From Acidobacteriota bacterium (GTDB lineage: Bacteria; Acidobacteriota; JAAYUB01): 64,000 bases of DNA. Under the pieces are notes generated by a model. That model was not told where the DNA came from. It worked only from the letters and a program-made list of their open reading frames with translations, and did not search any database. Both the position numbers and the translations under genes were made by a program. Positions within the stretch are counted from its first letter, which is position 1. Each line of letters begins with the position of its first letter. Positions 1-64,000 of this stretch are shown here, piece after piece. The stretch is taken from positions 1-64,000 of the forward strand of contig JAAYUB010000085.1 in NCBI GenBank assembly GCA_012517875.1, in the 5' to 3' direction.

Positions 1-339
1 TACCGGTTGTTCCGCGACGAGGCGCTTGACGGTCTGACCGTCGACATCCCGGACACCGGCTTCCCCGCCCAGCTCTTCTCCAAGACCGATTTCGACAAGA
101 TCCAGATCCTGATGCCGCCCGACCTGCTCGCTCCCGGCCTGACGCTGTTCCTGCTGTTCCGTTCCTTCAACCGCGAGGTGCACCTGATGAAGCCGGACGG
201 GCTGCACGAACTGAAGCGCTCCCGGCGGGAACCGCCGCCCTGCTTTGCCTCACTGGCCGCATTCCGCGACACCATCCACCAGATCAAGGAGGTTCGGCAG
301 AACCTGGAGCGCATCCAGGGCCTGCTGGATCTGCGCTGA
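1..339 (+). CDS. C-terminal part of an unrecognised protein
   Basis: The reading frame is open from the first base and ends at TGA 337-339, so the gene begins left of the window. The visible 112 residues hold a hydrophobic stretch (LLAPGLTLFLLF) and a C-terminal amphipathic helix rich in Glu, Arg, Ile and Leu. No family was recognised. In MoxR/Bat clusters this position often holds a DUF58 protein, but its usual C-terminal features are not evident, so no function is assigned. It precedes the BatD-like gene by 123 bp. Confidence 0.6.
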   Translation, partial: YRLFRDEALDGLTVDIPDTGFPAQLFSKTDFDKIQILMPPDLLAPGLTLFLLFRSFNREVHLMKPDGLHELKRSRREPPPCFASLAAFRDTIHQIKEVRQNLERIQGLLDLR

Positions 340-408
340 TCCACACCATCGTTTCGCTCGCGGGCGGCTCGACCGGGATAAAGGCCGGTCCCATTCCCAG
401 CAGAAGGA

Positions 409-417
409 TGATACAAT
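409..417 (+). promoter_or_regulatory. Extended -10 element upstream of the BatD-like gene
   Basis: The sequence TGATACAAT is an extended -10 (TGn plus TACAAT, 5 of 6 to consensus) lying 45 bp before the ATG at 463. No good -35 is present, as is usual for extended -10 promoters. The identical nonamer also precedes dinG (49773) and hpt (52410). Confidence 0.45.
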
Positions 418-462
418 CCGCTCGAATGCCCCGGCGCCGCGCCGGGACCGGGCGGGGCGGAG

Positions 463-1464
463 ATGCGCGCACTTTCCATTTTCCAACGACTCGCTCAGCG
501 GACGATCCGCCGGCTGTTCGCCGTCGCGCTCGCCGGCGGCGTGGTGCTGGCGGCCCCGGTCGCGTGGCTCCGGTCGCAGGATCCGGGCGCGCCCCGGGCC
601 GTGGATGCGCGCGTGGCGACCGCGACCGGAGCGCTGATGATCGGGACGCCGTTTGTTGTGGAGATCCGGGTCCAAGCGCCACCGGCCGGCCGGTGGGTGC
701 TCCCCGAATGTCCGCAGCGTTACGGCGACTTTACGCTGCGGGCCGTTCGCGTGGCAACGTCCGGCCGGTCGGGATATGACGTGATCCGACTGGAGCTGCA
801 GGCGTTCAGAACCGGGCGGATCCCGCTGCCGGCCGTGCCAGTCGTCTGGCGCAGCCTGGCAGGCACCGATATTCCATTGACGTATCCGCCTGGCGAGATC
901 ACCGTGACCGAACTGCTGCGGGGGGCGGGACCTTTCGCCCCCCAGCCGCCCCGGGGCGGCCTGACGGCGCCCGCCGGAGGCTTTCCTGTCTGGTGGTGGG
1001 TTCTGGGCGGTGCGGTTCTGGCCGCTGCCGCCGCGACGGGCTGGTGGCTCCGGCGACGAGGCCGACCACCGGCGCCCGATGTCGCCTCTCCGCGGGAAGT
1101 CAATCTGGCTTACTTCCGGGAGCGACTGAACCGGGTATGGGGCCAGCGCGCCGCCGCCCGTTCCCCCCAGGAGCTCTCAGGCCGGCTGGTGGATGTCTTT
1201 CGGGACTTCCTGGCCTGGCGGTTCCGCACCGACCTGCACGCCCTGACCACAACCGAGCTCTGCCTGCGGCTGGCCGGTCCGGAAGCGGCCGGGCCGGAGG
1301 GCATCGCGCCGATCCGGACCGTCCTGGCTGCCGCTGACGAGTCGCGTTTTTCCTTCACCGCCGCCGACGTCGACGCCCTCGTGGCCGCGTTTGTCGAGAT
1401 CATGGAACGACTGGGATCGCGCGATGCTAAACCTGCCGTCGACACTCAAGTTCGCTCAGCCTGA
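463..1464 (+). CDS. BatD/DUF4381-like membrane protein
   Basis: This 333-residue protein has an N-terminal hydrophobic signal or anchor (about residues 17-36). A beta-rich periplasmic domain (about 45-150) follows. A second membrane helix lies near 175-197 (WWWVLGG onwards), ending in an RRRGR stop-transfer. The C-terminal cytoplasmic helical region resembles the DUF4381/BatD tail. It overlaps the downstream VWA gene by 41 bp, so the two are probably co-translated. Neighbourhood and layout match Bat (Bacteroides aerotolerance) and MoxR-associated envelope stress clusters, in which such proteins form complexes with VWA partners. The precise partner and substrate cannot be read from the sequence. 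The family call rests on architecture and context more than on invariant residues. Confidence 0.6.
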   Translation: MRALSIFQRLAQRTIRRLFAVALAGGVVLAAPVAWLRSQDPGAPRAVDARVATATGALMIGTPFVVEIRVQAPPAGRWVLPECPQRYGDFTLRAVRVATSGRSGYDVIRLELQAFRTGRIPLPAVPVVWRSLAGTDIPLTYPPGEITVTELLRGAGPFAPQPPRGGLTAPAGGFPVWWWVLGGAVLAAAAATGWWLRRRGRPPAPDVASPREVNLAYFRERLNRVWGQRAAARSPQELSGRLVDVFRDFLAWRFRTDLHALTTTELCLRLAGPEAAGPEGIAPIRTVLAAADESRFSFTAADVDALVAAFVEIMERLGSRDAKPAVDTQVRSA

Positions 1465-2434
1465 GGGGTGGCTCTGGGCCCTCGCGGCGCTGGCCGTGCT
1501 GGTGGTGGTGCGCCTGCTGGTCTTCCGCCAGCGCCGCCCCGGCATCTATTTCCCGGGCGTGGACTGGCTGGCGGCGCACACCGGCCACGCTCGCCTGCTG
1601 CCCCGCCTGGCCAGCGGCCTGATCGTGCTGGCCGCGCTGGCGCTGTTCCTGGCCCTGGGCCGGCCCTACACGGAAACGTTCCGCGAGGAGACAGCCGCCG
1701 AAGGCGTGGACATCGTTCTCGTCCTGGACATTTCCACCTCCATGTCCGCGGAGGATTTCGAGCCGGACAATCGTCTGGCTTCGGCCAAGGCAGTCATCCG
1801 GGATTTCATCCGCCGCCGGACCCACGACCGGCTGGCCCTGATCACGTTCGCCGCAGACGCCTACGTGGTCTGTCCCCTGACCGCCGACCATTACTCTCTG
1901 GAGGCCCTGCTGGATTCGGTGGAACTGATCCCCTTCGACGCCGACGGCACCGCCATCGGCATGGCGCTGGCCTCGGCAGTCAACCGGCTGCGGGATTCCC
2001 CGGCGCGGAGCCGCCTGGCTGTCCTTCTCACCGACGGCGCCAACAACCGCGGCGAAGTGTCGCCGCTCCAGGCAGCGGAGTTCTGCAAGCGGTTCAATGT
2101 CCGCGTGTACACGGCCGGAATCGGCACGGGCGCCGAGACCCGCGTGATGGCACGTGCCCCCGACGGCTCGCCCACCTGGATCCGGACGCGGGTGGATTTC
2201 GACCCCCAGGTGCTGACCGAGATCGCTCGCACCACCGGCGGCCAGTCCTTCCTTGCCTCCGACACGTCCGGCCTGGACCAAGTCTACCGCGAGATCGACC
2301 GGATGGAGAAGACCGTGCTCGAAACACGGCGCATTCCGGATCGCCGCGAGTTGATGCCGCTCTGTCTGTGGTTCGCCCTGGGCTGCGTGCTGGCGGCCGC
2401 GGCCGTGTTCAGTCTGGCGCCCGCCTGCATCTGA
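1424..2434 (+). CDS. VWA domain membrane protein (BatA-like)
   Basis: The protein has 336 residues from ATG 1424; the upstream in-frame start at 1391 is less likely. Two N-terminal membrane helices (about 18-36 and 58-77) flank a basic loop. A von Willebrand factor A domain follows with an intact MIDAS: DISTS near residue 105, then TDGAN. A C-terminal membrane helix (about 310-330) closes it. This is the BatA arrangement, with the metal-binding VWA domain exposed to the periplasm between helices. It is co-transcribed and overlapping with the BatD-like gene. A divalent-cation-dependent protein interaction role is known for VWA domains; the pathway here is inferred from cluster type. No second VWA/TPR gene (BatB/BatC) follows, since the next gene is a metabolic mutase. 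Confidence 0.8.
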   Translation: MLNLPSTLKFAQPEGWLWALAALAVLVVVRLLVFRQRRPGIYFPGVDWLAAHTGHARLLPRLASGLIVLAALALFLALGRPYTETFREETAAEGVDIVLVLDISTSMSAEDFEPDNRLASAKAVIRDFIRRRTHDRLALITFAADAYVVCPLTADHYSLEALLDSVELIPFDADGTAIGMALASAVNRLRDSPARSRLAVLLTDGANNRGEVSPLQAAEFCKRFNVRVYTAGIGTGAETRVMARAPDGSPTWIRTRVDFDPQVLTEIARTTGGQSFLASDTSGLDQVYREIDRMEKTVLETRRIPDRRELMPLCLWFALGCVLAAAAVFSLAPACI

Positions 2435-2507
2435 ATGCGCCGGTAATGACGGCGGGGCGCAATTACCATAATAGTTAAATATTCTTCCAGGATTACACGA
2501 CCTGCAT

Positions 2508-2513
2508 TATAAT
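2508..2513 (+). promoter_or_regulatory. -10 element for methylmalonyl-CoA mutase
   Basis: A perfect TATAAT lies in an AT-rich gap 33 bp before the start at 2547. The -35 position (2485-2490, TTCCAG) is poor. The gap shows no cobalamin-riboswitch-like structure. Confidence 0.45.
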
Positions 2514-2546
2514 TTCCTTTTGCCATCTCGCACGGAGGAGTGATCC

Positions 2547-4136
2547 ATGGCCGACACACCCAAGCGGACGACTTCCGGAATCGACATTCAGGAGACGTAT
2601 CGCCCGGACGATCTGCCCGGCTTCGACTACACGACGCAACTCAACGATGCGGGCAGCTACCCTTACACTCGCGGGATCTACCCCGGGATGTACCGGCAGC
2701 GCCTTTGGACCATGCGCCAGTATGCCGGCTACGCCACCGCCGAGGAGAGCAACAAGCGGTACCGCTACCTCCTGGAGCAGGGCCAGACGGGTCTCAGCGT
2801 CGCGTTCGACCTGCCCACCCAGATCGGTCTGGACTCCGACCACGCGCTGGCCGAAGGCGAAGTGGGGAAGGTGGGCGTCGCCATCGACTCGGTGGAGGAC
2901 ATGGCCTCGCTGTTCCACCAGATTCCCCTGGACAAGGTGTCCACCTCCATGACCATCAACGCCACCGCCGGGGTGCTTCTGGCCATGTACATCGCCGTGG
3001 GCGAGCGGCAGGGCGTCAGCGCCGACAAGCTGTCGGGCACCGTGCAGAACGACATCCTCAAGGAGTACATCGCCCGCGGCACGTATATCTACCCGCCGGG
3101 GCCGTCGCTGCGTCTCATCACCGACATCTTCGAGTTTTGCTCCCGGCACGTGCCGAAATGGAACACCATTTCCATCAGCGGGTACCACATCCGCGAGGCT
3201 GGCTCCACCGCAGTCCAGGAAGTCGCCTTCACCCTGGCCGACGGAATCGCTTACGTCCAGGCGGCCATCGACAAGGGCCTGGACGTGGACGCGTTCGCGC
3301 CGCGGCTGTCTTTCTTCTTCAACGCCCACAACGACCTGTTCGAAGAGGTGGCCAAGTTCCGTGCCGCCCGCCGCCTGTGGGCGCGGATCATGCGCGACCG
3401 CTTCAAGGCCAAGGATCCGAAGTCGCTCCTGCTCCGCTTCCATACCCAGACCGCCGGCTCCACTCTCACCGCCCAACAGCCCAATGTGAACGTGGTGCGG
3501 GTGACCATCCAGGCCCTGGCCGCCGTGCTCGGCGGCACCCAGTCGTTGCACACCAACTCCATGGACGAGGCGCTGGCGCTGCCCACCGAGGCGTCCGCCC
3601 GGCTGGCCCTGCGCTCTCAGCAGGTCATCGGCTACGAGAGCGGCGCCACCAGCACCACCGATCCCCTAGGCGGTTCCTACTACGTGGAACGACTGACCAG
3701 CGAGATCGAAAACGGGGCCGCCGACTACATCCGCCGCATCGACGACATGGGCGGCGCGCTGCGGGCCATCGAAGCCGGCTTCATCCAGAAGGAGATCCAG
3801 GACGCCGCTTACGCTTACCAGAAGGCGGTGGAGGCCGGCCAGCAGGTCATCGTCGGCGTGAACCGCTTCCAGATGCAGGAGGAGGAGCGGTTCGACATCT
3901 TGCGGATCGACCCGGCCATCGAGAAGAACCAGAAACAGCGGTTGGCGGAGCTGCGCCGCGGCCGGGACAACAACGCCGTCCGCCTGGCCCGCGAGGCGAT
4001 CGCCCAGGCCGCCCGCGGTCACGACAACCTCATGCCCCTGATCTTGGACGCCGTGCACAAGCAGGCCACCATCGGCGAGATCTCCGACACCCTCCGCGAC
4101 GTGTTCGGCCTGTACCAGGAAACGGTTATGCTGTGA
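2547..4136 (+). CDS. Methylmalonyl-CoA mutase, catalytic (TIM-barrel) subunit
   Basis: The 529-residue protein interconverts (R)-methylmalonyl-CoA and succinyl-CoA with adenosylcobalamin. It covers the substrate-binding barrel: [12 protein letters not shown] near residue 42, VAFDLPTQ near 92, then the SGYHIREAG and GGTQSLHTN segments. It ends at 529 residues, and the C-terminal B12-binding domain with DxHxxG is absent. It is therefore the split form, which needs a separate small B12-binding subunit not found in this window. The start is set by a CGGAGGAG ribosome site at 2532-2539. The same family includes ethylmalonyl- and isobutyryl-CoA mutases; the motif set best fits methylmalonyl-CoA mutase, but substrate is not proven. 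Likely role: propionate or odd-chain and branched-chain catabolism. It stands alone, closed by the terminator at 4184. Confidence 0.9.
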
Positions 4137-4183
4137 CGGATGGCGGCCCGCATCCCTGGACCGACCGCCAGCCCATGTATTGC

Positions 4184-4218
4184 GGACAGCCGGCCTTCGG
4201 GCCGGCTGTCCTGTTTTT
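4184..4218 (+). terminator. Intrinsic terminator after methylmalonyl-CoA mutase
   Basis: A perfect 12-bp stem (4184-4195 with 4200-4211) is closed by a C-UUCG-G tetraloop and followed by a T-rich run (TGTTTTT). Confidence 0.9.
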
Positions 4219-4325
4219 CCTGCTTTGATTCCGCTCCCGGATATCCGCTCCACAACCAGTTTTGCCCAAACATCCGACCGACTGAGTCGTATGACTCATC
4301 ATCATTCCAGTCATCGGGGGAGATT

Positions 4326-5546
4326 ATGCACACTGATCCGAATTCCTGTCCGAACATCAGGCGCCGCCTGACGGCGGTCGCGCTGATGCTGCTGTTCATC
4401 GGCTTGGGTGTTTTCAGCACCGGAATCCGAGCCGCCGAGCCCGGGGAGCCTCTGACCATCGGCCGACTGGTCAAGTATTGGTCGAAAGCGCTCGGCGAGG
4501 AGCGCACCCTCCTCATCACCACCCCCGCCGGCTACGACCGCTTCGCCCGGCGATACCCCGTGGTGTACGTCCTCGACGGCGAGGGCAATCACATCCTGGC
4601 CGCCGCGGTGACCAATTTCCTGGCCCGCAACAACCAGATGCCCCCGGCCATCGTGGTCAGCATCACCAACACGAACCGGACCCGTGATTTCACGCCCACC
4701 GCGGCGGCAGACCGTCCCGGTTCCGGCGGCGGCGCCAGATTCATGGAGTTTTTCAAGGCCGAGCTGGTCCCCTGGGTGGAGCAAAATTACCGGACGGAGC
4801 CGTACCGGATTCTCGTCGGTCACTCACTGTGCGGCATGTTCGCGATCTGGACGATGCTCACCGAGCCCGATCTGTTCCAGGGCCTGGTCGCCGTCAGCCC
4901 CTATGTCATGTGGGACAACGATTACGTAGTGCGCCTGGCGGCGGAGCGGCTATCCGCCATCCCGGCCACGCGCCGCAGTCTCTACATCACCCTCGGGAAC
5001 GAACCTGACTACAAACCCGCCCTGGACCGGTTCCTGAAGCTGATGAAGGGAAAGGCCCCGAAGAGCACGACCTGCCACTTTGTCCCGCTGGAAAACGAAA
5101 ACCACGATAGTGTCCTGCTGGAAAGCATCCACCGCGGACTGGTGGCCATCTACGCCGGCTGGCAGCCTTCCGGTGACCTCCTCACCCTGGGGCTCAAGGG
5201 GCTGGAGGACCACTACCGCCAGCTCAGCCAGAAATACGGGTATACCATCGAGGTACCCGAGGCCATGCTCAACCAGTTGGGGTACCTGTACCTGCAACAG
5301 CGCAAGGACAGCCATGCGGCGATCACCGTGTTCCGGCGGAACGTGGAACTGTTCCCCAACTCGGCCAACGTGTACGATTCGCTGGGTGAGGCTCTGGAGC
5401 AAACGGGGCAGTTGGAAGAAGCAGTCCGGGCCTACCGGGAGGCGGTGAGCCGGGCGGAGAAGAACCTGGATGCCAACCTGAACATCTACCGGCAGAACCT
5501 GGCCCGGGCTGAGGCGGCTAGCAAGGGAAAACCCCACACACCCTGA
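4326..5546 (+). CDS. Exported esterase-family alpha/beta hydrolase with TPR repeats
   Basis: The protein has 406 residues from ATG 4326, preceded by a GGGGGAG ribosome site; an open frame extends upstream but lacks a good start. A signal peptide (about 1-38, ending GIRAAEP) directs it to the envelope. Residues about 45-280 form an esterase-D/enterochelin-esterase-like alpha/beta-hydrolase domain: VVYVLDGEGN, then the nucleophile motif GHSLCG, and a late His in NENHDS. Residues about 310-400 contain TPR-like repeats (ANVYDSLGEALEQTGQLEEAV). The family hydrolyses acyl or siderophore esters; the substrate here is unknown. The Cys after the nucleophile elbow (usually Gly) is unusual. The gene is convergent with the FHA-GGDEF gene. 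Confidence 0.8.
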   Translation: MHTDPNSCPNIRRRLTAVALMLLFIGLGVFSTGIRAAEPGEPLTIGRLVKYWSKALGEERTLLITTPAGYDRFARRYPVVYVLDGEGNHILAAAVTNFLARNNQMPPAIVVSITNTNRTRDFTPTAAADRPGSGGGARFMEFFKAELVPWVEQNYRTEPYRILVGHSLCGMFAIWTMLTEPDLFQGLVAVSPYVMWDNDYVVRLAAERLSAIPATRRSLYITLGNEPDYKPALDRFLKLMKGKAPKSTTCHFVPLENENHDSVLLESIHRGLVAIYAGWQPSGDLLTLGLKGLEDHYRQLSQKYGYTIEVPEAMLNQLGYLYLQQRKDSHAAITVFRRNVELFPNSANVYDSLGEALEQTGQLEEAVRAYREAVSRAEKNLDANLNIYRQNLARAEAASKGKPHTP

Positions 5547-5606
5547 CGGATGCCGTGTGACCGTCTGCAGCCGGCACCTGCTGTCTGATGGCGGGTCGGA
5601 GATCTG

Positions 5607-6596
5607 TCAATACGTGGTGCTATGCGAGGTGTCTTCGTCGAGTCCGCCGGGTGTGACCAGGACGAAGGGATCAGCGGCGCCTTCCTTGTACAGCACGGTG
5701 CGATTGCGGCCGAGTTCCTTGGCCCGGTACATGCATTCGTCGCTCCGAGCGATCAGCTGCTCAGGTGTGGTCATGGTGGCGGACTTCTCGGCGATGCCGA
5801 TGCTCACCGTGATGCGGATTTCGTGACCGTCCTTGCTGGTAAAGGTGTGCGCTTCGATGAGTTTGCGCAGCTTCTCCGCCACGTAGATCGCCTGCATGCC
5901 GGAAGTCTCCGCCAGGATGATGATAAACTCCTCGCCGCCGTACCGGCAGGCGATGTCGGTGGCCCGCAGGTTGGACAGGAGCAGCCGGCCCAGTTCCGAC
6001 AGCACCTCGCTGCCGGTCAGGTGGTCGTACGTGTCGTTGACCAGTTTGAAGTGATCCAGGTCCAGGAAGAGCAGGGTCACCGGTTGCGACGGCTGCCGGC
6101 CCCGGAACAGGAACTCCAGGTGGTTCATCAGATACTTTCGATTATAGAGGCTGGTCAGGTCGTCGAACGTGATGAGGTGGTAGAGCTTCTCGTGGAACTC
6201 ACTCTCGTCGGCGTCGGCAAGCTCGAATTTCAGCACCGTGCTGCCCACCCGGATCTTGTCGCCGTTCACCAGCCGCCGCTTCTGGATCCGGTCGCCGTTG
6301 ACCGACGTGCCGTTGGCGCTCTGCAGGTCGATCACCGTGACGTAGGCCGGGGTGGTCTCCAGCAGGCAGTGCTTCCGGCTGACCGTCTTGTCGTTGACGC
6401 GGATGCTGGCGGTGGAGCCGCGGCCCAGTGACATGGCCGCGGCGGTCAATTTGAAAATCTGGCCGGTATCGTTGCCGTCGATCACGATCAGGGCGGGAAT
6501 CTTCTGACCCGCACGGAGTTTGGCCTCCAGCTCCTCGGTCCGGAGGATCTGGGTGGTCTCATCCAACGGTCCTGTGGCTTCCTTGCCCTTGTTCAT
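5607..6596 (-). CDS. FHA-GGDEF diguanylate cyclase
   Basis: The protein has 329 residues from ATG 6596, chosen for its CTGAGGG ribosome site. The N-terminal FHA domain (about 36-125) shows SLGRG, SRKH and ANGTSVNG, the phosphothreonine-binding signature. The GGDEF domain (about 140-310) has an active-site GGEEF at 220-224. An intact inhibitory I-site RxxD (R211-D214) lies exactly five residues upstream. It should therefore make cyclic di-GMP with product inhibition, under control of a phospho-Thr partner recognised by the FHA domain. No membrane segment is seen, so it is cytosolic. A Ser/Thr kinase gene at 29.3 kb is one conceivable partner (inference). It is transcribed divergently from the Tes-like radical SAM gene and shares a 207-bp control region with it. 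Confidence 0.9.
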   Translation of the reverse strand: MNKGKEATGPLDETTQILRTEELEAKLRAGQKIPALIVIDGNDTGQIFKLTAAAMSLGRGSTASIRVNDKTVSRKHCLLETTPAYVTVIDLQSANGTSVNGDRIQKRRLVNGDKIRVGSTVLKFELADADESEFHEKLYHLITFDDLTSLYNRKYLMNHLEFLFRGRQPSQPVTLLFLDLDHFKLVNDTYDHLTGSEVLSELGRLLLSNLRATDIACRYGGEEFIIILAETSGMQAIYVAEKLRKLIEAHTFTSKDGHEIRITVSIGIAEKSATMTTPEQLIARSDECMYRAKELGRNRTVLYKEGAADPFVLVTPGGLDEDTSHSTTY

Positions 6597-6621
6597 AACC
6601 CTCAGGTGAAAAAACAGCCAT

Positions 6622-6650
6622 ATTATAGTGAATCCGGCGGACCGGCACAA
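6622..6650 (-). promoter_or_regulatory. Promoter of the FHA-GGDEF gene
   Basis: On the minus strand, TTGTGC (6645-6650), a 17-bp spacer and a perfect TATAAT (6622-6627) precede the ATG at 6596. Confidence 0.6.
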
Positions 6651-6663
6651 GCTCCAAACCGAT

Positions 6664-6710
6664 GGAACAGTTTCAGAAAAAAATAGCTACTGTTCCGCCG
6701 TGAGGAACAG
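6664..6710. promoter_or_regulatory. Three GGAACAG half-sites, candidate operator
   Basis: GGAACAG occurs at 6664-6670 and 6704-6710, and its inverse CTGTTCC at 6690-6696. The second and third form an inverted repeat with a 7-bp spacer ending 7 bp before the -35 of the radical SAM promoter. The array sits between two divergent promoters. This looks like a dimeric-regulator site plus an extra half-site; the regulator is unknown. Confidence 0.5.
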
Positions 6711-6717
6711 TTTGGTT

Positions 6718-6746
6718 TTGACTGGGTGGAGCGTGGGACCTATAAT
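6718..6746 (+). promoter_or_regulatory. Promoter of the Tes-like radical SAM gene
   Basis: TTGACT (6718-6723), a 17-bp spacer and a perfect TATAAT (6741-6746) precede the ATG at 6804. This is one of the best sigma-70 matches in the window. Confidence 0.8.
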
Positions 6747-6803
6747 CACCGTCGTCGCCGGAGAACCGGCGGCGCATTCTCACTTCAGCATGGAGCGTCC
6801 GTC

Positions 6804-8426
6804 ATGAAAACCAAGACCGCCAAAGAAAAGGCCTCTGCCGCCCGCCAGACCCTGTGCGGCGCTGATATCACACCTCTGCCCCGGGACCTGCCGTACGCGA
6901 CCGTTTCGTTGTGCCCGGAGTGCAGCCGCAAGATCGACGCCCGGCTGTTCGAGGAGAACGGCAAGGTGTACATGGAAAAAACGTGTCCCGACCACGGCTA
7001 CTGCCGCGACCTGATCTTCTCCGACGTGGATATCTACCGGCAGGCCTTGTCGTGGCACTACGACATCGGTGAGGGCGTCTCCAATCCGGCGGTGGCCAAA
7101 GCCGCCTCCTGTCCCGACGATTGCGGCATGTGCGACCTTCATGTCAGCCACACCGTGCTGGCCAATGTGGACCTGACCAACCGCTGCAATCTCACCTGTC
7201 CCATCTGCTTCGCCAACGCCAATGTGCAGGACTACATTTACGAGCCCTCGTTCGAAGAGGTCAAGGGCATGTTGCAGACGCTCCGCGATGAACGGCCGGT
7301 GCACGGCCGGGTGGTCCAGTTCGCCGGCGGCGAACCGACCCTGCACCCCGATTGGTTCCGGATCCTGACGCTGGCCAACGAGATGGATTTCGCCCACGTC
7401 CAATGCGCCACCAACGGCATCAAATTCGCCGACCTGGACTTCGCCATGAAGTCGAAGGAAGCCGGCCTGCACACTCTCTATCTGCAATTCGACGGCCTCG
7501 ATCCGAAGCTCTACAAGGAGATCCGCGGCTCGGAAAAACTGCTGGACATCAAGTTCAAGGCCATTGAGAACGTCCGCAAAGCCGGGATGAAGATCGTGTA
7601 CGTGCCCACCATCGTGGGCGGCGTCAATGACGACCAGGTGGTCCCCATCCTCCAGTTCGCCCTCGACAACATCGACGTCAGCTCGGGCATCAGCTTCCAG
7701 CCCGTGGCCCTGACCGGCCGCATCGATGACAAGGAGCGGGAGAAGCTGCGCTTCACCCTGTCCGACCTGGCGCTGCGCATCAATGAGACCGGTTACACCA
7801 CCAAGGCGGACTGGTTCCCGCTGTCGTGCACATCGCCCATCTCGCAGCTCATCTCCGCCATGCGCGGCAATCCCACCTGCCACATCACCTGTCACCCCAC
7901 CTGCGGCATCGGCACTTACTTCTTCGTGGACCAGAACAAGAAGCCCACGCCCATCACCCGCTTCGTCAACGTCAAGGCGCTGCTGGACGACATGCAGAAG
8001 CAGGCCCAGGGCCTCGAGGCCTCCAAGTGGCTCCGCGGCGCCTATAAGTTCTTCACCGGCGCCGGCGCCCTGGTCAACATGAAAAAACACTTCATCGCCG
8101 ATCAGGCGCCCGAGGGGCTGTCCTTCACCCGCTTCCTGCAGACCCTCGAGGGGATGCTGGACAAGAAGGCCGGCCGCGGCGAGCTGGACGGCACCTACAC
8201 CTACAAGACGCTGCTCGTGGCCGGGATGCACTTCATGGACAGCTACAATTATGACATCGACCGCGTCAAGCGGTGCGTCATCCACTACGCCACCCCCGAC
8301 GGCCGGCTTTACCCGTTCTGCACGTACAACTCCGGCCTGGTATTCCGCGACAAGATCGAGAAGCAGTTCTCCGTGCCGAAGAGTGAATATCGGAAGAAGC
8401 ACGGCGCCAGCGCCGACTGCTGCTGA
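6804..8426 (+). CDS. Radical SAM protein of the Tes/MJ0619 type
   Basis: The protein has 540 residues from ATG 6804, which lies after the promoter at 6718-6746. The radical SAM cluster motif CNLTCPIC is at C128, C132 and C135. An N-terminal Cys set (C37, C40, C61, C67) resembles a rubredoxin-type iron site. A second set (C103, C107, C110) and later Cys pairs (CHITCHPTC and FCTYNS) could hold auxiliary iron-sulfur clusters. This layout matches the archaeal tetraether lipid synthase family (M. jannaschii MJ0619). That family couples lipid tail ends to make membrane-spanning lipids, and bacterial homologues are proposed to do similar chemistry. The reaction here is inferred, not shown. The GGEPT SAM-binding element is present. 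It is monocistronic with its own promoter and terminator. Confidence 0.8.
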   Translation: MKTKTAKEKASAARQTLCGADITPLPRDLPYATVSLCPECSRKIDARLFEENGKVYMEKTCPDHGYCRDLIFSDVDIYRQALSWHYDIGEGVSNPAVAKAASCPDDCGMCDLHVSHTVLANVDLTNRCNLTCPICFANANVQDYIYEPSFEEVKGMLQTLRDERPVHGRVVQFAGGEPTLHPDWFRILTLANEMDFAHVQCATNGIKFADLDFAMKSKEAGLHTLYLQFDGLDPKLYKEIRGSEKLLDIKFKAIENVRKAGMKIVYVPTIVGGVNDDQVVPILQFALDNIDVSSGISFQPVALTGRIDDKEREKLRFTLSDLALRINETGYTTKADWFPLSCTSPISQLISAMRGNPTCHITCHPTCGIGTYFFVDQNKKPTPITRFVNVKALLDDMQKQAQGLEASKWLRGAYKFFTGAGALVNMKKHFIADQAPEGLSFTRFLQTLEGMLDKKAGRGELDGTYTYKTLLVAGMHFMDSYNYDIDRVKRCVIHYATPDGRLYPFCTYNSGLVFRDKIEKQFSVPKSEYRKKHGASADCC

Positions 8427-8461
8427 TCCCGGCCGGCGGCCGCCGTCGGACCGAACGTTTC

Positions 8462-8506
8462 GGAACCGCCCATTCCCGCTCTGCGGAAGTGGGCGGTTCC
8501 CTTTTC
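8462..8506 (+). terminator. Intrinsic terminator after the radical SAM gene
   Basis: An 11-bp perfect stem (8462-8472 with 8490-8500) carries a partly paired inner TTCC/GGAA loop and is followed by CTTTT. Confidence 0.85.
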
Positions 8507-8603
8507 AGCGCATCCCTTGCCGCAGGAGCAGTGGTTGGCCTGACCGCTGGGACCGCCACGGGAGGACTCCCGATAAAACGCACGGCGTCGCCTCCCGAAA
8601 GCT

Positions 8604-8612
8604 TGCTATAAT
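8604..8612 (+). promoter_or_regulatory. Extended -10 promoter of tatA
   Basis: TGC followed by a perfect TATAAT (8607-8612) is an extended -10, 32 bp before the tatA ATG. The -35 region is unremarkable. Confidence 0.6.
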
Positions 8613-8644
8613 ACCCATCGTCGGCTATTGCCCGGAGTGAGATC

Positions 8645-9088
8645 ATGAACATCGGCCTGCCGGAACTGGCCATCATTTTCCTCTTGGCGCTGCTGCTGTT
8701 CGGGCCGCGCAAGCTGCCAGAGATCGGCCGGACCGTGGGCAAGTTCATGCACGAATTCCGCCGGGCCAGCGACGAACTGAAGACCACCATCGAGCGCGAG
8801 GTCAACCTGGAGGCAGGCGACCTGCGACCGGATTTAATCAAGTTCAAGCAACAGATCGCCGAAGCGCGCAACGAACTGTCCGACATCCGCAGCGCGGTGG
8901 ATCCATACACACCCCTGGCGTCCTCCGGCAGCGCCACCACTCCGTCCGATTCCGCCGGGCCCGCGGCCATCGAGCCTGCGGCCGCCGAATCCCCCAACGC
9001 CCATGACCGCCTGCTGGAAGAAGCCGTCGCGGAGCGCGCCGCCGTCGAAATCCCGCCGCCCGGACCGGGCGACGATCTGAAGGGCTGA
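8645..9088 (+). CDS. tatA: Twin-arginine translocase subunit TatA/TatB
   Basis: This 147-residue protein has the TatA/B fold. A short N-terminal membrane helix (about 6-20) is followed by the FGPRKLPEIGR hinge and a charged amphipathic helix (about 22-65). A long Pro/Ala/Glu-rich tail completes it. It forms the pore or receptor component that works with TatC in exporting folded proteins. The tail makes it longer than a minimal TatA, so a TatB-like or bifunctional role is possible. tatC starts 2 bp downstream, so the pair is an operon. Two proteins in this window carry N-termini compatible with Tat export: the peptide-binding protein (33447-35033) and the M1 peptidase (43403-45868). Confidence 0.9.
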   Translation: MNIGLPELAIIFLLALLLFGPRKLPEIGRTVGKFMHEFRRASDELKTTIEREVNLEAGDLRPDLIKFKQQIAEARNELSDIRSAVDPYTPLASSGSATTPSDSAGPAAIEPAAAESPNAHDRLLEEAVAERAAVEIPPPGPGDDLKG

Positions 9089-9090
9089 CC

Positions 9091-9897
9091 ATGCGTGAAT
9101 CACCGCCCGCAGAAGGCGCCGCCCGCGGCCCGGCAACCGGCGAATCCCTGAAACCCATGACCCTGTTGGAACACCTCGACGAACTCCGGCGCCGCCTGAT
9201 GCGCTGCCTGATGGCGGTCGCCGTCGGCTTTGCGGTGTCCTACGCCTACCACGAGGAGATTTTTCAGTGGCTGGCCCTGCCACTGACCCGATACCTGCCC
9301 GAGGGCGGGCGCCTGGTCTACCTGAAGCTCCAGGAACCGTTCATGCTGTTCCTCAAGGTGGCGCTGTTTGCGGGCATCTTCCTCGCCGCGCCTTTCCTCC
9401 TGTGGCAGCTCTGGCTGTTCATCTCGCCGGGCCTTTACCGACATGAAAAACGCTACGCCCTGCCGTTCATCGTGTTCGCATCGGCCCTCTTCCTCGCCGG
9501 CTGCGGTTTCGCCTACTTCATCGCCCTGCCGTCGGCCTTCCAGTTCTTCATCGTCATGGGCAAGGGCTACACGCCGAACATCGACATCGACTTCTTCTTC
9601 GACCTGGTATTGTTCATCATCCTGGGGATGGGCGCGGTCTTCCAGCTCCCCGTCGTGATCGCTTTCCTGGCCATGATGGGCATGGTCACGCCACGGTTTC
9701 TCATCCAGAAATTCCGCCACGCGGTGGTGATCATCTTCATCGTGGCGGCGGTCATTTCGCCCACCACCGACGCCCTCAACCTGGTGATCTTTGCCGGACC
9801 GATGCTGGTGCTCTACGTCCTGAGCATCGGCGTGAGCTGGATCTTCATGCGCCGCCGCGCCAAGACCGGCGCCGTCGACGGCGCGCCCGCGGCATGA
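9091..9897 (+). CDS. tatC: Sec-independent protein translocase TatC
   Basis: The 268-residue protein has six predicted membrane helices. It has the TatC N-terminal signature (MTLLEHLDELRRRL, about residues 23-36), the conserved first-loop region with QEPF, and the periplasmic FxFISPGLYxxE segment (LFISPGLYRHEKR). TatC is the receptor for twin-arginine signal peptides in the inner membrane. It begins 2 bp after tatA and overlaps the next gene by 4 bp (ATGA), so it sits inside a tight three-gene operon. Length and motifs are normal for the family. Confidence 0.97.
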   Translation: MRESPPAEGAARGPATGESLKPMTLLEHLDELRRRLMRCLMAVAVGFAVSYAYHEEIFQWLALPLTRYLPEGGRLVYLKLQEPFMLFLKVALFAGIFLAAPFLLWQLWLFISPGLYRHEKRYALPFIVFASALFLAGCGFAYFIALPSAFQFFIVMGKGYTPNIDIDFFFDLVLFIILGMGAVFQLPVVIAFLAMMGMVTPRFLIQKFRHAVVIIFIVAAVISPTTDALNLVIFAGPMLVLYVLSIGVSWIFMRRRAKTGAVDGAPAA

Positions 9898-10871
9898 GCC
9901 GGTCCATGGCCCGCCGGCGCCCCCGTCACCCCGCCAATCCCCGCTCGCCGGCCGACGGCCGGCCGACGGTTGCCGGGCCGGCACCGCCGATCCGCCTGCT
10001 CGCCACCGACCTGGACGGCACGCTCCTAGACCGCCGGTACGCCATCTCCCCAGCCAATTATCAGGCGGTCCGCGACCTGCGTACAGCCGGAATCCAACTG
10101 GTGCCAGCCACGGGCCGCCAGTACCGCGTGAGCGCCGGCTACGCCTTCGCGCTGGGGTTGGACGGCCTGATGATCTTCCAGAACGGCGCGGTGACCAAGG
10201 AACTGGTCAGCCGCCTGCCTCTGCACTTCCAGACGCTGCCGCCGGCGTTGGTCCCCGTCGTCGCCGCGGCGGGCCGCGCCGCCGGCTGTTCGCCGGTGCT
10301 GTTCGGCGATCCGCACGGCACGGGCCGGCTGTACCTGGAGGAGCGCGCCGTGGGCCAGGAGCGCATGCTCCGGTTCCTGGAGCTGAGCCGGACCGCCGTG
10401 ACCGTGGTGCGCGATCTCGAGCGGCTCGCCGGCCTGGATGTCCTTCAGGCGATGTTCAGCGGTTCGGTGGCGGACATGCGGCGCCTGGCCGCCTGCTTTC
10501 GGACCCGCTTCGGCGACGACATCCGGGTGCTGCTCACCGAATACCCCGATCGTGACCTGACGCTGCTGGATGTGATGCATCCCGACGTGAACAAGGGGGC
10601 TGCCCTGCGGCGGGTGGCCCGCACGCTGGGCATCCCCATGGATCAGGTGGCCGCGGCCGGAGACAATTTCAACGACCGCGACATGCTGGCGGCCGCCGCT
10701 CTGCCCATGGTCATGGGCAACGCCGATCCCGACCTTCGCACCGCCTTCCCGACGGCGGTGCTGCCGGACTGCGAAGCCGACGGGCTGGCCTGGGGCATCT
10801 GGCGGTACGTGCTGGACCGGCCCGACCGGATCGCCGAGTGGTTCCCCGAACGTCCCGAACCGGTCACGTGA
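9894..10871 (+). CDS. HAD-superfamily (Cof-type) phosphatase
   Basis: The protein has 325 residues. A Pro/Arg-rich N-terminus of about 30 residues precedes HAD motif I (LLATDLDGTLL, with nucleophile and acid Asp). Motif II (ATGR), motif III Lys (NKGAALRRV) and motif IV (GDNFNDRDML) are all present. The Cof/type-IIB cap lies between motifs II and III. These enzymes dephosphorylate small sugar phosphates or nucleotides such as flavin precursors; substrate is not predictable. The start overlaps the tatC stop (ATGA), indicating translational coupling. Later in-frame ATGs could also serve, because the first 30 residues are not part of the conserved fold. Confidence 0.85.
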   Translation: MSRSMARRRPRHPANPRSPADGRPTVAGPAPPIRLLATDLDGTLLDRRYAISPANYQAVRDLRTAGIQLVPATGRQYRVSAGYAFALGLDGLMIFQNGAVTKELVSRLPLHFQTLPPALVPVVAAAGRAAGCSPVLFGDPHGTGRLYLEERAVGQERMLRFLELSRTAVTVVRDLERLAGLDVLQAMFSGSVADMRRLAACFRTRFGDDIRVLLTEYPDRDLTLLDVMHPDVNKGAALRRVARTLGIPMDQVAAAGDNFNDRDMLAAAALPMVMGNADPDLRTAFPTAVLPDCEADGLAWGIWRYVLDRPDRIAEWFPERPEPVT

Positions 10872-10947
10872 GCCGGCGGCCGGACGCGGGCCCTGCGACG
10901 TGTTGCAATCATTCGGACCGGTATCAACCGGTCCCGGAGCCGAAACA

Positions 10948-12807
10948 ATGGGAAAAATTCGGGTGCTGTCGGACCAATTGATCAACCAGATCGCTGCAGG
11001 CGAAATCGTGGAGCGGCCGGCATCCGTCGTCAAGGAGCTCGTGGAGAACGCGCTCGACGCCGGCGCCACCCGGATCGACATCGAGGTGGCGCGGGGCGGG
11101 CGGGAGCGCATCACCATCCGGGACGACGGCGAGGGAATGAGCCACGAGGACGCCCTGCTCGCCTTCGAGCATCACGCCACGAGCAAGCTGCGGGTGGCTG
11201 AGGATCTCGAGCGGATCGCCTCGCTGGGCTTCCGCGGCGAAGCGCTGCCGTCGGTCGCCGCGGTGTCCCGCCTCGCGCTGCGCACGGCGGAACGAACCGC
11301 CGGCGGCGCCGCGGGCGGCACGCTCGTGGAGATCCACGGCGGCGTGATCCGCGACGTCCGGCCCATCGCCTGGGCCGGCGGGACCGAGCTCGTGGTGCGG
11401 GATCTGTTTTTCAACGTCCCGGCCCGCAAGAAATTCCTGCGCGCTGACACCACCGAGTCCGCCCACATCGCCCGCACCGTCACCCATTACGCTCTGGCGT
11501 GGCCGGCGGTCCATTTCACCCTGCTCAGCGGCACGCGGCGGGTGATCGACGTCCCGCCGGTCCGGTCGCTGGACGAACGGATTCACCAGCTGTTCGGCGA
11601 CGAGTTCCTCGCGGACATGATCCCGCTAAACACGCAGGAGGAGGGCGTGCGGTTGTCTGGCTTCATTTCCGGCCCGCACCAGCGCCGGGCATCCACCGAG
11701 GCGCAGTATTTCTTCGTCAACGGCCGGATGGTCCGCGACCGCCTGCTGGCCACGGCGTTGTCGCAGGTCTACCGCGGGATCATCCCCGGCGGCACCTACC
11801 CGGCGGCGATCCTGTTCGTGGAGATTCCCTCCGCCGAAATCGACGTCAACGTCCATCCGGCCAAAACGGAAATCCGCTTCCGCCAGTCGTGGCAGGTGCA
11901 AACGTTCATCCGCCGAACGCTGGAAACGGCCATCCGGACCCACCGGCCCTTCGCCAGCCTGGCGGACTGGACCGCACCGGCGGAGCAGCCAGACACCCCG
12001 GCCGGCGAAGCTGTGACCGGAGATCCGGGCTCGGCCGCCGACGCCGTCCGGCAACGGGTCCGTGAAGCGCTGGCGGATTTTTCAACCCAGCCGACGTCGC
12101 CGATGGAGCGTCGTTTCGCGTTCACCTCCGTCCGGACCGGCGCGCCGGACGCCCTCACGCTGTCGATTGATCGCCACCCCGAAACCGCGGCGCCGCCGCC
12201 GGTGTCCGGCGCCGCGGTGAAGGACACCGGCAGGTGGCAGGTGCTGGGCCAGTGGCGCGAGAGTTTCATCGTGGCGGTCAGCCCCGATGAACTGCTGGTG
12301 GTGGACCAGCATGTGGCCCACGAGCGCGTGCTGTACGAGGCGTTCCGCCGCCAGCTCGGTGAGCGGGCGGTGCCCCGGCAGCGCCTGCTGGTGCCGGAGA
12401 CGCTGGAACTGTCCCCGGCTCATCGCGAGGAGATGGACCGCGTCGCCAACCAGTTCGCGGCGGCGGGATTCGAGATCGAACCGTTCGGCAGCGGCGGCAC
12501 CGTGGTTATAAAAGCGGTACCGGCCATGGCCAACCGGGTTGAGGTGGAGTTGCTCGTGCGCGACATTCTCGATCGGCTCGGCGATATAGGCGCTTCGTTT
12601 TCCATCGACGAGGTCCAGCGGCGGGTGGCCGCGGCACTGGCGTGCCACGCGGCGGTCAAGATCCACACCCCCCTCGAGCCGGAGGCGATGCAGAACCTCG
12701 TGGACCGCCTGCTGTCCGCCGAGGAGCCCACCACCTGCCCCCACGGCCGCCCGGTGGTGCTGCGGCTGCACATCCGGGACCTGGAGAAGGGATTCAAGCG
12801 GGCCTAG
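10948..12807 (+). CDS. mutL: DNA mismatch repair protein MutL (endonuclease type)
   Basis: The 619-residue protein starts at ATG 10948 with the typical IRVLSDQLINQIAAGEIVERP N-terminus. The GHKL ATPase motifs are intact: ENALDAGA, DDGEGM and the GFRGEAL lid. The C-terminal domain has the metal-dependent nicking motif in the form DQHVAHERVLYE, plus ACHAAVK and CPHGRP. It is therefore an endonuclease-active MutL, used in MutH-less mismatch repair. The canonical DQHA carries Val instead of Ala. MutS is not in the window. It ends head to head with the SPFH gene; a 7-bp hairpin (GCGGGCC/GGCCCGC, 12798-12816) spans its stop but has no T run. Confidence 0.95.
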   Translation: MGKIRVLSDQLINQIAAGEIVERPASVVKELVENALDAGATRIDIEVARGGRERITIRDDGEGMSHEDALLAFEHHATSKLRVAEDLERIASLGFRGEALPSVAAVSRLALRTAERTAGGAAGGTLVEIHGGVIRDVRPIAWAGGTELVVRDLFFNVPARKKFLRADTTESAHIARTVTHYALAWPAVHFTLLSGTRRVIDVPPVRSLDERIHQLFGDEFLADMIPLNTQEEGVRLSGFISGPHQRRASTEAQYFFVNGRMVRDRLLATALSQVYRGIIPGGTYPAAILFVEIPSAEIDVNVHPAKTEIRFRQSWQVQTFIRRTLETAIRTHRPFASLADWTAPAEQPDTPAGEAVTGDPGSAADAVRQRVREALADFSTQPTSPMERRFAFTSVRTGAPDALTLSIDRHPETAAPPPVSGAAVKDTGRWQVLGQWRESFIVAVSPDELLVVDQHVAHERVLYEAFRRQLGERAVPRQRLLVPETLELSPAHREEMDRVANQFAAAGFEIEPFGSGGTVVIKAVPAMANRVEVELLVRDILDRLGDIGASFSIDEVQRRVAAALACHAAVKIHTPLEPEAMQNLVDRLLSAEEPTTCPHGRPVVLRLHIRDLEKGFKRA

Positions 12808-12823
12808 GCGGCCCGCCTCGGCT

Positions 12824-13687
12824 TCAGTCGGCGTTCAGGATGAGCGGCAGGCCGTTCTTCCCGGCGCCGATCACCACCACCTTGCTGTTGGCCGACTGGG
12901 CCAGCTTCTCGGTGGCCTCGATCCCTTTCCACTGGAGCAGCTGCTCGCTGATCCCCTTGGAGACGATGTTCTGAAAGTCGGAGATGCCCTGCGCCTCGAT
13001 GCGCTTGCGCTCCGCCTCGAGCTTCTCCTTCTCCAGGACGAATTTCATCCGCTGGCTCTCCTGCTCGGCGCGCAGCTTCTCCTCGATGGCCTGGGTGAGC
13101 CCGGGCGGTAAACCCACCCGGCGCAACGGCGCCGACTCGATGACGACGCCGCGGGGTCCCACGCTGCGGCTGATCTCTGCGGCAATGAGCCGCGACAGGG
13201 CTTCCCGCTCGGAGGTGTACAAGGCCCGTGCGTCGTAGCCGGCGGTCACGCCGCGCGCCACAGACCGAACTTGCGGCTCCAGCAGCACCCGAAGGTAATC
13301 GGGACCGACTGTCCGATACACTTCGGGTACCTTTTCCGTATTCAGATGATACAGGACGCTCACTTCCAACTGGACAGTAAGCCCCTCCTTGGACGGCACG
13401 TCCAAGACCTCCTTCATCTCTTGGGTCTTGACGCTGAAAACCAGCACGTTGGCCAGGGGATTGACCAGGTTGATGCCGGCGCGCAGCGGCGTCGGCGACA
13501 CCGAGCCGAAAAAGTCCACCACCCCCACGTGGCCGGCGGGCACCACGGTCACAGCCTGGAGCAGCATGAGCAGCACACCGAGCACCAGCGCCCCGATGGC
13601 GGCAAGACGGGGCACGCCGCCCTGGCGGCCCACCACGCGAAGCGCCACGACAGCCACGATCGCGATCAACAGGCCCAAAAAAAACAT
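12824..13687 (-). CDS. SPFH/prohibitin-like membrane protein
   Basis: The 287-residue protein carries two N-terminal hydrophobic segments (about 1-18 and 28-48). A band-7/SPFH domain (about 48-215) follows (VPAGHVGVVDFFGSV, then AGINLVNPLANV), and then a charged coiled-coil (about 205-240, EKLRAEQESQRMKFVLEKEKLEAERKR split over two helices). Similarity in layout is closest to bacterial prohibitin homologues, which assemble membrane scaffolds and modulate FtsH-type proteases. No partner such as NfeD or FtsH is adjacent. The strong ribosome site GAGGAGGA precedes the start. It faces mutL tail to tail. Confidence 0.85.
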   Translation of the reverse strand: MFFLGLLIAIVAVVALRVVGRQGGVPRLAAIGALVLGVLLMLLQAVTVVPAGHVGVVDFFGSVSPTPLRAGINLVNPLANVLVFSVKTQEMKEVLDVPSKEGLTVQLEVSVLYHLNTEKVPEVYRTVGPDYLRVLLEPQVRSVARGVTAGYDARALYTSEREALSRLIAAEISRSVGPRGVVIESAPLRRVGLPPGLTQAIEEKLRAEQESQRMKFVLEKEKLEAERKRIEAQGISDFQNIVSKGISEQLLQWKGIEATEKLAQSANSKVVVIGAGKNGLPLILNAD

Positions 13688-13836
13688 TGAGTTATCCTCC
13701 TCGATGATGTGTCGATTTTGGTCGGCAACTGGTCATTGTCCCGCCGAACGCACACTGGACAGTTTGACGGGTCGATTCGGCATTTTCTCCGATTGAACGG
13801 CGGTGGTCCCGAACTGCAGCGACCGCGTGCACCCGG

Positions 13837-14589
13837 TCAGGCCACGATGGAGTAGCCGCCGTCCACCACGAGGGTTTGGCCGTGAATCATGTCGGCCAGC
13901 GGGGTGCAAAGGAAATACACCACGTTGGCGACATCTTCGGGCGTCGTGAGACGACCGGCCGGCGTGCGCCGGCGGGAGTTGTCCAGAATCTCTTCCCGGC
14001 GGGGGAAGTGTTTGAGCGCGTCGGTTTCCACCACGCCGGCCGAAACGGCATTCACATTGATCCCACGCGGCGCCAGTTCCACGGCCAGGTGGCGGACCAG
14101 CGATTCCAGGGCCGCCTTCGACGCCCCCACCGCCGCGTAATCGGGGATGGCGCGCACCGCCCCCAGGCTGCTCACGGCAATCACCCGCCCGCCGCGGTCA
14201 CCTATGAGCGGCATGGCGTGCTGGACCAGGCCGAGCAGGGCTCCGGCGTTGATGTCCATGGTCCAATGCCAGTGCCGTTCCGAGAGCTCCACCGCCGGCT
14301 TGAGGACGCCCGACGCGGCGTTACTCACCACGATATCCAGGCGTCCGAACTCCGCGCGGATCTTCTCGAAGATGCACGCCAGCTGGCCGCGATCCGCCAC
14401 GTTGCCCTTGATGGGCACCGCCCGGACGCCGAACCGTTCGATGGCCCGAGCCGTCTCCAGCGCCGGAGTCTGGCTGCGCAGATAGTTGATGGCCACATGG
14501 ACGCCCTCCGCGGCCAGCTTCATGGCAATGGCGCGGCCGATACCCCGTGAGGCGCCTGTGATCAGCGCGCATTTGTCTGTCAAATTCAT
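13837..14589 (-). CDS. fabL: Enoyl-ACP reductase FabL-like SDR
   Basis: The protein has 250 residues from ATG 14589, preceded by an AAGGAG site. It is a Rossmann short-chain dehydrogenase (TGASRGIGRA). Three features point to FabL of Bacillus rather than FabG. The catalytic Tyr and Lys are spaced Y-x6-K (YAAVGASK). The active-site segment NAASGVLKPAVEL is followed by HWHWTMDIN. The tail has TDALKHFPRREE and DMIHGQTLVVDGG. FabL reduces trans-2-enoyl-ACP with NADPH in fatty acid synthesis. It lies 55 bp downstream of a FabK-like gene, giving two unrelated enoyl reductases side by side. Activity on ACP substrates is inferred from family resemblance. Confidence 0.8.
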   Translation of the reverse strand: MNLTDKCALITGASRGIGRAIAMKLAAEGVHVAINYLRSQTPALETARAIERFGVRAVPIKGNVADRGQLACIFEKIRAEFGRLDIVVSNAASGVLKPAVELSERHWHWTMDINAGALLGLVQHAMPLIGDRGGRVIAVSSLGAVRAIPDYAAVGASKAALESLVRHLAVELAPRGINVNAVSAGVVETDALKHFPRREEILDNSRRRTPAGRLTTPEDVANVVYFLCTPLADMIHGQTLVVDGGYSIVA

Positions 14590-14644
14590 GGCTGCTCCTT
14601 GTATCCGCATGATCCGGCTGTTCCGCCGTCGCTCACGCCCCGTC

Positions 14645-15592
14645 TCAGCCGGCCCCCGCCGGCAGGCGGCCACGGGCCGCCTCGTATTCCGCCAGGAATC
14701 GGCGGATGATTTCGCCGGCGGGCAGAATCTCCCGCACCAGTCCGGCCACCTGTCCGATTTCGAGTTCCCCGTCCTCCAGATCGCCTTCGGCCATACCCCG
14801 CCGCGCCCGCCCCGTGCCCAGCAGCGCGGCCAGCTCGTCCCGGCCGGCGCCGGCCGCTTCGCGTTCCAGCGCCGTACGGGCAAACGCGTTTTTCAGCAGC
14901 CGGACCGGGGCCACCCGCTTCAGGGTGAGCACCGTGTCGGTATCGGCGGCGCCCACCACCGCCGCCTTGAAGGCCGGGTGGGCGGATGATTCCAGGCTCG
15001 CAACGAACCGGGTGCCCACTTGCACCCCTTCGGCCCCGAGCGCCAAGGCGGCGGCCAAGGCACGCCCGTCGCCGATGCCGCCGGCTGCAACCACGGGCAC
15101 GCGGACCGCGTCTACCACTTGGGGCACGAGGACCAGCGTGGTCAACTCATCGACGCCGTTGTGGCCCCCCGCCTCAAATCCTTCCGCCACCACCGCATCC
15201 ACGCCCGCCGCCTCGCACTTGCACGCCAGGGCGACGTTGGGGACCACGTGGGCCACCACGGCTCCGCCCGCCTTCAGGTCGGCGGTGAACTTCTTCGGAC
15301 TGCCGGCCGACGTGATCACGATGCCCACACGCTCTTCCAGGCAGACGGCGACAGACTCCGACGCATACTTGTAGATCAGCGGGATGTTCACGCCGAACGG
15401 ACGATCCGTGGCCTGCCGCGCGCATCGGATGTGCTCCCGCAGCCGGTCCGGGCGTAGGGAACCGGCGCCGATCACGCCGAGACCGCCGGCTTTCGAAACA
15501 GCGGCCGCCAGCTGCCAGCCCGCGCACCAGACCATCCCCCCCTGGATGATGGGATGACGGATACCGAACAGTTGGGTGATTCGTGTGTCCAT
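14645..15592 (-). CDS. FabK-like enoyl-ACP reductase / nitronate monooxygenase family
   Basis: The protein has 315 residues if started at MDTRIT (15592), which aligns with FabK N-termini; an upstream ATG at 15610 is also possible. It is an FMN TIM-barrel: PIIQGGMVW, SKAGGLGVIG, the catalytic-His segment AEGFEAGGHNG, AAGGIGDGRA, then GVQVGTRFV. These match FabK, the flavin-dependent enoyl-ACP reductase, closely, but nitronate monooxygenases share the fold and most motifs. Adjacency to fabL on the same strand favours a fatty-acid role. The gene diverges from an ECF sigma factor across a 279-bp gap. Confidence 0.75.
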   Translation of the reverse strand: MDTRITQLFGIRHPIIQGGMVWCAGWQLAAAVSKAGGLGVIGAGSLRPDRLREHIRCARQATDRPFGVNIPLIYKYASESVAVCLEERVGIVITSAGSPKKFTADLKAGGAVVAHVVPNVALACKCEAAGVDAVVAEGFEAGGHNGVDELTTLVLVPQVVDAVRVPVVAAGGIGDGRALAAALALGAEGVQVGTRFVASLESSAHPAFKAAVVGAADTDTVLTLKRVAPVRLLKNAFARTALEREAAGAGRDELAALLGTGRARRGMAEGDLEDGELEIGQVAGLVREILPAGEIIRRFLAEYEAARGRLPAGAG

Positions 15593-15689
15593 GAGCTCGA
15601 GTGGTTCCATTGTAAACAGCTTGTCTCGATCAGGCAATCTTAGATTCCGTCCAATCCGCAACGGTGCAGCCGAGGCAACTCGTAAGCGT

Positions 15690-15815
15690 CAATATTTTTT
15701 ACACCAACTAGATAATCAACGACAGAATAGTTTACACTCGAATGCCTCACCTAAGTGTTGAAACTATTTAAGTACAATTTAATCAACAATTTAATATTAT
15801 TTCGTTTCCAACAGT
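15690..15815. other. AT-rich intergenic block upstream of the ECF sigma gene
   Basis: This stretch is far richer in A+T than anything around it, with runs such as ATATTTTTT and TTAATATTATTT. No open frame or structural RNA was recognised. It lies immediately upstream of the sigma-54-like element at 15821. That is where enhancer-binding-protein or IHF-type sites would be expected (inference). Confidence 0.4.
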
Positions 15816-15820
15816 TCAAT

Positions 15821-15836
15821 TGGCAAGCAAGATGCA
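15821..15836 (+). promoter_or_regulatory. Candidate sigma-54 (RpoN) promoter of the ECF sigma gene
   Basis: TGGCAAG, four bases, then ATGCA matches the -24/-12 consensus TGGCACG-N4-TTGCA with two mismatches, and the invariant GG and GC have the correct 10-bp spacing. The predicted start of transcription is about 25 bp before the ATG at 15872. Confidence 0.45.
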
Positions 15837-15871
15837 GTTAGAGCGGTGAGTGTTGTGATAGGAGAAGTTCC

Positions 15872-16507
15872 ATGAGCCAGACCAATGTAATCACCGTCCA
15901 CGGTTTGAACGGCAACCAGCGCACCCCGTCACCCGCCTGTCCCGGGGATGCCAGCGGCCAGATACTCATCTTTGACCCGGAGGATTTTTATCGGCAGCAC
16001 TATTCCCGGCTCTTTCACGCGGCTTTGCGGATCCTGCGCGACCGCCACCTGGCCGAGGACGCCGTTCAGGAAGCGTTCAAGAACATTTTCCTGCACCTGA
16101 AAGAATTCCGCGGGGAAAGCCGGATGGAGACCTGGATGACCCGCATCGTCGTCAATGTCTCGCTGGGGTACATCCGCAAGCACAAGGTTCGCCTCAAGGT
16201 AGAAGTGGCCCTGGACGCCGGGGAAACTCCCCTCACGGATCAACTGCCCGACGCCGGTGCCGATCCCTTCACCGCCACCCGGCGCCGGGAGCTCCGCCAG
16301 TTTCTAAACCAGGCCCTGGGCCAGCTCCGGGCCATCCACCGCCAGGTCGTCTACTTGCACGACATTCAACAGCACACCCTGGAAGACATTGCCCGGTTGC
16401 TTCGAACGCCCATTGGCACCGTCAAGAGCCGGCTCTTTTACGGCCGCCGCGAGTTGCAGCGCATCCTCGAACAAATGACCGCCCGCCAGGCATATCACCT
16501 ATTGTGA
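15872..16507 (+). CDS. ECF-family RNA polymerase sigma factor
   Basis: The 211-residue protein has sigma region 2 (FYRQHYSRLFHAALRILRD, then AEDAVQEAFKNIF) at about 40-105. Region 4, a helix-turn-helix (TLEDIARLLRTPIGTVKSRLFYGRREL), lies at about 168-200. The N-terminal 35 residues are non-conserved. A GGAGAAG ribosome site precedes the ATG. The gene stands alone: no anti-sigma factor gene is adjacent, since the next gene is a convergent carboxypeptidase. Regulation may therefore be transcriptional, consistent with a sigma-54-like promoter upstream. It is followed by a strong terminator. The stimulus and regulon are unknown. Confidence 0.9.
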   Translation: MSQTNVITVHGLNGNQRTPSPACPGDASGQILIFDPEDFYRQHYSRLFHAALRILRDRHLAEDAVQEAFKNIFLHLKEFRGESRMETWMTRIVVNVSLGYIRKHKVRLKVEVALDAGETPLTDQLPDAGADPFTATRRRELRQFLNQALGQLRAIHRQVVYLHDIQQHTLEDIARLLRTPIGTVKSRLFYGRRELQRILEQMTARQAYHLL

Positions 16508-16530
16508 GGACGTGACGGCACGGCCCACCA

Positions 16531-16566
16531 AGATCCGGATCCTCTTGGGGATCCGGTCTTTTTTTT
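16531..16566 (+). terminator. Intrinsic terminator after the ECF sigma gene
   Basis: The stem 16531-16542 with 16549-16559 (CCGGATCC/GGATCCGG core, one bulged T) has a 6-nt loop and is followed by a run of T to 16566. Confidence 0.9.
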
Positions 16567-16594
16567 ACGCCTGCGCCGACGACGCGTCGGCCAG

Positions 16595-18115
16595 TCAATA
16601 CCGATACAGAATCTTGACGATTTCGTCGATGACGGCTTTGGGCGCGTCATTCCCCGGCGGGATGTTGTTGACGATGATGCAGAAAGCTACCAGCCGGCGG
16701 GACGCGGTGCGAACATAACCGGCCATGGAGACCACCGTGGACAGCCGCCCCGTCTTCGCCAGCACGTTGCCGGCGGTGCGTCCGTTCAGTCGGTACTTGA
16801 GCGTCCCCTCCCGGCCAGCTTCGGGAAGCAGTGCGGAGAATCGCTCAAAATCGGGCGCCTTGGCGACCAGGCACAGCCAGTCGGTCATCAACCGCGGCGT
16901 CACCAGGTTGCGCCGGCTCAGGCCGGAGCCGTCTGCCATGGCGATGTTCTGCCGCGGCTCCATGAGTTGCGGCCACAAGCCGTAGACCGCCTGAATGCCG
17001 GCCTCGCGGTCGGTGCTTTCGGGCGGCACCTGGCCACGAGCCAGATTGCGCAGCAGGACTTCCGCATAATTGTTGATGCTGCGCTCCATCACCGGCACCA
17101 GAATCTGCTCCAAGGGCCGGCCCTCGATCACGGCCAGCCGCGTCCCCGCCTCCGGCGGCGGGGCATCGGGCAGGTAGGGCCGGCGGTAGCGGACCCCGGT
17201 TCCGCCGCTCACCGGCACACCCAGCCGCAGCAGTTCCTCCCGAATCCAGCGGGCAGCGGTCAGCGCGGGATCGCTGACGGCCACGCGGAGCACTCGTCTG
17301 GACGCGCCGCTTGGAAATCGGCCGCTCACGATGAATTCATCGGTGTCGAACGGCTTGTAGACAATCAGATCGTCCGCTCCGGCGCCCCGGGCGGTCATGG
17401 CGAGATTCCGCACCTGGGACTGCAGGAAGGCGGGCACCGCCGCGATCTGGGGCGGATGGCCGGGCTCGCCGGGGGTGATCCGCATTTCCATAACACCGTC
17501 ATTCAGGGCCAGCGCGCTGACCTTGGCGCCATACGCCCATTGAAACTCCTCCCAGCTCCAGTCAGGGCCGTACGGTTCGTCGAGCTGGGCGGTGGCGTCA
17601 CCGATGACGTCGCCCTCGACCTTCCGGATTCCTGTCCGCCGAAGCAATTCCAGAACAAATGACTGCACCGGAAGCACCGGATCGTCTTCGAAGAAACGGA
17701 ACGACCACGACGGGTCGCCGCCACCCCGGATGATCAGCGGTCCGCGCAGGATGCCGTCCTGGTCCAGCCGGCCGGTGGTGGCGATCTCGGTTCGGAAGCG
17801 GTGGTCGGGACCGAATGTCCGCCAGGCCGCGTAGCCGGTGAGGAGTTTTTGGATGGACGCTGGCACGAACAGGCGGCGCTCGTTCCACGCATAGAGCGAA
17901 GTGCCTTTCTGGACATCGATGACAGACACGCCCCAAAATCCAGGTGGATGGCCGGGCCGGTCGAGCACTTTCTTGATCTGTCTGGCGACCTGGGCCTCCG
18001 ACAGGTGGCCGGCGGCGGGAGCCCCTGCGGCGGCCGGCGCCAGACTCGCCAGCAGTAGCGCCAGGAGCAGGCGGAGCCTCCGGCGAGCCACAGTCGGACG
18101 CGTCCCGGCCCCCAT
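16595..18115 (-). CDS. dacB: D-alanyl-D-alanine carboxypeptidase/endopeptidase (PBP4 type)
   Basis: The protein has 506 residues from ATG 18115 with a Sec signal peptide (about 1-35, ending APAAAGA). The class C penicillin-binding-protein motifs are complete: the active-site SIQK (Ser87, Lys90), SIN in the RSINNYAEVLLR helix, and KTG in VLAKTGRLS. The long insert after the first motif is typical of DacB. It trims D-Ala from, or cleaves cross-links in, periplasmic peptidoglycan. It is the last gene of the lptD-folK-dNK-panC-like-dacB operon, starting 1 bp after the preceding stop. It converges on the sigma factor gene. Length is normal for the family. Confidence 0.92.
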   Translation of the reverse strand: MGAGTRPTVARRRLRLLLALLLASLAPAAAGAPAAGHLSEAQVARQIKKVLDRPGHPPGFWGVSVIDVQKGTSLYAWNERRLFVPASIQKLLTGYAAWRTFGPDHRFRTEIATTGRLDQDGILRGPLIIRGGGDPSWSFRFFEDDPVLPVQSFVLELLRRTGIRKVEGDVIGDATAQLDEPYGPDWSWEEFQWAYGAKVSALALNDGVMEMRITPGEPGHPPQIAAVPAFLQSQVRNLAMTARGAGADDLIVYKPFDTDEFIVSGRFPSGASRRVLRVAVSDPALTAARWIREELLRLGVPVSGGTGVRYRRPYLPDAPPPEAGTRLAVIEGRPLEQILVPVMERSINNYAEVLLRNLARGQVPPESTDREAGIQAVYGLWPQLMEPRQNIAMADGSGLSRRNLVTPRLMTDWLCLVAKAPDFERFSALLPEAGREGTLKYRLNGRTAGNVLAKTGRLSTVVSMAGYVRTASRRLVAFCIIVNNIPPGNDAPKAVIDEIVKILYRY

Positions 18116-18116
18116 C

Positions 18117-18971
18117 TCAATCCTGCTGAACATGGAAGATGAAATTGTCCGTGAAGCGGAACCGGCCCACGTGGGCCACCACATAGACCAAGGCGTCCCG
18201 AGTCACGCGCTCCAGCGGTTCCAGGTTGCCCGGGTCCAGGATGCCGACAAACCGGACGTGCAACAGGGGCTCGCGGCCCATCAACTCCTGCATCCGCTGA
18301 ATGATCCGGACGGCCGACTTCTCGCCGGCCATGAGCTCCTCCCGCGCGGCGCCCAGAGCCTGGCAGACCTTCAGTGCGACGCCTTTTTCGGCGTCGCCGA
18401 ACAACCCATGGAACGAGGAGTACGGCAAGCCGTTCTCGTCGCGCACGGTGGGACTCAGCACGGGCTCGGTCCTCACGTCAAGGTCTCTGATCAGCCGTTT
18501 CAGGATGAGGAAATCCAGGTAGTTTTTCTGCGCTACGAACACAAAATTGGGGCGGAAGAGGTTCATGGCCTGAAGATAGACGGTGGCCAGACCGGTCAGG
18601 TACTGGTCGGTTTCGATGCCCCGGAAGCGCTGATCCAGTTTGTCGAGGCGCACATGGGTGCGGTGATCCTTCGGGTGCAACTCCTTGCGGCCGGGAAAAC
18701 AGGCGTAATCCACGCCTTCCGACGCGAGCAGCTCGATATCCGCCGGGCGTTGTTCCTTGAGGCGGAGCAGCGTCTCGTCGTCCTGGACAAGGGCGGGGTT
18801 GGCGTAGACCATCACCAGCACGGAATCGGCCATCTCGCGCGCCTTCCGGATCAGGGCCAGATGCCCCTCGTGCAACAGGCCCATGGCGGAGACGAAACCC
18901 AGTTTGGTTTCACCGGACTGGAAACGAGCGGTCATTTCCAGGATTTGATCGGGTGATTCCAGGATTTTCAT
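18117..18971 (-). CDS. PanC-like protein with altered active site
   Basis: This 284-residue protein has the length and fold signature of pantothenate synthetase. The HEGH nucleotide-binding motif (LLHEGHLALI) is present, as are ANP and the C-terminal region. Several catalytic positions differ. The usual PTMG is SAMG, and FVNPMQF is replaced by YANPALV. GEKDxQQL is replaced by AQKNYLDF, and SSRN by SSFH. The pantoate-binding Gln and Arg residues and the ATP-contacting Asp are therefore missing. Either it is a highly divergent PanC or it adenylates a different carboxylate. It is embedded in the operon 3 bp after the deoxynucleoside kinase. Its family membership is clear, but its reaction is not. 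Confidence 0.7.
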   Translation of the reverse strand: MKILESPDQILEMTARFQSGETKLGFVSAMGLLHEGHLALIRKAREMADSVLVMVYANPALVQDDETLLRLKEQRPADIELLASEGVDYACFPGRKELHPKDHRTHVRLDKLDQRFRGIETDQYLTGLATVYLQAMNLFRPNFVFVAQKNYLDFLILKRLIRDLDVRTEPVLSPTVRDENGLPYSSFHGLFGDAEKGVALKVCQALGAAREELMAGEKSAVRIIQRMQELMGREPLLHVRFVGILDPGNLEPLERVTRDALVYVVAHVGRFRFTDNFIFHVQQD

Positions 18972-18974
18972 GGC

Positions 18975-19625
18975 TCATCCCCGCGCGGGTGGCGCATAGT
19001 ACTGCAGACCCGTCACGTTCTTGAACCGCAGAAACTTGATGAAATCATCGGTTTTGGCGCCGGTCACGGTGAAATCGATCTGCTCGGTTTCCAGCACCAG
19101 GACCGGGACGCGCGTCCGCTGTTGGTACTGGAAAAAGAAGTGTTCGTAGGCCTGAATGAGATCCTTCAGGTAGGACGGCGGAATTCGTCCCTCCATCGGA
19201 ACATTGCGCCGCTCGATCCGCTCCAGCAGGGTATCGACATCCGCCTTGAGGTAGATGACCATGTCGGGCTGGATGAGGTAGTCCGACATGGCCTCGTACA
19301 ATTTGTTGTAGATGACCAGTTCCTCATCGTTGAGGTTCAGGCAGGCGAACAGCTTGTCCTTCTCCAGCAGGAAATCCGAGATGACCGGGGCGGGGCTGGG
19401 GGACTGCCGCGTCAGTTCCCGCATCAGCGTCCAGCGCTGGGCCAGAAAAAAGAGCTGGGCCTTGAACGCGGCACCCGGCAGGCCCTCATAGAAAGCGGTG
19501 ATGTGGGGGTTTTCCCACGGTTGGTCCAGCACCGCCCGGCCCTGGAATTCATCCGCCAATCGCTTGGCCAGGGTGGTTTTCCCCACGCCGATGGGCCCTT
19601 CGATGACGAGGTACTTGAAATGCAT
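18975..19625 (-). CDS. Deoxynucleoside kinase
   Basis: The 216-residue protein has a Walker A loop (GPIGVGKTT, about residues 10-18) and the WENPHITAFYE substrate region. It also has the ISDFLLEKDKLFA segment with the D(R/F)-type motif, and an ERRNVPMEGRIP lid. This is the dNK/dGK-dAK family, which phosphorylates deoxynucleosides in salvage. The specific base is not predictable. It lies between folK and the PanC-like gene in a tight operon. The start at ATG 19625 has a modest GAGTG site. Length is normal. Confidence 0.85.
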   Translation of the reverse strand: MHFKYLVIEGPIGVGKTTLAKRLADEFQGRAVLDQPWENPHITAFYEGLPGAAFKAQLFFLAQRWTLMRELTRQSPSPAPVISDFLLEKDKLFACLNLNDEELVIYNKLYEAMSDYLIQPDMVIYLKADVDTLLERIERRNVPMEGRIPPSYLKDLIQAYEHFFFQYQQRTRVPVLVLETEQIDFTVTGAKTDDFIKFLRFKNVTGLQYYAPPARG

Positions 19626-19662
19626 AACACTCGAAAATGTTAGGGTTTAGCCACAGGCCGGA

Positions 19663-20166
19663 TTATAAAGGAAGGCCGGGCCATTTGCAATACCATTCCA
19701 CGGCATGCCGGTCGCCGCAGGCGGCCAGCAGTTGGGTGACGGTCCGACCGAGCACGGGATGCCGTGCGGCGGGAGCGATTTCCACCAGCGGCACCAGCAC
19801 GAACCGCCGCTGAGCCATGCCGGGGTGGGGAATGATCAGGTCGGGCTCGGCGACGACATCCCGGCCGAACAGGAGGATGTCGATGTCGAGCGGCCGGGGC
19901 GCGTTGCGTTCAGCCGGCCGCCGTCCTGCGGCGGCTTCCGCCGACTGGATCAGCGCCAGCAGCTCCCGCGGTTTCAGGCGGGTCCGGAGGCCGGCTGCGG
20001 CATTGAGATAGGGCGGCTGTGGCGGTCCGCCCACGGGTTCGGTCCGGTAGAGCGAAGAAACGGCGGTCACCGTCACCCCGCCGGCGGCCAGATGGGCCAA
20101 CCCCGCCGCCAGACCGGCGGCGCGATCGCCCAAGTTGGCGCCAAGCCCCACCCAGACTGTCTTCAA
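19663..20166 (-). CDS. folK: 6-hydroxymethyl-7,8-dihydropterin pyrophosphokinase
   Basis: The 167-residue protein transfers pyrophosphate from ATP to hydroxymethyl-dihydropterin in folate synthesis. It has the family signatures: GLGANLGDR at the start, SSLYRTEPVG, AERNAPRPLDIDILLFG with the metal-binding DxD, and PHPGMAQRRFVLVPL. Its ATG overlaps the lptD stop by 4 bp, so translation is coupled to an outer-membrane gene. FolP and FolB are not in the window. Length and motifs are normal. Confidence 0.95.
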   Translation of the reverse strand: MKTVWVGLGANLGDRAAGLAAGLAHLAAGGVTVTAVSSLYRTEPVGGPPQPPYLNAAAGLRTRLKPRELLALIQSAEAAAGRRPAERNAPRPLDIDILLFGRDVVAEPDLIIPHPGMAQRRFVLVPLVEIAPAARHPVLGRTVTQLLAACGDRHAVEWYCKWPGLPL

Positions 20167-22469
20167 AAGAATCTCCGGCCCAGTTTCTGGAGTGTCCCGA
20201 AATCGCCGATGCCGCGCAGATACATGGCGAAACGAATGTCGCCTGAATCCCGGCGGTTGGCGATGTCGAACTTGGTGTATTCCACCGAAAAGCCGATGCA
20301 GTCAAAGTAGTAGTTGGTGCGAATGTAAAAATTGTCCAGGTTGCTGTTTTCCAGGTTATACGAGACATTGGCCTCGATGCTGAAACCCTGGTACGGTTTG
20401 CCCAATCCCACCGAGGTTTGCAGGTAGTCGTTGTCCACCAGCTGGTCGCCCTCGGTATAGAGGCGCAGGAAGGCCAGCGACGCGAACAGCCAGTCGTAGT
20501 TGTACGTTCCGGCGGCGGACCAATCGCGCAATTCCCCGCGGATCGGATCGTACTCCAAACGAAGTTGTCCGCTGATGGTCGGCGCCGGATGGACCTGGAC
20601 GAGTGCCTGGATGGGCGAAAAATCCCGTGGTTCCCGCGCCGCCGCGTAGGGGCTGAACGTGTAGTACGGCGCGATCTGGTTGTTGAAGCCGGTCTCAAGG
20701 CTGCCATGAAAATCGGGATCGAAAAAGTACTTCTGGCGGAGCGCCACCGTGGCCCATTCCCACGGCCGGTCTCCTCGGCGGCTGAAGAACCGCTGCACCA
20801 ACCAGTAGTCCAGCTCATTGGTGCCCACGACCGCGTCCTGCCAGTCAAACTGGATAATGCGTGCAAACTCGTCGACATCCGACACCCACCGCCAGGTCAC
20901 CCCTGTTTCGATGACGTGTTTGACCGGCACCCCGAAGGGGTGGAAGACGCGGAACAGACGGGGGGCGTCCAGGCGGGCTTCCACAGCCGCAAGGTATCGC
21001 CCCACTCCTGATCGGTCCGCGTCAACGGACGCTGCGTCCGCCGGGGCGTCGGTCGGGAAACTGCGCGAGTAGTACGTCGCGCGGAGGGCGGGTTCCAGCG
21101 ACAAGCGGAATGCGCCGAGCCGCAGCGGCACCAGGAGCCGCGGGTACACGTCCAGCCGGCTCACTCCCTGCGGCGTGTTGAACTGCATGTCCACGGTGCC
21201 GCCGCCGCTGGGATCGGTCTCATTCCAGTTGACCTTCTTGAACATGAACGCCGCCGAACTGTCCATAAACAGGTAGGCGGGCCAGGAACCCAGAGAGCGG
21301 CCGATTACGCGGAACGAGGCCTCCGGCAGAGCCCGCTCCAGCACCTGGAAGTCGTCGAAGTAGTACTGGGCTCGGTTGAATTCCAGGCTGACGGAGTAAT
21401 CCGACCAACTGCGGCTGATGAATCCGCGCAGCGCTTCGTCCGGACGGACGGCGCCAATAAAGTCCGATTCGTACACCTGGCGGAACACGATATTGGAGAC
21501 CACGTTGGCGGAGATGGCACCGTGAAACCCCCGCGAGAAAAGAAAATAGCCGTCCACGTTGATGACGCTGCCCCCCTGGTCTTTCCGATCGTCAACGGAA
21601 TAGCTGGAGAAATTAACATAGGAAAGTTCCGAAAAACGCCCCCGGAAGGTTGTGCCGAGGCCGAATCCGCGCTCGGTGTAGTAATCCCCCTGCAGGATCA
21701 GGTCCATGCTTCGACCCAGTGTGAGGTAGAAGGCGTCGGACAGCTTGTGGCCCTTGTCGTCGGAATAACCGTACGAGGGAATCATGAAGCCCGATTTGCG
21801 CTCCTTCTTCGGCAGGGGAAGCCGGATCCAGGGCACGTAAAACGTCGGCACACCGAACAGCCGGAATATGCCGCGCGTGACCGTGGCTGACTTGTCCTTG
21901 ACCACCCGGGTCTCCCGGCTGCTCAAGCTCCAGTGGGGGTGGTCGAACTGACAGGTGGTCACGACGCCCTGGTGGAAGACGAATTCGTCGGGCCCGGTCT
22001 GCTCGGCCTCGGCGCAGACCAGGCGCACAAAGTTGTCCGCCACGCCGCGCGTCTTGACGAAGCGGCCCTTCCGCTCCGCCACGTTGTACTCAAACGACTC
22101 GCAGGTCAACTCCTGCAGGCCCCGCCGGAAGACGAGGCCGCCGTGCGCCGAAATCGTGCGGGTGTTGCTGTCATAGGCAACTTCCTCACCCCGCACCTCG
22201 ATATCCCGGTATCGGACGGACACGTCGCCGCTGGCCCGGAACACACCGCGCTCCGATGTCTGCGCTCGCGACCGGATGACGACGGGTTCGCCCTCCACCG
22301 GAATGACGGTTTCAACGAACGTCGGCTCTTCCGCGGGTGCCGGAGTCTGGGGCGCCGGCTCCTGCGCGCCCACCGACGCGCCCGGCAAACACCCTGCCAC
22401 GATGAGAACCACCAAGAGCAGCCCTCGGGCGGACAGCCGATCGCGGATACGCGTGGCGATTGCCTTCAT
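20163..22469 (-). CDS. lptD: LPS-assembly outer membrane protein LptD
   Basis: The protein has 768 residues. A signal sequence (about 1-36) precedes an OstA/LptA-like domain (about 55-190; repeated beta-strand pattern with SGDVSVRYRDIEVRGEEVAYD split by turns). A long C-terminal beta-barrel follows, rich in aromatic alternation (FFSRRGDRPWEWATVALRQKY). It inserts lipopolysaccharide into the outer leaflet and is strong evidence for a diderm envelope. Conserved disulfide Cys pairs of E. coli LptD are not obvious. A lipobox-like VAGC occurs in the signal sequence, probably by chance. It is the first gene of a five-gene operon behind a consensus promoter. Confidence 0.9.
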   Translation of the reverse strand: MKAIATRIRDRLSARGLLLVVLIVAGCLPGASVGAQEPAPQTPAPAEEPTFVETVIPVEGEPVVIRSRAQTSERGVFRASGDVSVRYRDIEVRGEEVAYDSNTRTISAHGGLVFRRGLQELTCESFEYNVAERKGRFVKTRGVADNFVRLVCAEAEQTGPDEFVFHQGVVTTCQFDHPHWSLSSRETRVVKDKSATVTRGIFRLFGVPTFYVPWIRLPLPKKERKSGFMIPSYGYSDDKGHKLSDAFYLTLGRSMDLILQGDYYTERGFGLGTTFRGRFSELSYVNFSSYSVDDRKDQGGSVINVDGYFLFSRGFHGAISANVVSNIVFRQVYESDFIGAVRPDEALRGFISRSWSDYSVSLEFNRAQYYFDDFQVLERALPEASFRVIGRSLGSWPAYLFMDSSAAFMFKKVNWNETDPSGGGTVDMQFNTPQGVSRLDVYPRLLVPLRLGAFRLSLEPALRATYYSRSFPTDAPADAASVDADRSGVGRYLAAVEARLDAPRLFRVFHPFGVPVKHVIETGVTWRWVSDVDEFARIIQFDWQDAVVGTNELDYWLVQRFFSRRGDRPWEWATVALRQKYFFDPDFHGSLETGFNNQIAPYYTFSPYAAAREPRDFSPIQALVQVHPAPTISGQLRLEYDPIRGELRDWSAAGTYNYDWLFASLAFLRLYTEGDQLVDNDYLQTSVGLGKPYQGFSIEANVSYNLENSNLDNFYIRTNYYFDCIGFSVEYTKFDIANRRDSGDIRFAMYLRGIGDFGTLQKLGRRFF

Positions 22470-22522
22470 GGGTTGACTGTTGGGCTTGGGGATGGCGTTG
22501 ACCTTTGACGGCGCATTGTGCC

Positions 22523-22551
22523 ACTATAAAAGTGAGCCCTGTCTTTGTCAA
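22523..22551 (-). promoter_or_regulatory. Promoter of the lptD-folK-dNK-panC-dacB operon
   Basis: On the minus strand, a perfect TTGACA (22546-22551), a 17-bp spacer and TATAGT (22523-22528) precede the lptD ATG by about 50 bp. Confidence 0.85.
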
Positions 22552-22634
22552 ATCGGTTTTCAGCCGAAAAAAGGTGGCAACTTTTCCTGCCGGAGCCCGA
22601 TAATAGTGTCAGATTCGCACAAGGAGGCGACGCC

Positions 22635-22976
22635 ATGACGGTCCAGAATATCAACAATGTCAGCCAGACCTTCTCCATGCAGGACATTGCCAACATCACC
22701 CAGCCCAAGCCCAGCGGCTGGAGCAAATTCACGTCCATCCTGGGCGGTATTGCCGGTGCGGCATCCTCGTTCATCCCCGGTGCCGGCATTGTCAGCGGCC
22801 TGCTCGGAGGTCTCGGCGGCGGGTCCGGCTCGATCACGGGCGAAAGCAACCAGATGCAGCTCCTGCAGATGCAGTACCAGATCCAGCAGGAAACGCAGAT
22901 GTTCAACCTCATGACCAACATTTCCAAGGACCGGCACGAAGCGTCCATGGCGGCAATCCGGAACATGAAGTCGTAA
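22635..22976 (+). CDS. Small Gly-rich/helical protein of unknown function
   Basis: The protein has 113 residues from ATG 22635 behind an ideal AAGGAGGCG ribosome site; a longer frame from 22545 is not supported. Residues about 35-70 form a hydrophobic Gly/Ala/Ser/Ile-rich segment (GGIAGAASSFIPGAG, SGLLGGLGGG). Residues about 78-113 are a Gln/Met-rich amphipathic helix ending HEASMAAIRNMKS. There is no signal peptide. The helical tail loosely recalls small secreted rod or needle subunits, but no secretion apparatus gene is nearby, so this is only a thought. It is paired with the next small gene, 24 bp downstream. No family was recognised. Confidence 0.75.
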   Translation: MTVQNINNVSQTFSMQDIANITQPKPSGWSKFTSILGGIAGAASSFIPGAGIVSGLLGGLGGGSGSITGESNQMQLLQMQYQIQQETQMFNLMTNISKDRHEASMAAIRNMKS

Positions 22977-23000
22977 CCGGCGTCGCGATGGATTCGGCCG

Positions 23001-23399
23001 ATGGAAATCAATCCCAAGCAGAACCTTGAACACCCGTCTCTCGATACGGAGAGCGTGGATTTCGGGAACGGGTGCGATCCCTTGGGACCGGGGATGGCGG
23101 CGTCCCCGGCCGTGGACGCCGAGACTGTCAGGGCCACCCTGTCGGTGACCGATCCCCTAGAGGCGGCGCTTTCCGAGCTGGTCCGCGGGAAGGATCTGTC
23201 CGACCCGCTCGTATACAAAGAGACCGGTCGCCAGGTTCTGCATGAGATCCTGACCAATCTGTTCGGCGACAGCCTGATCCAGAGCCTGGATGCCGACGAT
23301 CTGCTGGACACGTTCCAGGGCTTCATCCAGGAGGATCCAATTCTCAAGGACGTGTTTCAGAACTTCCTCCACGATCTGGCCCGGAAGGACTGCACCTAG
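23001..23399 (+). CDS. Small acidic protein of unknown function
   Basis: This 132-residue acidic protein has a low-complexity first 45 residues, then a helical domain (about 50-130) with LEAALSELVRG and a repeated FxxxL pattern (DTFQGFIQEDPI, DVFQNFLHDLA). There is no signal peptide or membrane helix. It follows the Gly-rich small gene by 24 bp on the same strand, so the two are probably co-expressed and may interact. The ribosome site is weak, consistent with coupling. No family was recognised. Confidence 0.7.
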   Translation: MEINPKQNLEHPSLDTESVDFGNGCDPLGPGMAASPAVDAETVRATLSVTDPLEAALSELVRGKDLSDPLVYKETGRQVLHEILTNLFGDSLIQSLDADDLLDTFQGFIQEDPILKDVFQNFLHDLARKDCT

Positions 23400-23408
23400 T
23401 CAATTTAT

Positions 23409-23436
23409 TTGGAAAATTCCAACCACATGCTAAAAT
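23409..23436 (+). promoter_or_regulatory. ilvE promoter with overlapping palindrome
   Basis: TTGGAA (23409-23414), a 16-bp spacer and TAAAAT (23431-23436) with an upstream TG form the promoter. The -35 lies inside a perfect 14-bp palindrome TTGGAAAATTCCAA (23409-23422), a plausible repressor site. Confidence 0.6.
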
Positions 23437-23475
23437 AACTCCTCATTCGATCATCTTCGTCTGCAGGAGTTTTTT

Positions 23476-24573
23476 ATGGATATCGCCATCGCCTCGCTGA
23501 CGGATGGGGATCTGAAACCCCTGTTCACCAACGTGCAGGACCTGGGATTCGGTCGTGTGTTCACGGATCGCATGTTTCTCCTGAATTACGCCGCCGACAA
23601 GGGCTGGCACAATCCCCGGATTCTGAAATACGGCCCGCTGGATCTGGACCCGGCGACGCTGGTGCTTCACTACGGCCAGGAGATCTTCGAAGGTATGAAG
23701 GCGTTCGCCGGCCCGGACGATCAGATCATCTTCTTCCGGCCCATGGAGAATGTCCGGCGCTTCAACCGGTCCGCTCGGCGGCTGTCCATGCCCGAGCTCA
23801 ACGAGCAGGATGCACTCGACGCCATCGTGAAACTGGTGACGCTGGAGTCCCGCTGGATCCCCCGTCAGCGCGATGCCGCTCTGTACATCCGCCCCGCCAT
23901 GATCGCCACGGAAGTGGGTTTGGGCGTGCGGTCCGCGAAGGAATACCTGTTCTTCATCATCCTGTCCCCCGTGGGCCCCTATTTCAAACAGGGCTTCCGC
24001 CCCGTGAACCTGTACGTGTCGCACAACTACGTCCGGGCCGTCGAGGGCGGCGTGGGCGAGGCCAAGACCGGCGGCAACTATGCCGCCAGCCTGCTGGCCC
24101 GCCAGGAGGCTCAGGAGAAAGGCTACAGCGAAGTGCTCTGGCTTGACGCCAAGGAGCACCGCTATATCGAGGAAGTGGGCGCCATGAACATCTGCTTCGT
24201 CATCGATGGCGTGGTCACCACGCCGTTGCTGAGCGGGGCGATTCTCCACGGCATCACCCGCAAATCGGTGCTGCAGCTGTCCAGCCACCTGGGCTACACC
24301 GTCTCGGAGCGCAAGATCGCCATTGACGAGATCGTCGACGGGATCCAGAGCGGGCGGGTGTCTGAAGCTTTCGGCGTCGGCACGGCCGCCAGCATCGCGC
24401 CGGTGGGCGGCATTTGCTATCGCGACACCCTCCACACCATCGGCAAGAACGAGGTGGGGCCCGTGGCCCGGAAGCTCTACGGCGAGCTGCAGGCGATCCA
24501 GTATGGCGAGAAAGAAGACGTGTTCGGCTGGACACTGCGCGTTCCGATGAACGCATCCAAGGGAAAAGCCTGA
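23476..24573 (+). CDS. ilvE: Branched-chain amino acid aminotransferase
   Basis: The 365-residue PLP fold-type IV enzyme interconverts Val, Leu and Ile with their 2-oxo acids using 2-oxoglutarate/Glu. Visible motifs are LHYGQEIFEGMKAF, the PLP Lys in GEAKTGGNYA, EEVGAMN and FGVGTAASIAPVG. Length fits the long (eukaryote-like) BCAT subclass. The start at 23476 follows GCAGGAG. It is monocistronic, with its own promoter and a strong terminator. It could supply branched 2-oxo acids for branched fatty acids (inference). Confidence 0.95.
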   Translation: MDIAIASLTDGDLKPLFTNVQDLGFGRVFTDRMFLLNYAADKGWHNPRILKYGPLDLDPATLVLHYGQEIFEGMKAFAGPDDQIIFFRPMENVRRFNRSARRLSMPELNEQDALDAIVKLVTLESRWIPRQRDAALYIRPAMIATEVGLGVRSAKEYLFFIILSPVGPYFKQGFRPVNLYVSHNYVRAVEGGVGEAKTGGNYAASLLARQEAQEKGYSEVLWLDAKEHRYIEEVGAMNICFVIDGVVTTPLLSGAILHGITRKSVLQLSSHLGYTVSERKIAIDEIVDGIQSGRVSEAFGVGTAASIAPVGGICYRDTLHTIGKNEVGPVARKLYGELQAIQYGEKEDVFGWTLRVPMNASKGKA

Positions 24574-24607
24574 GACCCGCTGTCCACCCGATTGACGATC
24601 CTCACCG

Positions 24608-24635
24608 AAACTCGCCGGTTCACCGGCGAGTTTTT
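24608..24635 (+). terminator. Intrinsic terminator after ilvE
   Basis: The perfect stem AAACTCGCCGGT/ACCGGCGAGTTT (24608-24619 with 24622-24633) runs into a T tract. Confidence 0.9.
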
Positions 24636-24689
24636 CATTTAGTACCTGCCGCTGCGTGAAGTGAGGTAAGCCGGAAGATCCCTGGGCGG

Positions 24690-26003
24690 CTAGCCTTCCG
24701 CCCCGTTGAGGGACGCCGGGCCGGACCTGTGATCCAAGCGGCTGACAAAGGTCGCAGTAACGATGTCGCCCGTCACGTTGAGCACCGTCCGGCCCATGTC
24801 CAACACCCGGTCCACGCCCAGGATGATGGCGATAGCGTCGGGGCGGATGTTCACCGTGGCCAACACGATCATGATCATGGGGATGGAGCCGCCGGGGATC
24901 CCCGCCGTGCCGACGGCCATGAGTACCGCCAGCAGCACCACCAGCACCTGCTGGACCAGGGTCAGTTCCACACCGAGCACTTGAGCCAGGAATAACACCG
25001 TCACCCCTTCGAACAGAGCGGTGCCGTTCATGTTCATGGTGGCGCCGAGCGGCAGGACGAAACCGGCGATATCGCTGGGGATCCCCAGGTCCTCGATGCT
25101 CACCTTGATCGTCGTGGGAAGGGTGGCGTTGCTGGAGCTGGTGGAGAAGCCGGTGATCATCACCGGCAGGACCTTCCGCATGAAGTCCACCGGGTTGCGC
25201 CGGGCGATGAGCCACAGCAGGATCGGATAGACGCCGAACAGGAAGATCAGGTATCCCCCGAGAACCACCACGACGTACATCAACAGTTTCATCAGCAAGT
25301 CAAGGCCGAAGCGGGCCGTGACGTTGAAGATCAGGGCCAGAACCGCATACGGTGCAAGCTGCATGGCGAAACCGACGATCACCATCATGACGTCGGCCAC
25401 CCCCTCCAGCAGGCTGATGAGCCCCTGCGCCCGCGGGGCCTGAATGCGGGTCAGCGCCATGCCGACGATGAAGGCGAAGAAGATCACCGCCAGCATGTCC
25501 ATGTTGACCATGGCCTGCAAGGGATTCCTGGGCACGACTGCGATCAGGTTCTCGATGCCGAACGCGGACCCGGCCCCGGTTTTCTGCTGGACCTCGCCCT
25601 GGTAGGTTTCCAGAAGCCGTGCCTGGACGGCTGGATCGAACCCGGCCCCGGGTCGGACGACATGTACGAGAGACAGACCCAGCGTGGCTGCCAGCATCAT
25701 CAACACGCAGAAACATAGAAATGTCCAACCACCCAGACGACTCAGCCGCTTCAGGTCGCCCAGATGAGCGACCCCGGTTGTCAGCGTGCTGAACACGATG
25801 GGCACCACTGTCATAAAGAGCATGTTCAGGAAAATCCGTCCCAGCGGACCGGTGATGTAGTGAATCACCCATTCCACCCGCTCTTGGACAACCGCGTGCT
25901 GGGCGCCCACCAAGTTGCACGTCACGCCGGCCGCCGCCCCGATCACCAGACCCAAGAAGATCCGGGAGTGCAGTGAGCGGCGGCGACTGGACCTTTTCTT
26001 CAT
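24690..26003 (-). CDS. Dicarboxylate/amino acid:cation symporter (DAACS)
   Basis: The 437-residue protein has about eight membrane helices and two hairpins typical of the GltP/DctA fold. The signature elements are all present: the Ser-rich hairpin (FSTSSSNATLP), NMNGTAL (sodium site), GIPGGSIPM, and the helix-8 substrate motif (DMGRTVLNVTGD). The helix-8 motif carries Asp and Arg, which favours acidic amino acid or C4-dicarboxylate substrates. It is transcribed divergently from the following transporter and is not in an operon. Confidence 0.9.
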   Translation of the reverse strand: MKKRSSRRRSLHSRIFLGLVIGAAAGVTCNLVGAQHAVVQERVEWVIHYITGPLGRIFLNMLFMTVVPIVFSTLTTGVAHLGDLKRLSRLGGWTFLCFCVLMMLAATLGLSLVHVVRPGAGFDPAVQARLLETYQGEVQQKTGAGSAFGIENLIAVVPRNPLQAMVNMDMLAVIFFAFIVGMALTRIQAPRAQGLISLLEGVADVMMVIVGFAMQLAPYAVLALIFNVTARFGLDLLMKLLMYVVVVLGGYLIFLFGVYPILLWLIARRNPVDFMRKVLPVMITGFSTSSSNATLPTTIKVSIEDLGIPSDIAGFVLPLGATMNMNGTALFEGVTVLFLAQVLGVELTLVQQVLVVLLAVLMAVGTAGIPGGSIPMIMIVLATVNIRPDAIAIILGVDRVLDMGRTVLNVTGDIVTATFVSRLDHRSGPASLNGAEG

Positions 26004-26044
26004 GCCGGCAACCCCTTAACTCCAAGATCTGTCGGCCGTTTGGA

Positions 26045-26073
26045 TTGACATTGAAACCGCTCCATTGTACATT
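26045..26073 (+). promoter_or_regulatory. Promoter of the transporter gene at 26.1 kb
   Basis: A perfect TTGACA (26045-26050), a 17-bp spacer and TACATT (26068-26073) place transcription start near 26080. This lies downstream of the TTG codon at 26065 that opens the intact reading frame, so that codon cannot be the start. Confidence 0.75.
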
Positions 26074-27519
26074 GAACCCCCGTGGACGTCCACCGGGAAC
26101 AGGAGCCTGCATGCCCCCCCCCGAAATGTCCGGTTTTTCATTCCCATCTGGCTGCTCGCGCTGACAGGCGCGGCCCACGCCTCAGCCGCCGACACCGCGG
26201 CCCACGCCCGGCATTTTCCGCTGTGGGTGGTGGCGCCGTTTCTCGGGATCCTGATCTCCATCGCCGTGTTCCCACTGATCAACGCGCGCTGGTGGGAACA
26301 CAATTACGGCAAGGTCAGCGTGTTCTGGCTCAGCACCACGTTTGTCATCATGCTTCTGGCACGTCCCGCCGGCGTCCCGTTCGCCGACCTGTTTGGTGGC
26401 CCCATTTTTCATACATACGAAGAGTACGTATCGTTCATCATCCTGCTGGGCTCGCTGTTCGTGATCACCGGCGGCATCGTCATCCGCGGCTCGCTGAGCG
26501 GCCGGCCCGTCACCAACCTGGCGATCCTGGGGATCGGCACTGTTCTGGCCAGCTTCATCGGAACCACCGGTGCGGCCATGTTGCTCATCCGCCCGCTCAT
26601 CAAATCGATTCGCTGGCGGCAGCGGCAACGGCATATCGTCATTTTTTTCATTTTTCTGGTCTGTAATATCGGCGGCAGTCTGACCCCCATCGGCGACCCC
26701 CCCCTGTTTATCGGGTTCCTGCGCGGCGTCCCCTTCGAGTGGACCTTTGCCCTGATGCAGGCTTGGGCACTGACCAGCGGTTTGCTGTTGGCCGTTTTCT
26801 ACCTGCTGGACCGCCACCTGATGCAGAAGGAGACGGGCGTCCCGCCCGACATGGAGCAAAAGGGCATCCGCATTGAAGGTCTGGTGAACATCGCCCTGCT
26901 GGCGGGCGTCGTCGGTTCGGTCCTCTTCAGCGGCCTGGTCAAGATGGGCGAGATCCACCTCGGGTTGGGCGCCCTGGAGATCCAAAACGTTGTCCGTGAC
27001 GCGGTGATGCTGGCGCTGGCCGGAGCCTCGCTGGCCCTGACCCCCCGCGTGCTGCGCGCGGAAAACAATTTCAACTACGCCCCCATCATCGAAGTGGCCC
27101 TGCTCTTCGTCGGGATCTTCACCACCATGATCCCGGCACTGATGGTCCTGAACGCGCGCGGCGCCGAACTGGGAATTGATTCGGCCTCGAAATTTTTCTG
27201 GGCCACCGGTATCCTGTCCAGCTTCCTGGACAACACCCCGACCTACATGAGCTTCCTGGAAACCGCCTGCGGTATGCTGGGCATGACCGTCACCCAGTTG
27301 CTGCAATCCCCCCAGGGCACGCTCTTCCTGAAGGCCATTTCCGTGGGGGCCGTGTTCATGGGGGCCAACACGTACATCGGCAACGGCCCCAACTTCATGG
27401 TCAAGGCGATTGCTGAGCAGGAGCAGATTCGGATGCCGAGCTTCTTCGGCTACATGGCTTGGTCCGTCTCGATCCTGATTCCCGTCTTTATTCTTGTGGA
27501 CGTGGTTTTCTTCCTGTGA
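26065..27519 (+). CDS. NhaD/CitM-like ion transporter, start disrupted by a C9 tract
   Basis: The intact frame (484 codons from TTG 26065) encodes an ion-transporter-superfamily permease with about 11 membrane helices. It shows FIGTTGAAMLL, GGSLTPIGDPPLF and SSFLDNTPTYMSF, the motifs of NhaD-type sodium:proton antiporters. TTG 26065 lies inside the -10 region. The natural start is ATG 26111 with AGGAG at 26101, but it is followed by nine C residues (26114-26122) that put it out of frame. With ten (or seven) C residues it would read MPPPRNVRFF and then a clean signal peptide ending AHASAA. Either this is a sequencing or assembly error, or the gene is switchable by slippage. The transported ion is not certain. 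Confidence 0.85.
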   Translation: MYIEPPWTSTGNRSLHAPPRNVRFFIPIWLLALTGAAHASAADTAAHARHFPLWVVAPFLGILISIAVFPLINARWWEHNYGKVSVFWLSTTFVIMLLARPAGVPFADLFGGPIFHTYEEYVSFIILLGSLFVITGGIVIRGSLSGRPVTNLAILGIGTVLASFIGTTGAAMLLIRPLIKSIRWRQRQRHIVIFFIFLVCNIGGSLTPIGDPPLFIGFLRGVPFEWTFALMQAWALTSGLLLAVFYLLDRHLMQKETGVPPDMEQKGIRIEGLVNIALLAGVVGSVLFSGLVKMGEIHLGLGALEIQNVVRDAVMLALAGASLALTPRVLRAENNFNYAPIIEVALLFVGIFTTMIPALMVLNARGAELGIDSASKFFWATGILSSFLDNTPTYMSFLETACGMLGMTVTQLLQSPQGTLFLKAISVGAVFMGANTYIGNGPNFMVKAIAEQEQIRMPSFFGYMAWSVSILIPVFILVDVVFFL

Positions 27520-27548
27520 CGTCCCGCGTCCCCCTGAAAACACGTGGA

Positions 27549-27571
27549 CCGGCCACAGCGGCCGGCCCTTT
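27549..27571. terminator. Possible bidirectional terminator hairpin
   Basis: CCGGCC-ACAGC-GGCCGG (27549-27565) lies between two convergent genes and is followed by CCCTTT. The T run is short, so it is only a candidate. Confidence 0.4.
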
Positions 27572-27594
27572 GCGCAGCTATCCGGTCTATCCGG

Positions 27595-28794
27595 TCATTC
27601 CAGAAACCGATAGGACAGCGCCTCCTTGAGGTTGTAGAAATCGCTCCCCTTCGGGACGCAGCGCAGGCGCGTCACCAGCGTCTGATCGTCCACCAGATCC
27701 TCAAACGCAATGGCTTTGATGTCGAAATTGTCGGTGACGCTCACCATGTGGCCAAACTGTTTGCGGTCGAACAAAATGTAGGTGCCGAATCCCAGCATGC
27801 TGCCCATCACCACGTCGAAGCTCACCGGCGGCGCCGAGCGGATTTCGTAGCCGATCTGCTTACCAATCACCTTTTTCAGTTTACCGGTGCGCTTTTTGTA
27901 GAACTGGCCGATCTTGTCGGCCAACACCTTGGCAATCTCGGCCTTGCCGAAAATCACGTTGCCGTGCTTGTCCGTCTCGTGAGGACGATACCGGTCGGGC
28001 AGCTTGTCCACGAGGCCTTCAGCCACGCAGATCACCCCCGCCGCCTTGCCCTCGCGCTCGCGCAAGATGATCAGGTCCACACATTCCTCTGCGACAGCTT
28101 CGACGTCGAATTCAAGCTCGATGTCTTCGCTGGCGATCATCTTCACCGCCTCGCCGGCGATACCGGCGGCATACGTGAGCCAGCCTGATTTCCGCCCCAT
28201 CAGCTCCACCACAAAATAGCTGTCGGTCGATTCGGCGTCCGCTTTCAGGTTCAAAATCGCGTTTTTCGTCACCTCGACACCGGTCCAGTACCCGAACGTC
28301 CAGGGAATGCCGTAGTAGTCGTTGTCGATCGTCTTGGGGACATGGATCACGGGCATGCCCAGCCGATGGAGATAATTGGCCACCTTCAGGGTGTCGTCGC
28401 CGCCGATGGTGATCAGGTAGCCGACGCCCAGGTGCTCGAAAGCATCCAGGATGTTCTGCAGGCTGCGGATTTTCTTGGGATCTTTGAGATCCTCCACCGA
28501 CTGGATCTCCCGACCCGGATTGGCCCGGGAGGTGCGCAGGAAGACGCCGCGAATGTTGCGAATCCTGGTCACGGACGTGTCGAAATGAAAATAGTGAACC
28601 TTCTCGACCAGCGAATAGGGATTGTACTTTTCAAATTTTTCCAGGTACTCGAAGCCGTTGTATACGCCGATGACCGGGATGTTCTTGTTCAAGAACGCCA
28701 GCACGGCGGATGAGATGACGGTGTTGGCCGCCGAAGCAGGCCCGCCGGAAAACAGGACGCCCACCTTTTTTCCGTTCTTGTAACCGAGGGACAT
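27595..28794 (-). CDS. 6-phosphofructokinase, predicted PPi-dependent
   Basis: The protein has 399 residues from ATG 28794, chosen for its GGGAGGAG site. The PFK-A fold is clear from GVLFSGGPASAANT, the GGDDT loop and PKTIDND. The residues that decide the phosphate donor are Asp (GGDDT, where ATP enzymes have Gly) and Lys (PKTIDND, where ATP enzymes have Gly). Both are the pyrophosphate-type choices. The enzyme should phosphorylate fructose 6-phosphate with PPi and work reversibly in glycolysis and gluconeogenesis. It is a single gene behind a strong promoter. Confidence 0.9.
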   Translation of the reverse strand: MSLGYKNGKKVGVLFSGGPASAANTVISSAVLAFLNKNIPVIGVYNGFEYLEKFEKYNPYSLVEKVHYFHFDTSVTRIRNIRGVFLRTSRANPGREIQSVEDLKDPKKIRSLQNILDAFEHLGVGYLITIGGDDTLKVANYLHRLGMPVIHVPKTIDNDYYGIPWTFGYWTGVEVTKNAILNLKADAESTDSYFVVELMGRKSGWLTYAAGIAGEAVKMIASEDIELEFDVEAVAEECVDLIILREREGKAAGVICVAEGLVDKLPDRYRPHETDKHGNVIFGKAEIAKVLADKIGQFYKKRTGKLKKVIGKQIGYEIRSAPPVSFDVVMGSMLGFGTYILFDRKQFGHMVSVTDNFDIKAIAFEDLVDDQTLVTRLRCVPKGSDFYNLKEALSYRFLE

Positions 28795-28822
28795 GGGCTC
28801 CTCCCGCATTCAAAATGGTGGC

Positions 28823-28851
28823 ATTGTACTCAAAGCCCCAGGCGATGACAA
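28823..28851 (-). promoter_or_regulatory. Promoter of the phosphofructokinase gene
   Basis: On the minus strand, TTGTCA (28846-28851), a 17-bp spacer and TACAAT (28823-28828) each match consensus at five of six positions. Confidence 0.8.
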
Positions 28852-28878
28852 GGCTCACCTGTCCCGTCAAGAAAATAG

Positions 28879-28907
28879 TTTCAATTTATCGGACCCGACA
28901 TTACAAT
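28879..28907 (+). promoter_or_regulatory. Probable promoter of the kinase operon
   Basis: TTTCAA (28879-28884), a 17-bp spacer and TACAAT (28902-28907) lie 31 bp before the first gene of the kinase operon. The -35 is weak. Confidence 0.4.
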
Positions 28908-28937
28908 GAACACAATCCGTTGTCCGTGGAGGGATTC

Positions 28938-29309
28938 ATGAAGTTGAACTCCAGGGGTGAATCCAAACTCGGCTGCCTGGTGGCCGTGCTGCTGCTGGTG
29001 ATCACCGTTTACTGCGCCATCCGGTTCGTGCCGCCATATTACAACTCTGTCCAGTTCATCGATGAGACCGGGGCCATGACCACCCGGGCCGCCGTGTACG
29101 GCTGGTCAGAAAAAAAGATCCACGAGGCCTATCTTGAAGTTGCCGCCAAGTACAACCAACCGGTCACCAAAGACAATATCAAGGTTATGAGGACTCGCAA
29201 CGAGCTGGTCGTTGAGGTCGACTACATCTTGCCGATCGATCTTGGCTTCTACGTGTACAACCTGGAGCGCAAGGCAAAATACTCAGGGCTCAGCGGTTCG
29301 CTCCGCTAG
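28938..29309 (+). CDS. Small single-pass membrane protein
   Basis: The protein has 123 residues from ATG 28938 with a GTGGAGGG ribosome site. One N-terminal membrane helix (about 12-30) precedes a soluble domain of about 90 residues. The pattern (YYNSVQFIDETG, then NIKVMRTRNELVVEVDY) loosely resembles DUF4845-type proteins. The soluble part is probably periplasmic. It ends 4 bp before the Ser/Thr kinase start, so the two are co-translated. Function unknown. Confidence 0.75.
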   Translation: MKLNSRGESKLGCLVAVLLLVITVYCAIRFVPPYYNSVQFIDETGAMTTRAAVYGWSEKKIHEAYLEVAAKYNQPVTKDNIKVMRTRNELVVEVDYILPIDLGFYVYNLERKAKYSGLSGSLR

Positions 29310-29313
29310 GTGC

Positions 29314-30849
29314 ATGCTCAACAAGCTGGGCAAATATGAAATTCAAGCTGTACTCGGCCAGGGCGCAATGGGGATCGTCTACCGCGCGTATGACCCCATT
29401 CTCAAACGCCCGGTCGCGCTGAAGACCCTCTCGGGCGATTTCGGCCAAAATCCCGAGCTGCTCAAGCGCTTCTACCGCGAGGCGGAGGCGGCGGGCGGCC
29501 TCCGGCACTTCAACATCGTCACTATCTACGATCTCGGTGAGGAAAACAATACCCCGTTCATCGCCATGGAATTCCTGGAGGGCTCTGATCTCCAGAATGC
29601 GATTCAGAAGCAGAAGATCCGGAGCCTTAACCAGGTGCTGCGCATTGCCCGTCAGAGTTGCGAGGCGCTGCACTACGCCCACGGACGCGGCATCGTCCAC
29701 CGTGACGTGAAGCCAGCCAACATTTTTCTGCTCGAGGACGGCACCGTCAAGATCGTCGATTTCGGCATCGCTCAGATGGCCTCGTCCACCATGACCCGGA
29801 CCGGCATGGTCATGGGGACGGTGAGCTACATGTCCCCCGAGCAGGTGCAAGGCCGCAACCTGGATGGGCGGTCCGACCAGTTCTCCATGGGCATCATCGT
29901 GTATGAAATGCTCACCGGCACCAAGCCGTTCCACGGCAACAGCATTCCGGAGATATTTTTCAAGATCATGAACGAGGCGCCGGCCCCCATCCGCCAGAAA
30001 TATCCGCACTGTCCGCCGGCACTCGAAGCGATTCTCCAGCGTTGCCTCATGAAAGACCGGGATCAGCGATATGCCGATTTGGGCCAGATGGCCCGCGACA
30101 TGGAGCGTCTGCAGGCCAGCCTCGGCCGGGAGTTTTCACTCCAGGAAGCGGTCACGGCCACCGCCGAGCGTTCCGGCCTTCTGTGGCAGGACTCCGTGAA
30201 CGACATCCAACGGCTCCTGCAGGAAGGCCGGATCGATCAGGCCCAGCTGCGCCTCGACGACCTTCGCCGACAGTGGGGCGACACCGACTTGCTCCTCAAC
30301 ACCAGACTGGACAGTCTGCAGGGTGCCATCCGTCTCGCGTTGAACCGGACCTCGGTCCAGAAGCACCTCGACAACATCCAGGCGCTGGCCCGGGACGGGC
30401 AGGTCACTCAGGCTGAATTGATGCTGAACCAATTGGAGCAGGAATACAGCGGGCAGGACGAGATCCTCCACACCCGGAGTATCATTATCGACGCCAAGCG
30501 CCGCGGAGAGAAGATCCAGTTCATCCGCGGCACCATTTCCAAAGCCAAGGTGTTTCTGGAAGCCGAGAATTACGATCAGGCTCTCAAAACACTGGAACAG
30601 GCCCTGCGCGTCTACCCGGAGGAGAAGGCGCTCCTCAAGTTTTACCAGCATACGCTGGAGCGGAAAGAGCAGTCCGCCCGGAAGACCTTCATCCGGGACA
30701 CCTGCGCCAGGGTGTCTGCCCTGCTCAAGGACGGCCAGCTCGAAACGGCCATTCGAACCGTTGAGGCGGCTCTGGAAAAATTCGCTGACGAAGAAGTCTT
30801 CCAGAACCTGTACAAGACTCTCATCGCCCGCAAGCGCGGCGCCCGCTGA
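29314..30849 (+). CDS. PknB-type Ser/Thr protein kinase with helical-repeat tail
   Basis: The protein has 511 residues from ATG 29314. The kinase domain (about 8-265) has GQGAMG (15-20), catalytic K37, HRDVKPAN (from 129), DFG (149-151) and SPEQ, so it should be active. The C-terminal 240 residues form helical repeats of TPR-like spacing, including two similar copies of a module with LxxIQALARDGQVTQAE. No membrane helix follows the kinase domain, unlike PASTA-type PknB, so it is cytosolic. It sits between a small membrane protein and a lipid kinase. Targets are unknown; FHA proteins such as the one at 5.6-6.6 kb are typical readers of its product (inference). Confidence 0.92.
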   Translation: MLNKLGKYEIQAVLGQGAMGIVYRAYDPILKRPVALKTLSGDFGQNPELLKRFYREAEAAGGLRHFNIVTIYDLGEENNTPFIAMEFLEGSDLQNAIQKQKIRSLNQVLRIARQSCEALHYAHGRGIVHRDVKPANIFLLEDGTVKIVDFGIAQMASSTMTRTGMVMGTVSYMSPEQVQGRNLDGRSDQFSMGIIVYEMLTGTKPFHGNSIPEIFFKIMNEAPAPIRQKYPHCPPALEAILQRCLMKDRDQRYADLGQMARDMERLQASLGREFSLQEAVTATAERSGLLWQDSVNDIQRLLQEGRIDQAQLRLDDLRRQWGDTDLLLNTRLDSLQGAIRLALNRTSVQKHLDNIQALARDGQVTQAELMLNQLEQEYSGQDEILHTRSIIIDAKRRGEKIQFIRGTISKAKVFLEAENYDQALKTLEQALRVYPEEKALLKFYQHTLERKEQSARKTFIRDTCARVSALLKDGQLETAIRTVEAALEKFADEEVFQNLYKTLIARKRGAR

Positions 30850-30884
30850 ACTCGCCGCCTGCGCCCCGACCCGGGCAGGAAACC

Positions 30885-31847
30885 ATGATCGAGTCCCTGA
30901 CCACCGAATACCACCGACCTGATGCGGCCGCCGCGTCCGCCGTGTCCCGGCCCGCCGCCGCCGGCACCCGTCTGCTCATCTACAACCCCACCGCCGGAAA
31001 CCGCATCCGCATGAACCAGCTGTCGGCAATCTGCCGGCTCTTTGCCAACCGGGGCTGGCCGGTCATTCCACACCCCACCCGCGGTCCGCGCACGGCGGCC
31101 GATGTGGTCCGGGAATACAGCGCGGACATAGACGGAGTCATCGTCCTCGGAGGGGACGGCACCCTCAACGAGGTCTTGCCGGCGGTGGTGGGCACCCCGC
31201 TCTTTGTGGCCATCATGCCCGGCGGCACGGCCAACGCGCTGGCGCACGAGCTGCAACTGCCCCTCCGGCTCGACCGGGCGGTGAATTGTCTGACGGGTGG
31301 TTGCCTCCGCACGGTCAACGTCGGGCGCGCCAACGACCGCCCTTTCCTGGCCATGGCTGGCGCCGGTTTCGATGCTCGGATTGTTGAATGTGTTTCCTCC
31401 CGCCTCAAGGGCCGGCTGGGCCGGCTGGCCTATGTCCTGGAGACGGTTCGACAGCTGCGCCGTTACGCGTTCGCGCCGATCCGCTTCAGCACGGACGCAG
31501 GGGAGTGGGATGCACCGTTCGGCGTGGTGTCCAACAGCCGCTGTTACGGCGGCGGCTACATCATGGCGCCCCACGCCTCACTGGATGAGCCGACTCTCGA
31601 CCTCTGCCTGTTCTGCTCCCGAGGCTTCCGTTCCTACCTGCGCTACTTCTACCACCTGGGGCGAGGCACCCACACCGCCTTGCCGGACGTGATCTATCGC
31701 AAAGTCCGTCGGGTCCGGCTCACCGCGGCCGGTCCCGTTCCGCTCCAGCTCGACGGTGAGGCGGCGGGTCCCTTGCCGGCGGAAATCGATTGCCTGCCCA
31801 ACGCCCTCCGCCTGGTCTTTCCCGCCCCGCCCGATATGAATATTTAA
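30885..31847 (+). CDS. Diacylglycerol kinase-family lipid kinase
   Basis: The 320-residue protein has the DAGK catalytic fold. It shows IYNPTAG (residues about 32-38), GGDGTLNEV (about 88-96), MPGGTANALA and the C-terminal LQLDGEAAG. It is of the YegS/DgkB type, which phosphorylates diacylglycerol or related lipids at the inner membrane. About 28 non-conserved residues precede the fold. It lies 35 bp after the Ser/Thr kinase and probably ends that operon. The exact lipid is unknown. The sphingosine kinase family shares these motifs. Confidence 0.88.
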   Translation: MIESLTTEYHRPDAAAASAVSRPAAAGTRLLIYNPTAGNRIRMNQLSAICRLFANRGWPVIPHPTRGPRTAADVVREYSADIDGVIVLGGDGTLNEVLPAVVGTPLFVAIMPGGTANALAHELQLPLRLDRAVNCLTGGCLRTVNVGRANDRPFLAMAGAGFDARIVECVSSRLKGRLGRLAYVLETVRQLRRYAFAPIRFSTDAGEWDAPFGVVSNSRCYGGGYIMAPHASLDEPTLDLCLFCSRGFRSYLRYFYHLGRGTHTALPDVIYRKVRRVRLTAAGPVPLQLDGEAAGPLPAEIDCLPNALRLVFPAPPDMNI

Positions 31848-31851
31848 ACCT

Positions 31852-31880
31852 TTGACAACCCTGCCGGCATCGAATAAGAT
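31852..31880 (+). promoter_or_regulatory. Promoter of the VapB-like antitoxin gene
   Basis: A perfect TTGACA (31852-31857), a 17-bp spacer and TAAGAT (31875-31880) lie 30 bp before the ATG at 31910. Confidence 0.75.
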
Positions 31881-31881
31881 C

Positions 31882-31896
31882 GATCCAAATTGGATC
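31882..31896 (+). promoter_or_regulatory. Palindromic operator of the antitoxin gene
   Basis: GATCCAA-A-TTGGATC is a perfect inverted repeat covering the predicted transcription start, immediately after the -10. Ribbon-helix-helix antitoxins typically bind such sites to repress their own gene. Confidence 0.65.
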
Positions 31897-31909
31897 AGAG
31901 GTTGCAGCC

Positions 31910-32158
31910 ATGCGCGCCACCGTGAGTATCGATGAAACCCTTCTGCAGGAGTTGCTGGCGGTCTGCCAGGGGGACGACTATTCCGAAGCCATCAAGAAGG
32001 CCCTCAAGGAATATGTCACCTGGAAAAAGTGGGAGAAGATTTTGACATTCGGCCATCGGGTCGAATGGGACTTCGACGTCCTGCCACGGTTGGACCGTTT
32101 CAATTTGCGGAAGTACGGCGCGCTCTGCAAACGCACGTTCAGCAAGAAAACCAAATAG
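31910..32158 (+). CDS. Solitary VapB-like ribbon-helix-helix antitoxin
   Basis: The 82-residue protein starts with a beta-strand and two helices of the ribbon-helix-helix type (MRATVSIDETLLQELL, then DDYSEAIKKALKEYV). This is the DNA-binding form found in VapB antitoxins. A basic, aromatic C-terminal half (about 38-82) would be the toxin-binding region. No toxin gene follows: the next gene is a convergent LOG-family gene 10 bp away, and nothing upstream is a PIN-domain or RelE protein. It has its own promoter and a palindromic operator. It may be a relic, or may act on a toxin encoded elsewhere or as a plain regulator. Confidence 0.75.
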   Translation: MRATVSIDETLLQELLAVCQGDDYSEAIKKALKEYVTWKKWEKILTFGHRVEWDFDVLPRLDRFNLRKYGALCKRTFSKKTK

Positions 32159-32168
32159 ACTCTACGAT

Positions 32169-32705
32169 CTAGCCAACACCCAAGCGACAGAACAGTCGTT
32201 CCAGTTCGCCCGGCAGATCCCGGGTGAAGATTGGGCCTGCAGCCGGTCCGTCGGTGGTGGGCCGCTCACCCGGCGGGAAAGCGGTCAACAGGCAGGCCCA
32301 CATGCTGTCGGCTAGAATAGGCTTGGGGGAGATCCCCTTGTTCTGCAGCTCCCACACCAGGCTGAATTCCAGCAGTGTGCCCGTACCGCCGGGCAGGACC
32401 ACGTACAGGTCACCCAGGCCCACCAGGCGGGCCAGGCGATCAAACAGGTCCGCCGTCTCAATTCGGCGACTCAGAAATTGATTGGGTGGCGCATAGTCAA
32501 AGTTCCTAACAGTGATGCCGACCACCTCCCCCCCCGCTTCGCGGGCACCCCGGGCGGCCGCTTCCATGGTTCCGCTGTAACCCCCGTTGACCAGCTCGCA
32601 CCCGTGGCGCGCCACACAGGCGCCCACGGCGTGGGCGGTCGCGTAAGCCGCCGAGCCGGACCGGACTCGTGAGCTGCCGAACACCGTCACCCGGCGGATC
32701 GCCAT
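32169..32705 (-). CDS. LOG-family (lysine decarboxylase-like) nucleotide hydrolase
   Basis: The 178-residue Rossmann protein has the family loop PGGTGTLLE (about 104-112) and an early VFGSSR and NGGYSGTMEAAARGA. LOG proteins cleave AMP-type nucleoside monophosphates to base and ribose 5-phosphate, as in cytokinin activation; many bacterial members have unknown roles. It starts 3 bp after the elbB stop, so the two are an operon. It converges on the antitoxin gene. Length is on the short side but complete. Confidence 0.85.
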   Translation of the reverse strand: MAIRRVTVFGSSRVRSGSAAYATAHAVGACVARHGCELVNGGYSGTMEAAARGAREAGGEVVGITVRNFDYAPPNQFLSRRIETADLFDRLARLVGLGDLYVVLPGGTGTLLEFSLVWELQNKGISPKPILADSMWACLLTAFPPGERPTTDGPAAGPIFTRDLPGELERLFCRLGVG

Positions 32706-32708
32706 GGC

Positions 32709-33374
32709 TCAACCAATGAGTGCCAGCAGGGCCGCCACCGCTCCGTCGATGCCGTCCGCCACTTCGGCGATGCGCTGGGCCAGCATGTAAGCCGGCGTGG
32801 ACACTATTTTGTGCTCGCGATCAACCACGCACTCACGCACCGGACATGTGACATGGATGCCGCCCATGGCGACGATCGCGCCGGCGGTGCCCGCGTCCGT
32901 GCCGATGGTCAGCCGGGCGGCGATCCGCTTCTGTCCAAGCACACGGGCCAGCACGGCCGGCGCGATGCAGATGGCGCCGATAGGCTTGCCGGCGGCATGC
33001 ATCTCCAGGATCAGCCGAGCCACCTCAGGATGCACCGCGCAGTCCGCCCCCTTGGACGCGAAATCGCTCAGGTTCTTGGCTGCGCCGTAACCACCGGGCA
33101 GGACCAGCGCGTCGAGTTCGACCGCCCGGACTCCGCTGATGTCGCGGATGACGCCGCGGGCGATCCGGGCCGATTCCACCAGCACATTCCGCCGTTCACC
33201 GGCGCTCACATCACCCCGCGCGTGATCGACGACGTGCGCCTGATCGGACGCCGGCGCCATGCAGACCACCTCGGCACCCCGCCGGTCCAGGGCCAGCAGC
33301 GTGAGCACCGCTTCGTGGATTTCCGAACCGTCGAACACGCCGCAACCGGACAACACCACGCCCACTTTCGGCAT
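32709..33374 (-). CDS. elbB: ElbB-type glyoxalase (DJ-1/PfpI family)
   Basis: The 221-residue protein has the DJ-1/PfpI fold with the ElbB features VVLSGCGVFDGSEIHEAV at the start, LVLPGGYGAAKNLS, and the nucleophile Cys in IGAICIAPAVLA. ElbB shows glyoxalase-like activity and was named for a link to isoprenoid synthesis. Its exact role is unsettled. A GAGGAGGT ribosome site precedes ATG 33374. It forms a two-gene operon with the LOG gene. Confidence 0.88.
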   Translation of the reverse strand: MPKVGVVLSGCGVFDGSEIHEAVLTLLALDRRGAEVVCMAPASDQAHVVDHARGDVSAGERRNVLVESARIARGVIRDISGVRAVELDALVLPGGYGAAKNLSDFASKGADCAVHPEVARLILEMHAAGKPIGAICIAPAVLARVLGQKRIAARLTIGTDAGTAGAIVAMGGIHVTCPVRECVVDREHKIVSTPAYMLAQRIAEVADGIDGAVAALLALIG

Positions 33375-33446
33375 ACTGACCTCCTCGGATCTTGACCGCC
33401 GCCGGACCGCTCCGCACGCCGGCGGTTCAACAGCTTGCCACTTGGC

Positions 33447-35033
33447 TCACGGGTTCGCCGCGAGGGGTCGCCAAGAAAACCGACTGAAGTCCAGCCGGCT
33501 GTCCCGACGAGGTTCCCACCTCAACGCCGCGTCATACCCATAGATATCGGGGTTGATTGTCAGGGGAATCACTGGGCATTCCTCCAGTGCCAGCCGCTGG
33601 ATGGCCGTGAGCATCTCCAGTCGGACGGCCGGGTCCATGAGGGTTCGGCTCTCACTGATCCATCTGTCGAGCCGAGCGTGACTGAAACGGCTGGTGTTGA
33701 ATGCACCCAGTTTTTCCCGCCCCTGGACATCGCGCGTGTACAAACACGATTCAAAGAAATCGCTCAGGTCTCCGCTTGTGCATGACCAACCGAAGATCAC
33801 CGCCTGGGGCGGGTTAGACGAGAACATGCGCTGGTAGAGATCCTCCCAGGTCAGGTAACGGAAACGGACTCGGATGCCCACCTCGGCCAGGTTGTCCCGG
33901 ATCCCCTCGCCCAGGCTCTGGATCGAGGAATACACGTACAGTTCCATGGCGAAGCCATCGGGGTAGCCCGCCGTCTGCAGCAGGCGTCGGGCGGCGGCTA
34001 CATCGCGCGACGGGACCGCCATTCGCTCGTCGTAACCGAACACCTCGGGCGGCGCGTACTGATAGGCCGGCTGAGCCCGGCCGTCCTGAAACCGGACCGC
34101 GATCGCCGGGCGGTCCAACGCCAGTTGGACGGCCTGTCGGACCTCCCGCAGGAACAGCGGATTGCGCTTCGGCCAGCGGGCGTCGGGCATGAACTCGCCC
34201 GTGTACAGACTGAGCATCATGACGGTCAGGCTGTTCTCGGCCAGAACCGCGGTGTCGGATCGACCCGCCAGGACTGCGACATCCGACCAGTTCAGGGTGC
34301 GCGCCAGGTCCACATCGCGGGCACTCAGGGCTTCCGCGCGTTTTTTCTCGTCAGGTATCCCCACTATTTCGATCTCCCCGACTGCCGGCGCGGGCCCCCA
34401 GTAGTCGGTGAATCGCCGGAGCACGAACCGATTGTCGGCAGTCCAGCCGTCCAGCCGGTATGGACCGGTTCCCACCGGCCGGGTGGCCAGCGACGGCTGC
34501 TCCATGGATTCGGCCTGCGGGACGATGAAGGCAAACGCCAGCTTGTTGAGCAGGATAGGATCCGGCTCGGCCGTCTCCACCACCACCGACTCCGATCCGG
34601 CGGTGGCAACCGATTTCACGCTGGCGAAATACCCGCTGACCAGCGAATCTTCGTGGAAGACAGCCCGCCGCAGCGAATAGGCCACGTCTGCAGCCTGGAG
34701 TGAGCGGCCGTCATGGAAGCGCACCCCGCGGCGGATTCGGAAGATCCAGTGCAGAGGATCGGGGTTGGACCACGATTCCGCCAAACCGGGTTGAAGCCGC
34801 AGCAGGCGGTCGAAACGAACCAACCCCTCATAAATATTGCACAGTATCGCCCAGGTGGCACTCTCGTCGTGCGCATGCGGATCGAATGTCATCAGCCGCC
34901 CTTCGACGGCCACCCGGACGGGCCGATCGGCCGGCGGATCAGCCGGCGAGTGGTGCGACTTCCAAAACAGCCACCCGGCCACGGCCAGTCCCGCGGCGGC
35001 AGCCAGTCCGACGATGATCCGTCTGCGAGTCAC
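33447..35033 (-). CDS. Peptide/solute-binding protein (SBP family 5), orphan
   Basis: The protein has 528 residues from GTG 35033. That start has TGAGGAG ten bases upstream and yields a clean signal sequence, MTRRRIIVGLAAAAG, which also fits a twin-arginine motif. The ATG at 35117 overlaps the -10 of the promoter at 35113-35141 and cannot be used from it. The mature protein is a family-5 periplasmic binding protein: LMTFDPHAHDE, EGLVRFD, SWSNPDPLHWIFRIRRGVRFHDG in parts, then GTGPYRLDGW. It would deliver oligopeptides or similar solutes. No ABC permease or ATPase gene is adjacent, so its transporter is elsewhere. Confidence 0.85.
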   Translation of the reverse strand: MTRRRIIVGLAAAAGLAVAGWLFWKSHHSPADPPADRPVRVAVEGRLMTFDPHAHDESATWAILCNIYEGLVRFDRLLRLQPGLAESWSNPDPLHWIFRIRRGVRFHDGRSLQAADVAYSLRRAVFHEDSLVSGYFASVKSVATAGSESVVVETAEPDPILLNKLAFAFIVPQAESMEQPSLATRPVGTGPYRLDGWTADNRFVLRRFTDYWGPAPAVGEIEIVGIPDEKKRAEALSARDVDLARTLNWSDVAVLAGRSDTAVLAENSLTVMMLSLYTGEFMPDARWPKRNPLFLREVRQAVQLALDRPAIAVRFQDGRAQPAYQYAPPEVFGYDERMAVPSRDVAAARRLLQTAGYPDGFAMELYVYSSIQSLGEGIRDNLAEVGIRVRFRYLTWEDLYQRMFSSNPPQAVIFGWSCTSGDLSDFFESCLYTRDVQGREKLGAFNTSRFSHARLDRWISESRTLMDPAVRLEMLTAIQRLALEECPVIPLTINPDIYGYDAALRWEPRRDSRLDFSRFSWRPLAANP

Positions 35034-35112
35034 TCGACGCCGGCTCCTCAGATTCGTTAGCTGCGGATCGAAATCCGTCCCTGGGTCCGAACGATGGATG
35101 ATGGACCTTTTT

Positions 35113-35141
35113 ATCATACTGCATCGCCGCTTGGATGACAA
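35113..35141 (-). promoter_or_regulatory. Promoter of the solute-binding protein gene
   Basis: On the minus strand, TTGTCA (35136-35141), a 17-bp spacer and TATGAT (35113-35118) place transcription start near 35106, upstream of the GTG at 35033. Confidence 0.7.
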
Positions 35142-35180
35142 TGCGCCATCACGGCTGCGGTCCGGCTGTTCACGGTTCGT

Positions 35181-35209
35181 TTGACCGTCAGCGGCGAGCC
35201 GGTTACAAT
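35181..35209 (+). promoter_or_regulatory. Promoter of the L,D-transpeptidase gene
   Basis: TTGACC (35181-35186), a 17-bp spacer and TACAAT (35204-35209) match consensus at five of six positions each. Confidence 0.75.
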
Positions 35210-35288
35210 CAGTTGCCGCACCCCTCGAGCAGGCAGGCGCGGTCCGAAGCCGGCGGATTGACAACCGGATGCGCCACGGAGGTTTAGA

Positions 35289-36098
35289 GTGACCGCATCA
35301 ACCCGCCCAACCGGACTTTCACCGGGTTCGACGTGGATGCGCCGAGCATGGGTGTATGTCGCTGCCGGGATCACCGCACTGGCTGCCCTGGGCCAGGAGG
35401 AGGGATTTCGCACCCGCCAACTCCGATACCCCCGCGTGCGGGCGGCGGCAGCAACCCGGGCGGCCTTGCTTGAACAGCGCTTTTGCAGTCGTGGTGTCGC
35501 CTATCCGCCGCACGCGGTATACCTCCGGGCATTCAAAGAAGAGCAACTTCTGGAGCTGTGGGCCGGCACTGGCGCCCGCGCCCCGTTCGCGCATGTGGCG
35601 GACTACCCGTTTTGCGCCACGTCCGGCGGGCCGGGTCCAAAACGGCGGCAGGGTGACGGCCAGATTCCCGAGGGATTCTACGTCATCGATCGATTCAATC
35701 CCGCCAGCCGGTTCCACCTGTCGCTGGGGTTGGACTACCCCAATTTGAGCGACCGCCGTCTCGGCGTACCCGGTTGTCTGGGGGGTGATATCTTCATCCA
35801 CGGTGGCTGCACCACCATAGGCTGCATCCCGCTGACTGACAGCGGAATCGAAGAGATTTACCTTGCCGCCGTTGAAGCTGTCGAAGCCGGGCAGCGGGCC
35901 ATTCCGGTGCACATCTATCCCGCCCGACTGGACGCGGATGGGTTCGACCGGCTGGCCGCTCGGTTCGTCCACCGCCCCGACCTGCTGGAGTTTTGGCGGG
36001 AGATCCGGCCTGCCTTCGCATACTTCGAAATCCACCGGCGTCCACCCGCTATCCGGGTGGATGACGCGGGGCATTACCGGATCCAGCCGGAGCCGTGA
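35289..36098 (+). CDS. YafK-type L,D-transpeptidase family protein
   Basis: The protein has 269 residues from GTG 35289, supported by GGAGGT at 35278. An N-terminal hydrophobic segment (about 17-36) acts as signal or anchor. The YkuD catalytic domain ends with IFIHGGCTTIGCIPLTD, containing the HG...GC active-site His and Cys. The GDGQIPEGFYVIDRFNP and LSLGLDYPN segments are typical of the YafK branch. Family members act on peptidoglycan cross-links or on lipoprotein attached to peptidoglycan. Together with dacB it is the second wall-modifying enzyme in the window. It is monocistronic. Confidence 0.88.
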   Translation: MTASTRPTGLSPGSTWMRRAWVYVAAGITALAALGQEEGFRTRQLRYPRVRAAAATRAALLEQRFCSRGVAYPPHAVYLRAFKEEQLLELWAGTGARAPFAHVADYPFCATSGGPGPKRRQGDGQIPEGFYVIDRFNPASRFHLSLGLDYPNLSDRRLGVPGCLGGDIFIHGGCTTIGCIPLTDSGIEEIYLAAVEAVEAGQRAIPVHIYPARLDADGFDRLAARFVHRPDLLEFWREIRPAFAYFEIHRRPPAIRVDDAGHYRIQPEP

Positions 36099-36109
36099 GG
36101 AACAATCGG

Positions 36110-36138
36110 TTGAGTTTGCTGCTCCGGACACCTATAAT
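36110..36138 (+). promoter_or_regulatory. Promoter of feoB
   Basis: TTGAGT (36110-36115), a 17-bp spacer and a perfect TATAAT (36133-36138) precede the feoB ATG by 32 bp. No clear Fur box was seen. Confidence 0.75.
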
Positions 36139-36170
36139 CGCACGTTTCACGCCTCGGAGACCAGAACCAG

Positions 36171-38423
36171 ATGCCCGCATCCAGCCGGAACACCCGCACG
36201 ATCATCCTTGTCGGCAACCCCAATGTCGGCAAATCGGTGATCTTCAGCCAGATCACCGGCAAGTATGCGATCGTCTCCAACTACCCCGGCACCACGGTGG
36301 AAGTCTCGCGCTGCCAGCTGCGGATCGACGGCCAGCCCTACGAGATCATCGACACACCAGGCGTGAACAGCCTGGTGCCCCAGTCCGAGGACGAGAAAGT
36401 CACCCGGGACGTGATCCTGGCCGCTCGGCCGGATGCGATCGTCCAGATCGGTGATGCCAAGAATCTGCGGCGCACCCTGTTTCTGACCTTGCAGCTGGCC
36501 GAGTTCGGCATCCCCATGATTCTCAACCTGAACATGATCGACGATTGCCGGGCGCGCGGCATCGAGATCGACACAGCCGGTCTCGCGGCGTGGCTCGGCA
36601 TTCCGGTCAACACATCCATCGCCACCATGGGCGTGGGCATCCACCAATTGCTCCGTCTCATCCCAAAGGCCGCCGCACCCCGGCACCCCGGCGGGTTCGA
36701 TCCGCGTCTCACCGACCCGGTCCGGGCACTGCTGCCCCCGATGGTCCCGTCCGCGCTGGGCGTAGAGTGGCTGGTCAACGCCGAGGCGGCCGACCTCAAC
36801 GCCCTGCGCGCCCTGGTCACCCCGGACCAGATGGCCCGCCTGAAGGCATTGGCCGACGATCTGAGTCAGCATGCAGCGATCAACCCACGCACTCATTTCG
36901 ACATCGTGCGGAACCGGCTGCTGGACGCCTGGATCCCCCGACTCAAGACACAGCACGCCGCAACCGCCGGCGGCCGGCCGGCGACGCTGGGCTATCGGAC
37001 CAGTCTGATGCTCCTGGGCGTTGGGGCGGCGGTGCACCTGTCCCACTGGTTTCTGCCGCTCTTCGGGCTGTCGTCGCCGATCCAGCGAGTCGGCCGGATC
37101 CTGGTGGCACTCGTCCCGGCCGACGCCGCGTCCACCGGCTGGACCAACCGACTGTTCACGGCGACCGACGGCCCGGGACTCCTCGTCGGCGAATTCGGCC
37201 TGCTGCACCCGCTGCTGACCGTCACACTGTTCCAATTGCTGCCGGTCGTTCTGCCACTGTTTTACCTGCTGAAGCAGCATCCTCAATTCGCCATGGATCT
37301 GGACCGGCAGTCACGCCGTCCGATCGTCGGACTGGGCATTCTGGCCGCCTGCCTGAGTGTGGTTTACCTGTTCGTGGGTGTGATCGGCGCCCAGATCCTG
37401 GTGGGCTTCCTGGAAGACCGTCTGTTTGGCGATGTGCTCAATCCGGTGATGGCCCGCTGGATCGGCTGGATCCCGTCCGCCTTCGTGCAGGATCTGATCA
37501 CCGGGTCCTATGGACTCTGGTCCATGGGCTTGACCTACGCGATCGCCATCGTGCTGCCAATCGTCGGCGCTTTCTTTTTGGCGTTCGGGTTCCTGGAAGA
37601 CAGCGGGTACCTGCCGCGGCTGGCCATACTGGTCAATCAGGTCTTCCGGCGCATCGGACTCAACGGCAAGGCAGTCCTGCCCATGGTGTTGGGACTGGGC
37701 TGCGGCACCATGGCCACGATGACCGCCCGCATCCTCAATTCCCCCAAGGAGCGCCTGATCGCCACCCTTTTGCTGGCTCTAGGCATACCCTGCTCGGCCC
37801 AGCTCGGCGTGATACTGGGCGTCGTCGCCGGCGTCTCCCTGCTGGTGCCGCTGGTGCTGGTCGCCGTCGTCGTCGGGCAGATGTTGCTGGTGGGCTTCAT
37901 GGCCAGCCGGATTCTGCCAGGAGAGCGCAGCGATTTCGTGCTGGAATTGCCGCCCATCCGCTATCCGGTCTGGAAGAACATCCGCACCAAGACCCGTCTG
38001 CGCGTCATCTGGTTCCTGCAGGAGGCGGTCCCCCTGTTCCTGCTCGGCACGTTGCTCCTTTTCATGATGGACCGCCTGGACTGGTTGCAGGGGCTCATCA
38101 CTGCCGTCCAGCCGGTCGTGCGGCATTTTCTCGGCCTGCCTCCCGCCGCGGCCCAGGTTTTTGTCATGGGTCTGATCCGGCGCGATTACGGCGCCGTCGG
38201 CTTGTTCGACATGGTGCAACACGGCGCGCTGACCGCCAACCAGTTGGCCGTCGCACTGGTCGTGCTCACGCTTTTCGTCCCCTGCGTGGCGAATATCTTT
38301 GTCATCTTCAAGGAACAGGGATGGAAGCGGGCGGCGGCCATCATCACCTTTGTAATCGCAGTTGCGATCGTGTCGGGGGGGGTGGTGCACGGGCTCCTGC
38401 GCCTGCTGCACATCACACTGTGA
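36171..38423 (+). CDS. feoB: Ferrous iron transporter FeoB
   Basis: The 750-residue protein has an N-terminal G domain (about 1-165): GNPNVGKS (G1), TTVE, DTPG (G3) and NLNMID (G4). A helical linker follows (about 200-260). The C-terminal polytopic membrane part has the two inverted Gate motifs (PMVLGLGCGTMATMTARIL and the later FLVG-like segment with CVANI). It imports Fe2+ across the inner membrane with G-domain control. No separate FeoA precedes it; the FeoA-like domain is instead fused to the regulator 10 bp downstream. The G1 loop is followed by VIF instead of the common LFN. Confidence 0.95.
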   Translation: MPASSRNTRTIILVGNPNVGKSVIFSQITGKYAIVSNYPGTTVEVSRCQLRIDGQPYEIIDTPGVNSLVPQSEDEKVTRDVILAARPDAIVQIGDAKNLRRTLFLTLQLAEFGIPMILNLNMIDDCRARGIEIDTAGLAAWLGIPVNTSIATMGVGIHQLLRLIPKAAAPRHPGGFDPRLTDPVRALLPPMVPSALGVEWLVNAEAADLNALRALVTPDQMARLKALADDLSQHAAINPRTHFDIVRNRLLDAWIPRLKTQHAATAGGRPATLGYRTSLMLLGVGAAVHLSHWFLPLFGLSSPIQRVGRILVALVPADAASTGWTNRLFTATDGPGLLVGEFGLLHPLLTVTLFQLLPVVLPLFYLLKQHPQFAMDLDRQSRRPIVGLGILAACLSVVYLFVGVIGAQILVGFLEDRLFGDVLNPVMARWIGWIPSAFVQDLITGSYGLWSMGLTYAIAIVLPIVGAFFLAFGFLEDSGYLPRLAILVNQVFRRIGLNGKAVLPMVLGLGCGTMATMTARILNSPKERLIATLLLALGIPCSAQLGVILGVVAGVSLLVPLVLVAVVVGQMLLVGFMASRILPGERSDFVLELPPIRYPVWKNIRTKTRLRVIWFLQEAVPLFLLGTLLLFMMDRLDWLQGLITAVQPVVRHFLGLPPAAAQVFVMGLIRRDYGAVGLFDMVQHGALTANQLAVALVVLTLFVPCVANIFVIFKEQGWKRAAAIITFVIAVAIVSGGVVHGLLRLLHITL

Positions 38424-38433
38424 GGTTCACGCC

Positions 38434-39093
38434 ATGCGTCAGGAACTGATCGACGAATGCCTCGAACGCATCTGGGTACTGGCGGAGGCGGGCCCGCTGA
38501 GTCCCGACGCCTTGCTGGCCCGGCATCCGCATTTCTTAACCGAAGAAAACCTGCAGGTCCTGCGGGAGCTGGGGCTCGTGGATCTGTCGCCCGGTCAGGT
38601 GCGCCTGACGTCGATGGGCCGGACCAAGGCGCGTGAGATTGTCCGCAGCCACCGTCTTGCGGAGCGCCTCCTGGTGGACGTCCTCGGCATGGACGACCGC
38701 CGGATCGAGGAGGAAGCCTGCACCTTCGAGCACAATCTCACACCCGGCATCGTGGATTCGATCTGCACCTTGCTGGGTCACCCCCGATTCTGCCCCCATC
38801 AGCAACCGATCCCCGACGGTGAATGCTGCCGGCGGGAACTCGACTCGGTGGCGGCGTTGGTCACCGCGCTGTCAGCTCTGCGCGTCGGCGAGACGGCCAC
38901 CGTCGCTTACTTGAACTCCACAAATTTTCCCCGGATCAAGAAACTCTACGCCTTCGGCATCGTGCCGGGCGTGACGGTGGAACTGCTCCAGCGATCGCCG
39001 GCCTATGTGCTCAAGGTCGAAGAAACCCAGGTGGCGCTGGAGTCGTGCCTGGCGGCGGATATCTTCGTGCGTCGCTGCCCGAGCGGCCGCTAG
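38434..39093 (+). CDS. DtxR/MntR-family metalloregulator with FeoA domain
   Basis: The protein has 219 residues from ATG 38434. The N-terminal winged helix (about 1-65) is of the DtxR type (ERIWVLAEAG, then LRELGLVDLSPGQVRLTSMGR). The metal-binding dimerisation helix carries SHRLAERLLVDVLGM, then CTFEHNLTPG and HP..CPH. The C-terminal 75 residues form an SH3-like FeoA domain (LRVGETATVAYLN). It most likely senses Fe2+ or Mn2+ and represses feoB. It is 10 bp after feoB in the same operon. Its stop overlaps the stop of the convergent receptor gene within CTAG. Confidence 0.88.
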   Translation: MRQELIDECLERIWVLAEAGPLSPDALLARHPHFLTEENLQVLRELGLVDLSPGQVRLTSMGRTKAREIVRSHRLAERLLVDVLGMDDRRIEEEACTFEHNLTPGIVDSICTLLGHPRFCPHQQPIPDGECCRRELDSVAALVTALSALRVGETATVAYLNSTNFPRIKKLYAFGIVPGVTVELLQRSPAYVLKVEETQVALESCLAADIFVRRCPSGR

Positions 39094-42000
39094 TCGAACT
39101 GGGCCTTGTCCAGCATCCTGAAGAAAGCATCCGCCAGCTCGGCGTCGAACAGCCGGCCGCGTCCGGCCTGGATCTCGGTGCGCGCCTGCTCCGCCGCCAG
39201 TCTTGGCCGGTACGGTCGATCGGTGGCCAGCGCACGGTAGACATCGAGGATGCCCAGGATCATGGCTTCAACTGGGATTTCGTCTTTCTTCAGGTGCCAA
39301 GGATAGCCGCTGCCATCCCACCGCTCATGGTGGAACTTGACAAACGAGAGAATGGGCACAAAGATCTTGTGGGCCCGGAGGATATCCTGGACTGCCGTAT
39401 TGACATGGCCCATGACGACCTGTTTCTCCGCAGGGGTCAGTTCGCGGGGCGCATGCAGGATGGACTGGGGTATCGCAAACTTCCCGAGATCGTAAACTTT
39501 CGCCGCCAGCAGCAGCGCCCGCTGCTTCTGACCGTTCATCTCGAGCGCCTCGGCCATCTGCCGCGCCAGATCGGGCACGGCCACAGCCAGGGCGGGCGGA
39601 TCGCCGGGGTAGTCCAGGCGCAGCAGCAGCCGAGCCAGCACATTCCCCAAAGACAAGTCATTGCAACCCATTTCCGTCAGCCGGCTGATGACGGTGTTCA
39701 GGGCCGCCACCGTGTGCGGTCCTGACTCGCCGGAGGCGCCGGTGATCTCGCGGTATAACGCGGCGAGATCGACTTCCACCGTCTTGCCGGAAACACTCAG
39801 AGTTTCTTCGGCCGGCATCTGGATGGCCGCGCCGCTGTCCCGGGACTGCACCAGCGTTTGCTGGCAGGCCGCCACCAACTGCCGCGCCGACTGTCCGTGC
39901 TGCGGAAAGGCGGCGACGGCCACGTTGAGCGACAGGCCGTACTCCTGCAGCTTGGGGTGTCGCCGGAACGCTTCGCTGAGGCGCCGGCCGGCGGCCAGCG
40001 CGTCGGTCAGTGTCGTGCGCGGCATCAGCAGGGCGAAGGTGTCGCCCACCCAGCGCGCCGGAGTGTCACTGGTCCGCGCCAGAGTCCGGATCAATTCCGC
40101 CACAATCTTGACGGCATGGTCGCCGGTGGCGAAGCCCTGGGTGTCGTTGAGACAGGCGAGGCCGTTCATGTCGGCCAGCAGAAACGCCATGGGTTCCCGG
40201 GCGCGGATGTGCCCCGCCAACTCCTGTTCCAGCCGCTCGACCATCAGTCGGCGGCTGAAGAGCCGTGTCTCCGGATCCGTCACGACTGACTGGTCGAGCT
40301 GGTCCCGCAGGCGCAGGTTGGTCAGCGCCAGACCGATCAGAGGCGCCAGATTGGACAGAAACTGGAGATCCTGGCTGGACAGCGAGTTTTCACCTGTTTT
40401 CTCAACCTCGACGGCACCCAGCAGTTCGTCGTTCACCACCACCGGCACCGCCAGCCGGCTGGCGGGCAGCGAGCCGGTCTCGGTACAGTAAGGATCCCGC
40501 ATGGTATTGGTCGCCAGATAACCGGACTTGATCTCGCACGCGTGCGCCACCACTGTCTGGGTATTCAGCGAAACCCGCATCACCGACCGCTGGCCGGTGT
40601 CCGAGTCCCGCTCATACGCAACCAGATCCTGCGTTTCAGGATTGTGCAGGTAGATTCGGCAGAGATCATAATAAAACCTCTCCACCAACCCCTGACCGAT
40701 GTCGATGAGCATGTCCTCGCGGCCGGCGGATTGTCCACTGACCTCGCCGATGCCGGCGAAGGCTTCCCATTCGGCGAGTTTGCGCACCGCCGCCGTCTGC
40801 ACGGCACACCGGTGAACAGTGAATCCGAGGGCGGCCTGCACCGCGTTCAGGCTGGCCATCTGCTCGGCGCCGAAATGGCCCGGTTTCTTGCTGCCCAGCA
40901 CCAGCGCGCCGAACGGCGGCATGTTGTCGGCCTCCGCCAGCGGCAGCACCAGCAGCGAGCGCAGATTGTTCTGCAGGTAATACGGGATGTCGGCCAGGGT
41001 TTCGCCTGAATCCTCCTGTTCCTTGAGCGTGCTCTTCATGATGATGCTGCGTCGGCCCATCGCCCGTCCCAACAGGGTGTTCGCGCTGGGGATCATCAAG
41101 CCGCGGTTGATGGTCATCGGATCCAGGGAGCGGAGGTCGACCAGCTCGAGCAGGGAGCCGGCCGTGGACGTGCGGAACAGCAGCAGGCAGTCGTTACCCA
41201 CCACCTGGCGCACCGCCGCCTGGATGGCGTTCATGGCGGCGTCCAGATCCATGGCCGTGTTGAGCCGGGCCAGCAGGTCCACGGTGGTGCGGCCCACCTG
41301 GCCGTCCCGCTGCTGGTTCTGGATGCGGGCGGCGAGTTCCTTCTTCTCCGCTTGGACCTCCTCCAATTTCAGGACACTCCAGATGGCTCCGGCCGCCGCC
41401 TGCCGCAGCGTCTGGATGAATTCCCGCTCGTCCTCCAGAAGCTCCCGCTGGAGGAACACCCGGGCGCAGTACGACACGTCGAACCCGTCCTCGTGGAAGA
41501 GGGGTGCGTACATCTCGTGGGGGTTGCCTGAAACCGGCACGGATAACTCGCCGGTCGTGGTCCGGTACGAATGCGCGGACACGGCGGCCACCTGCAGGTC
41601 CCGGCCGTTCAAGCACTGTTTCAGGCCGTAGAGGCTGTCAGTGGCAAACTCCTCCTTGATCTGATCGGGTGCTCCCGGGTTGCAGAAACCGGCCCGATCG
41701 CCCTGTACCCGGAGCATATCCACTTGCGCCCCCGGCAGGCCTTCCAGCAGGCCGGTGCGCGTTTCCATAAGGATGGCTCGCAGCGTCCGCGCCGTCGCCA
41801 GCCGCTCGATGACGTCCTGGAGCCGACGCCGGTTGTGCAGAATGGCCTTGGTCTTGTCATGGAGGGTGATGAACGGGTTGACCGGGAGGCCGAGCATCCC
41901 CAGGTAGACCGCCATGGACAGGAAGAACACAACGGTGAGCCCGAGGAGCATTGGATTATCGCGGGGCAACCAGGGCTCGAGGGGCATCAGCCGCTGCACC

Positions 42001-42407
42001 GCCAGACCGATCATGAGCACCAGAACAAACAGGGTCGTGCCAGCCAGCAGTTTAAAGCTCCGGGCGAAGAAGCAGCCCACATAGAACACCGTGCCGAACA
42101 GGATGACCAGGTCGAGGTCGTGGCGAACCGTGGCCAGCGATAGCCCCAAAACGAAAAAGATGTAATCGCCCACCGCCATGACCACCAAGCGGATGTTGGC
42201 CTTGGCGTAGCTGTCGGGCAACAGGAAGATCACGCCGAGTACCAATTGGAAGAAACCCACCAGGATGATGTCGCCGATGGACACCCTGGCATGGAGCCGG
42301 AGAAACAGCATGAAGCACACAAACCAGACCAGCCGGCTGGACCAGAGCCACCACCGGTGGTGGATGCTTTCGCGAAAAAAACTTTCCAGTCCGGGAAAGT
42401 CAACCAT
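39090..42407 (-). CDS. Membrane GAF-GGDEF-HD-GYP receptor with degenerate catalytic motifs
   Basis: The protein has 1105 residues from ATG 42407 (AAAGGGAG site). About six N-terminal membrane helices (about 20-190) are followed by a coiled segment and at least three GAF-like domains (about 200-350, 380-540, 560-710). A GGDEF fold (about 730-890) and a C-terminal HD-GYP domain (about 950-1100) complete it. The GGDEF loop reads RWVGDTF instead of GGDEF, so cyclase activity is unlikely. The HD pair of the HD-GYP domain reads YD (KVYDLGK), while HHERWDGSGYP and GHVN are intact. It may therefore bind rather than hydrolyse c-di-GMP. It is convergent with the DtxR gene; the stops share CTAG. Confidence 0.85.
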   Translation of the reverse strand: MVDFPGLESFFRESIHHRWWLWSSRLVWFVCFMLFLRLHARVSIGDIILVGFFQLVLGVIFLLPDSYAKANIRLVVMAVGDYIFFVLGLSLATVRHDLDLVILFGTVFYVGCFFARSFKLLAGTTLFVLVLMIGLAVQRLMPLEPWLPRDNPMLLGLTVVFFLSMAVYLGMLGLPVNPFITLHDKTKAILHNRRRLQDVIERLATARTLRAILMETRTGLLEGLPGAQVDMLRVQGDRAGFCNPGAPDQIKEEFATDSLYGLKQCLNGRDLQVAAVSAHSYRTTTGELSVPVSGNPHEMYAPLFHEDGFDVSYCARVFLQRELLEDEREFIQTLRQAAAGAIWSVLKLEEVQAEKKELAARIQNQQRDGQVGRTTVDLLARLNTAMDLDAAMNAIQAAVRQVVGNDCLLLFRTSTAGSLLELVDLRSLDPMTINRGLMIPSANTLLGRAMGRRSIIMKSTLKEQEDSGETLADIPYYLQNNLRSLLVLPLAEADNMPPFGALVLGSKKPGHFGAEQMASLNAVQAALGFTVHRCAVQTAAVRKLAEWEAFAGIGEVSGQSAGREDMLIDIGQGLVERFYYDLCRIYLHNPETQDLVAYERDSDTGQRSVMRVSLNTQTVVAHACEIKSGYLATNTMRDPYCTETGSLPASRLAVPVVVNDELLGAVEVEKTGENSLSSQDLQFLSNLAPLIGLALTNLRLRDQLDQSVVTDPETRLFSRRLMVERLEQELAGHIRAREPMAFLLADMNGLACLNDTQGFATGDHAVKIVAELIRTLARTSDTPARWVGDTFALLMPRTTLTDALAAGRRLSEAFRRHPKLQEYGLSLNVAVAAFPQHGQSARQLVAACQQTLVQSRDSGAAIQMPAEETLSVSGKTVEVDLAALYREITGASGESGPHTVAALNTVISRLTEMGCNDLSLGNVLARLLLRLDYPGDPPALAVAVPDLARQMAEALEMNGQKQRALLLAAKVYDLGKFAIPQSILHAPRELTPAEKQVVMGHVNTAVQDILRAHKIFVPILSFVKFHHERWDGSGYPWHLKKDEIPVEAMILGILDVYRALATDRPYRPRLAAEQARTEIQAGRGRLFDAELADAFFRMLDKAQFD

Positions 42408-42505
42408 CGGTGCTCCCTTTCTCCCCTGAGATGCGGCGGTCGTGTGGTTGAAAAATATCACAAATTTTTGTCAGGCACAAGCCTTAGCAGGAAGTGATTC
42501 CGCCT

Positions 42506-42534
42506 TTGACCAGGCTTCGGGCAGATGGCACAAT
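42506..42534 (+). promoter_or_regulatory. Promoter of the membrane protein at 42.6 kb
   Basis: TTGACC (42506-42511), a 17-bp spacer and CACAAT (42529-42534) lie 27 bp before the ATG at 42562. Confidence 0.6.
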
Positions 42535-42561
42535 AGTGCGATTTCACACGGAGGGAACCGA

Positions 42562-43380
42562 ATGCAGAAAACTGTGCTGTGGGTGGCCGCATTCATCGTC
42601 ACGATATCCATGGCCGTGTACCAGCGGATGACCGGACCCACCTATCCATTGAAAGGTGCCCTGAACACGGGCGGCGCTGAGATCACCTACCGGTTCGACC
42701 GGACCTGCGACGACCCGGGTGACCAGGAGGTCACAATCCACGTGACCGGAGCCCGCGAGGTGTCCGGTCGCATCCTGTGGCGCCGGGCGAACACCGGCGA
42801 GGGGTGGTCGGCCGCCCCCATGTCCCGGATCCAGGACAACCTCACCGGTTTTCTCCCTCATCAACCACCCGCCGGCAAACTGAACTATTACGTGGAACTC
42901 CGGCTCGACGGACAGACGGTCAAGCTGCCCGCCCAGCCTGTGACCACGCGGTTCAAGGGTGCCGTGCCCGTGTACTGGCTGTACCCGCACGTGATCTGCA
43001 TGTTCACGGCCCTGCTGCTGGCGGTCCGGATCGGTCTGGCCATGATCTTCCGGGAGCCTGTCGCCAAGATGGTGGGCGTGTCGTTCTGGTTCATGTTGAT
43101 CGGCGGCCTGATCCTGGGCCCCATCGTCCAGCAGTACGCGTTCGGCGCCTTTTGGACCGGCATCCCCTTCGGCTGGGACCTGACCGACAACAAGACGCTT
43201 TTCGCGTTCATCGCCTGGGCGGCCGCCTTCGCGCTGACCCGTCGCGAGGGCCGCGGCCTCCTGGCCACCGCCCTGGCGGTGGCGGTCACACTGGCCGTTT
43301 ATCTCATCCCCCATAGCGTCTGGGGCACCCAGTACGACTACAGTCGCGGCCGGATCACCGCCGGGCCTGCCGGCCAGTGA
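42562..43380 (+). CDS. Polytopic membrane protein of unknown function
   Basis: The protein has 272 residues from ATG 42562 (CGGAGGGA site). An N-terminal anchor (about 4-18) precedes a beta-rich periplasmic domain of about 110 residues (EVTIHVTGAREVSG, then LNYYVELRLDGQ). About five membrane helices follow (about 140-260) with conserved-looking polar residues (YPHVICMFTALLL, WDLTDNKTLFAF). The extracellular domain followed by a compact helical membrane bundle resembles uncharacterised envelope proteins. No family was assigned. It converges on the M1 peptidase gene with a 22-bp gap. Confidence 0.75.
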   Translation: MQKTVLWVAAFIVTISMAVYQRMTGPTYPLKGALNTGGAEITYRFDRTCDDPGDQEVTIHVTGAREVSGRILWRRANTGEGWSAAPMSRIQDNLTGFLPHQPPAGKLNYYVELRLDGQTVKLPAQPVTTRFKGAVPVYWLYPHVICMFTALLLAVRIGLAMIFREPVAKMVGVSFWFMLIGGLILGPIVQQYAFGAFWTGIPFGWDLTDNKTLFAFIAWAAAFALTRREGRGLLATALAVAVTLAVYLIPHSVWGTQYDYSRGRITAGPAGQ

Positions 43381-43402
43381 CCGCCGCGGACGGGTACCGC
43401 CT

Positions 43403-45868
43403 TCAGCGCGCGTCCATGGTGCAGAGCACGTCCTCGAAGCCACACAGCAGCACCCGTTTCGGCTTCTTGGGCAACATCACATCGATCTCCGGGCTGGTGC
43501 TGTTGCCGTTGAGCACCACCGTGCCCAGACGCCGCAGATTGCCATCAAAATCGATGTAGATGGGCACGCGCATGACAAAATCGCCGGCGACCTGGCTCTG
43601 TGTCACCTTGCAGAGCAGCCGGGTTCTGCCTCCGTCGGCCGGCTCCAGGCGATAATCCAACTTGTAGTCCGGCAGGGCGGTTCCGTAGACCCACTGGTCG
43701 AAGAACCAGTCCATGCGCCCGTTGCCCGCCAGGTTCAACTCCGGAATCATGTGCTTCTCCACCGCCCGCTTGAAGTCGTCGGTGGAGACGTTCTGGTGGA
43801 TGTGCGTCCGGACGAAGTCGCGCATCATCGCCGAGAAGCGCTGGTCGCCGGTCTTGGGATCCCACATCATCATGCGCAGCATGTGCAGGACGGCCGCCCC
43901 CTTGGAGTAGATGATCTGGTAGGTGGCCGATCCGGTCTTGGCCGTGTTGAGCCGGTACCCCATGGTCACGCTTCCCAGCTCCAGCGGTCGACGGCCCTTG
44001 TCGTTCTTCTGGGTGATGTCCTTGCGGATGTCCTCCCAGTACTCGACGAACTTCTCGTTCTTGTAGGCGACCTGGGCGAACAGCGAGGCGGACAGCACCG
44101 CGATTCCTTCGCTCAGCCATTGGTCGCGGTATGAGTCCCAGCCGACGGCGTGGCCCCACCACTGGTGCGACACCTCGTGGGCGGCCACGTATTTGAAAAA
44201 GGAAGAGGCCCCCGCCATGCCGAGCTGGGCGCGGTAGGTGCTGTCGAGGAACGCGGTGATGGGCATATAGACCAGCATGGGCCAGGCTTGTCCGAAGGAG
44301 GGATACGGCTGCTGGGTCATGGCTAGACGGCCGTAGGGAAGCGGTCCGAACATGTCGGTGTACAGTTGCATGGAGAGCTGGGCTTCCGCCCGCGCCTTGT
44401 CCATGAGCTTGGTGGTGTCCATGTTGCCCAGGGTGGTTCCGGTGGACTCTCCAGTCTGTCGCTCGAACTCCTGGATATTTTTGATCATTCCCCGGATGTC
44501 GTCGGGCAGGAATTTGTTTGCATATGTCTCGATCGTGTAATCGATCTTGTCGTCCTTGACCACGTTCTTCTTGAAGCGGCCGTAGTTGAAGCCGGCCACC
44601 GCCAGCGGGATGTCCGATTTCCAGCGGGTGACCAGCTCGTCCCCCTCGCGGACTTCCCCCAGCGGCTGGCCGGTGGCAACCATGACCAGTTCCTTGGGAT
44701 TCCGCAGCGTCATCTCAAAGGTGGCCCGGTCGCCGAAGCCGTTGCCGGGGTACCAGTTCTCCCGCGCCACCAGCGTGAAGTTGCCGCCGCCCAGGTCCTG
44801 CACGGCGTCATCGCCGGCGTACTCGAACGTGAGGTGATAGATCTCGCCTCGCTTGAGGCTTTCCGGCAGGATCACGCCGAAATTGGCGTCCTTGTCTTTG
44901 TCCTCCTGGACAAACTGGAGCTCGCGGCCCCGGGTGTCGGCCACCCGGATCACCCGCAGCTTGGGGAAGAGGTCCAGCGGCAGGACGCGCGCCCCGTCCG
45001 CGAGCGCCCGGAAGCGGGCGGTGACTTTCGCCCGGAGGTTCTTGTCCCGCGCCGTGGCGTCGATCTGGTAGTGCTCCATGTCCACGAGCCGCAGATTTAC
45101 TTTAGCCGGAGTCCGGGCCGTGTAGCGGTCCTGCAGCTGCTCTGACACCCAGATGCCGAGGTTCCCCTCCGTGAGCGCGGCGAGCACCACTTCTTCCGGT
45201 TTCACGTACGGAGCGCCGAGGGGGTCTACGAGGAAGAGCAGGTCGCCGTACTCCTTGCCCTCGCAGTAGGCGTGGAAATAACCGCCGTGGCCGGGCCAGA
45301 GGAGATCGGTCAGCAGCCGCAGTTCGAGGTTGTACTCGAGGAAGGCCGCAGCCAGGTTGGGATTGATATACCGGCGCCCCTCGCGAAAAAGCTTCCGGGC
45401 TGATTTCCAGGCGTCGGCCGCATGTCCGTCCACAGAGCCGGGCTGGGGCTGGTCGAACCGGGTGATGTCATCGAGCGTGCCGTCGGTGAACCGGATCACC
45501 ATCCGGGTGAACGTGTCGCTGAAGGCGCGGGAGTTTGCGAGCCAGCCCAGGTGCCGCTGCTCCACCGCCAGGTGCGGCTTCACCTCAAGCCGGCCGTCAC
45601 CGAGGAACACGATGCCGGTAATCCGCCCGTCCACGTTCTGGGCCAAGTGGCAGCGGCCGGTGACGAACGTGATCGTGGCGACATCCCGCTGCAAGGTCAG
45701 GTTCTCCACCCGGACCGATTCGCCGGACAGCTCCAGCGCACGCAGTTGCGCATAGACCGGCTCGGAGTTGGCCTTGGCCGGTTTCGGATCCTCGGCCCGG
45801 ACCGGTAAAACCGCCGCCAGGACGGCGGCCATCATGAGACCGATACCCACAACGGTTCGACGACTCAT
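43403..45868 (-). CDS. Exported M1-family metallopeptidase
   Basis: The protein has 821 residues. The N-terminus MSRRTVVGIGLMMAA is a signal peptide and fits a twin-arginine motif. The gluzincin zinc site HEVSHQWWGH with the downstream Glu in WLSEGIAVL is intact (about 590-620). A C-terminal beta-sandwich completes the M1 architecture. The exopeptidase motif GxMEN is not found at its usual place before the zinc site; the segment there reads PSFGQAWPML. Aminopeptidase specificity is therefore uncertain. The N-terminal 270 residues are longer than in classical members. It is monocistronic, with a GGGGAGGGG ribosome site. Confidence 0.85.
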   Translation of the reverse strand: MSRRTVVGIGLMMAAVLAAVLPVRAEDPKPAKANSEPVYAQLRALELSGESVRVENLTLQRDVATITFVTGRCHLAQNVDGRITGIVFLGDGRLEVKPHLAVEQRHLGWLANSRAFSDTFTRMVIRFTDGTLDDITRFDQPQPGSVDGHAADAWKSARKLFREGRRYINPNLAAAFLEYNLELRLLTDLLWPGHGGYFHAYCEGKEYGDLLFLVDPLGAPYVKPEEVVLAALTEGNLGIWVSEQLQDRYTARTPAKVNLRLVDMEHYQIDATARDKNLRAKVTARFRALADGARVLPLDLFPKLRVIRVADTRGRELQFVQEDKDKDANFGVILPESLKRGEIYHLTFEYAGDDAVQDLGGGNFTLVARENWYPGNGFGDRATFEMTLRNPKELVMVATGQPLGEVREGDELVTRWKSDIPLAVAGFNYGRFKKNVVKDDKIDYTIETYANKFLPDDIRGMIKNIQEFERQTGESTGTTLGNMDTTKLMDKARAEAQLSMQLYTDMFGPLPYGRLAMTQQPYPSFGQAWPMLVYMPITAFLDSTYRAQLGMAGASSFFKYVAAHEVSHQWWGHAVGWDSYRDQWLSEGIAVLSASLFAQVAYKNEKFVEYWEDIRKDITQKNDKGRRPLELGSVTMGYRLNTAKTGSATYQIIYSKGAAVLHMLRMMMWDPKTGDQRFSAMMRDFVRTHIHQNVSTDDFKRAVEKHMIPELNLAGNGRMDWFFDQWVYGTALPDYKLDYRLEPADGGRTRLLCKVTQSQVAGDFVMRVPIYIDFDGNLRRLGTVVLNGNSTSPEIDVMLPKKPKRVLLCGFEDVLCTMDAR

Positions 45869-45960
45869 TCGCGTGCCCCTCCCCAGGGTTGGAATGGGGT
45901 AAGGATAAACCCGTGTTGTGATGAAATATACTGAAAAATCCAGTCGGGCCGGCGGCCTGA

Positions 45961-47601
45961 TCAGTACGTGAAGCGGTGCACAATGGGCAGCCGGCGTCCG
46001 AACCCGAAAGCCTTGCCGGTGACCTTCAGGCCGGGCGGTGCCTGGCGGCGTTTGTACTCGTTCCGGTCCACCATCCCCACGATCCGGTCAACCATTGCAG
46101 GGTCGAAACCCCGTTCGATGATCTCGCGGCGGGACTGCTGCTCCTCGATGTACAGCCGGAGCACCGCGTCCAGGATGTCGTACGGCGGCAACTCGTCCTG
46201 GTCGGTCTGATTCGGCCGCAGCTCGGCCGACGGCGCCTTGGTGAGCGTGGATTCGGGGATGACGGGACGGGTCCGGTTGATCCAGCGGCAGACCTCATAC
46301 ACCTGCGTCTTGAGCAGGTCGGAGATGACGGCCAGCCCGCCGCACATGTCGCCGTACAGGGTGGAGTAACCCACCGCCAGCTCCGACTTGTTGCCGGTGC
46401 TCAGCACCATCGCCCCGAACTTGTTTGAAAACGCCATCAGCAGGTTGCCGCGGATGCGGGCCTGCAGGTTTTCCTCGGTGGTGTCGAAGGAGCGGCCGGC
46501 GAACAGTGTCCGGAGCTGCTGCAGGTAGCTGTCGTACACGGCGGTGATGGGGATGATCTCCAGCCGGATGCCCAGGTTGCGCGCCAGCGCCTCGGCGTCG
46601 GCCAGCGACGCAGGCGCGCTGAACATCGACGGCATGGCTATGCCGGTGACGTTTTCCGGCCCCAGCGCCGCCGCCGCGAGGCAGGCCACCAACGCCGAAT
46701 CCACGCCGCCGCTCAGGCCGATCACCACCTGGCGGAACCCACACTTGCGCGTGTAGTCGCGGGTCCCCAGCACCAGCGCCCGATAGATTTGCTCGGCCGG
46801 TTCCGCGGCCGCCTCGGGCAGGGCCGCCGGCGGCAGCGTCAGGTCCGCCACCACGAGGTCTTCCTCAAAGGCGCGCCCTTGGGCCATCAGCTCACCCCCG
46901 GCCGCGGCGATCATGGAGCCGCCGTCGAAGACGATTTCGTCGTACCCGCCCACCTGGTTGACCAGGAGAACCGGTACGCCGTACTTGCCCGCCGCGTGGG
47001 TGACGATCCGGCGGCGCAGCTCGGGTTTGCCCAGCGTGAAAGGGGAGGCGTTGATGTTGATGAAGAGACCGGCCCCCTGGCCGGCCAGATCCTCCACAGG
47101 ATCGTACCGGTACAGCCGCCGTGGAAAGAGTTGCGCGTCGTTCCAGAAATCCTCGCAGATGGTCAGCGCGATCCGCCGGCCCCGGTACGTCACCAGGCCG
47201 AGCGCCCGGCTGCACGGCTCAAAGTGGCGGGCCTCGTCGAACACGTCATAGGTGGGAAGCAGGCACTTGTGCGTGGAGTGCAGGATCTGGCCGTCGGCCA
47301 CCAGCGCGGCCGAGTTGAACAGCGGCTTCCCGGAGCCGCTCTCATTGCGGCTGATGTACCCCACCACGGCGGCGATGCCGCGGACGTCGCGCCTGAACCG
47401 CTGGAGAATTTCGAGATTCTTGTCCACGAAGCTGCGTTTCTCCAGCAGGTCCTTGGGCGGGTAGCCCGCGAAGGTCAGCTCGGGGAACACGACCAGGTCG
47501 GCGCCGGCGGCCCGCGCCCGTCCCAGCCAGTCCTGGACGATGTGCAGGTTCTGCTCGAAGTCGCCCACCACCGTGTTGATCTGGGCCAGCGCAACTTTCA
47601 T
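45961..47601 (-). CDS. nadE: Glutamine-dependent NAD+ synthetase
   Basis: The 546-residue two-domain enzyme makes NAD from deamido-NAD, ATP and Gln. The N-terminal nitrilase-type glutaminase (about 1-250) has its Glu-Lys-Cys triad in ELTFAGYPPKD, HKCLLPTYDVF and LTICEDFW. The C-terminal synthetase (about 270-546) has the PP-loop GLSGGVDSAL and later STGNKSELAVGYSTLYGD. It is the third gene of the pncB-pncA-nadE operon, 19 bp after pncA. Length and motifs are normal for the bacterial glutamine-dependent form. Confidence 0.97.
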   Translation of the reverse strand: MKVALAQINTVVGDFEQNLHIVQDWLGRARAAGADLVVFPELTFAGYPPKDLLEKRSFVDKNLEILQRFRRDVRGIAAVVGYISRNESGSGKPLFNSAALVADGQILHSTHKCLLPTYDVFDEARHFEPCSRALGLVTYRGRRIALTICEDFWNDAQLFPRRLYRYDPVEDLAGQGAGLFININASPFTLGKPELRRRIVTHAAGKYGVPVLLVNQVGGYDEIVFDGGSMIAAAGGELMAQGRAFEEDLVVADLTLPPAALPEAAAEPAEQIYRALVLGTRDYTRKCGFRQVVIGLSGGVDSALVACLAAAALGPENVTGIAMPSMFSAPASLADAEALARNLGIRLEIIPITAVYDSYLQQLRTLFAGRSFDTTEENLQARIRGNLLMAFSNKFGAMVLSTGNKSELAVGYSTLYGDMCGGLAVISDLLKTQVYEVCRWINRTRPVIPESTLTKAPSAELRPNQTDQDELPPYDILDAVLRLYIEEQQSRREIIERGFDPAMVDRIVGMVDRNEYKRRQAPPGLKVTGKAFGFGRRLPIVHRFTY

Positions 47602-47620
47602 GCGTCCTCTCTGTTCGAGT

Positions 47621-48223
47621 TCAGTCCGCCCCGAGCTGCCGCATCACCTCGACGGCCGAACGCAGCACCGCTCCGCGGGCCTGCATCTCGGCCAGGGCGG
47701 CGGCTCCGACCGCGGGGTCCAGGGGCCGGATGGCGTCGGTCACCAAGGTCACTGCGTAGTTCCGGGCCAGCAGGTCCAGCACGTCGGCGCGCACGCAGCA
47801 CTCGGTGGCCACACCGTACACGACGCAGCGCCGGATCCCCAGACGGCGCACCAAGTCCTCGGCGTGCACATTGTCGAACATGCTGAACGTCTGCTTCTCC
47901 AGGATGATCTGGTCGGCGTCCTCTTGGCGGGCGCCTCCCGGCTCGTTCGGCAAGACAATGTGCCGCGGCAGCAGGGTCTGGGGAATTTTCTGGCCACCCC
48001 GGGTTCCGCGGACGCAGTGCGCCGGGTAGCGCGTGAATTCCGGATCGTCCGGCGCGTGGGCATCCATGGTGGCCACGACGGGGATGCCCCGGGCCACCGC
48101 GAAATGGGTGAGCGTCTCCAGCGTCTCGACGATCTCCACCGCGCCCGGCACGTACAAGGCGCCGTCCGCGTCCATGAAGTCGCGCTGGGTGTCCACATCC
48201 ACAAAGAAGGCGGGAGCGATCAT
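47621..48223 (-). CDS. pncA: Nicotinamidase (isochorismatase family)
   Basis: The 200-residue protein hydrolyses nicotinamide to nicotinate. The catalytic triad is visible: Asp in FVDVDTQRDFMD, Lys in IILEKQTFSMFD, and Cys in GVATECCVRADVLDL. The metal-binding DAH is present. It overlaps the upstream pncB stop by 4 bp and is followed by nadE, so the product goes straight to nicotinate phosphoribosyltransferase in the Preiss-Handler route. Other cysteine hydrolases share the fold, but the operon makes the call firm. Confidence 0.92.
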   Translation of the reverse strand: MIAPAFFVDVDTQRDFMDADGALYVPGAVEIVETLETLTHFAVARGIPVVATMDAHAPDDPEFTRYPAHCVRGTRGGQKIPQTLLPRHIVLPNEPGGARQEDADQIILEKQTFSMFDNVHAEDLVRRLGIRRCVVYGVATECCVRADVLDLLARNYAVTLVTDAIRPLDPAVGAAALAEMQARGAVLRSAVEVMRQLGAD

Positions 48224-49638
48224 GGCGCGGCACCTCCTGCCTCATTGGATGATCCGGCCGCGTGTTCAGATCTCACCTCCTGGCGAAGGCGCTCCAGGGC
48301 GGGACTGAGCGTGACCGGGAAGCTGGCCGCTTGGCGCAGCTCCCGGCACAACTCGGGTAGCCGCGCCAAATTGATCCGGGCGCGGGCCTGGATCGCCGGT
48401 AGCGACTCCGGCGCCGACAGCCGGCGGCCATCCGCCATGACCGGAACCAGCAGGCGCTCGCTCCCCGGAAAGGCGGCGTCGTCGGCGTCCCGCAGGCCGA
48501 TGACGTCGTGGGTCCAGCTCCCGTCCGCCCCGTGCCGGTAAACCTGCTTCCGGCCGGGCAGGGTTTCCTTGCTGGCGCTGGACTTGGCTTTGGGCAGAAG
48601 CCGGCCGTCGGCGCCGGTCATCGCCACCAGCTTGTACACGCCGCCGATGGACGGCGCGTCCGGAGACAGCACCAGCTCGGTGCCCACACCGAACGCGTCA
48701 ATGGGCGCGCCCCGGCGGAGCAGGTCGTCGATGATGTATTCGTTGAGGTCGGAGCTGGCCAGGATCTGCGTGGCGGCCAGACCCCGCTCGTCCAGGATGT
48801 GTCGGACCCGGACGCTCTCGGCGTACAGGTCGCCGCTGTCGATGCGCACGCCGCGGACAGACGGCCCCAGTTCGGCCGCGCGGACCGCGCCGGCCGTCAC
48901 ATCGTAGGTGTCGATCAGCAGCACCGCCGATTCGGGAAACACCTCGGCGTAGCGACGATAACTCTCGGCCTCATCGGCAAACGCCATGATCCAGGAATGC
49001 GCCTGCGTGCCGTAGGTGGGGATGTCCGCATGGAGCCCGGCGGCCGTGTTCGACGTGCCGACACAGCCGCCGATGAAGGCGGCCCGCGCCGCCAGCACAC
49101 CCGCTTCGGGCCCGTGCGCGCGCCGGGTGCCGAAGTCGATCACCGCGCGGCCGCGGGCGGCCTGCGCGACCCGCGACGCCTTGGTGGCGACCAGGGTCTG
49201 GAAATTGATCATGGCCAGCAGGTAGGTCTCCACGAGCTGGGCCTCGATGAGCGGGGCGGTCACCTGGAGGATGGGCTCGTCGGCGAAAACCGGAGTCCCC
49301 TCCGGCACGGCCCACACGTCGCCGGTGAAGCGGACCGCACGGAGGTACTCGAAGAACGCCGCCGGTACGTGGGCAAACGACGGGTGGCGCCGCAGGTAAT
49401 CGAGCTCCGCGCCCGAGAAGCGCAGCGTCTCGAGATACGCCAGCGCCTGGGCGGCGCCGGCACACAGCAGGTACGACCGGCACGGCGCCAGCCGCCGGGC
49501 AAAGAGTTCGAAGCTGGCCGGCCGGTTGAGACCGTGGACAAAGTAGCCGGCGGCCATGGTGAGCTGGTACAGGTCGGTCATCAACGCCTGATGATGGCGG
49601 GGCACATAGTCGCGGGGCTGACAATCGGCGGCGCCCAT
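48220..49638 (-). CDS. pncB: Nicotinate phosphoribosyltransferase
   Basis: The protein has 472 residues from ATG 49638; an upstream frame to 49737 overlaps the promoter and is excluded. It shows ALMTDLYQLTMAAGYF at the N-terminus, DFGTRRAHGPEAG, GTSNTAAGLH, THAHSW-like TQAHSWIM, and RIDSGDL, the signatures of the type II NAPRTase. It converts nicotinate and PRPP to nicotinate mononucleotide. It leads the NAD salvage operon, and only the NaMN adenylyltransferase step (NadD) is missing locally. Confidence 0.95.
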   Translation of the reverse strand: MGAADCQPRDYVPRHHQALMTDLYQLTMAAGYFVHGLNRPASFELFARRLAPCRSYLLCAGAAQALAYLETLRFSGAELDYLRRHPSFAHVPAAFFEYLRAVRFTGDVWAVPEGTPVFADEPILQVTAPLIEAQLVETYLLAMINFQTLVATKASRVAQAARGRAVIDFGTRRAHGPEAGVLAARAAFIGGCVGTSNTAAGLHADIPTYGTQAHSWIMAFADEAESYRRYAEVFPESAVLLIDTYDVTAGAVRAAELGPSVRGVRIDSGDLYAESVRVRHILDERGLAATQILASSDLNEYIIDDLLRRGAPIDAFGVGTELVLSPDAPSIGGVYKLVAMTGADGRLLPKAKSSASKETLPGRKQVYRHGADGSWTHDVIGLRDADDAAFPGSERLLVPVMADGRRLSAPESLPAIQARARINLARLPELCRELRQAASFPVTLSPALERLRQEVRSEHAAGSSNEAGGAAP

Positions 49639-49691
49639 GCGTTCACTCGTCGGACTGGCGGGAAGATGGCCCGCGGGCGGGCTTGGGGTTG

Positions 49692-49719
49692 AGTATACCC
49701 GAATGTCTGCGCTTGTCAA
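49692..49719 (-). promoter_or_regulatory. Promoter of the pncB-pncA-nadE operon
   Basis: On the minus strand, a perfect TTGACA (49714-49719), a 16-bp spacer and TATACT (49692-49697) precede pncB by about 55 bp. Confidence 0.8.
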
Positions 49720-49772
49720 CGATCCCCCGCCCCGCATTCAGCCCGACACACCTGCCACCGCCGCCTCAGCGG

Positions 49773-49781
49773 TGATACAAT
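49773..49781 (+). promoter_or_regulatory. Extended -10 promoter of the JAMM-DinG gene
   Basis: TGATACAAT is an extended -10 located 61 bp before the ATG at 49843; the -35 is poor. Confidence 0.5.
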
Positions 49782-49842
49782 AGCGCGGAACCGCCTGGCA
49801 CCAGCGCCCCCGGCGGACCGGCCGCCGCGAGGAATTCGACCC

Positions 49843-52377
49843 ATGCAGCCGATCGAGCCGTACTTCACCCCTGACAGCGCCGCCACGCTCCGCCGGATGA
49901 TCCAGGAGAACGGCGGCCACGAGATTTTCTGTGTCGCCACGCTCGACGGCGCCAACCGGGTGGCCACGCTGCGCGTGGTGGCCCGGGGCAACGCCAACAG
50001 CGTCCCGGCGGTCCTCGAGGCGGCGGCGCCCGGGATGGTGGCGATCCACAATCATCCGTCCGGCGACCTGACGCCGTCGGCCAACGACATCACCCTGGCC
50101 GGCGACCTGGGCGCTGCGGGCGTCGCTTCCTACATCGTCGACAACGCCGTCGGCCGCCTCCACGTGCTCGTGGAGCCCATGGCCGCCCGCGAGGTTCACG
50201 CCATCGAGGCCGACCCGTTGCTGGACCAGTTCGGGGCGGCGGGACGGCTGGCCGGACGGCTCCCCGGCTTCGAGGTGCGGCCGCAGCAGGTGCGGATGGT
50301 GCGCGAGGTGATCCGCGTCCTCAACGAGAACAAGATCGGACTCATCGAGGCGGGAACGGGCGTGGGCAAGTCGCTGGCCTACCTAATTCCGGCGGTCCAC
50401 TGGGCCCTGGCCAACCACCAGCGGATCGTGGTGTCCACGAACACGATCAACCTCCAGGAGCAACTCATTCACAAAGACATTCCGTTCCTCCAGACCGGGC
50501 TGGGCTTGGAGTTCGCCGCGGTGCTCATGAAGGGACGGGGCAACTACCTGTGCCGGCGGCGGGCCGAGGATGCCCGGCGCGAGCCGGCCGTACTGGCCCG
50601 TGAGGACACCGCCGCCGAACTCCGGCTCCTCCTCGAGTGGATGGAGCGGACGGCCGACGGCTCGCTCAGCGATCTCGCGTTCGAACCTTCGGAGGAGGTC
50701 TGGGAGAGCGTCCAGTGCGAGGCGGACAGCTGTAACCGCGCCCGTTGCCCGTTTTTCTCACGCTGCTTCTTCTACCAGGCCCGCCGCGACGCCGCTCGGG
50801 CCCAACTCATCGTCACCAACCACCACCTGCTCATGGCCGACCTGGCCATCAAGGGCACCGGCGGCCGAAACGGCGTGCTGCCCGTGTTCCACAAGCTCAT
50901 CGTGGACGAAGCGCACCACCTGGAGAACGTGGCCACTGCCTACCTCGGCGCCACCGTGACGCCGTTCTCGTTCTACCGCAGCCTCGGCCGGCTGCAGAGC
51001 CACCGGGCCGATGACCGGGGCCTGGTCCCGTCCATCAGCCGCCGGCTCTACGCGCTCATGAACCCGGAGAACCAGCAGCCGGTGGCGCGCGTCCATGCCC
51101 AGATTGCGGGACCGTTCACCGACGCCCGGCGGGCGTACCGCGAACGGCTGGCCGCGGCATTCGAGACGATGGCCCACAACATCACCTCCAGCGAGGCGCT
51201 GTCCTTGGCGCCGGGCGAGGAGTTCAAGAAGCGGATCGCCCCCGCGGTGGAGGCTTCGCCGCTCTGGCAGGAGGTCGTTCTGCCGGCGGTGGCCGAGATG
51301 CTGGCGGCCGGCGAGCAGTTCCAGGAAGCCGCCCAGGAACTGCTCAAGCGAATCTACGCCCTGGACGCCGACACACTGGACAAGATCCAGAGCCCGCTGC
51401 TCGACATTGAGGCGCTGCTGCTGCGCCTCAAGGAGCTGCAGCTGGTCCTGGCCGCCTTCTGTGAGGGCCAGCCGGACACCTGCCGCTGGCTGGAGCTCCG
51501 GCGCCGGCGCGACCACTGCCTGGTCGCCTTCTGTCAGGCGCCCCTCGACGTCGCCTCCCGGCTCAAGGAGCTGGTGTTCGACACCTACGACTCCGTGCTG
51601 CTGACTTCGGCCACGCTGTCGATTGACCGCACTTTCGACTTCATCAAGCGGCGCACCGGCCTGGACGGCGTGGCGCCCGAACGGCTGATCGACGCCGTGC
51701 TCGACTCGCCGTTCGATTTCGCCCGCCGCGTGCTCATGGGCATCCCCATGGACCTGCCCGACCCGGCGGCCGGCGCCTTCGCCGATCGGCTGGCCTGGCT
51801 GGTCCGGGAGACCGTGACGCTGACGGGCGGACGCGCGTTCGTGCTGTTCACCTCCTACTCCCTGCTCCGCCGGGTGCACCAGCAGCTAGAACTCCCCCTC
51901 CTCCAGGCCGGCTGCACCTGCCTGCGGCAGGGCCAGCTCAACCGGCACCAGCTCCTGGAGGCGTTCAAATCCCAGCCCCGCGCCGTGCTCTTCGCCACCG
52001 ACAGTTTCTGGGAGGGCGTCGACGTGCGCGGCGAGGCGCTCCAGTGCGTCATCATCACCAAGCTGCCATTCCACGTTCCCACCGAACCCATCATCGAGGC
52101 GCGGCTCGAGCAGATCCGGGCCGCCGGCGGCCAGCCCTTTCTCGACTACACCGTCCCTCAGGCCGTCATCAAGCTGAAGCAGGGGTTCGGCCGGCTGATC
52201 CGGTCGCACGCGGACTGGGGACTGGTGGTGGTGTGCGACCGCCGCCTGCTGACCAAGCCCTATGGCCGGATCTTCCTGGCGAGTCTGCCGCCGGGCCGGG
52301 TCCTGCCCGCACCGGCGGACGCCCTGTTGGCCGAAATGCGCCGCTTCCGCGACGGTTTCACCGCGCCGGCCGACTGA
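49843..52377 (+). CDS. DinG-family helicase fused to a RadC-type JAMM domain
   Basis: The protein has 844 residues. Residues about 1-115 form a JAB/MPN+ domain of the RadC type with a full JAMM zinc motif: E27, H69, H71, S79 and D82 (HNHPSGDLTPSAND). A DinG/XPD-like superfamily 2 helicase follows. It has Walker A GTGVGKS (171-177) and an iron-sulfur Cys set (NYLC, then CNRARCPFFSRC). It also has the DEAHH box and C-terminal motifs (LFTSYSLL, DSFWEGVD, QGFGRLIRS). It should unwind DNA in the 5'-3' direction, with a metalloprotease or nuclease-like accessory domain of unknown substrate. All metal ligands are present in both modules. Confidence 0.9.
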   Translation: MQPIEPYFTPDSAATLRRMIQENGGHEIFCVATLDGANRVATLRVVARGNANSVPAVLEAAAPGMVAIHNHPSGDLTPSANDITLAGDLGAAGVASYIVDNAVGRLHVLVEPMAAREVHAIEADPLLDQFGAAGRLAGRLPGFEVRPQQVRMVREVIRVLNENKIGLIEAGTGVGKSLAYLIPAVHWALANHQRIVVSTNTINLQEQLIHKDIPFLQTGLGLEFAAVLMKGRGNYLCRRRAEDARREPAVLAREDTAAELRLLLEWMERTADGSLSDLAFEPSEEVWESVQCEADSCNRARCPFFSRCFFYQARRDAARAQLIVTNHHLLMADLAIKGTGGRNGVLPVFHKLIVDEAHHLENVATAYLGATVTPFSFYRSLGRLQSHRADDRGLVPSISRRLYALMNPENQQPVARVHAQIAGPFTDARRAYRERLAAAFETMAHNITSSEALSLAPGEEFKKRIAPAVEASPLWQEVVLPAVAEMLAAGEQFQEAAQELLKRIYALDADTLDKIQSPLLDIEALLLRLKELQLVLAAFCEGQPDTCRWLELRRRRDHCLVAFCQAPLDVASRLKELVFDTYDSVLLTSATLSIDRTFDFIKRRTGLDGVAPERLIDAVLDSPFDFARRVLMGIPMDLPDPAAGAFADRLAWLVRETVTLTGGRAFVLFTSYSLLRRVHQQLELPLLQAGCTCLRQGQLNRHQLLEAFKSQPRAVLFATDSFWEGVDVRGEALQCVIITKLPFHVPTEPIIEARLEQIRAAGGQPFLDYTVPQAVIKLKQGFGRLIRSHADWGLVVVCDRRLLTKPYGRIFLASLPPGRVLPAPADALLAEMRRFRDGFTAPAD

Positions 52378-52409
52378 ACCGGTCGGACTATTCAACGCCC
52401 GGTGCGCTC

Positions 52410-52418
52410 TGATACAAT
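52410..52418 (+). promoter_or_regulatory. Extended -10 promoter of hpt
   Basis: TGATACAAT precedes the GTG at 52450 by 31 bp. The ATG at 52417 lies within it, which supports the downstream start. Confidence 0.5.
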
Positions 52419-52449
52419 GAATCGATTCGATATGCCTCCGGAGGGTCCC

Positions 52450-53007
52450 GTGAATTCCATCTACCCCGACTACCCCGGCGAATACCTGGCGGAGATTCTG
52501 CTCGATGCGGACGCCATTCAGAAGCGGATCGCCGAACTGGCCGCCCAGCTCAGCCGCGACTACGCCGGAAAGAACCCGCTGCTGGTCTGCATCCTCAAGG
52601 GCGCCACACCCTTCCACTCCGATTTGATCCGGCGCATGGACATCCCGCTGGCAGTGGACTTCATCGCAGTGGCCAGTTACGGCGACTCCACCAAGTCCAC
52701 CGGCGAGGTCAAGCTGATCAAGGACCTCGACAAGTCGGTGACGGGCCAACACGTGGTCATTGTCGAAGACATCGTGGACACCGGCCTCACCCTCAACTAC
52801 CTGAAGAACATGCTGGCCAACCGGGAACCGGCCGACATCCGGATCTGCGCGCTGCTCAGCAAGCCGGCCCGGCGGCTCATTGACGTGACCGTCGATTACC
52901 TGGGCTTCGACATCCCCGACGAGTTCGTGATCGGCTATGGGCTGGACTACGCGGAGCGATACCGCAACCTGCCCTATATCGGCGTCCTCCGGCTGGGCGT
53001 CCAGTAG
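52450..53007 (+). CDS. hpt: Hypoxanthine phosphoribosyltransferase
   Basis: The protein has 185 residues from GTG 52450, chosen because GGAGGG lies five bases upstream and earlier ATGs fall in or near the promoter. The PRPP-binding motif VVIVEDIVDTGLTL (about 95-108) and the early LLVCILKGATPF are typical. The flexible-loop SYGDSTKSTG is present. It salvages hypoxanthine and possibly guanine to IMP and GMP; with guaA at 61 kb this gives two routes to GMP. It begins a plus-strand block hpt-nrdR-hsp20-lon-thiL with short gaps. Confidence 0.93.
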   Translation: MNSIYPDYPGEYLAEILLDADAIQKRIAELAAQLSRDYAGKNPLLVCILKGATPFHSDLIRRMDIPLAVDFIAVASYGDSTKSTGEVKLIKDLDKSVTGQHVVIVEDIVDTGLTLNYLKNMLANREPADIRICALLSKPARRLIDVTVDYLGFDIPDEFVIGYGLDYAERYRNLPYIGVLRLGVQ

Positions 53008-53041
53008 CCTCCGGCCGGCCCCACAGGAGCAGAGCACCGGC

Positions 53042-53500
53042 ATGAAGTGTCCCTACTGCAACCAGAGCGGCGATAAAGTGGTGGACTCGCGCGAAAGCAA
53101 GGAGGCGACCAGCATCCGCCGCCGCCGCGAGTGCCTGTTCTGCGGCAAGCGCTTCACCACCTACGAGCGCATCATGGAAAGCCCTCTGCTGGTCGTCAAG
53201 AAGGACGGACGGCGCGAGGAGTTCGATCGGAACAAGATCATGGCCGGCCTGCTCAAGGCCTTCCAAAAGCGCCCGGTGGCGCTGACGGACCTGGAGCGGA
53301 TCACCGACGAGATCGAGACATACGTCCAGGAAAACCCGGAGAAGGAAGTCACCACCGCCGAGATCGGCCAGATGCTCATGCGCAAGATCCATCGGCTGGA
53401 CAAGGTGGCTTACGTCCGGTTCGCCTCCGTCTACCGGGAGTTCAAGGATGTGTCGGAGTTTCTACAGGAAATCAGCGAGCTGTTCGACGCCAAGGGTTAG
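53042..53500 (+). CDS. nrdR: Transcriptional repressor NrdR
   Basis: The 152-residue protein has an N-terminal zinc ribbon with two CxxC pairs (CPYC at 3-6, CLFC at 31-34). An ATP-cone domain (about 49-139) follows, with VVKKDGRREEFDRNKI. NrdR senses ATP/dATP and represses ribonucleotide reductase genes. The ATG at 53042 follows an AGGAG site. It is 34 bp after hpt and 10 bp before hsp20. No nrd gene is in the window. Motifs and length are canonical. Confidence 0.97.
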   Translation: MKCPYCNQSGDKVVDSRESKEATSIRRRRECLFCGKRFTTYERIMESPLLVVKKDGRREEFDRNKIMAGLLKAFQKRPVALTDLERITDEIETYVQENPEKEVTTAEIGQMLMRKIHRLDKVAYVRFASVYREFKDVSEFLQEISELFDAKG

Positions 53501-53510
53501 CGAGGCGGGT

Positions 53511-53951
53511 ATGGGCAACAAACCAAAACGCGGCAAGCATCCCGGCCTGAGCATGAACGACCTGTTCTTGCCCGGTTGTCCGGGGGCACTCGGCGCCGAG
53601 CAGTGGTTCCCGCCCCTGGACCTGGGCGAGACCGACACCCACGTCATCGTGCGACTGGAGGTTGCCGGGGTCGCCGCCGGCGATCTCCGCGTCACCCTCC
53701 GTGATGACATCCTTACCGTGAGCGGGCTGAAGCGGGAACCCCAATTCACCGACGAGGAGAAGATCCGCTTCCTCTGCCTGGAGCGTGGCTACGGCCCGTT
53801 CCAGAAAACAGTGGAGTTGCAGTGGGTGATCGATCCGAAGCAATCCGAAGCGGTGCTGGAGAGCGGTGTCCTGACCATCACCTTGGCCAAACGCCCGGAA
53901 CAGCGGGGCACTGTGTACGAGATTCCCGTCCACGCCCGAACCGAGGCGTAG
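53511..53951 (+). CDS. Hsp20/alpha-crystallin small heat shock protein
   Basis: The 146-residue protein has an alpha-crystallin domain at about 35-130: the beta-sandwich pattern PPLDLGETDTHVIVRLEVAGV and LTVSGLKRE, and the closing GVLTITLAK. The C-terminal IxI anchor appears as YEIPV. It is an ATP-independent holdase. It sits directly upstream of lon, and the pair suggests shared protein-quality control. No CIRCE element was seen. Confidence 0.92.
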   Translation: MGNKPKRGKHPGLSMNDLFLPGCPGALGAEQWFPPLDLGETDTHVIVRLEVAGVAAGDLRVTLRDDILTVSGLKREPQFTDEEKIRFLCLERGYGPFQKTVELQWVIDPKQSEAVLESGVLTITLAKRPEQRGTVYEIPVHARTEA

Positions 53952-53981
53952 GTCCCATCCCACCAAGGAGAACACCGAGTC

Positions 53982-56414
53982 ATGGACCAGGACAATCCGG
54001 ACATCCAGGACATCCCAGTCGACCTCGAGGAACGGCCGGCGGACGGCCAGATCCAGATCCCCGAGGTGCTGCCGGTGCTGCCGCTCCGGGACATCGTGGT
54101 GTTCCCTTTCATGATCGTCCCGCTGTATGTCAGCCGGCCCAACTCCGTCGCGGCGGTGGACTACGCCCTGTCCAAGAACCGAATGATTCTGCTCGTGGCC
54201 CAGAAGAACGCCCAAGACGAGGATCCCGGCGCCGACGACATCTACCGGATGGGGACCGTGGGCATCATCATGCGGATGCTCAAGCTCCCCGACGGCCGGC
54301 TGCGCATCCTCGTCCAGGGGGTCATGCGGGCCAAGATCGAGAGCATGGACTTCAGCGGGCCGTTCATCGCCGCATCGGTCCAGGCCTTGCGGGAGCCCGA
54401 GGCGCAGGCCACCACCATCAAGGCCGAGGCGCTGGTGCGCAATATCAAGAGTGCCATGGAGCAGGCCAACCAGCTCGGCAAGAACATCGCCGCCGAGATC
54501 ATGGTGATCATCTCCAACCTGGATGACCCGGGCCGGCTGGCCGACATCGTCGCCGCCAATCTGGACCTGAAGGTGAAGGTCGCCCAGGACGTGCTGTCGC
54601 AGATCCACACGGTGCGGCGGCTGCAGCGGGTGCACGAGCTGCTCAAGCGGGAGATCGAACTGCTGGAGGTTCAGCAGCAGATCAACTCCCAGGCCAAGGA
54701 CGAGATCGACAAATCCCAGAAGGAGTACTTCCTTCGTCAGCAGCTTAAGGCGATCCAGGACGAGCTGAACGAGGGGAACGAATTCGCCCAGGAGATCAAG
54801 CAGTACCGCGAGAAGGCCGCCGCGGCCAAGATGCCCGTCGACGCCTTCGAGGAGGTGGATCGCCAGATCAGCCGGCTCGAGAAGATGCACCCCGAGTCCG
54901 CTGAGGCCGCCACCATGCGCACCTGGCTCGACTGGGTGGTCAACCTGCCGTGGAGCAAGCACACCCGCGACAACCTGAACCTGGCCAAGGCGCAGAAGAT
55001 CCTGGACCAGGACCACTACGACCTGGAGAAGATCAAGGAGCGCATCGTCGAGCACCTGGCCGTGCGGAAGATCTCCGAGAGCAACCGCGGCCCGATCCTG
55101 TGCTTCGTCGGGCCGCCGGGCGTGGGCAAGACGTCGCTGGGACGCTCCATCGCCCGGGCGCTGGGCCGGCAGTTCGTCCGGCTGTCGCTGGGCGGCGTCC
55201 ATGACGAAGCCGAGATCCGCGGACACCGGCGCACCTACGTCGGCGCCATGCCGGGCCGGATCATCCAAGGGATCCACCAGGCTGGCACCAACAACCCGGT
55301 GTTCATGATGGACGAGGTGGATAAGATCGGCGCCGACTTCCGCGGCGACCCGTCGTCGGCGCTTCTCGAAGTGCTGGACCCCGAGCAGAACTTCTCGTTT
55401 CGTGACAATTATCTAGGGGTCGCGTTCGACCTGTCCAACGTGCTTTTCATCACCACCGCCAACATCCTGGACACGGTCCAGCCCGCCTTCCTCGACCGGA
55501 TGGAGGTTATCCATCTCAGCGGGTACTCCGAGCAGGAAAAACTCCATATCGCCCGCCGCTTCCTCATCCCGAAACAGCTCAAGGAGCACGGGCTGAACAA
55601 GACGGATCTGGCGTTCACCGACGGCGCCTTGCTCGCCATCATCAACGGTTACACCCGCGAGGCGGGCCTGCGCAACCTGGAACGGGAGATCGCCCGGATC
55701 TGCCGCAAGGTGGCCCGGCGGGTGGCCGAGGGAAAACGGAAGGAGGTGCGCATCACGCCGCGGATGCTGGCGACCTACCTCGGACCGGAGCGGATCCCGC
55801 GCGAAAAGCTTCTCAAGGAGAACCGCACGGGCATCGTCACCGGTCTGGCCTGGACGCCCACCGGCGGCGATGTCCTGTTCGTGGAGGCCATCTCCATGAA
55901 GGGGAAGGGCACCCTGATGCTCACCGGCATGCTGGGCGAGGTGATGCAGGAGTCGGCCAAGGCCGCCCACAGCTTCGCCCGCGCCTACGCCAGCCAGTTC
56001 GGCATCGCCGATTCCTTTTTCGAGGAGCGGGACATTCACATTCACGTGCCCGAAGGGGCCATCCCCAAGGACGGGCCGTCTGCCGGCGTGGCCATGGCCA
56101 CCGCCCTGGTGTCGGTCTGCACCGGCAACCCGGTGCGCCGCGACCTGGCCATGACCGGCGAGATCACCCTCCGGGGCGACGTGCTCCCCATCGGCGGCGT
56201 CAAGGAAAAAATCCTGGCCGCGCGGCGGGCGGACATCTTCAAGGTGATCCTCCCCGCCCCCAACCGCAAAGACGTGGAAGACCTGCCGGAGTTCGCCCGC
56301 GCCGGGATGAAGTTCATCTACGTCGACGGGGTGCGCGACGTCCTCAAGCACGCCCTGCAGAACGCAACGAAGCAAGCCGCGCCCAAAACCAAGCCCGGCG
56401 GGAAGCACCCGTGA
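53982..56414 (+). CDS. lon: ATP-dependent Lon protease
   Basis: The 810-residue protein has the LonA layout. The N-terminal substrate-binding domain (about 25-220; [15 protein letters not shown]) precedes a coiled-coil, then the AAA+ module with Walker [10 protein letters not shown] and Walker [10 protein letters not shown]. The C-terminal protease domain has the Ser-Lys dyad in PKDGPSAG and [10 protein letters not shown]. It degrades misfolded and regulatory proteins in the cytosol. It follows hsp20 by 30 bp and overlaps thiL by 4 bp. Confidence 0.98.
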
Positions 56415-57460
56415 AGCGGCTCTCTGAGGAGGAGCTCATTCACTGGATCGCCGCCGGCGGCGAAGACGCCCCGGCCTTCCTGCGCCGCGGCATCGGCGAC
56501 GACTGCGCCGTCTGCCGCCCGGCGCCCGGCACCGAGCTGGTGGTCACCACCGATCTGCTGGTGGAGAACCGGCACTTCCGCCTGACCACCTCCCCCCTGG
56601 CCGACCTCGGCTGGAAGGTGGGCGCCGCCAACCTCAGCGATATCGCCGCCATGGGCGCCCGGCCGGTCGCCTTCTTCCTGGCGGCAGCCTTCCCTCCGGA
56701 TCGTCAGGCGGAATTCAAGGCCATCATGGGCGGCCTGCGGGCGATCCTCCAGTGGGCGGCGGCGCCGCTCGCGGGGGGCGACCTGTCGGCGGCCGACCGC
56801 TTCCTGTTTTGCGCCACGGTGATCGGCGAGGCGCCCGCCGGCGGCGCTCTGCTTCGCTCCGGCGCCCGGCCCGGTGACATCGTCTACATCACCGGCGAGC
56901 CGGGTTACTCGGCCGCCGGGCTGCGGCTACTGGAGGCAGGCTGGCGGGTGGGCGCGCGTGGCGGCGTCCGCGACGCCGCCGGTGCGCCGGTGCCGCCCCA
57001 GGCACCGGCGCGCCGATGCCTGACCAGACACCTCCGGCCGGAGCCGCGCCTGGCCGCGGGCCTGTTCCTGCGCGAGTCCGGCGCCGTCACCGCCTGCATC
57101 GACACCAGCGACGGCATCGCCAAGGACCTCCGCCAGATCGCCGTGATGAGCGGCGTGGGTACCGAAATCGATGCGGTGTTCGTCCGTGCCTGCGCCGACG
57201 GGGCGCTCGTCACCGTAGCGGACGCGCTGGGCGGCGGCGAAGATTACGAGCTGCTCTTCACCGTGGATCCGTCCCGCGAGGCGACCTTCCTCAACGCCTA
57301 CACCCGGGCGGCTGGTCTGCCGCCGCTGCGCCGCGTGGGCCGCATCGTCGCCGACCATCCGGGCGAACTGCGCTTGCTCACTCCCGCCGGCCCCCAGCCC
57401 CTCCCCGTCTCCGGCTTCGACCACTTCCGCCCGCCACGATCACACGAACCCCGCGCCTAA
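56411..57460 (+). CDS. thiL: Thiamine-monophosphate kinase
   Basis: The protein has 349 residues from GTG 56411, overlapping the lon stop (GTGA). The ThiL signature is clear: GIGDDCAV with metal-binding Asp, TTDLLVENRHF, NLSDIAAMGARP, and IDTSDGIAKDL. It makes thiamine pyrophosphate from thiamine monophosphate. It is the last gene of the hpt-lon block. No other thiamine gene or TPP riboswitch is nearby. Confidence 0.95.
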   Translation: MKRLSEEELIHWIAAGGEDAPAFLRRGIGDDCAVCRPAPGTELVVTTDLLVENRHFRLTTSPLADLGWKVGAANLSDIAAMGARPVAFFLAAAFPPDRQAEFKAIMGGLRAILQWAAAPLAGGDLSAADRFLFCATVIGEAPAGGALLRSGARPGDIVYITGEPGYSAAGLRLLEAGWRVGARGGVRDAAGAPVPPQAPARRCLTRHLRPEPRLAAGLFLRESGAVTACIDTSDGIAKDLRQIAVMSGVGTEIDAVFVRACADGALVTVADALGGGEDYELLFTVDPSREATFLNAYTRAAGLPPLRRVGRIVADHPGELRLLTPAGPQPLPVSGFDHFRPPRSHEPRA

Positions 57461-57652
57461 TTTTGGCTTCGCAAAGACGCTCAGACACCAAGTCATGCAA
57501 GCACCAGGCGATGCAGTGAACCTTTAACCCGGCGTCACTGAGTCTTTCGGATGATAATGCGCCTGGAAGGGGCGAGGGGATATCAGTGAGCTCGCTGTGT
57601 CTCAAGCGGGAGATACAACGGCTCAACTTGACCAATTCACCGACTCACCAGT
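57461..57652. other. Non-coding gap between convergent thiL and glycosyltransferase
   Basis: The 192-bp gap has lower G+C than its neighbours and contains ragged short tandem-like phrases (ACTTGACCAATTCACC, GACTCACCAGTTC). No gene, RNA or clear terminator was recognised. It resembles degraded intergenic sequence. Confidence 0.3.
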
Positions 57653-58732
57653 TCATGAAATCCGCCGGAACAGTGTCTGCAGGGACTGGGCGGTCTGCGT
57701 CCACGAGAAGCCCGCGGCGCGAACGCGGCCGGCGGCGCCGAGCACCCGGGCCTCCGCCGGATCGCGGAGCAGCCGCACCAGCAGTGCACCCAGCTCGCCC
57801 GGATCCTCCCGCCGGGCGAGCAGGCCCGTCTCGCCGTCACGGACCATCTCGGGGATCGCGGTGGTGTCGAGCGACACCACCGGCCGGGCGGACGCCATCG
57901 CCTCGAGGAACGCAAAGCCGAATGTCTCGTGCCGCGACGGCAGGCAGAAGACGGCGGCACGGCGGTAGAACGTCGGTAAGGCGTCGGGCGGCTGGTCGCC
58001 GTACCAGGCGATCCGGCCCCGGCCGGGGTGTGCGGCGATTGCCGCCGCGAGCCAGCGGTCCAACAAGCCGGCGCCCACGATCTCCAACCGGGCGGCGGGC
58101 ACTTCCCGGATGACGTGCGCGAACGCGGCGAGCAGCAGGTCGAGGCCCTTGCGCGGATAGAGGCGGGCCACGCAGAGGATGACCGGCTCATTCGCCTCCG
58201 CCGGCAAAGCGGCCTGCAGCTTCAAATCCCAGTCGGCCAGGTCGATGCCGAACGGGACCACCTCGATCCGCCCCGCCGGCACGCCATAAAGCCGCGCCAC
58301 GGTGGCGGCGGCGAAGCGGGACGGCGCCACCACGACCGCCGCGCGACGGGCCGTCCGGCCCTCGAGCTGGGCCAGCTGAACCAGCGTCCAGCGCACCGGG
58401 CCCCGTTCAAAACGGACGATGTCGGCCAGCACGCCGCCGTTGACCTGCACCAGCGGCGGACCGCCCCGGGGCAGGGCGAACCCGTCGAAATCGAATCCGG
58501 CGACCACCGCGGCGCCGGCCAGATCCAGGGGACGGAGGCGGTGGTTGAAGGCAATCCGGGCGACGGCGTTGCGGATGTAGCCGGCCCGGTCCCGCTCCGG
58601 ACACACGACGCGGACGTCCTCGCCGACCGCCCGGAGCGCGTCGCGGCAGCCCCGCACCGAGGCAGCCACGCCGCTGCCGGCGGTGCCCGCCGCGTGCCAG
58701 GAAGTCAGCAGAACAACGCGCACGGACACCAC
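57653..58732 (-). CDS. Glycosyltransferase family 4 protein
   Basis: The protein has 359 residues from GTG 58732, 4 bp after the antiporter stop. The GT-B fold is visible: an early LLTSWHAAGTAGSGVA acceptor-side loop, VVAPSRFAA, PFGIDL, VARLYPRKGLDLLLAAF, and the donor-binding E-x7-E in SRHETFGFAFLEAMA. It would use a nucleotide sugar to build a polysaccharide, lipopolysaccharide or glycolipid. There is no cluster of other sugar genes, so the acceptor is unknown. Two further in-frame GTG codons are possible starts. Confidence 0.9.
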   Translation of the reverse strand: MVSVRVVLLTSWHAAGTAGSGVAASVRGCRDALRAVGEDVRVVCPERDRAGYIRNAVARIAFNHRLRPLDLAGAAVVAGFDFDGFALPRGGPPLVQVNGGVLADIVRFERGPVRWTLVQLAQLEGRTARRAAVVVAPSRFAAATVARLYGVPAGRIEVVPFGIDLADWDLKLQAALPAEANEPVILCVARLYPRKGLDLLLAAFAHVIREVPAARLEIVGAGLLDRWLAAAIAAHPGRGRIAWYGDQPPDALPTFYRRAAVFCLPSRHETFGFAFLEAMASARPVVSLDTTAIPEMVRDGETGLLARREDPGELGALLVRLLRDPAEARVLGAAGRVRAAGFSWTQTAQSLQTLFRRIS

Positions 58733-58736
58733 CCCG

Positions 58737-59822
58737 TCAGGCGTGGGGCAGGAAGTAGAAGACGATGCCGAGAATGGCGTAGACCGACAGCAGCTGCACC
58801 CCCTCCAGCCAGTTGGACTCGCCGTCCATGGTCACCTGGGCGGAGATGGCCACCGCCAGCGCCACCGCCAGCACCTCCGGCAGGGTAAACACCAGGTTCA
58901 TGGGCCGCGGCCCCACCACCAGCGACGCCAGCACCAGCACCGGCGCCACGAAGAGCGCGATCTGGGTACTGCTCCCCAGCGAGATGCCGATGCTCAGATC
59001 CGTCCGGTTCTTGAGCGCCGCCACCACCGCGGAGCTGTGCTCGGCGGCGTTGCCGATGATGGCCACGACGATGACGCCCACGAACACCCCGGTCATACCC
59101 ATGGCCTCGGCGGCCGGCTCCACCGCCCCCACGAGGATTTCGCTGATCCAGCCGATCAGCGCGGTGCTCCCGGTGAGCACGACCAGCGCGGTTCGGAGGC
59201 TCCAGCCGGGGCCGTGCGGGCCGTCCGGGTGGACGTGCGAACCGCTGGTGAACAGGTGGCGGTGGGTGCGCAACGAGAAGAGCAGGCCCAGGACATAGGT
59301 GACCAGCAGAATCCCCGCGATCTCCAGACTCATGCCGCGCTCGAGCAGCGGCGCCTCCTGGCCGCCCAGGTAATGGTACGCCGCGGGCACGATGAGGGCG
59401 ATGGCGGCCAGGGTCAGCATATTGGCCTGGCTGCGGGCCGCAATCGGGTTGAAGGTCTGGATCTTGAACTTCAGGCCGCCGGCCAGGAACGACGCGCCCA
59501 TCACCAGCAGGATGTTGCCGATGATGGAACCGGTGAGCGACGCCTTGACCACGTCGTGCAGCCCCTGCTGCAGGGCCATCAGGGCGATGATCAATTCGGC
59601 GGCGTTGCCGAAGGTGGCGTTGAGCAGGCCGCCGACCCCTTCGTTGGTCCGGGACGCCAGTTCCTCGGTAGCGTGGCCCAGCAGCCCGGCCAGCGGAATG
59701 ATGGCCAGGCAGGCGGCGATGAACACGGCCGCCGGCAGGTTCGATACGGTGAACTTCAGGATCACCGCCACCGGCACGAACACCAGCAGCCAGTTCAGAG
59801 ACGGTTTGAGCCATGTGGGCAT
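58737..59822 (-). CDS. Ca2+/H+ antiporter (CaCA/CAX family)
   Basis: The protein has 361 residues from ATG 59822, chosen for its CGGGAG site over an upstream ATG at 59849. It has about eleven membrane helices with two inverted alpha repeats, GNAAELIIALMAL and GNAAEHSSAVVAA, the calcium-binding signature of the CAX branch. A His-rich loop (THRHLFTSGSHVHPDGPHG) lies in the middle, as in related cation exchangers. It exports Ca2+ against protons across the inner membrane. It is the middle gene of a three-gene minus-strand block. Confidence 0.93.
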   Translation of the reverse strand: MPTWLKPSLNWLLVFVPVAVILKFTVSNLPAAVFIAACLAIIPLAGLLGHATEELASRTNEGVGGLLNATFGNAAELIIALMALQQGLHDVVKASLTGSIIGNILLVMGASFLAGGLKFKIQTFNPIAARSQANMLTLAAIALIVPAAYHYLGGQEAPLLERGMSLEIAGILLVTYVLGLLFSLRTHRHLFTSGSHVHPDGPHGPGWSLRTALVVLTGSTALIGWISEILVGAVEPAAEAMGMTGVFVGVIVVAIIGNAAEHSSAVVAALKNRTDLSIGISLGSSTQIALFVAPVLVLASLVVGPRPMNLVFTLPEVLAVALAVAISAQVTMDGESNWLEGVQLLSVYAILGIVFYFLPHA

Positions 59823-59880
59823 CGCGTCACTCCCGATACAAAATTTCACGTCGCGTTGCAGTGCCGCTCCGGCCTGCGCC

Positions 59881-61032
59881 TCACCCGGCCGGCCGGAGGA
59901 CGAAGATCAGGACGTAGAAGACCATCGCCGTGGCCAGTGTCCACCGGGCCCGACGGGGACTCTCCAGCTTGAGGTCGCGCCACATCATGGCCGTGCCGTA
60001 CATCAGCGGGATCAGCGTCGCGGTCACCAGCGCCACCGCCGCCGGACCCCAGCGCGCCTGGCTCAATTGCCGCAGACCCGGATTGTAAATCGTCCCGTAC
60101 ACGATCACAAGGTGCCAGTAGTAGACGAACAGCGCCTCCTGGCCGCAGCGCTGGAGGACGCCACCCAGCGGCCGCCGGGACAACCACTCGTTAAGCCCAT
60201 ACAGCAGGGCGAACCCCGCGGCGACCAGGCCGGTTCGGTAAAGGCAATGGCCCGGCGAGGAGATCCACCACCGGGTCTCGCCGAAGAAGGTGAAGCCGGT
60301 CGCTTTGAGTATCACGGCGACCAGGGCCGTCCCGAGCCCCACCCACAGGTACCATCGCCGACGGTCATCGACGTTGCGGGCGCCGAGGAAGCCCGCGGTG
60401 AGCGCCGCACCCGCGAAGAAGTAGCCCAACCAGGGAAACAGGCTGAAACGCACCTGTGGCGGTGAGCCAAAAAACGGCGCCAGTGCGGGCGGCAGCACCG
60501 CCGCAGCGTCCCAGGCATGCACCAGCGGCGTCAGCAGGAAAATGGCCGCCGCAGCAGCGGCAAAACCCGCGATCAGCATGCGCCGGACTCGGACGAGCAG
60601 GGCCAGGCCGAGGGCCAGCAACAAGCCCAGGCCGATCACGTGGAGGATATCGGACTTGAAGATTCGCTGCAGTCGGTCATCGGGCAGAGCCAGCAGGGCG
60701 CGCAGCGATCCGGCGGGCAGATGCAGACTGTAGGAGAGCAGGATGATCAAGCCCGCCCGACCGAGGAAGCGCCGGAACGCGGGCCCCCGGCGGCGATACT
60801 CGTCGCCCTTGCGCTCCAAGCCGAGCCAGAACCCGGCACCGGCGCAGAAGAGGAACGACACGGCCACGAAGCCGTTGGTCATGTCCAGCAGGGTGAACAG
60901 CGGATTGTGACGCCAGACCTGGGCCAGGCAGGCGTTGACCACGTGGGCCTCCACCATCCCCATCACGGCGAGACCGCGCAGCACGTCGATGAACACCAGC
61001 CGGTGCGACCGGTTGCCACCGACTCCCGTCAC
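59881..61032 (-). CDS. Acyltransferase-like multi-pass membrane protein (DUF1624/HGSNAT-like)
   Basis: The protein has 383 residues from GTG 61032 (GAGGAGG upstream). It has about ten membrane helices. The N-terminal motif RLVFIDVLRGLAVMGMVEAHV matches the family of heparan-alpha-glucosaminide N-acetyltransferase-like and acyltransferase-3-like membrane proteins, whose R..DxLRG and following His are conserved. It could acylate a cell-surface sugar. The adjacent glycosyltransferase in the same block supports an envelope role, but the substrate is unknown. Confidence 0.75.
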   Translation of the reverse strand: MTGVGGNRSHRLVFIDVLRGLAVMGMVEAHVVNACLAQVWRHNPLFTLLDMTNGFVAVSFLFCAGAGFWLGLERKGDEYRRRGPAFRRFLGRAGLIILLSYSLHLPAGSLRALLALPDDRLQRIFKSDILHVIGLGLLLALGLALLVRVRRMLIAGFAAAAAAIFLLTPLVHAWDAAAVLPPALAPFFGSPPQVRFSLFPWLGYFFAGAALTAGFLGARNVDDRRRWYLWVGLGTALVAVILKATGFTFFGETRWWISSPGHCLYRTGLVAAGFALLYGLNEWLSRRPLGGVLQRCGQEALFVYYWHLVIVYGTIYNPGLRQLSQARWGPAAVALVTATLIPLMYGTAMMWRDLKLESPRRARWTLATAMVFYVLIFVLRPAG

Positions 61033-61304
61033 GGGCAGGTTCCTCCTCGGACGTCCGCCGCCCGGGCGTCGCCGCCGCCCGGTGCGACCGGTTTCAGATA
61101 CAGGTTCCCGCTCAGTCTAGAGAAGCACCGGCCGGAAATCAACCGTTCGCTCACGCCGGCCGCAGCCGGCCTTGCGCGCGAGGTCGGCCGGTGGCTGCGT
61201 GTCATACCGCCGCGCAAAAAGGTGGCTGTCGGAGCCGGCGTTGCGCTACAATTCGCCAACGCCGGTGACCGGCCGGCGGATCTCACCGAAACAGGATGGA
61301 TCGC
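61033..61304. other. Intergenic region between divergent genes
   Basis: The 272-bp gap between the acyltransferase-like gene and guaA holds no open frame of note. A TACAAT at 61247-61252 is a possible -10 for guaA, without a good -35. No purine riboswitch fold was recognised. Confidence 0.35.
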
Positions 61305-63125
61305 ATGGAACATGATGCCGTCGCTGTCATCGACTTCGGCGGGCAGTACGCCCATCTCATCGCCACGAAAGTCCGCGCCCTGGGTGTGCTGGCGGAGATC
61401 CGCCAGCCCGAGGACCCCGTCGAGCGCTTTCAGGCCTATCGGGGGATCATCATTTCGGGCAGCCCCAGCCTGTCGGCGTTCGGCGAAGACGCCGACTACA
61501 CTCGGACGATTTATGACCTGCCGGTGCCCATCCTGGGATTTTGCTTCGGGCATCAGGAGATCGCCAAGCACTACGGCGGCCAGGTCATCCACGGCGGGCG
61601 CGAGTGGGGGCCCGCCGACCTGCATCTGATCCACTCTCATCCGCTGTTCGAGGGACTGGGCCCCACTGAACGTGTCTGGATGAGCCATTTCGATTCGGTG
61701 ACCGCCGTCGGCCCCGATTTTGAAGAACTGGGCTACACGCTCTCCGGCACCGCCGGTGAGCGGCACGGCTTTGCCGCCATCGGCTCGGACCGACTGCGCC
61801 GCTACGGCTTCCAGTTCCATCCCGAGGTGGACGATACGGTGCACGGTGAACGGATGATCGCCAATTTCGTGCTGGGCATCTGCGGCTGCCGGCCCACCTG
61901 GACCACAACCAACTATGCCGCCGAGATCATCGGCCGGGTGCGGGCCCAGGTGGGGGACGGCCGGGTGTTTCTGCTGGCCTCCGGCGGCGTGGATTCGACG
62001 GTGGCCGCCCGGCTGCTGGCCGAGGCGCTGGGGCCTGACCGGCTGCGCCTCCTCCACATCGACAACGGTCTCATGCGTCAGGACGAGAGCCGGCAGGTGC
62101 TCCACAACCTTGCCCAGATGGGCCTTGGCGCCCAGACCCATTTTGTGGATGCAACCGACGAGTTCTTGACCGCGCTGGCCGGCGTGACCGATCCCGAGAC
62201 CAAGCGCCGCCATATCGGCGCCACCTTCGTCACCGTCTTCGAGCGCGAGGCCCGGCGCATGGGCATCACCGACCACCTGCTGGGCCAAGGCACCATCTAC
62301 CCCGACACCATCGAGACCGGCGGCACCCGCCGGGCCGACGTCATCAAGACCCATCACAACCGGGTGCCGGTGATCGAGGAGATGATCGCCGCCGGCCGGG
62401 TGGTCGAGCCGCTGGCCGAGCTGTACAAGGTGGAGGTCCGCCGGCTGGGCGAGGCGCTGGGGCTGCCGCCCGAGCTGGTGTGGCGGCACCCGTTCCCCGG
62501 GCCGGGGCTGGGGATCCGCCTGCTCTGCGCCGACGGCGGCGAAGACGCGGCGGCGCTGGCGCCGCTCGGCACGGCGGCCGCCCCCATCGCCACCCGCTGC
62601 GGGCTGACGGCGACGCCGCTTCCCGTCCGCTCGGTGGGCGTCAAGGCCGACTTGCGCTCTTACGAGCATCCGCTGCTCCTCACCGGCGCCGGGCCGTGGG
62701 ATCGGGTGGTCGAGGCCGCCGGACAGATCTTCCGGACGGTAGCCGGCGTGAACCGCTGCGTCTGGAACCTGGAGTCGGAAGCACCGCCGGAGATCCGTTC
62801 CGCGGCGGCTACGGTGACCCGGGCGCGGCTGGACTTGCTCCGCGCGGCGGACGCCTGCGTCATGGACGCTCTGCGCCGCCACGGGCTCTACGCGCAGATC
62901 TGGCAGTGTCCGACGGTCCTGGTTCCGCTCACGGCGCCGGGTCGGGGGAACGAATTCGTGGTCATCCGGCCGGTGCTGTCGGAGCGGGCCATGACCGCCG
63001 CGCCCGCCGAGCTGCCGCCGGCGGTGCGGGCGGAGCTGCGCGATGCGCTCCTGGCCCTGCCCGGCGTCTGGGGGGTGGGCCTCGACGTCACCTCCAAACC
63101 TCCCGGCACCATCGAGTGGGAATAA
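61305..63125 (+). CDS. guaA: GMP synthase (glutamine-hydrolysing), long two-lobed type
   Basis: The protein has 606 residues from ATG 61305, which has AGGA eight bases upstream (ATG 61296 lacks a site). The glutaminase domain has the Cys in GFCFGHQ and His-Glu in FQFHPEVD. The PP-loop is SGGVDST. HPFPGPGLGIRLLC leads into the dimerisation region. That region is about 80 residues longer than in E. coli: LPVRSVGVKADLRSY, then a second lobe LVPLTAPGRGNEFVVIRP, ending SKPPGTIEWE. This doubled arrangement matches the human-type GMP synthetase, not the usual bacterial one. It amidates XMP to GMP. Confidence 0.95.
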   Translation: MEHDAVAVIDFGGQYAHLIATKVRALGVLAEIRQPEDPVERFQAYRGIIISGSPSLSAFGEDADYTRTIYDLPVPILGFCFGHQEIAKHYGGQVIHGGREWGPADLHLIHSHPLFEGLGPTERVWMSHFDSVTAVGPDFEELGYTLSGTAGERHGFAAIGSDRLRRYGFQFHPEVDDTVHGERMIANFVLGICGCRPTWTTTNYAAEIIGRVRAQVGDGRVFLLASGGVDSTVAARLLAEALGPDRLRLLHIDNGLMRQDESRQVLHNLAQMGLGAQTHFVDATDEFLTALAGVTDPETKRRHIGATFVTVFEREARRMGITDHLLGQGTIYPDTIETGGTRRADVIKTHHNRVPVIEEMIAAGRVVEPLAELYKVEVRRLGEALGLPPELVWRHPFPGPGLGIRLLCADGGEDAAALAPLGTAAAPIATRCGLTATPLPVRSVGVKADLRSYEHPLLLTGAGPWDRVVEAAGQIFRTVAGVNRCVWNLESEAPPEIRSAAATVTRARLDLLRAADACVMDALRRHGLYAQIWQCPTVLVPLTAPGRGNEFVVIRPVLSERAMTAAPAELPPAVRAELRDALLALPGVWGVGLDVTSKPPGTIEWE

Positions 63126-63234
63126 GCCGGCGGCAGGCGCCAGCGAAATCCGGAGCCGGCGTTCGGTAGTCGCTGTCAACTCTCGATGGCTGGGCGTGGC
63201 ATCAGGCGTCAGCTCGATTCGGCTACAGTTCGGA

Positions 63235-63263
63235 TTGAGACCCCGAGGCCGCTATGCGATAAT
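63235..63263 (+). promoter_or_regulatory. Promoter of the tRNA-Sec gene
   Basis: TTGAGA (63235-63240), a 17-bp spacer and GATAAT (63258-63263) lie 28 bp before the tRNA. Confidence 0.7.
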
Positions 63264-63291
63264 AGACCCGTCCACTCCACGGGCGCCCCAC

Positions 63292-63389
63292 GGAGGCGAA
63301 TCGGGACTGGTGTTCTGCGCGGTCTTCAAAACCGTTGAGGGGCGTTGAGAGACGTCCCTGGTGGGTTCGATTCCCATGCGCCTCCGCCA
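63292..63389 (+). tRNA. selC: tRNA-Sec (selenocysteine), anticodon TCA
   Basis: This 98-base gene pairs GGAGGCG with CGCCTCC in the acceptor stem, followed by an encoded GCCA end. The anticodon loop CT-TCA-AA (anticodon 63326-63328) reads UGA. A long variable arm (GGGGCGT/ACGTCCC, loop GAGAG region) and the T arm (GTGGG-TTCGATT-CCCAT) complete a selenocysteine tRNA. The eighth acceptor pair is an A-G mismatch. A T6 run follows directly (63390-63395). It implies that the genome encodes SelA, SelB, SelD and at least one selenoprotein. Confidence 0.95.
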
Positions 63390-63516
63390 TTTTTTCCTTG
63401 GCTCCGCCTGACTCCTTGTCTGCTTCCCCCGACAACACAGCCCACCGACAGACTGTTTTTTACATGAAACGCTTCCGTCTGTCCGTCTAATGAGCATTAC
63501 CTCAGGAGGTCTTGTC

Positions 63517-64000
63517 ATGAAATGGAACCTGATTGTCCGGACGTTGGCTGCGCTCGGGTTCTTGGCGGCGGCCGCCGCGCTCGTCGCTGCCCAAGGCTCG
63601 GTTTATTATTTCCCCCACGTGGCCAACGGCGAGACCGGCTTAAACCGGTTCTGCAACACCCTGTACATCCTCAACCTGAATAACGAATCCGAAGACGCCG
63701 AGATCACTCTGGACTTCTTCAAAGACGACGGTTCGCCATGGGTGATCAACATCTACGGCGACCGCTACAATGGCACCGGCTCCAGTTTCACGCAATCGCT
63801 GGGTGACGGCGCGACTGCTTATTCAGCCACCAACCCGTACAACCATGACCTGGAGGTTGGTTGGCTGCGGGTCACCTCGTCCCGGCCCATCTGGGTGTCG
63901 TCCACCTACATCTTTATGGACTGGGACTGGAACCCCATTTGGGAGGCCGGCGTCCTCCCGGCCACGGCTTCGCGCTTCTTCGCTTTCCGGGCTCCCATCA
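63517..64000 (+). CDS. Secreted protein, 3'-truncated by window end
   Basis: The frame starts at ATG 63517 behind an ideal CAGGAGGT site and is open to the window edge (161 codons seen). A Sec signal peptide (about 1-25, ending LVAAQG) precedes a beta-rich domain: VYYFPHVANG, FCNTLYILNLNNES, EITLDFFKDDGSPW, and WLRVTSSRPIWVSS. This pattern (strand pairs with a 'funnier' Ser/Thr/Asn spacing and DDG turn) is seen in exported proteins of uncharacterised soil and sediment bacteria, often as repeated modules. Function unknown. It is probably monocistronic after tRNA-Sec. Confidence 0.8.
   Translation, partial: MKWNLIVRTLAALGFLAAAAALVAAQGSVYYFPHVANGETGLNRFCNTLYILNLNNESEDAEITLDFFKDDGSPWVINIYGDRYNGTGSSFTQSLGDGATAYSATNPYNHDLEVGWLRVTSSRPIWVSSTYIFMDWDWNPIWEAGVLPATASRFFAFRAPI

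Follow-up and report, generated by a model that had tools for sequence, protein, structure and literature searches.

The window, by which we mean the whole 64,000-nucleotide stretch of DNA that was analysed, carries a radical SAM gene, tes, preceded by a promoter and an operator-like element in an intergenic region that it shares with a divergent gene:

5607..6650, minus strand: FHA-GGDEF (diguanylate cyclase) gene, assigned by Pfam, divergent from tes
6664..6711, no strand assigned: operator-like element, with a half-site GGAACAGT at 6664-6671 and a palindrome ACTGTTCC-N7-GGAACAGT at 6689-6711
6718..6746, plus strand: sigma-70-type promoter TTGACT-17-TATAAT, matching the consensus at 11 of 12 positions
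6804..8426, plus strand: tes, radical SAM protein of the tetraether-lipid-synthase family (540 amino acids), assigned from NF045702, 7tol and an AF2 (AlphaFold) model

The tes open reading frame (ORF) starts with an ATG at 6804 and its stop codon ends at 8426. A GTG at 6726 would open a longer ORF, but this start is unlikely and the ATG is preferred, in view of the promoter at 6718-6746 and of a GGAG ribosome-binding site just in front of the ATG. The promoter is conserved in the locus of a sister Acidobacteriota genome (L011) and similar in three further loci (L013-L015). The operator-like element has the layout GGAACAGT-N17-ACTGTTCC-N7-GGAACAGT and lies between the FHA-GGDEF gene and tes, stopping a few bases short of the -35 box. 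This arrangement is kept in L011 and L013, and L014 and L015 have an extended variant. An exact copy of the palindrome is found nowhere else in the window genome. A wider regulon was considered and rejected, as sites with two mismatches (55, versus 38 in the control) are barely above background; the three sites with one mismatch lie inside ORFs or extend across them, in no clear promoter setting.

The FHA-GGDEF gene is also the divergent neighbor of tes in L011, L013, L014 and L015. More broadly, a GGDEF-domain gene lies beside tes in three acidobacterial families, as a divergent FHA-GGDEF gene in two and a convergent GGDEF gene in the third (the window, L011, L013, L014 and L015; L020, L067 and L109-L113), hinting at a link between c-di-GMP and membrane-spanning lipids. 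On the other side, tatA and tatC follow tes (8645-9897); a functional linkage was rejected, since approximately 2.7 kb intervenes in the sister genomes (L011, L012).

The window contig is acidobacterial: the neighboring genes tested share synteny and 70-98% identity with L011, which comes from an Acidobacteriota MAG. The genome measures 4.02 Mb and is 96% complete; in it, the window protein is the single match to the Tes model above its cut-off, the other radical SAM proteins scoring at most 70 bits. LptD was found in this genome, so the host cell is probably diderm, as the original prediction had supposed.

Family, fold and metal ligands

The original prediction had read the cysteine layout of this protein (a rubredoxin-like set, a radical SAM CxxxCxxC motif and several auxiliary groups) as that of the Tes/MJ0619 family. 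The assignment holds. The protein scores 569.7 bits over residues 33-525 against the NCBIfam model NF045702, “tetraether lipid synthase Tes” (cut-off 450), and PDB entry 7tol (MJ0619/GDGT-MAS of Methanocaldococcus jannaschii) matches it with an E-value of 3.5e-132. The cysteine layout agrees with that reading and goes far beyond what chance would give; in the alignment every metal ligand of MJ0619, including those of the auxiliary clusters, maps one to one onto the window protein:

6912..6995, plus strand: rubredoxin-type Fe site C37-X2-C40-X20-C61-X2-H64, with the residues and spacing of MJ0619 C9-C12-C33-H36 and a match to Pfam Zn_ribbon_HMPTM
7110..7142, plus strand: N-terminal auxiliary [4Fe-4S] ligands C103, C107, C110 and H113 (MJ0619 C73, C77, C80 and H83)
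7185..7208, plus strand: radical SAM cluster C128-X3-C132-X2-C135 (PF04055), invariant
7902..7904, plus strand: C-cluster ligand C367, aligned with MJ0619 C338
8226..8228, plus strand: labile C-cluster ligand Met475, aligned with MJ0619 Met439
8274..8321, plus strand: C-cluster ligands C491 and C506 with Tyr495 between them, aligned with MJ0619 C455, C470 and Tyr459

In their description of the metal sites of MJ0619, Lloyd et al. (PMC9433317) name C73, C77, C80, “a conserved histidine” and Met439. In our reading, taken from invariance in the alignment, H83 would be the N-cluster histidine, and C338, C455 and C470 the C-cluster cysteines. The N-cluster ligands are invariant in all Tes aligned. 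The check for a loss of auxiliary-cluster ligands, which would have counted against the original prediction, found all of them in place. The SAM-pocket residues F106, G145, Y195, D199, R210, V236, T238, Q268, T273 and R275 are kept. The position of S271, which bonds in the pocket via its backbone, is Ala in the window protein, in most bacterial Tes and in all eight Tes of the Thermoplasmata group that were compared. Two extra cysteines lie near C367, namely C342 (7827-7829) and C363 (7890-7892). Among 29 bacterial Tes, Cys342 is found in 19 and Cys363 in 24, and the archaeal sequences compared mostly have other residues there.

The AF2 model of the window protein (mean pLDDT 88.9, pTM 0.90) bears out the predicted family at the level of fold. 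It superposes on 7tom with a TM score of 0.92 by target length and a whole-chain rmsd of 2.7 Å at 41% identity; the next structure, MoaA, reaches a TM score of 0.54 over 236 columns. The archaeal Tes/GDGT-MAS proteins (MJ0619, 7TOL/7TOM; MA_1486) are like the window protein in domain order, in the four metal sites, in fold and in SAM-pocket residues. The window protein differs from them in sequence, in belonging to a separate bacterial clade and in its extra Cys342 and Cys363, and no isoprenoid-lipid pathway was found in its host. We conclude that the window gene is a real, intact bacterial tes, of a family that is already known.

Relatives and a second acidobacterial class

In a scan of named genomes, relatives of the window protein were found at 93% identity in one Acidobacteriota MAG, 66-77% in further Acidobacteriota, approximately 54-60% in Bryobacterales/Solibacter and other Terriglobia MAGs (about 56-58% for the Tes of Solibacter-group MAGs) and 53% in one Gemmatimonadales MAG. 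Archaeal identities are approximately 50% for Thermoplasmata and 40% for other archaea. In the tree, the window protein lies inside an acidobacterial clade (support 100/100), that is, within Tes but on a bacterial branch separate from the archaeal clade; this placement, proposed as a check on the original prediction, agrees with it. All archaeal Tes fall into one clade (100/99), which takes in the acidobacterial sequences G263 and G295 and leaves out the window protein. These two (loci L090 and L091) are nested near Bathyarchaeota, their genomes carry no PF09989 protein (see below), and they look like transfer or bin contamination. After the addition of 29 Thermoproteota sequences, bacterial Tes (29 rows, SH-aLRT 83) were sister to archaeal Tes (99), and two divergent sequences from Acidobacteriota branched below the two groups. 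This order of deep branches shifts with sampling and hangs on a distant outgroup; no claim is based on this backbone. Given its place in the tree and a neighborhood syntenic with that of the sister genome, tes was not acquired recently from archaea.

In many genomes of the Terriglobia type there is a longer Tes-like paralog that scores approximately 320-350 bits, below the Tes cut-off. These second-class proteins (ORFs of about 620-860 amino acids, 32-36% identical to the window protein) are split from Tes with support of 100/100. They resemble the window protein in keeping the rubredoxin, SAM-cluster and C-cluster ligands and the positions of Met439 and Tyr459. In contrast, all four N-cluster ligands are gone in each of the 15 members sampled; the position of C363 is Cys in the same 15. 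The Edaphobacter aggregans “Tes homologue” reported at 32% identity by Zeng et al. (PMC8941075) probably belongs to this class, judging from the identity range. Tes and a second-class gene are side by side in G264, G073, G120 and L029, and in several genomes of Terriglobia (L125, L126, L127, L029) no more than approximately 8 kb separates the two. A search of the window genome with the Tes model found no second-class paralog. The Tes of Koribacter and Solibacter usitatus (Zeng 2022; Halamka 2022) share family, phylum and a proposed role as partner of PlsAR with the window protein, which differs in lineage, gene neighborhood, its lineage-specific operator and the lack of a second-class paralog.

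Linkage with an ester-to-ether reductase homolog

The window genome encodes a single PF09989 protein, on contig C56; tes is on contig C85. We use gerA-gerB as shorthand for a two-gene pair of the Ger/PlsA type, assigned by domain homology only. At the reductase locus (L122) the features are:

L122 2310-4658, minus strand: sigma-54-type regulator (GAF/Fis-type), divergent, upstream of gerA
L122 4603-7707: gerA (1034 amino acids, two BcrAD_BadFG domains and DUF2229), by domain homology
L122 7620-8975: gerB partner (451 amino acids), after gerA

The 451 amino acid gerB product has no Pfam match. Two BcrAD_BadFG (activation) domains have been tied to the alkyl-ether-forming Ger and not to plasmalogen synthase, although PlsA and Ger cannot be separated by sequence alone (PMC13274423). 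We regard the pair as a homolog, a putative ester-to-ether reductase of the Ger/PlsA type. Both ORFs are present in all 18 loci examined, and the pair also occurs in named Solibacter, Bryobacterales and Terriglobia MAGs. A GAF/sigma-54 activator/Fis-type regulator is divergent from gerA-gerB in seven loci (L122, L142-L147). The operator-like element of tes is absent upstream of the reductase genes.

Do the two systems occur together? Tes above the cut-off is present in 38 of 396 Acidobacteriota genomes. Some PF09989 protein is encoded in 28 of these 38, versus 61 of the 358 genomes without Tes; the ten Tes carriers with none imply that this reductase is no strict requirement or that there is another route. 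The gerA type, counted in Acidobacteriota at an identity of at least 52%, is carried by 21 of the 396 genomes, 16 of them with Tes (Fisher p-value 2.7e-14 over genomes and 4e-6 over families, both inflated by relatedness). Among the five gerA carriers without Tes, three (G005, G256, G241) have a hit in the second-class range; the hit of G244 is weaker, and that of G035 is weaker again and resembles a fragment. Among 150 Gemmatimonadota, gerA (55-59% identity) is found in all six genomes with Tes versus one of the 144 without (at least 50% identity); the p-value of 5e-10 overstates independence owing to genome kinship.

The genes are also physically linked. In two Acidobacteriota (G329 and G202), tes-gerA-gerB are contiguous on one strand, with gaps of 75 and approximately 250 bp. 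Four complete Gemmatimonadota loci (L050, L228, L229, L230) have the order tes-DHH-gerA-gerB; in a fifth (L231) the contig ends inside gerA, and in the sixth genome the cluster is split between two contigs. The gene after tes in every Gemmatimonadota tes locus seen (L050, L228-L232) is DHH/DHHA1 phosphoesterase-like (approximately 344 amino acids). No report of tes-gerA-gerB linkage was found in the open-licence literature searched. What is new here is this clustering in two phyla, the loss of N-cluster ligands that sets the second acidobacterial class apart from Tes, and a more precise prediction of the product as ether tetraethers and not iso-diabolic esters. Also new are the conserved promoter and operator-like element of tes and the gene content of the window genome, in which the reductase pair is present and a second-class paralog, GGGPS and MCH were not found.

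Proposed reaction and product

Family membership, ligands, fold, phylogenetic class, the presence of the reductase homolog and its cross-phylum linkage were computed; we infer the chemistry (transferred from MJ0619), the reductase activity, the substrate chain type and the product. MJ0619 couples two saturated tails through two hydrogen abstractions, its C-terminal cluster holding the first radical (PMC9433317). In the window protein, a 5'-deoxyadenosyl radical from the CX3CX2C cluster would abstract a hydrogen from the terminal methyl group of a saturated tail of a lipid, and the carbon radical would be held on the C-terminal [4Fe-4S] cluster. The radical of a second tail would couple with the parked one, forming a C-C bond that joins two lipids into a membrane-spanning molecule. 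Likely substrates are iso-branched glycerolipids whose esters would have become ethers through the action of the Ger/PlsA-type reductase pair of contig C56, and the expected product would be a branched glycerol trialkyl or dialkyl glycerol tetraether (brGTGT/brGDGT). We consider it likely that the protein is a bacterial tetraether synthase acting in this way, by tail-to-tail coupling of ether lipids.

Bacterial Tes homologs, including those of Acidobacteria, have already been proposed to have a likely role in brGDGT synthesis (Zeng 2022, PMC8941075; Halamka 2022, PMC10087280), and bacterial Tes activity is unconfirmed (PMC11868695). In S. usitatus, tetraethers (brGDGTs and brGTGTs) make up an estimated 10-47% of the membrane, iso-C15 mono- and diethers are present and iso-diabolic acid is not detectable; PlsAR followed by Tes has been proposed for this organism (Halamka et al., PMC10087280). 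Because the window genome has Tes and the reductase pair and lacks the second class, a diether route as in S. usitatus is the best prediction. The organism is known only from an assembled draft genome, from whose genes this prediction is drawn.

The original prediction had suggested membrane-spanning lipids such as those of the iso-diabolic-acid type. Its enzyme family stands, while its product type is weakened by the reductase homolog and by Solibacter, which has this gene pair and makes brGDGTs but no detectable iso-diabolic acid; ether-linked branched tetraethers are the better guess. Could ester-bound iso-fatty acids nevertheless be joined first, giving iso-diabolic-acid tetraesters in which ether bonds form later or never? 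MJ0619 was crystallized with phosphatidic acid (PMC9433317), coupling is thought to be indifferent to ester or ether (PMC9433317, PMC13274423), and iso-diabolic acid is found in most studied Acidobacteria (PMC10087280). However, the reductase homolog clusters with tes in two phyla, and the lineages said to be rich in iso-diabolic acid, as far as lineages can be matched by inference, mostly have the second class, which the window genome lacks. We regard the tetraester order as unlikely.

Less probable still is another radical SAM reaction on a lipid or hydrophobic substrate, for example macrocyclization within one lipid or a TrsS-like reaction. MJ0619 also makes macrocyclic archaeol (PMC9433317), and the window protein scores 321.7 bits with the TrsS model NF045646; this falls short of the cut-off of 490, the fit to the Tes model is far better, none of the Tes-specific ligands is missing, and the partner genes are by homology lipid-ether genes. 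Archaeal-type synthesis of isoprenoid GDGTs after gene transfer, which the approximately 50% identity to Thermoplasmata Tes might suggest, is very improbable: GGGPS (PF01884) has no match in the window genome, with archaeal controls positive, the protein falls outside the well-supported archaeal clade, and the enclosing genes are syntenic in the sister acidobacterium. Equally hard to credit is a role as a methanopterin (pterin) methylase, which is how MJ0619 was first annotated and where the Pfam domain matched here (Zn_ribbon_HMPTM) got its name. That annotation could not be confirmed and was dismissed for structural reasons (PMC9433317), and a search of the window genome for MCH (PF02289, a tetrahydromethanopterin enzyme) found no match, with methanogen controls positive, hence no sign of that pathway.

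Returning to the tetraether synthase, it is tempting to speculate that tes-(DHH)-gerA-gerB forms an operon for tetraether lipids in bacteria, common to Gemmatimonadota and Acidobacteriota, that alone turns ordinary iso-fatty-acid phospholipids into branched tetraethers. The archaeal enzyme might even descend from the bacterial one, because bacterial Tes are highly diverse and, with the outgroup used, two acidobacterial branches lie below both clades. We hold this broader proposal to be doubtful.

A comparable bacterial enzyme is Mss, the membrane-spanning lipid synthase of Thermoanaerobacter (Bacillota) reportedly described by Sahonero-Canavesi in 2022. It is likewise said to be a radical SAM enzyme that couples lipids tail to tail and to have been proposed together with Ger. 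The brGDGTs are widely used as molecular thermometers of past climate. The clustering of tes with the reductase genes in two phyla, and the presence of these genes in an uncultured acidobacterium, name a small set of candidate genes for their synthesis. These genes may serve as markers to predict brGDGT producers: lineages with Tes and a gerA-type reductase would be expected to make ether tetraethers, and those with the second class alone iso-diabolic-acid esters.
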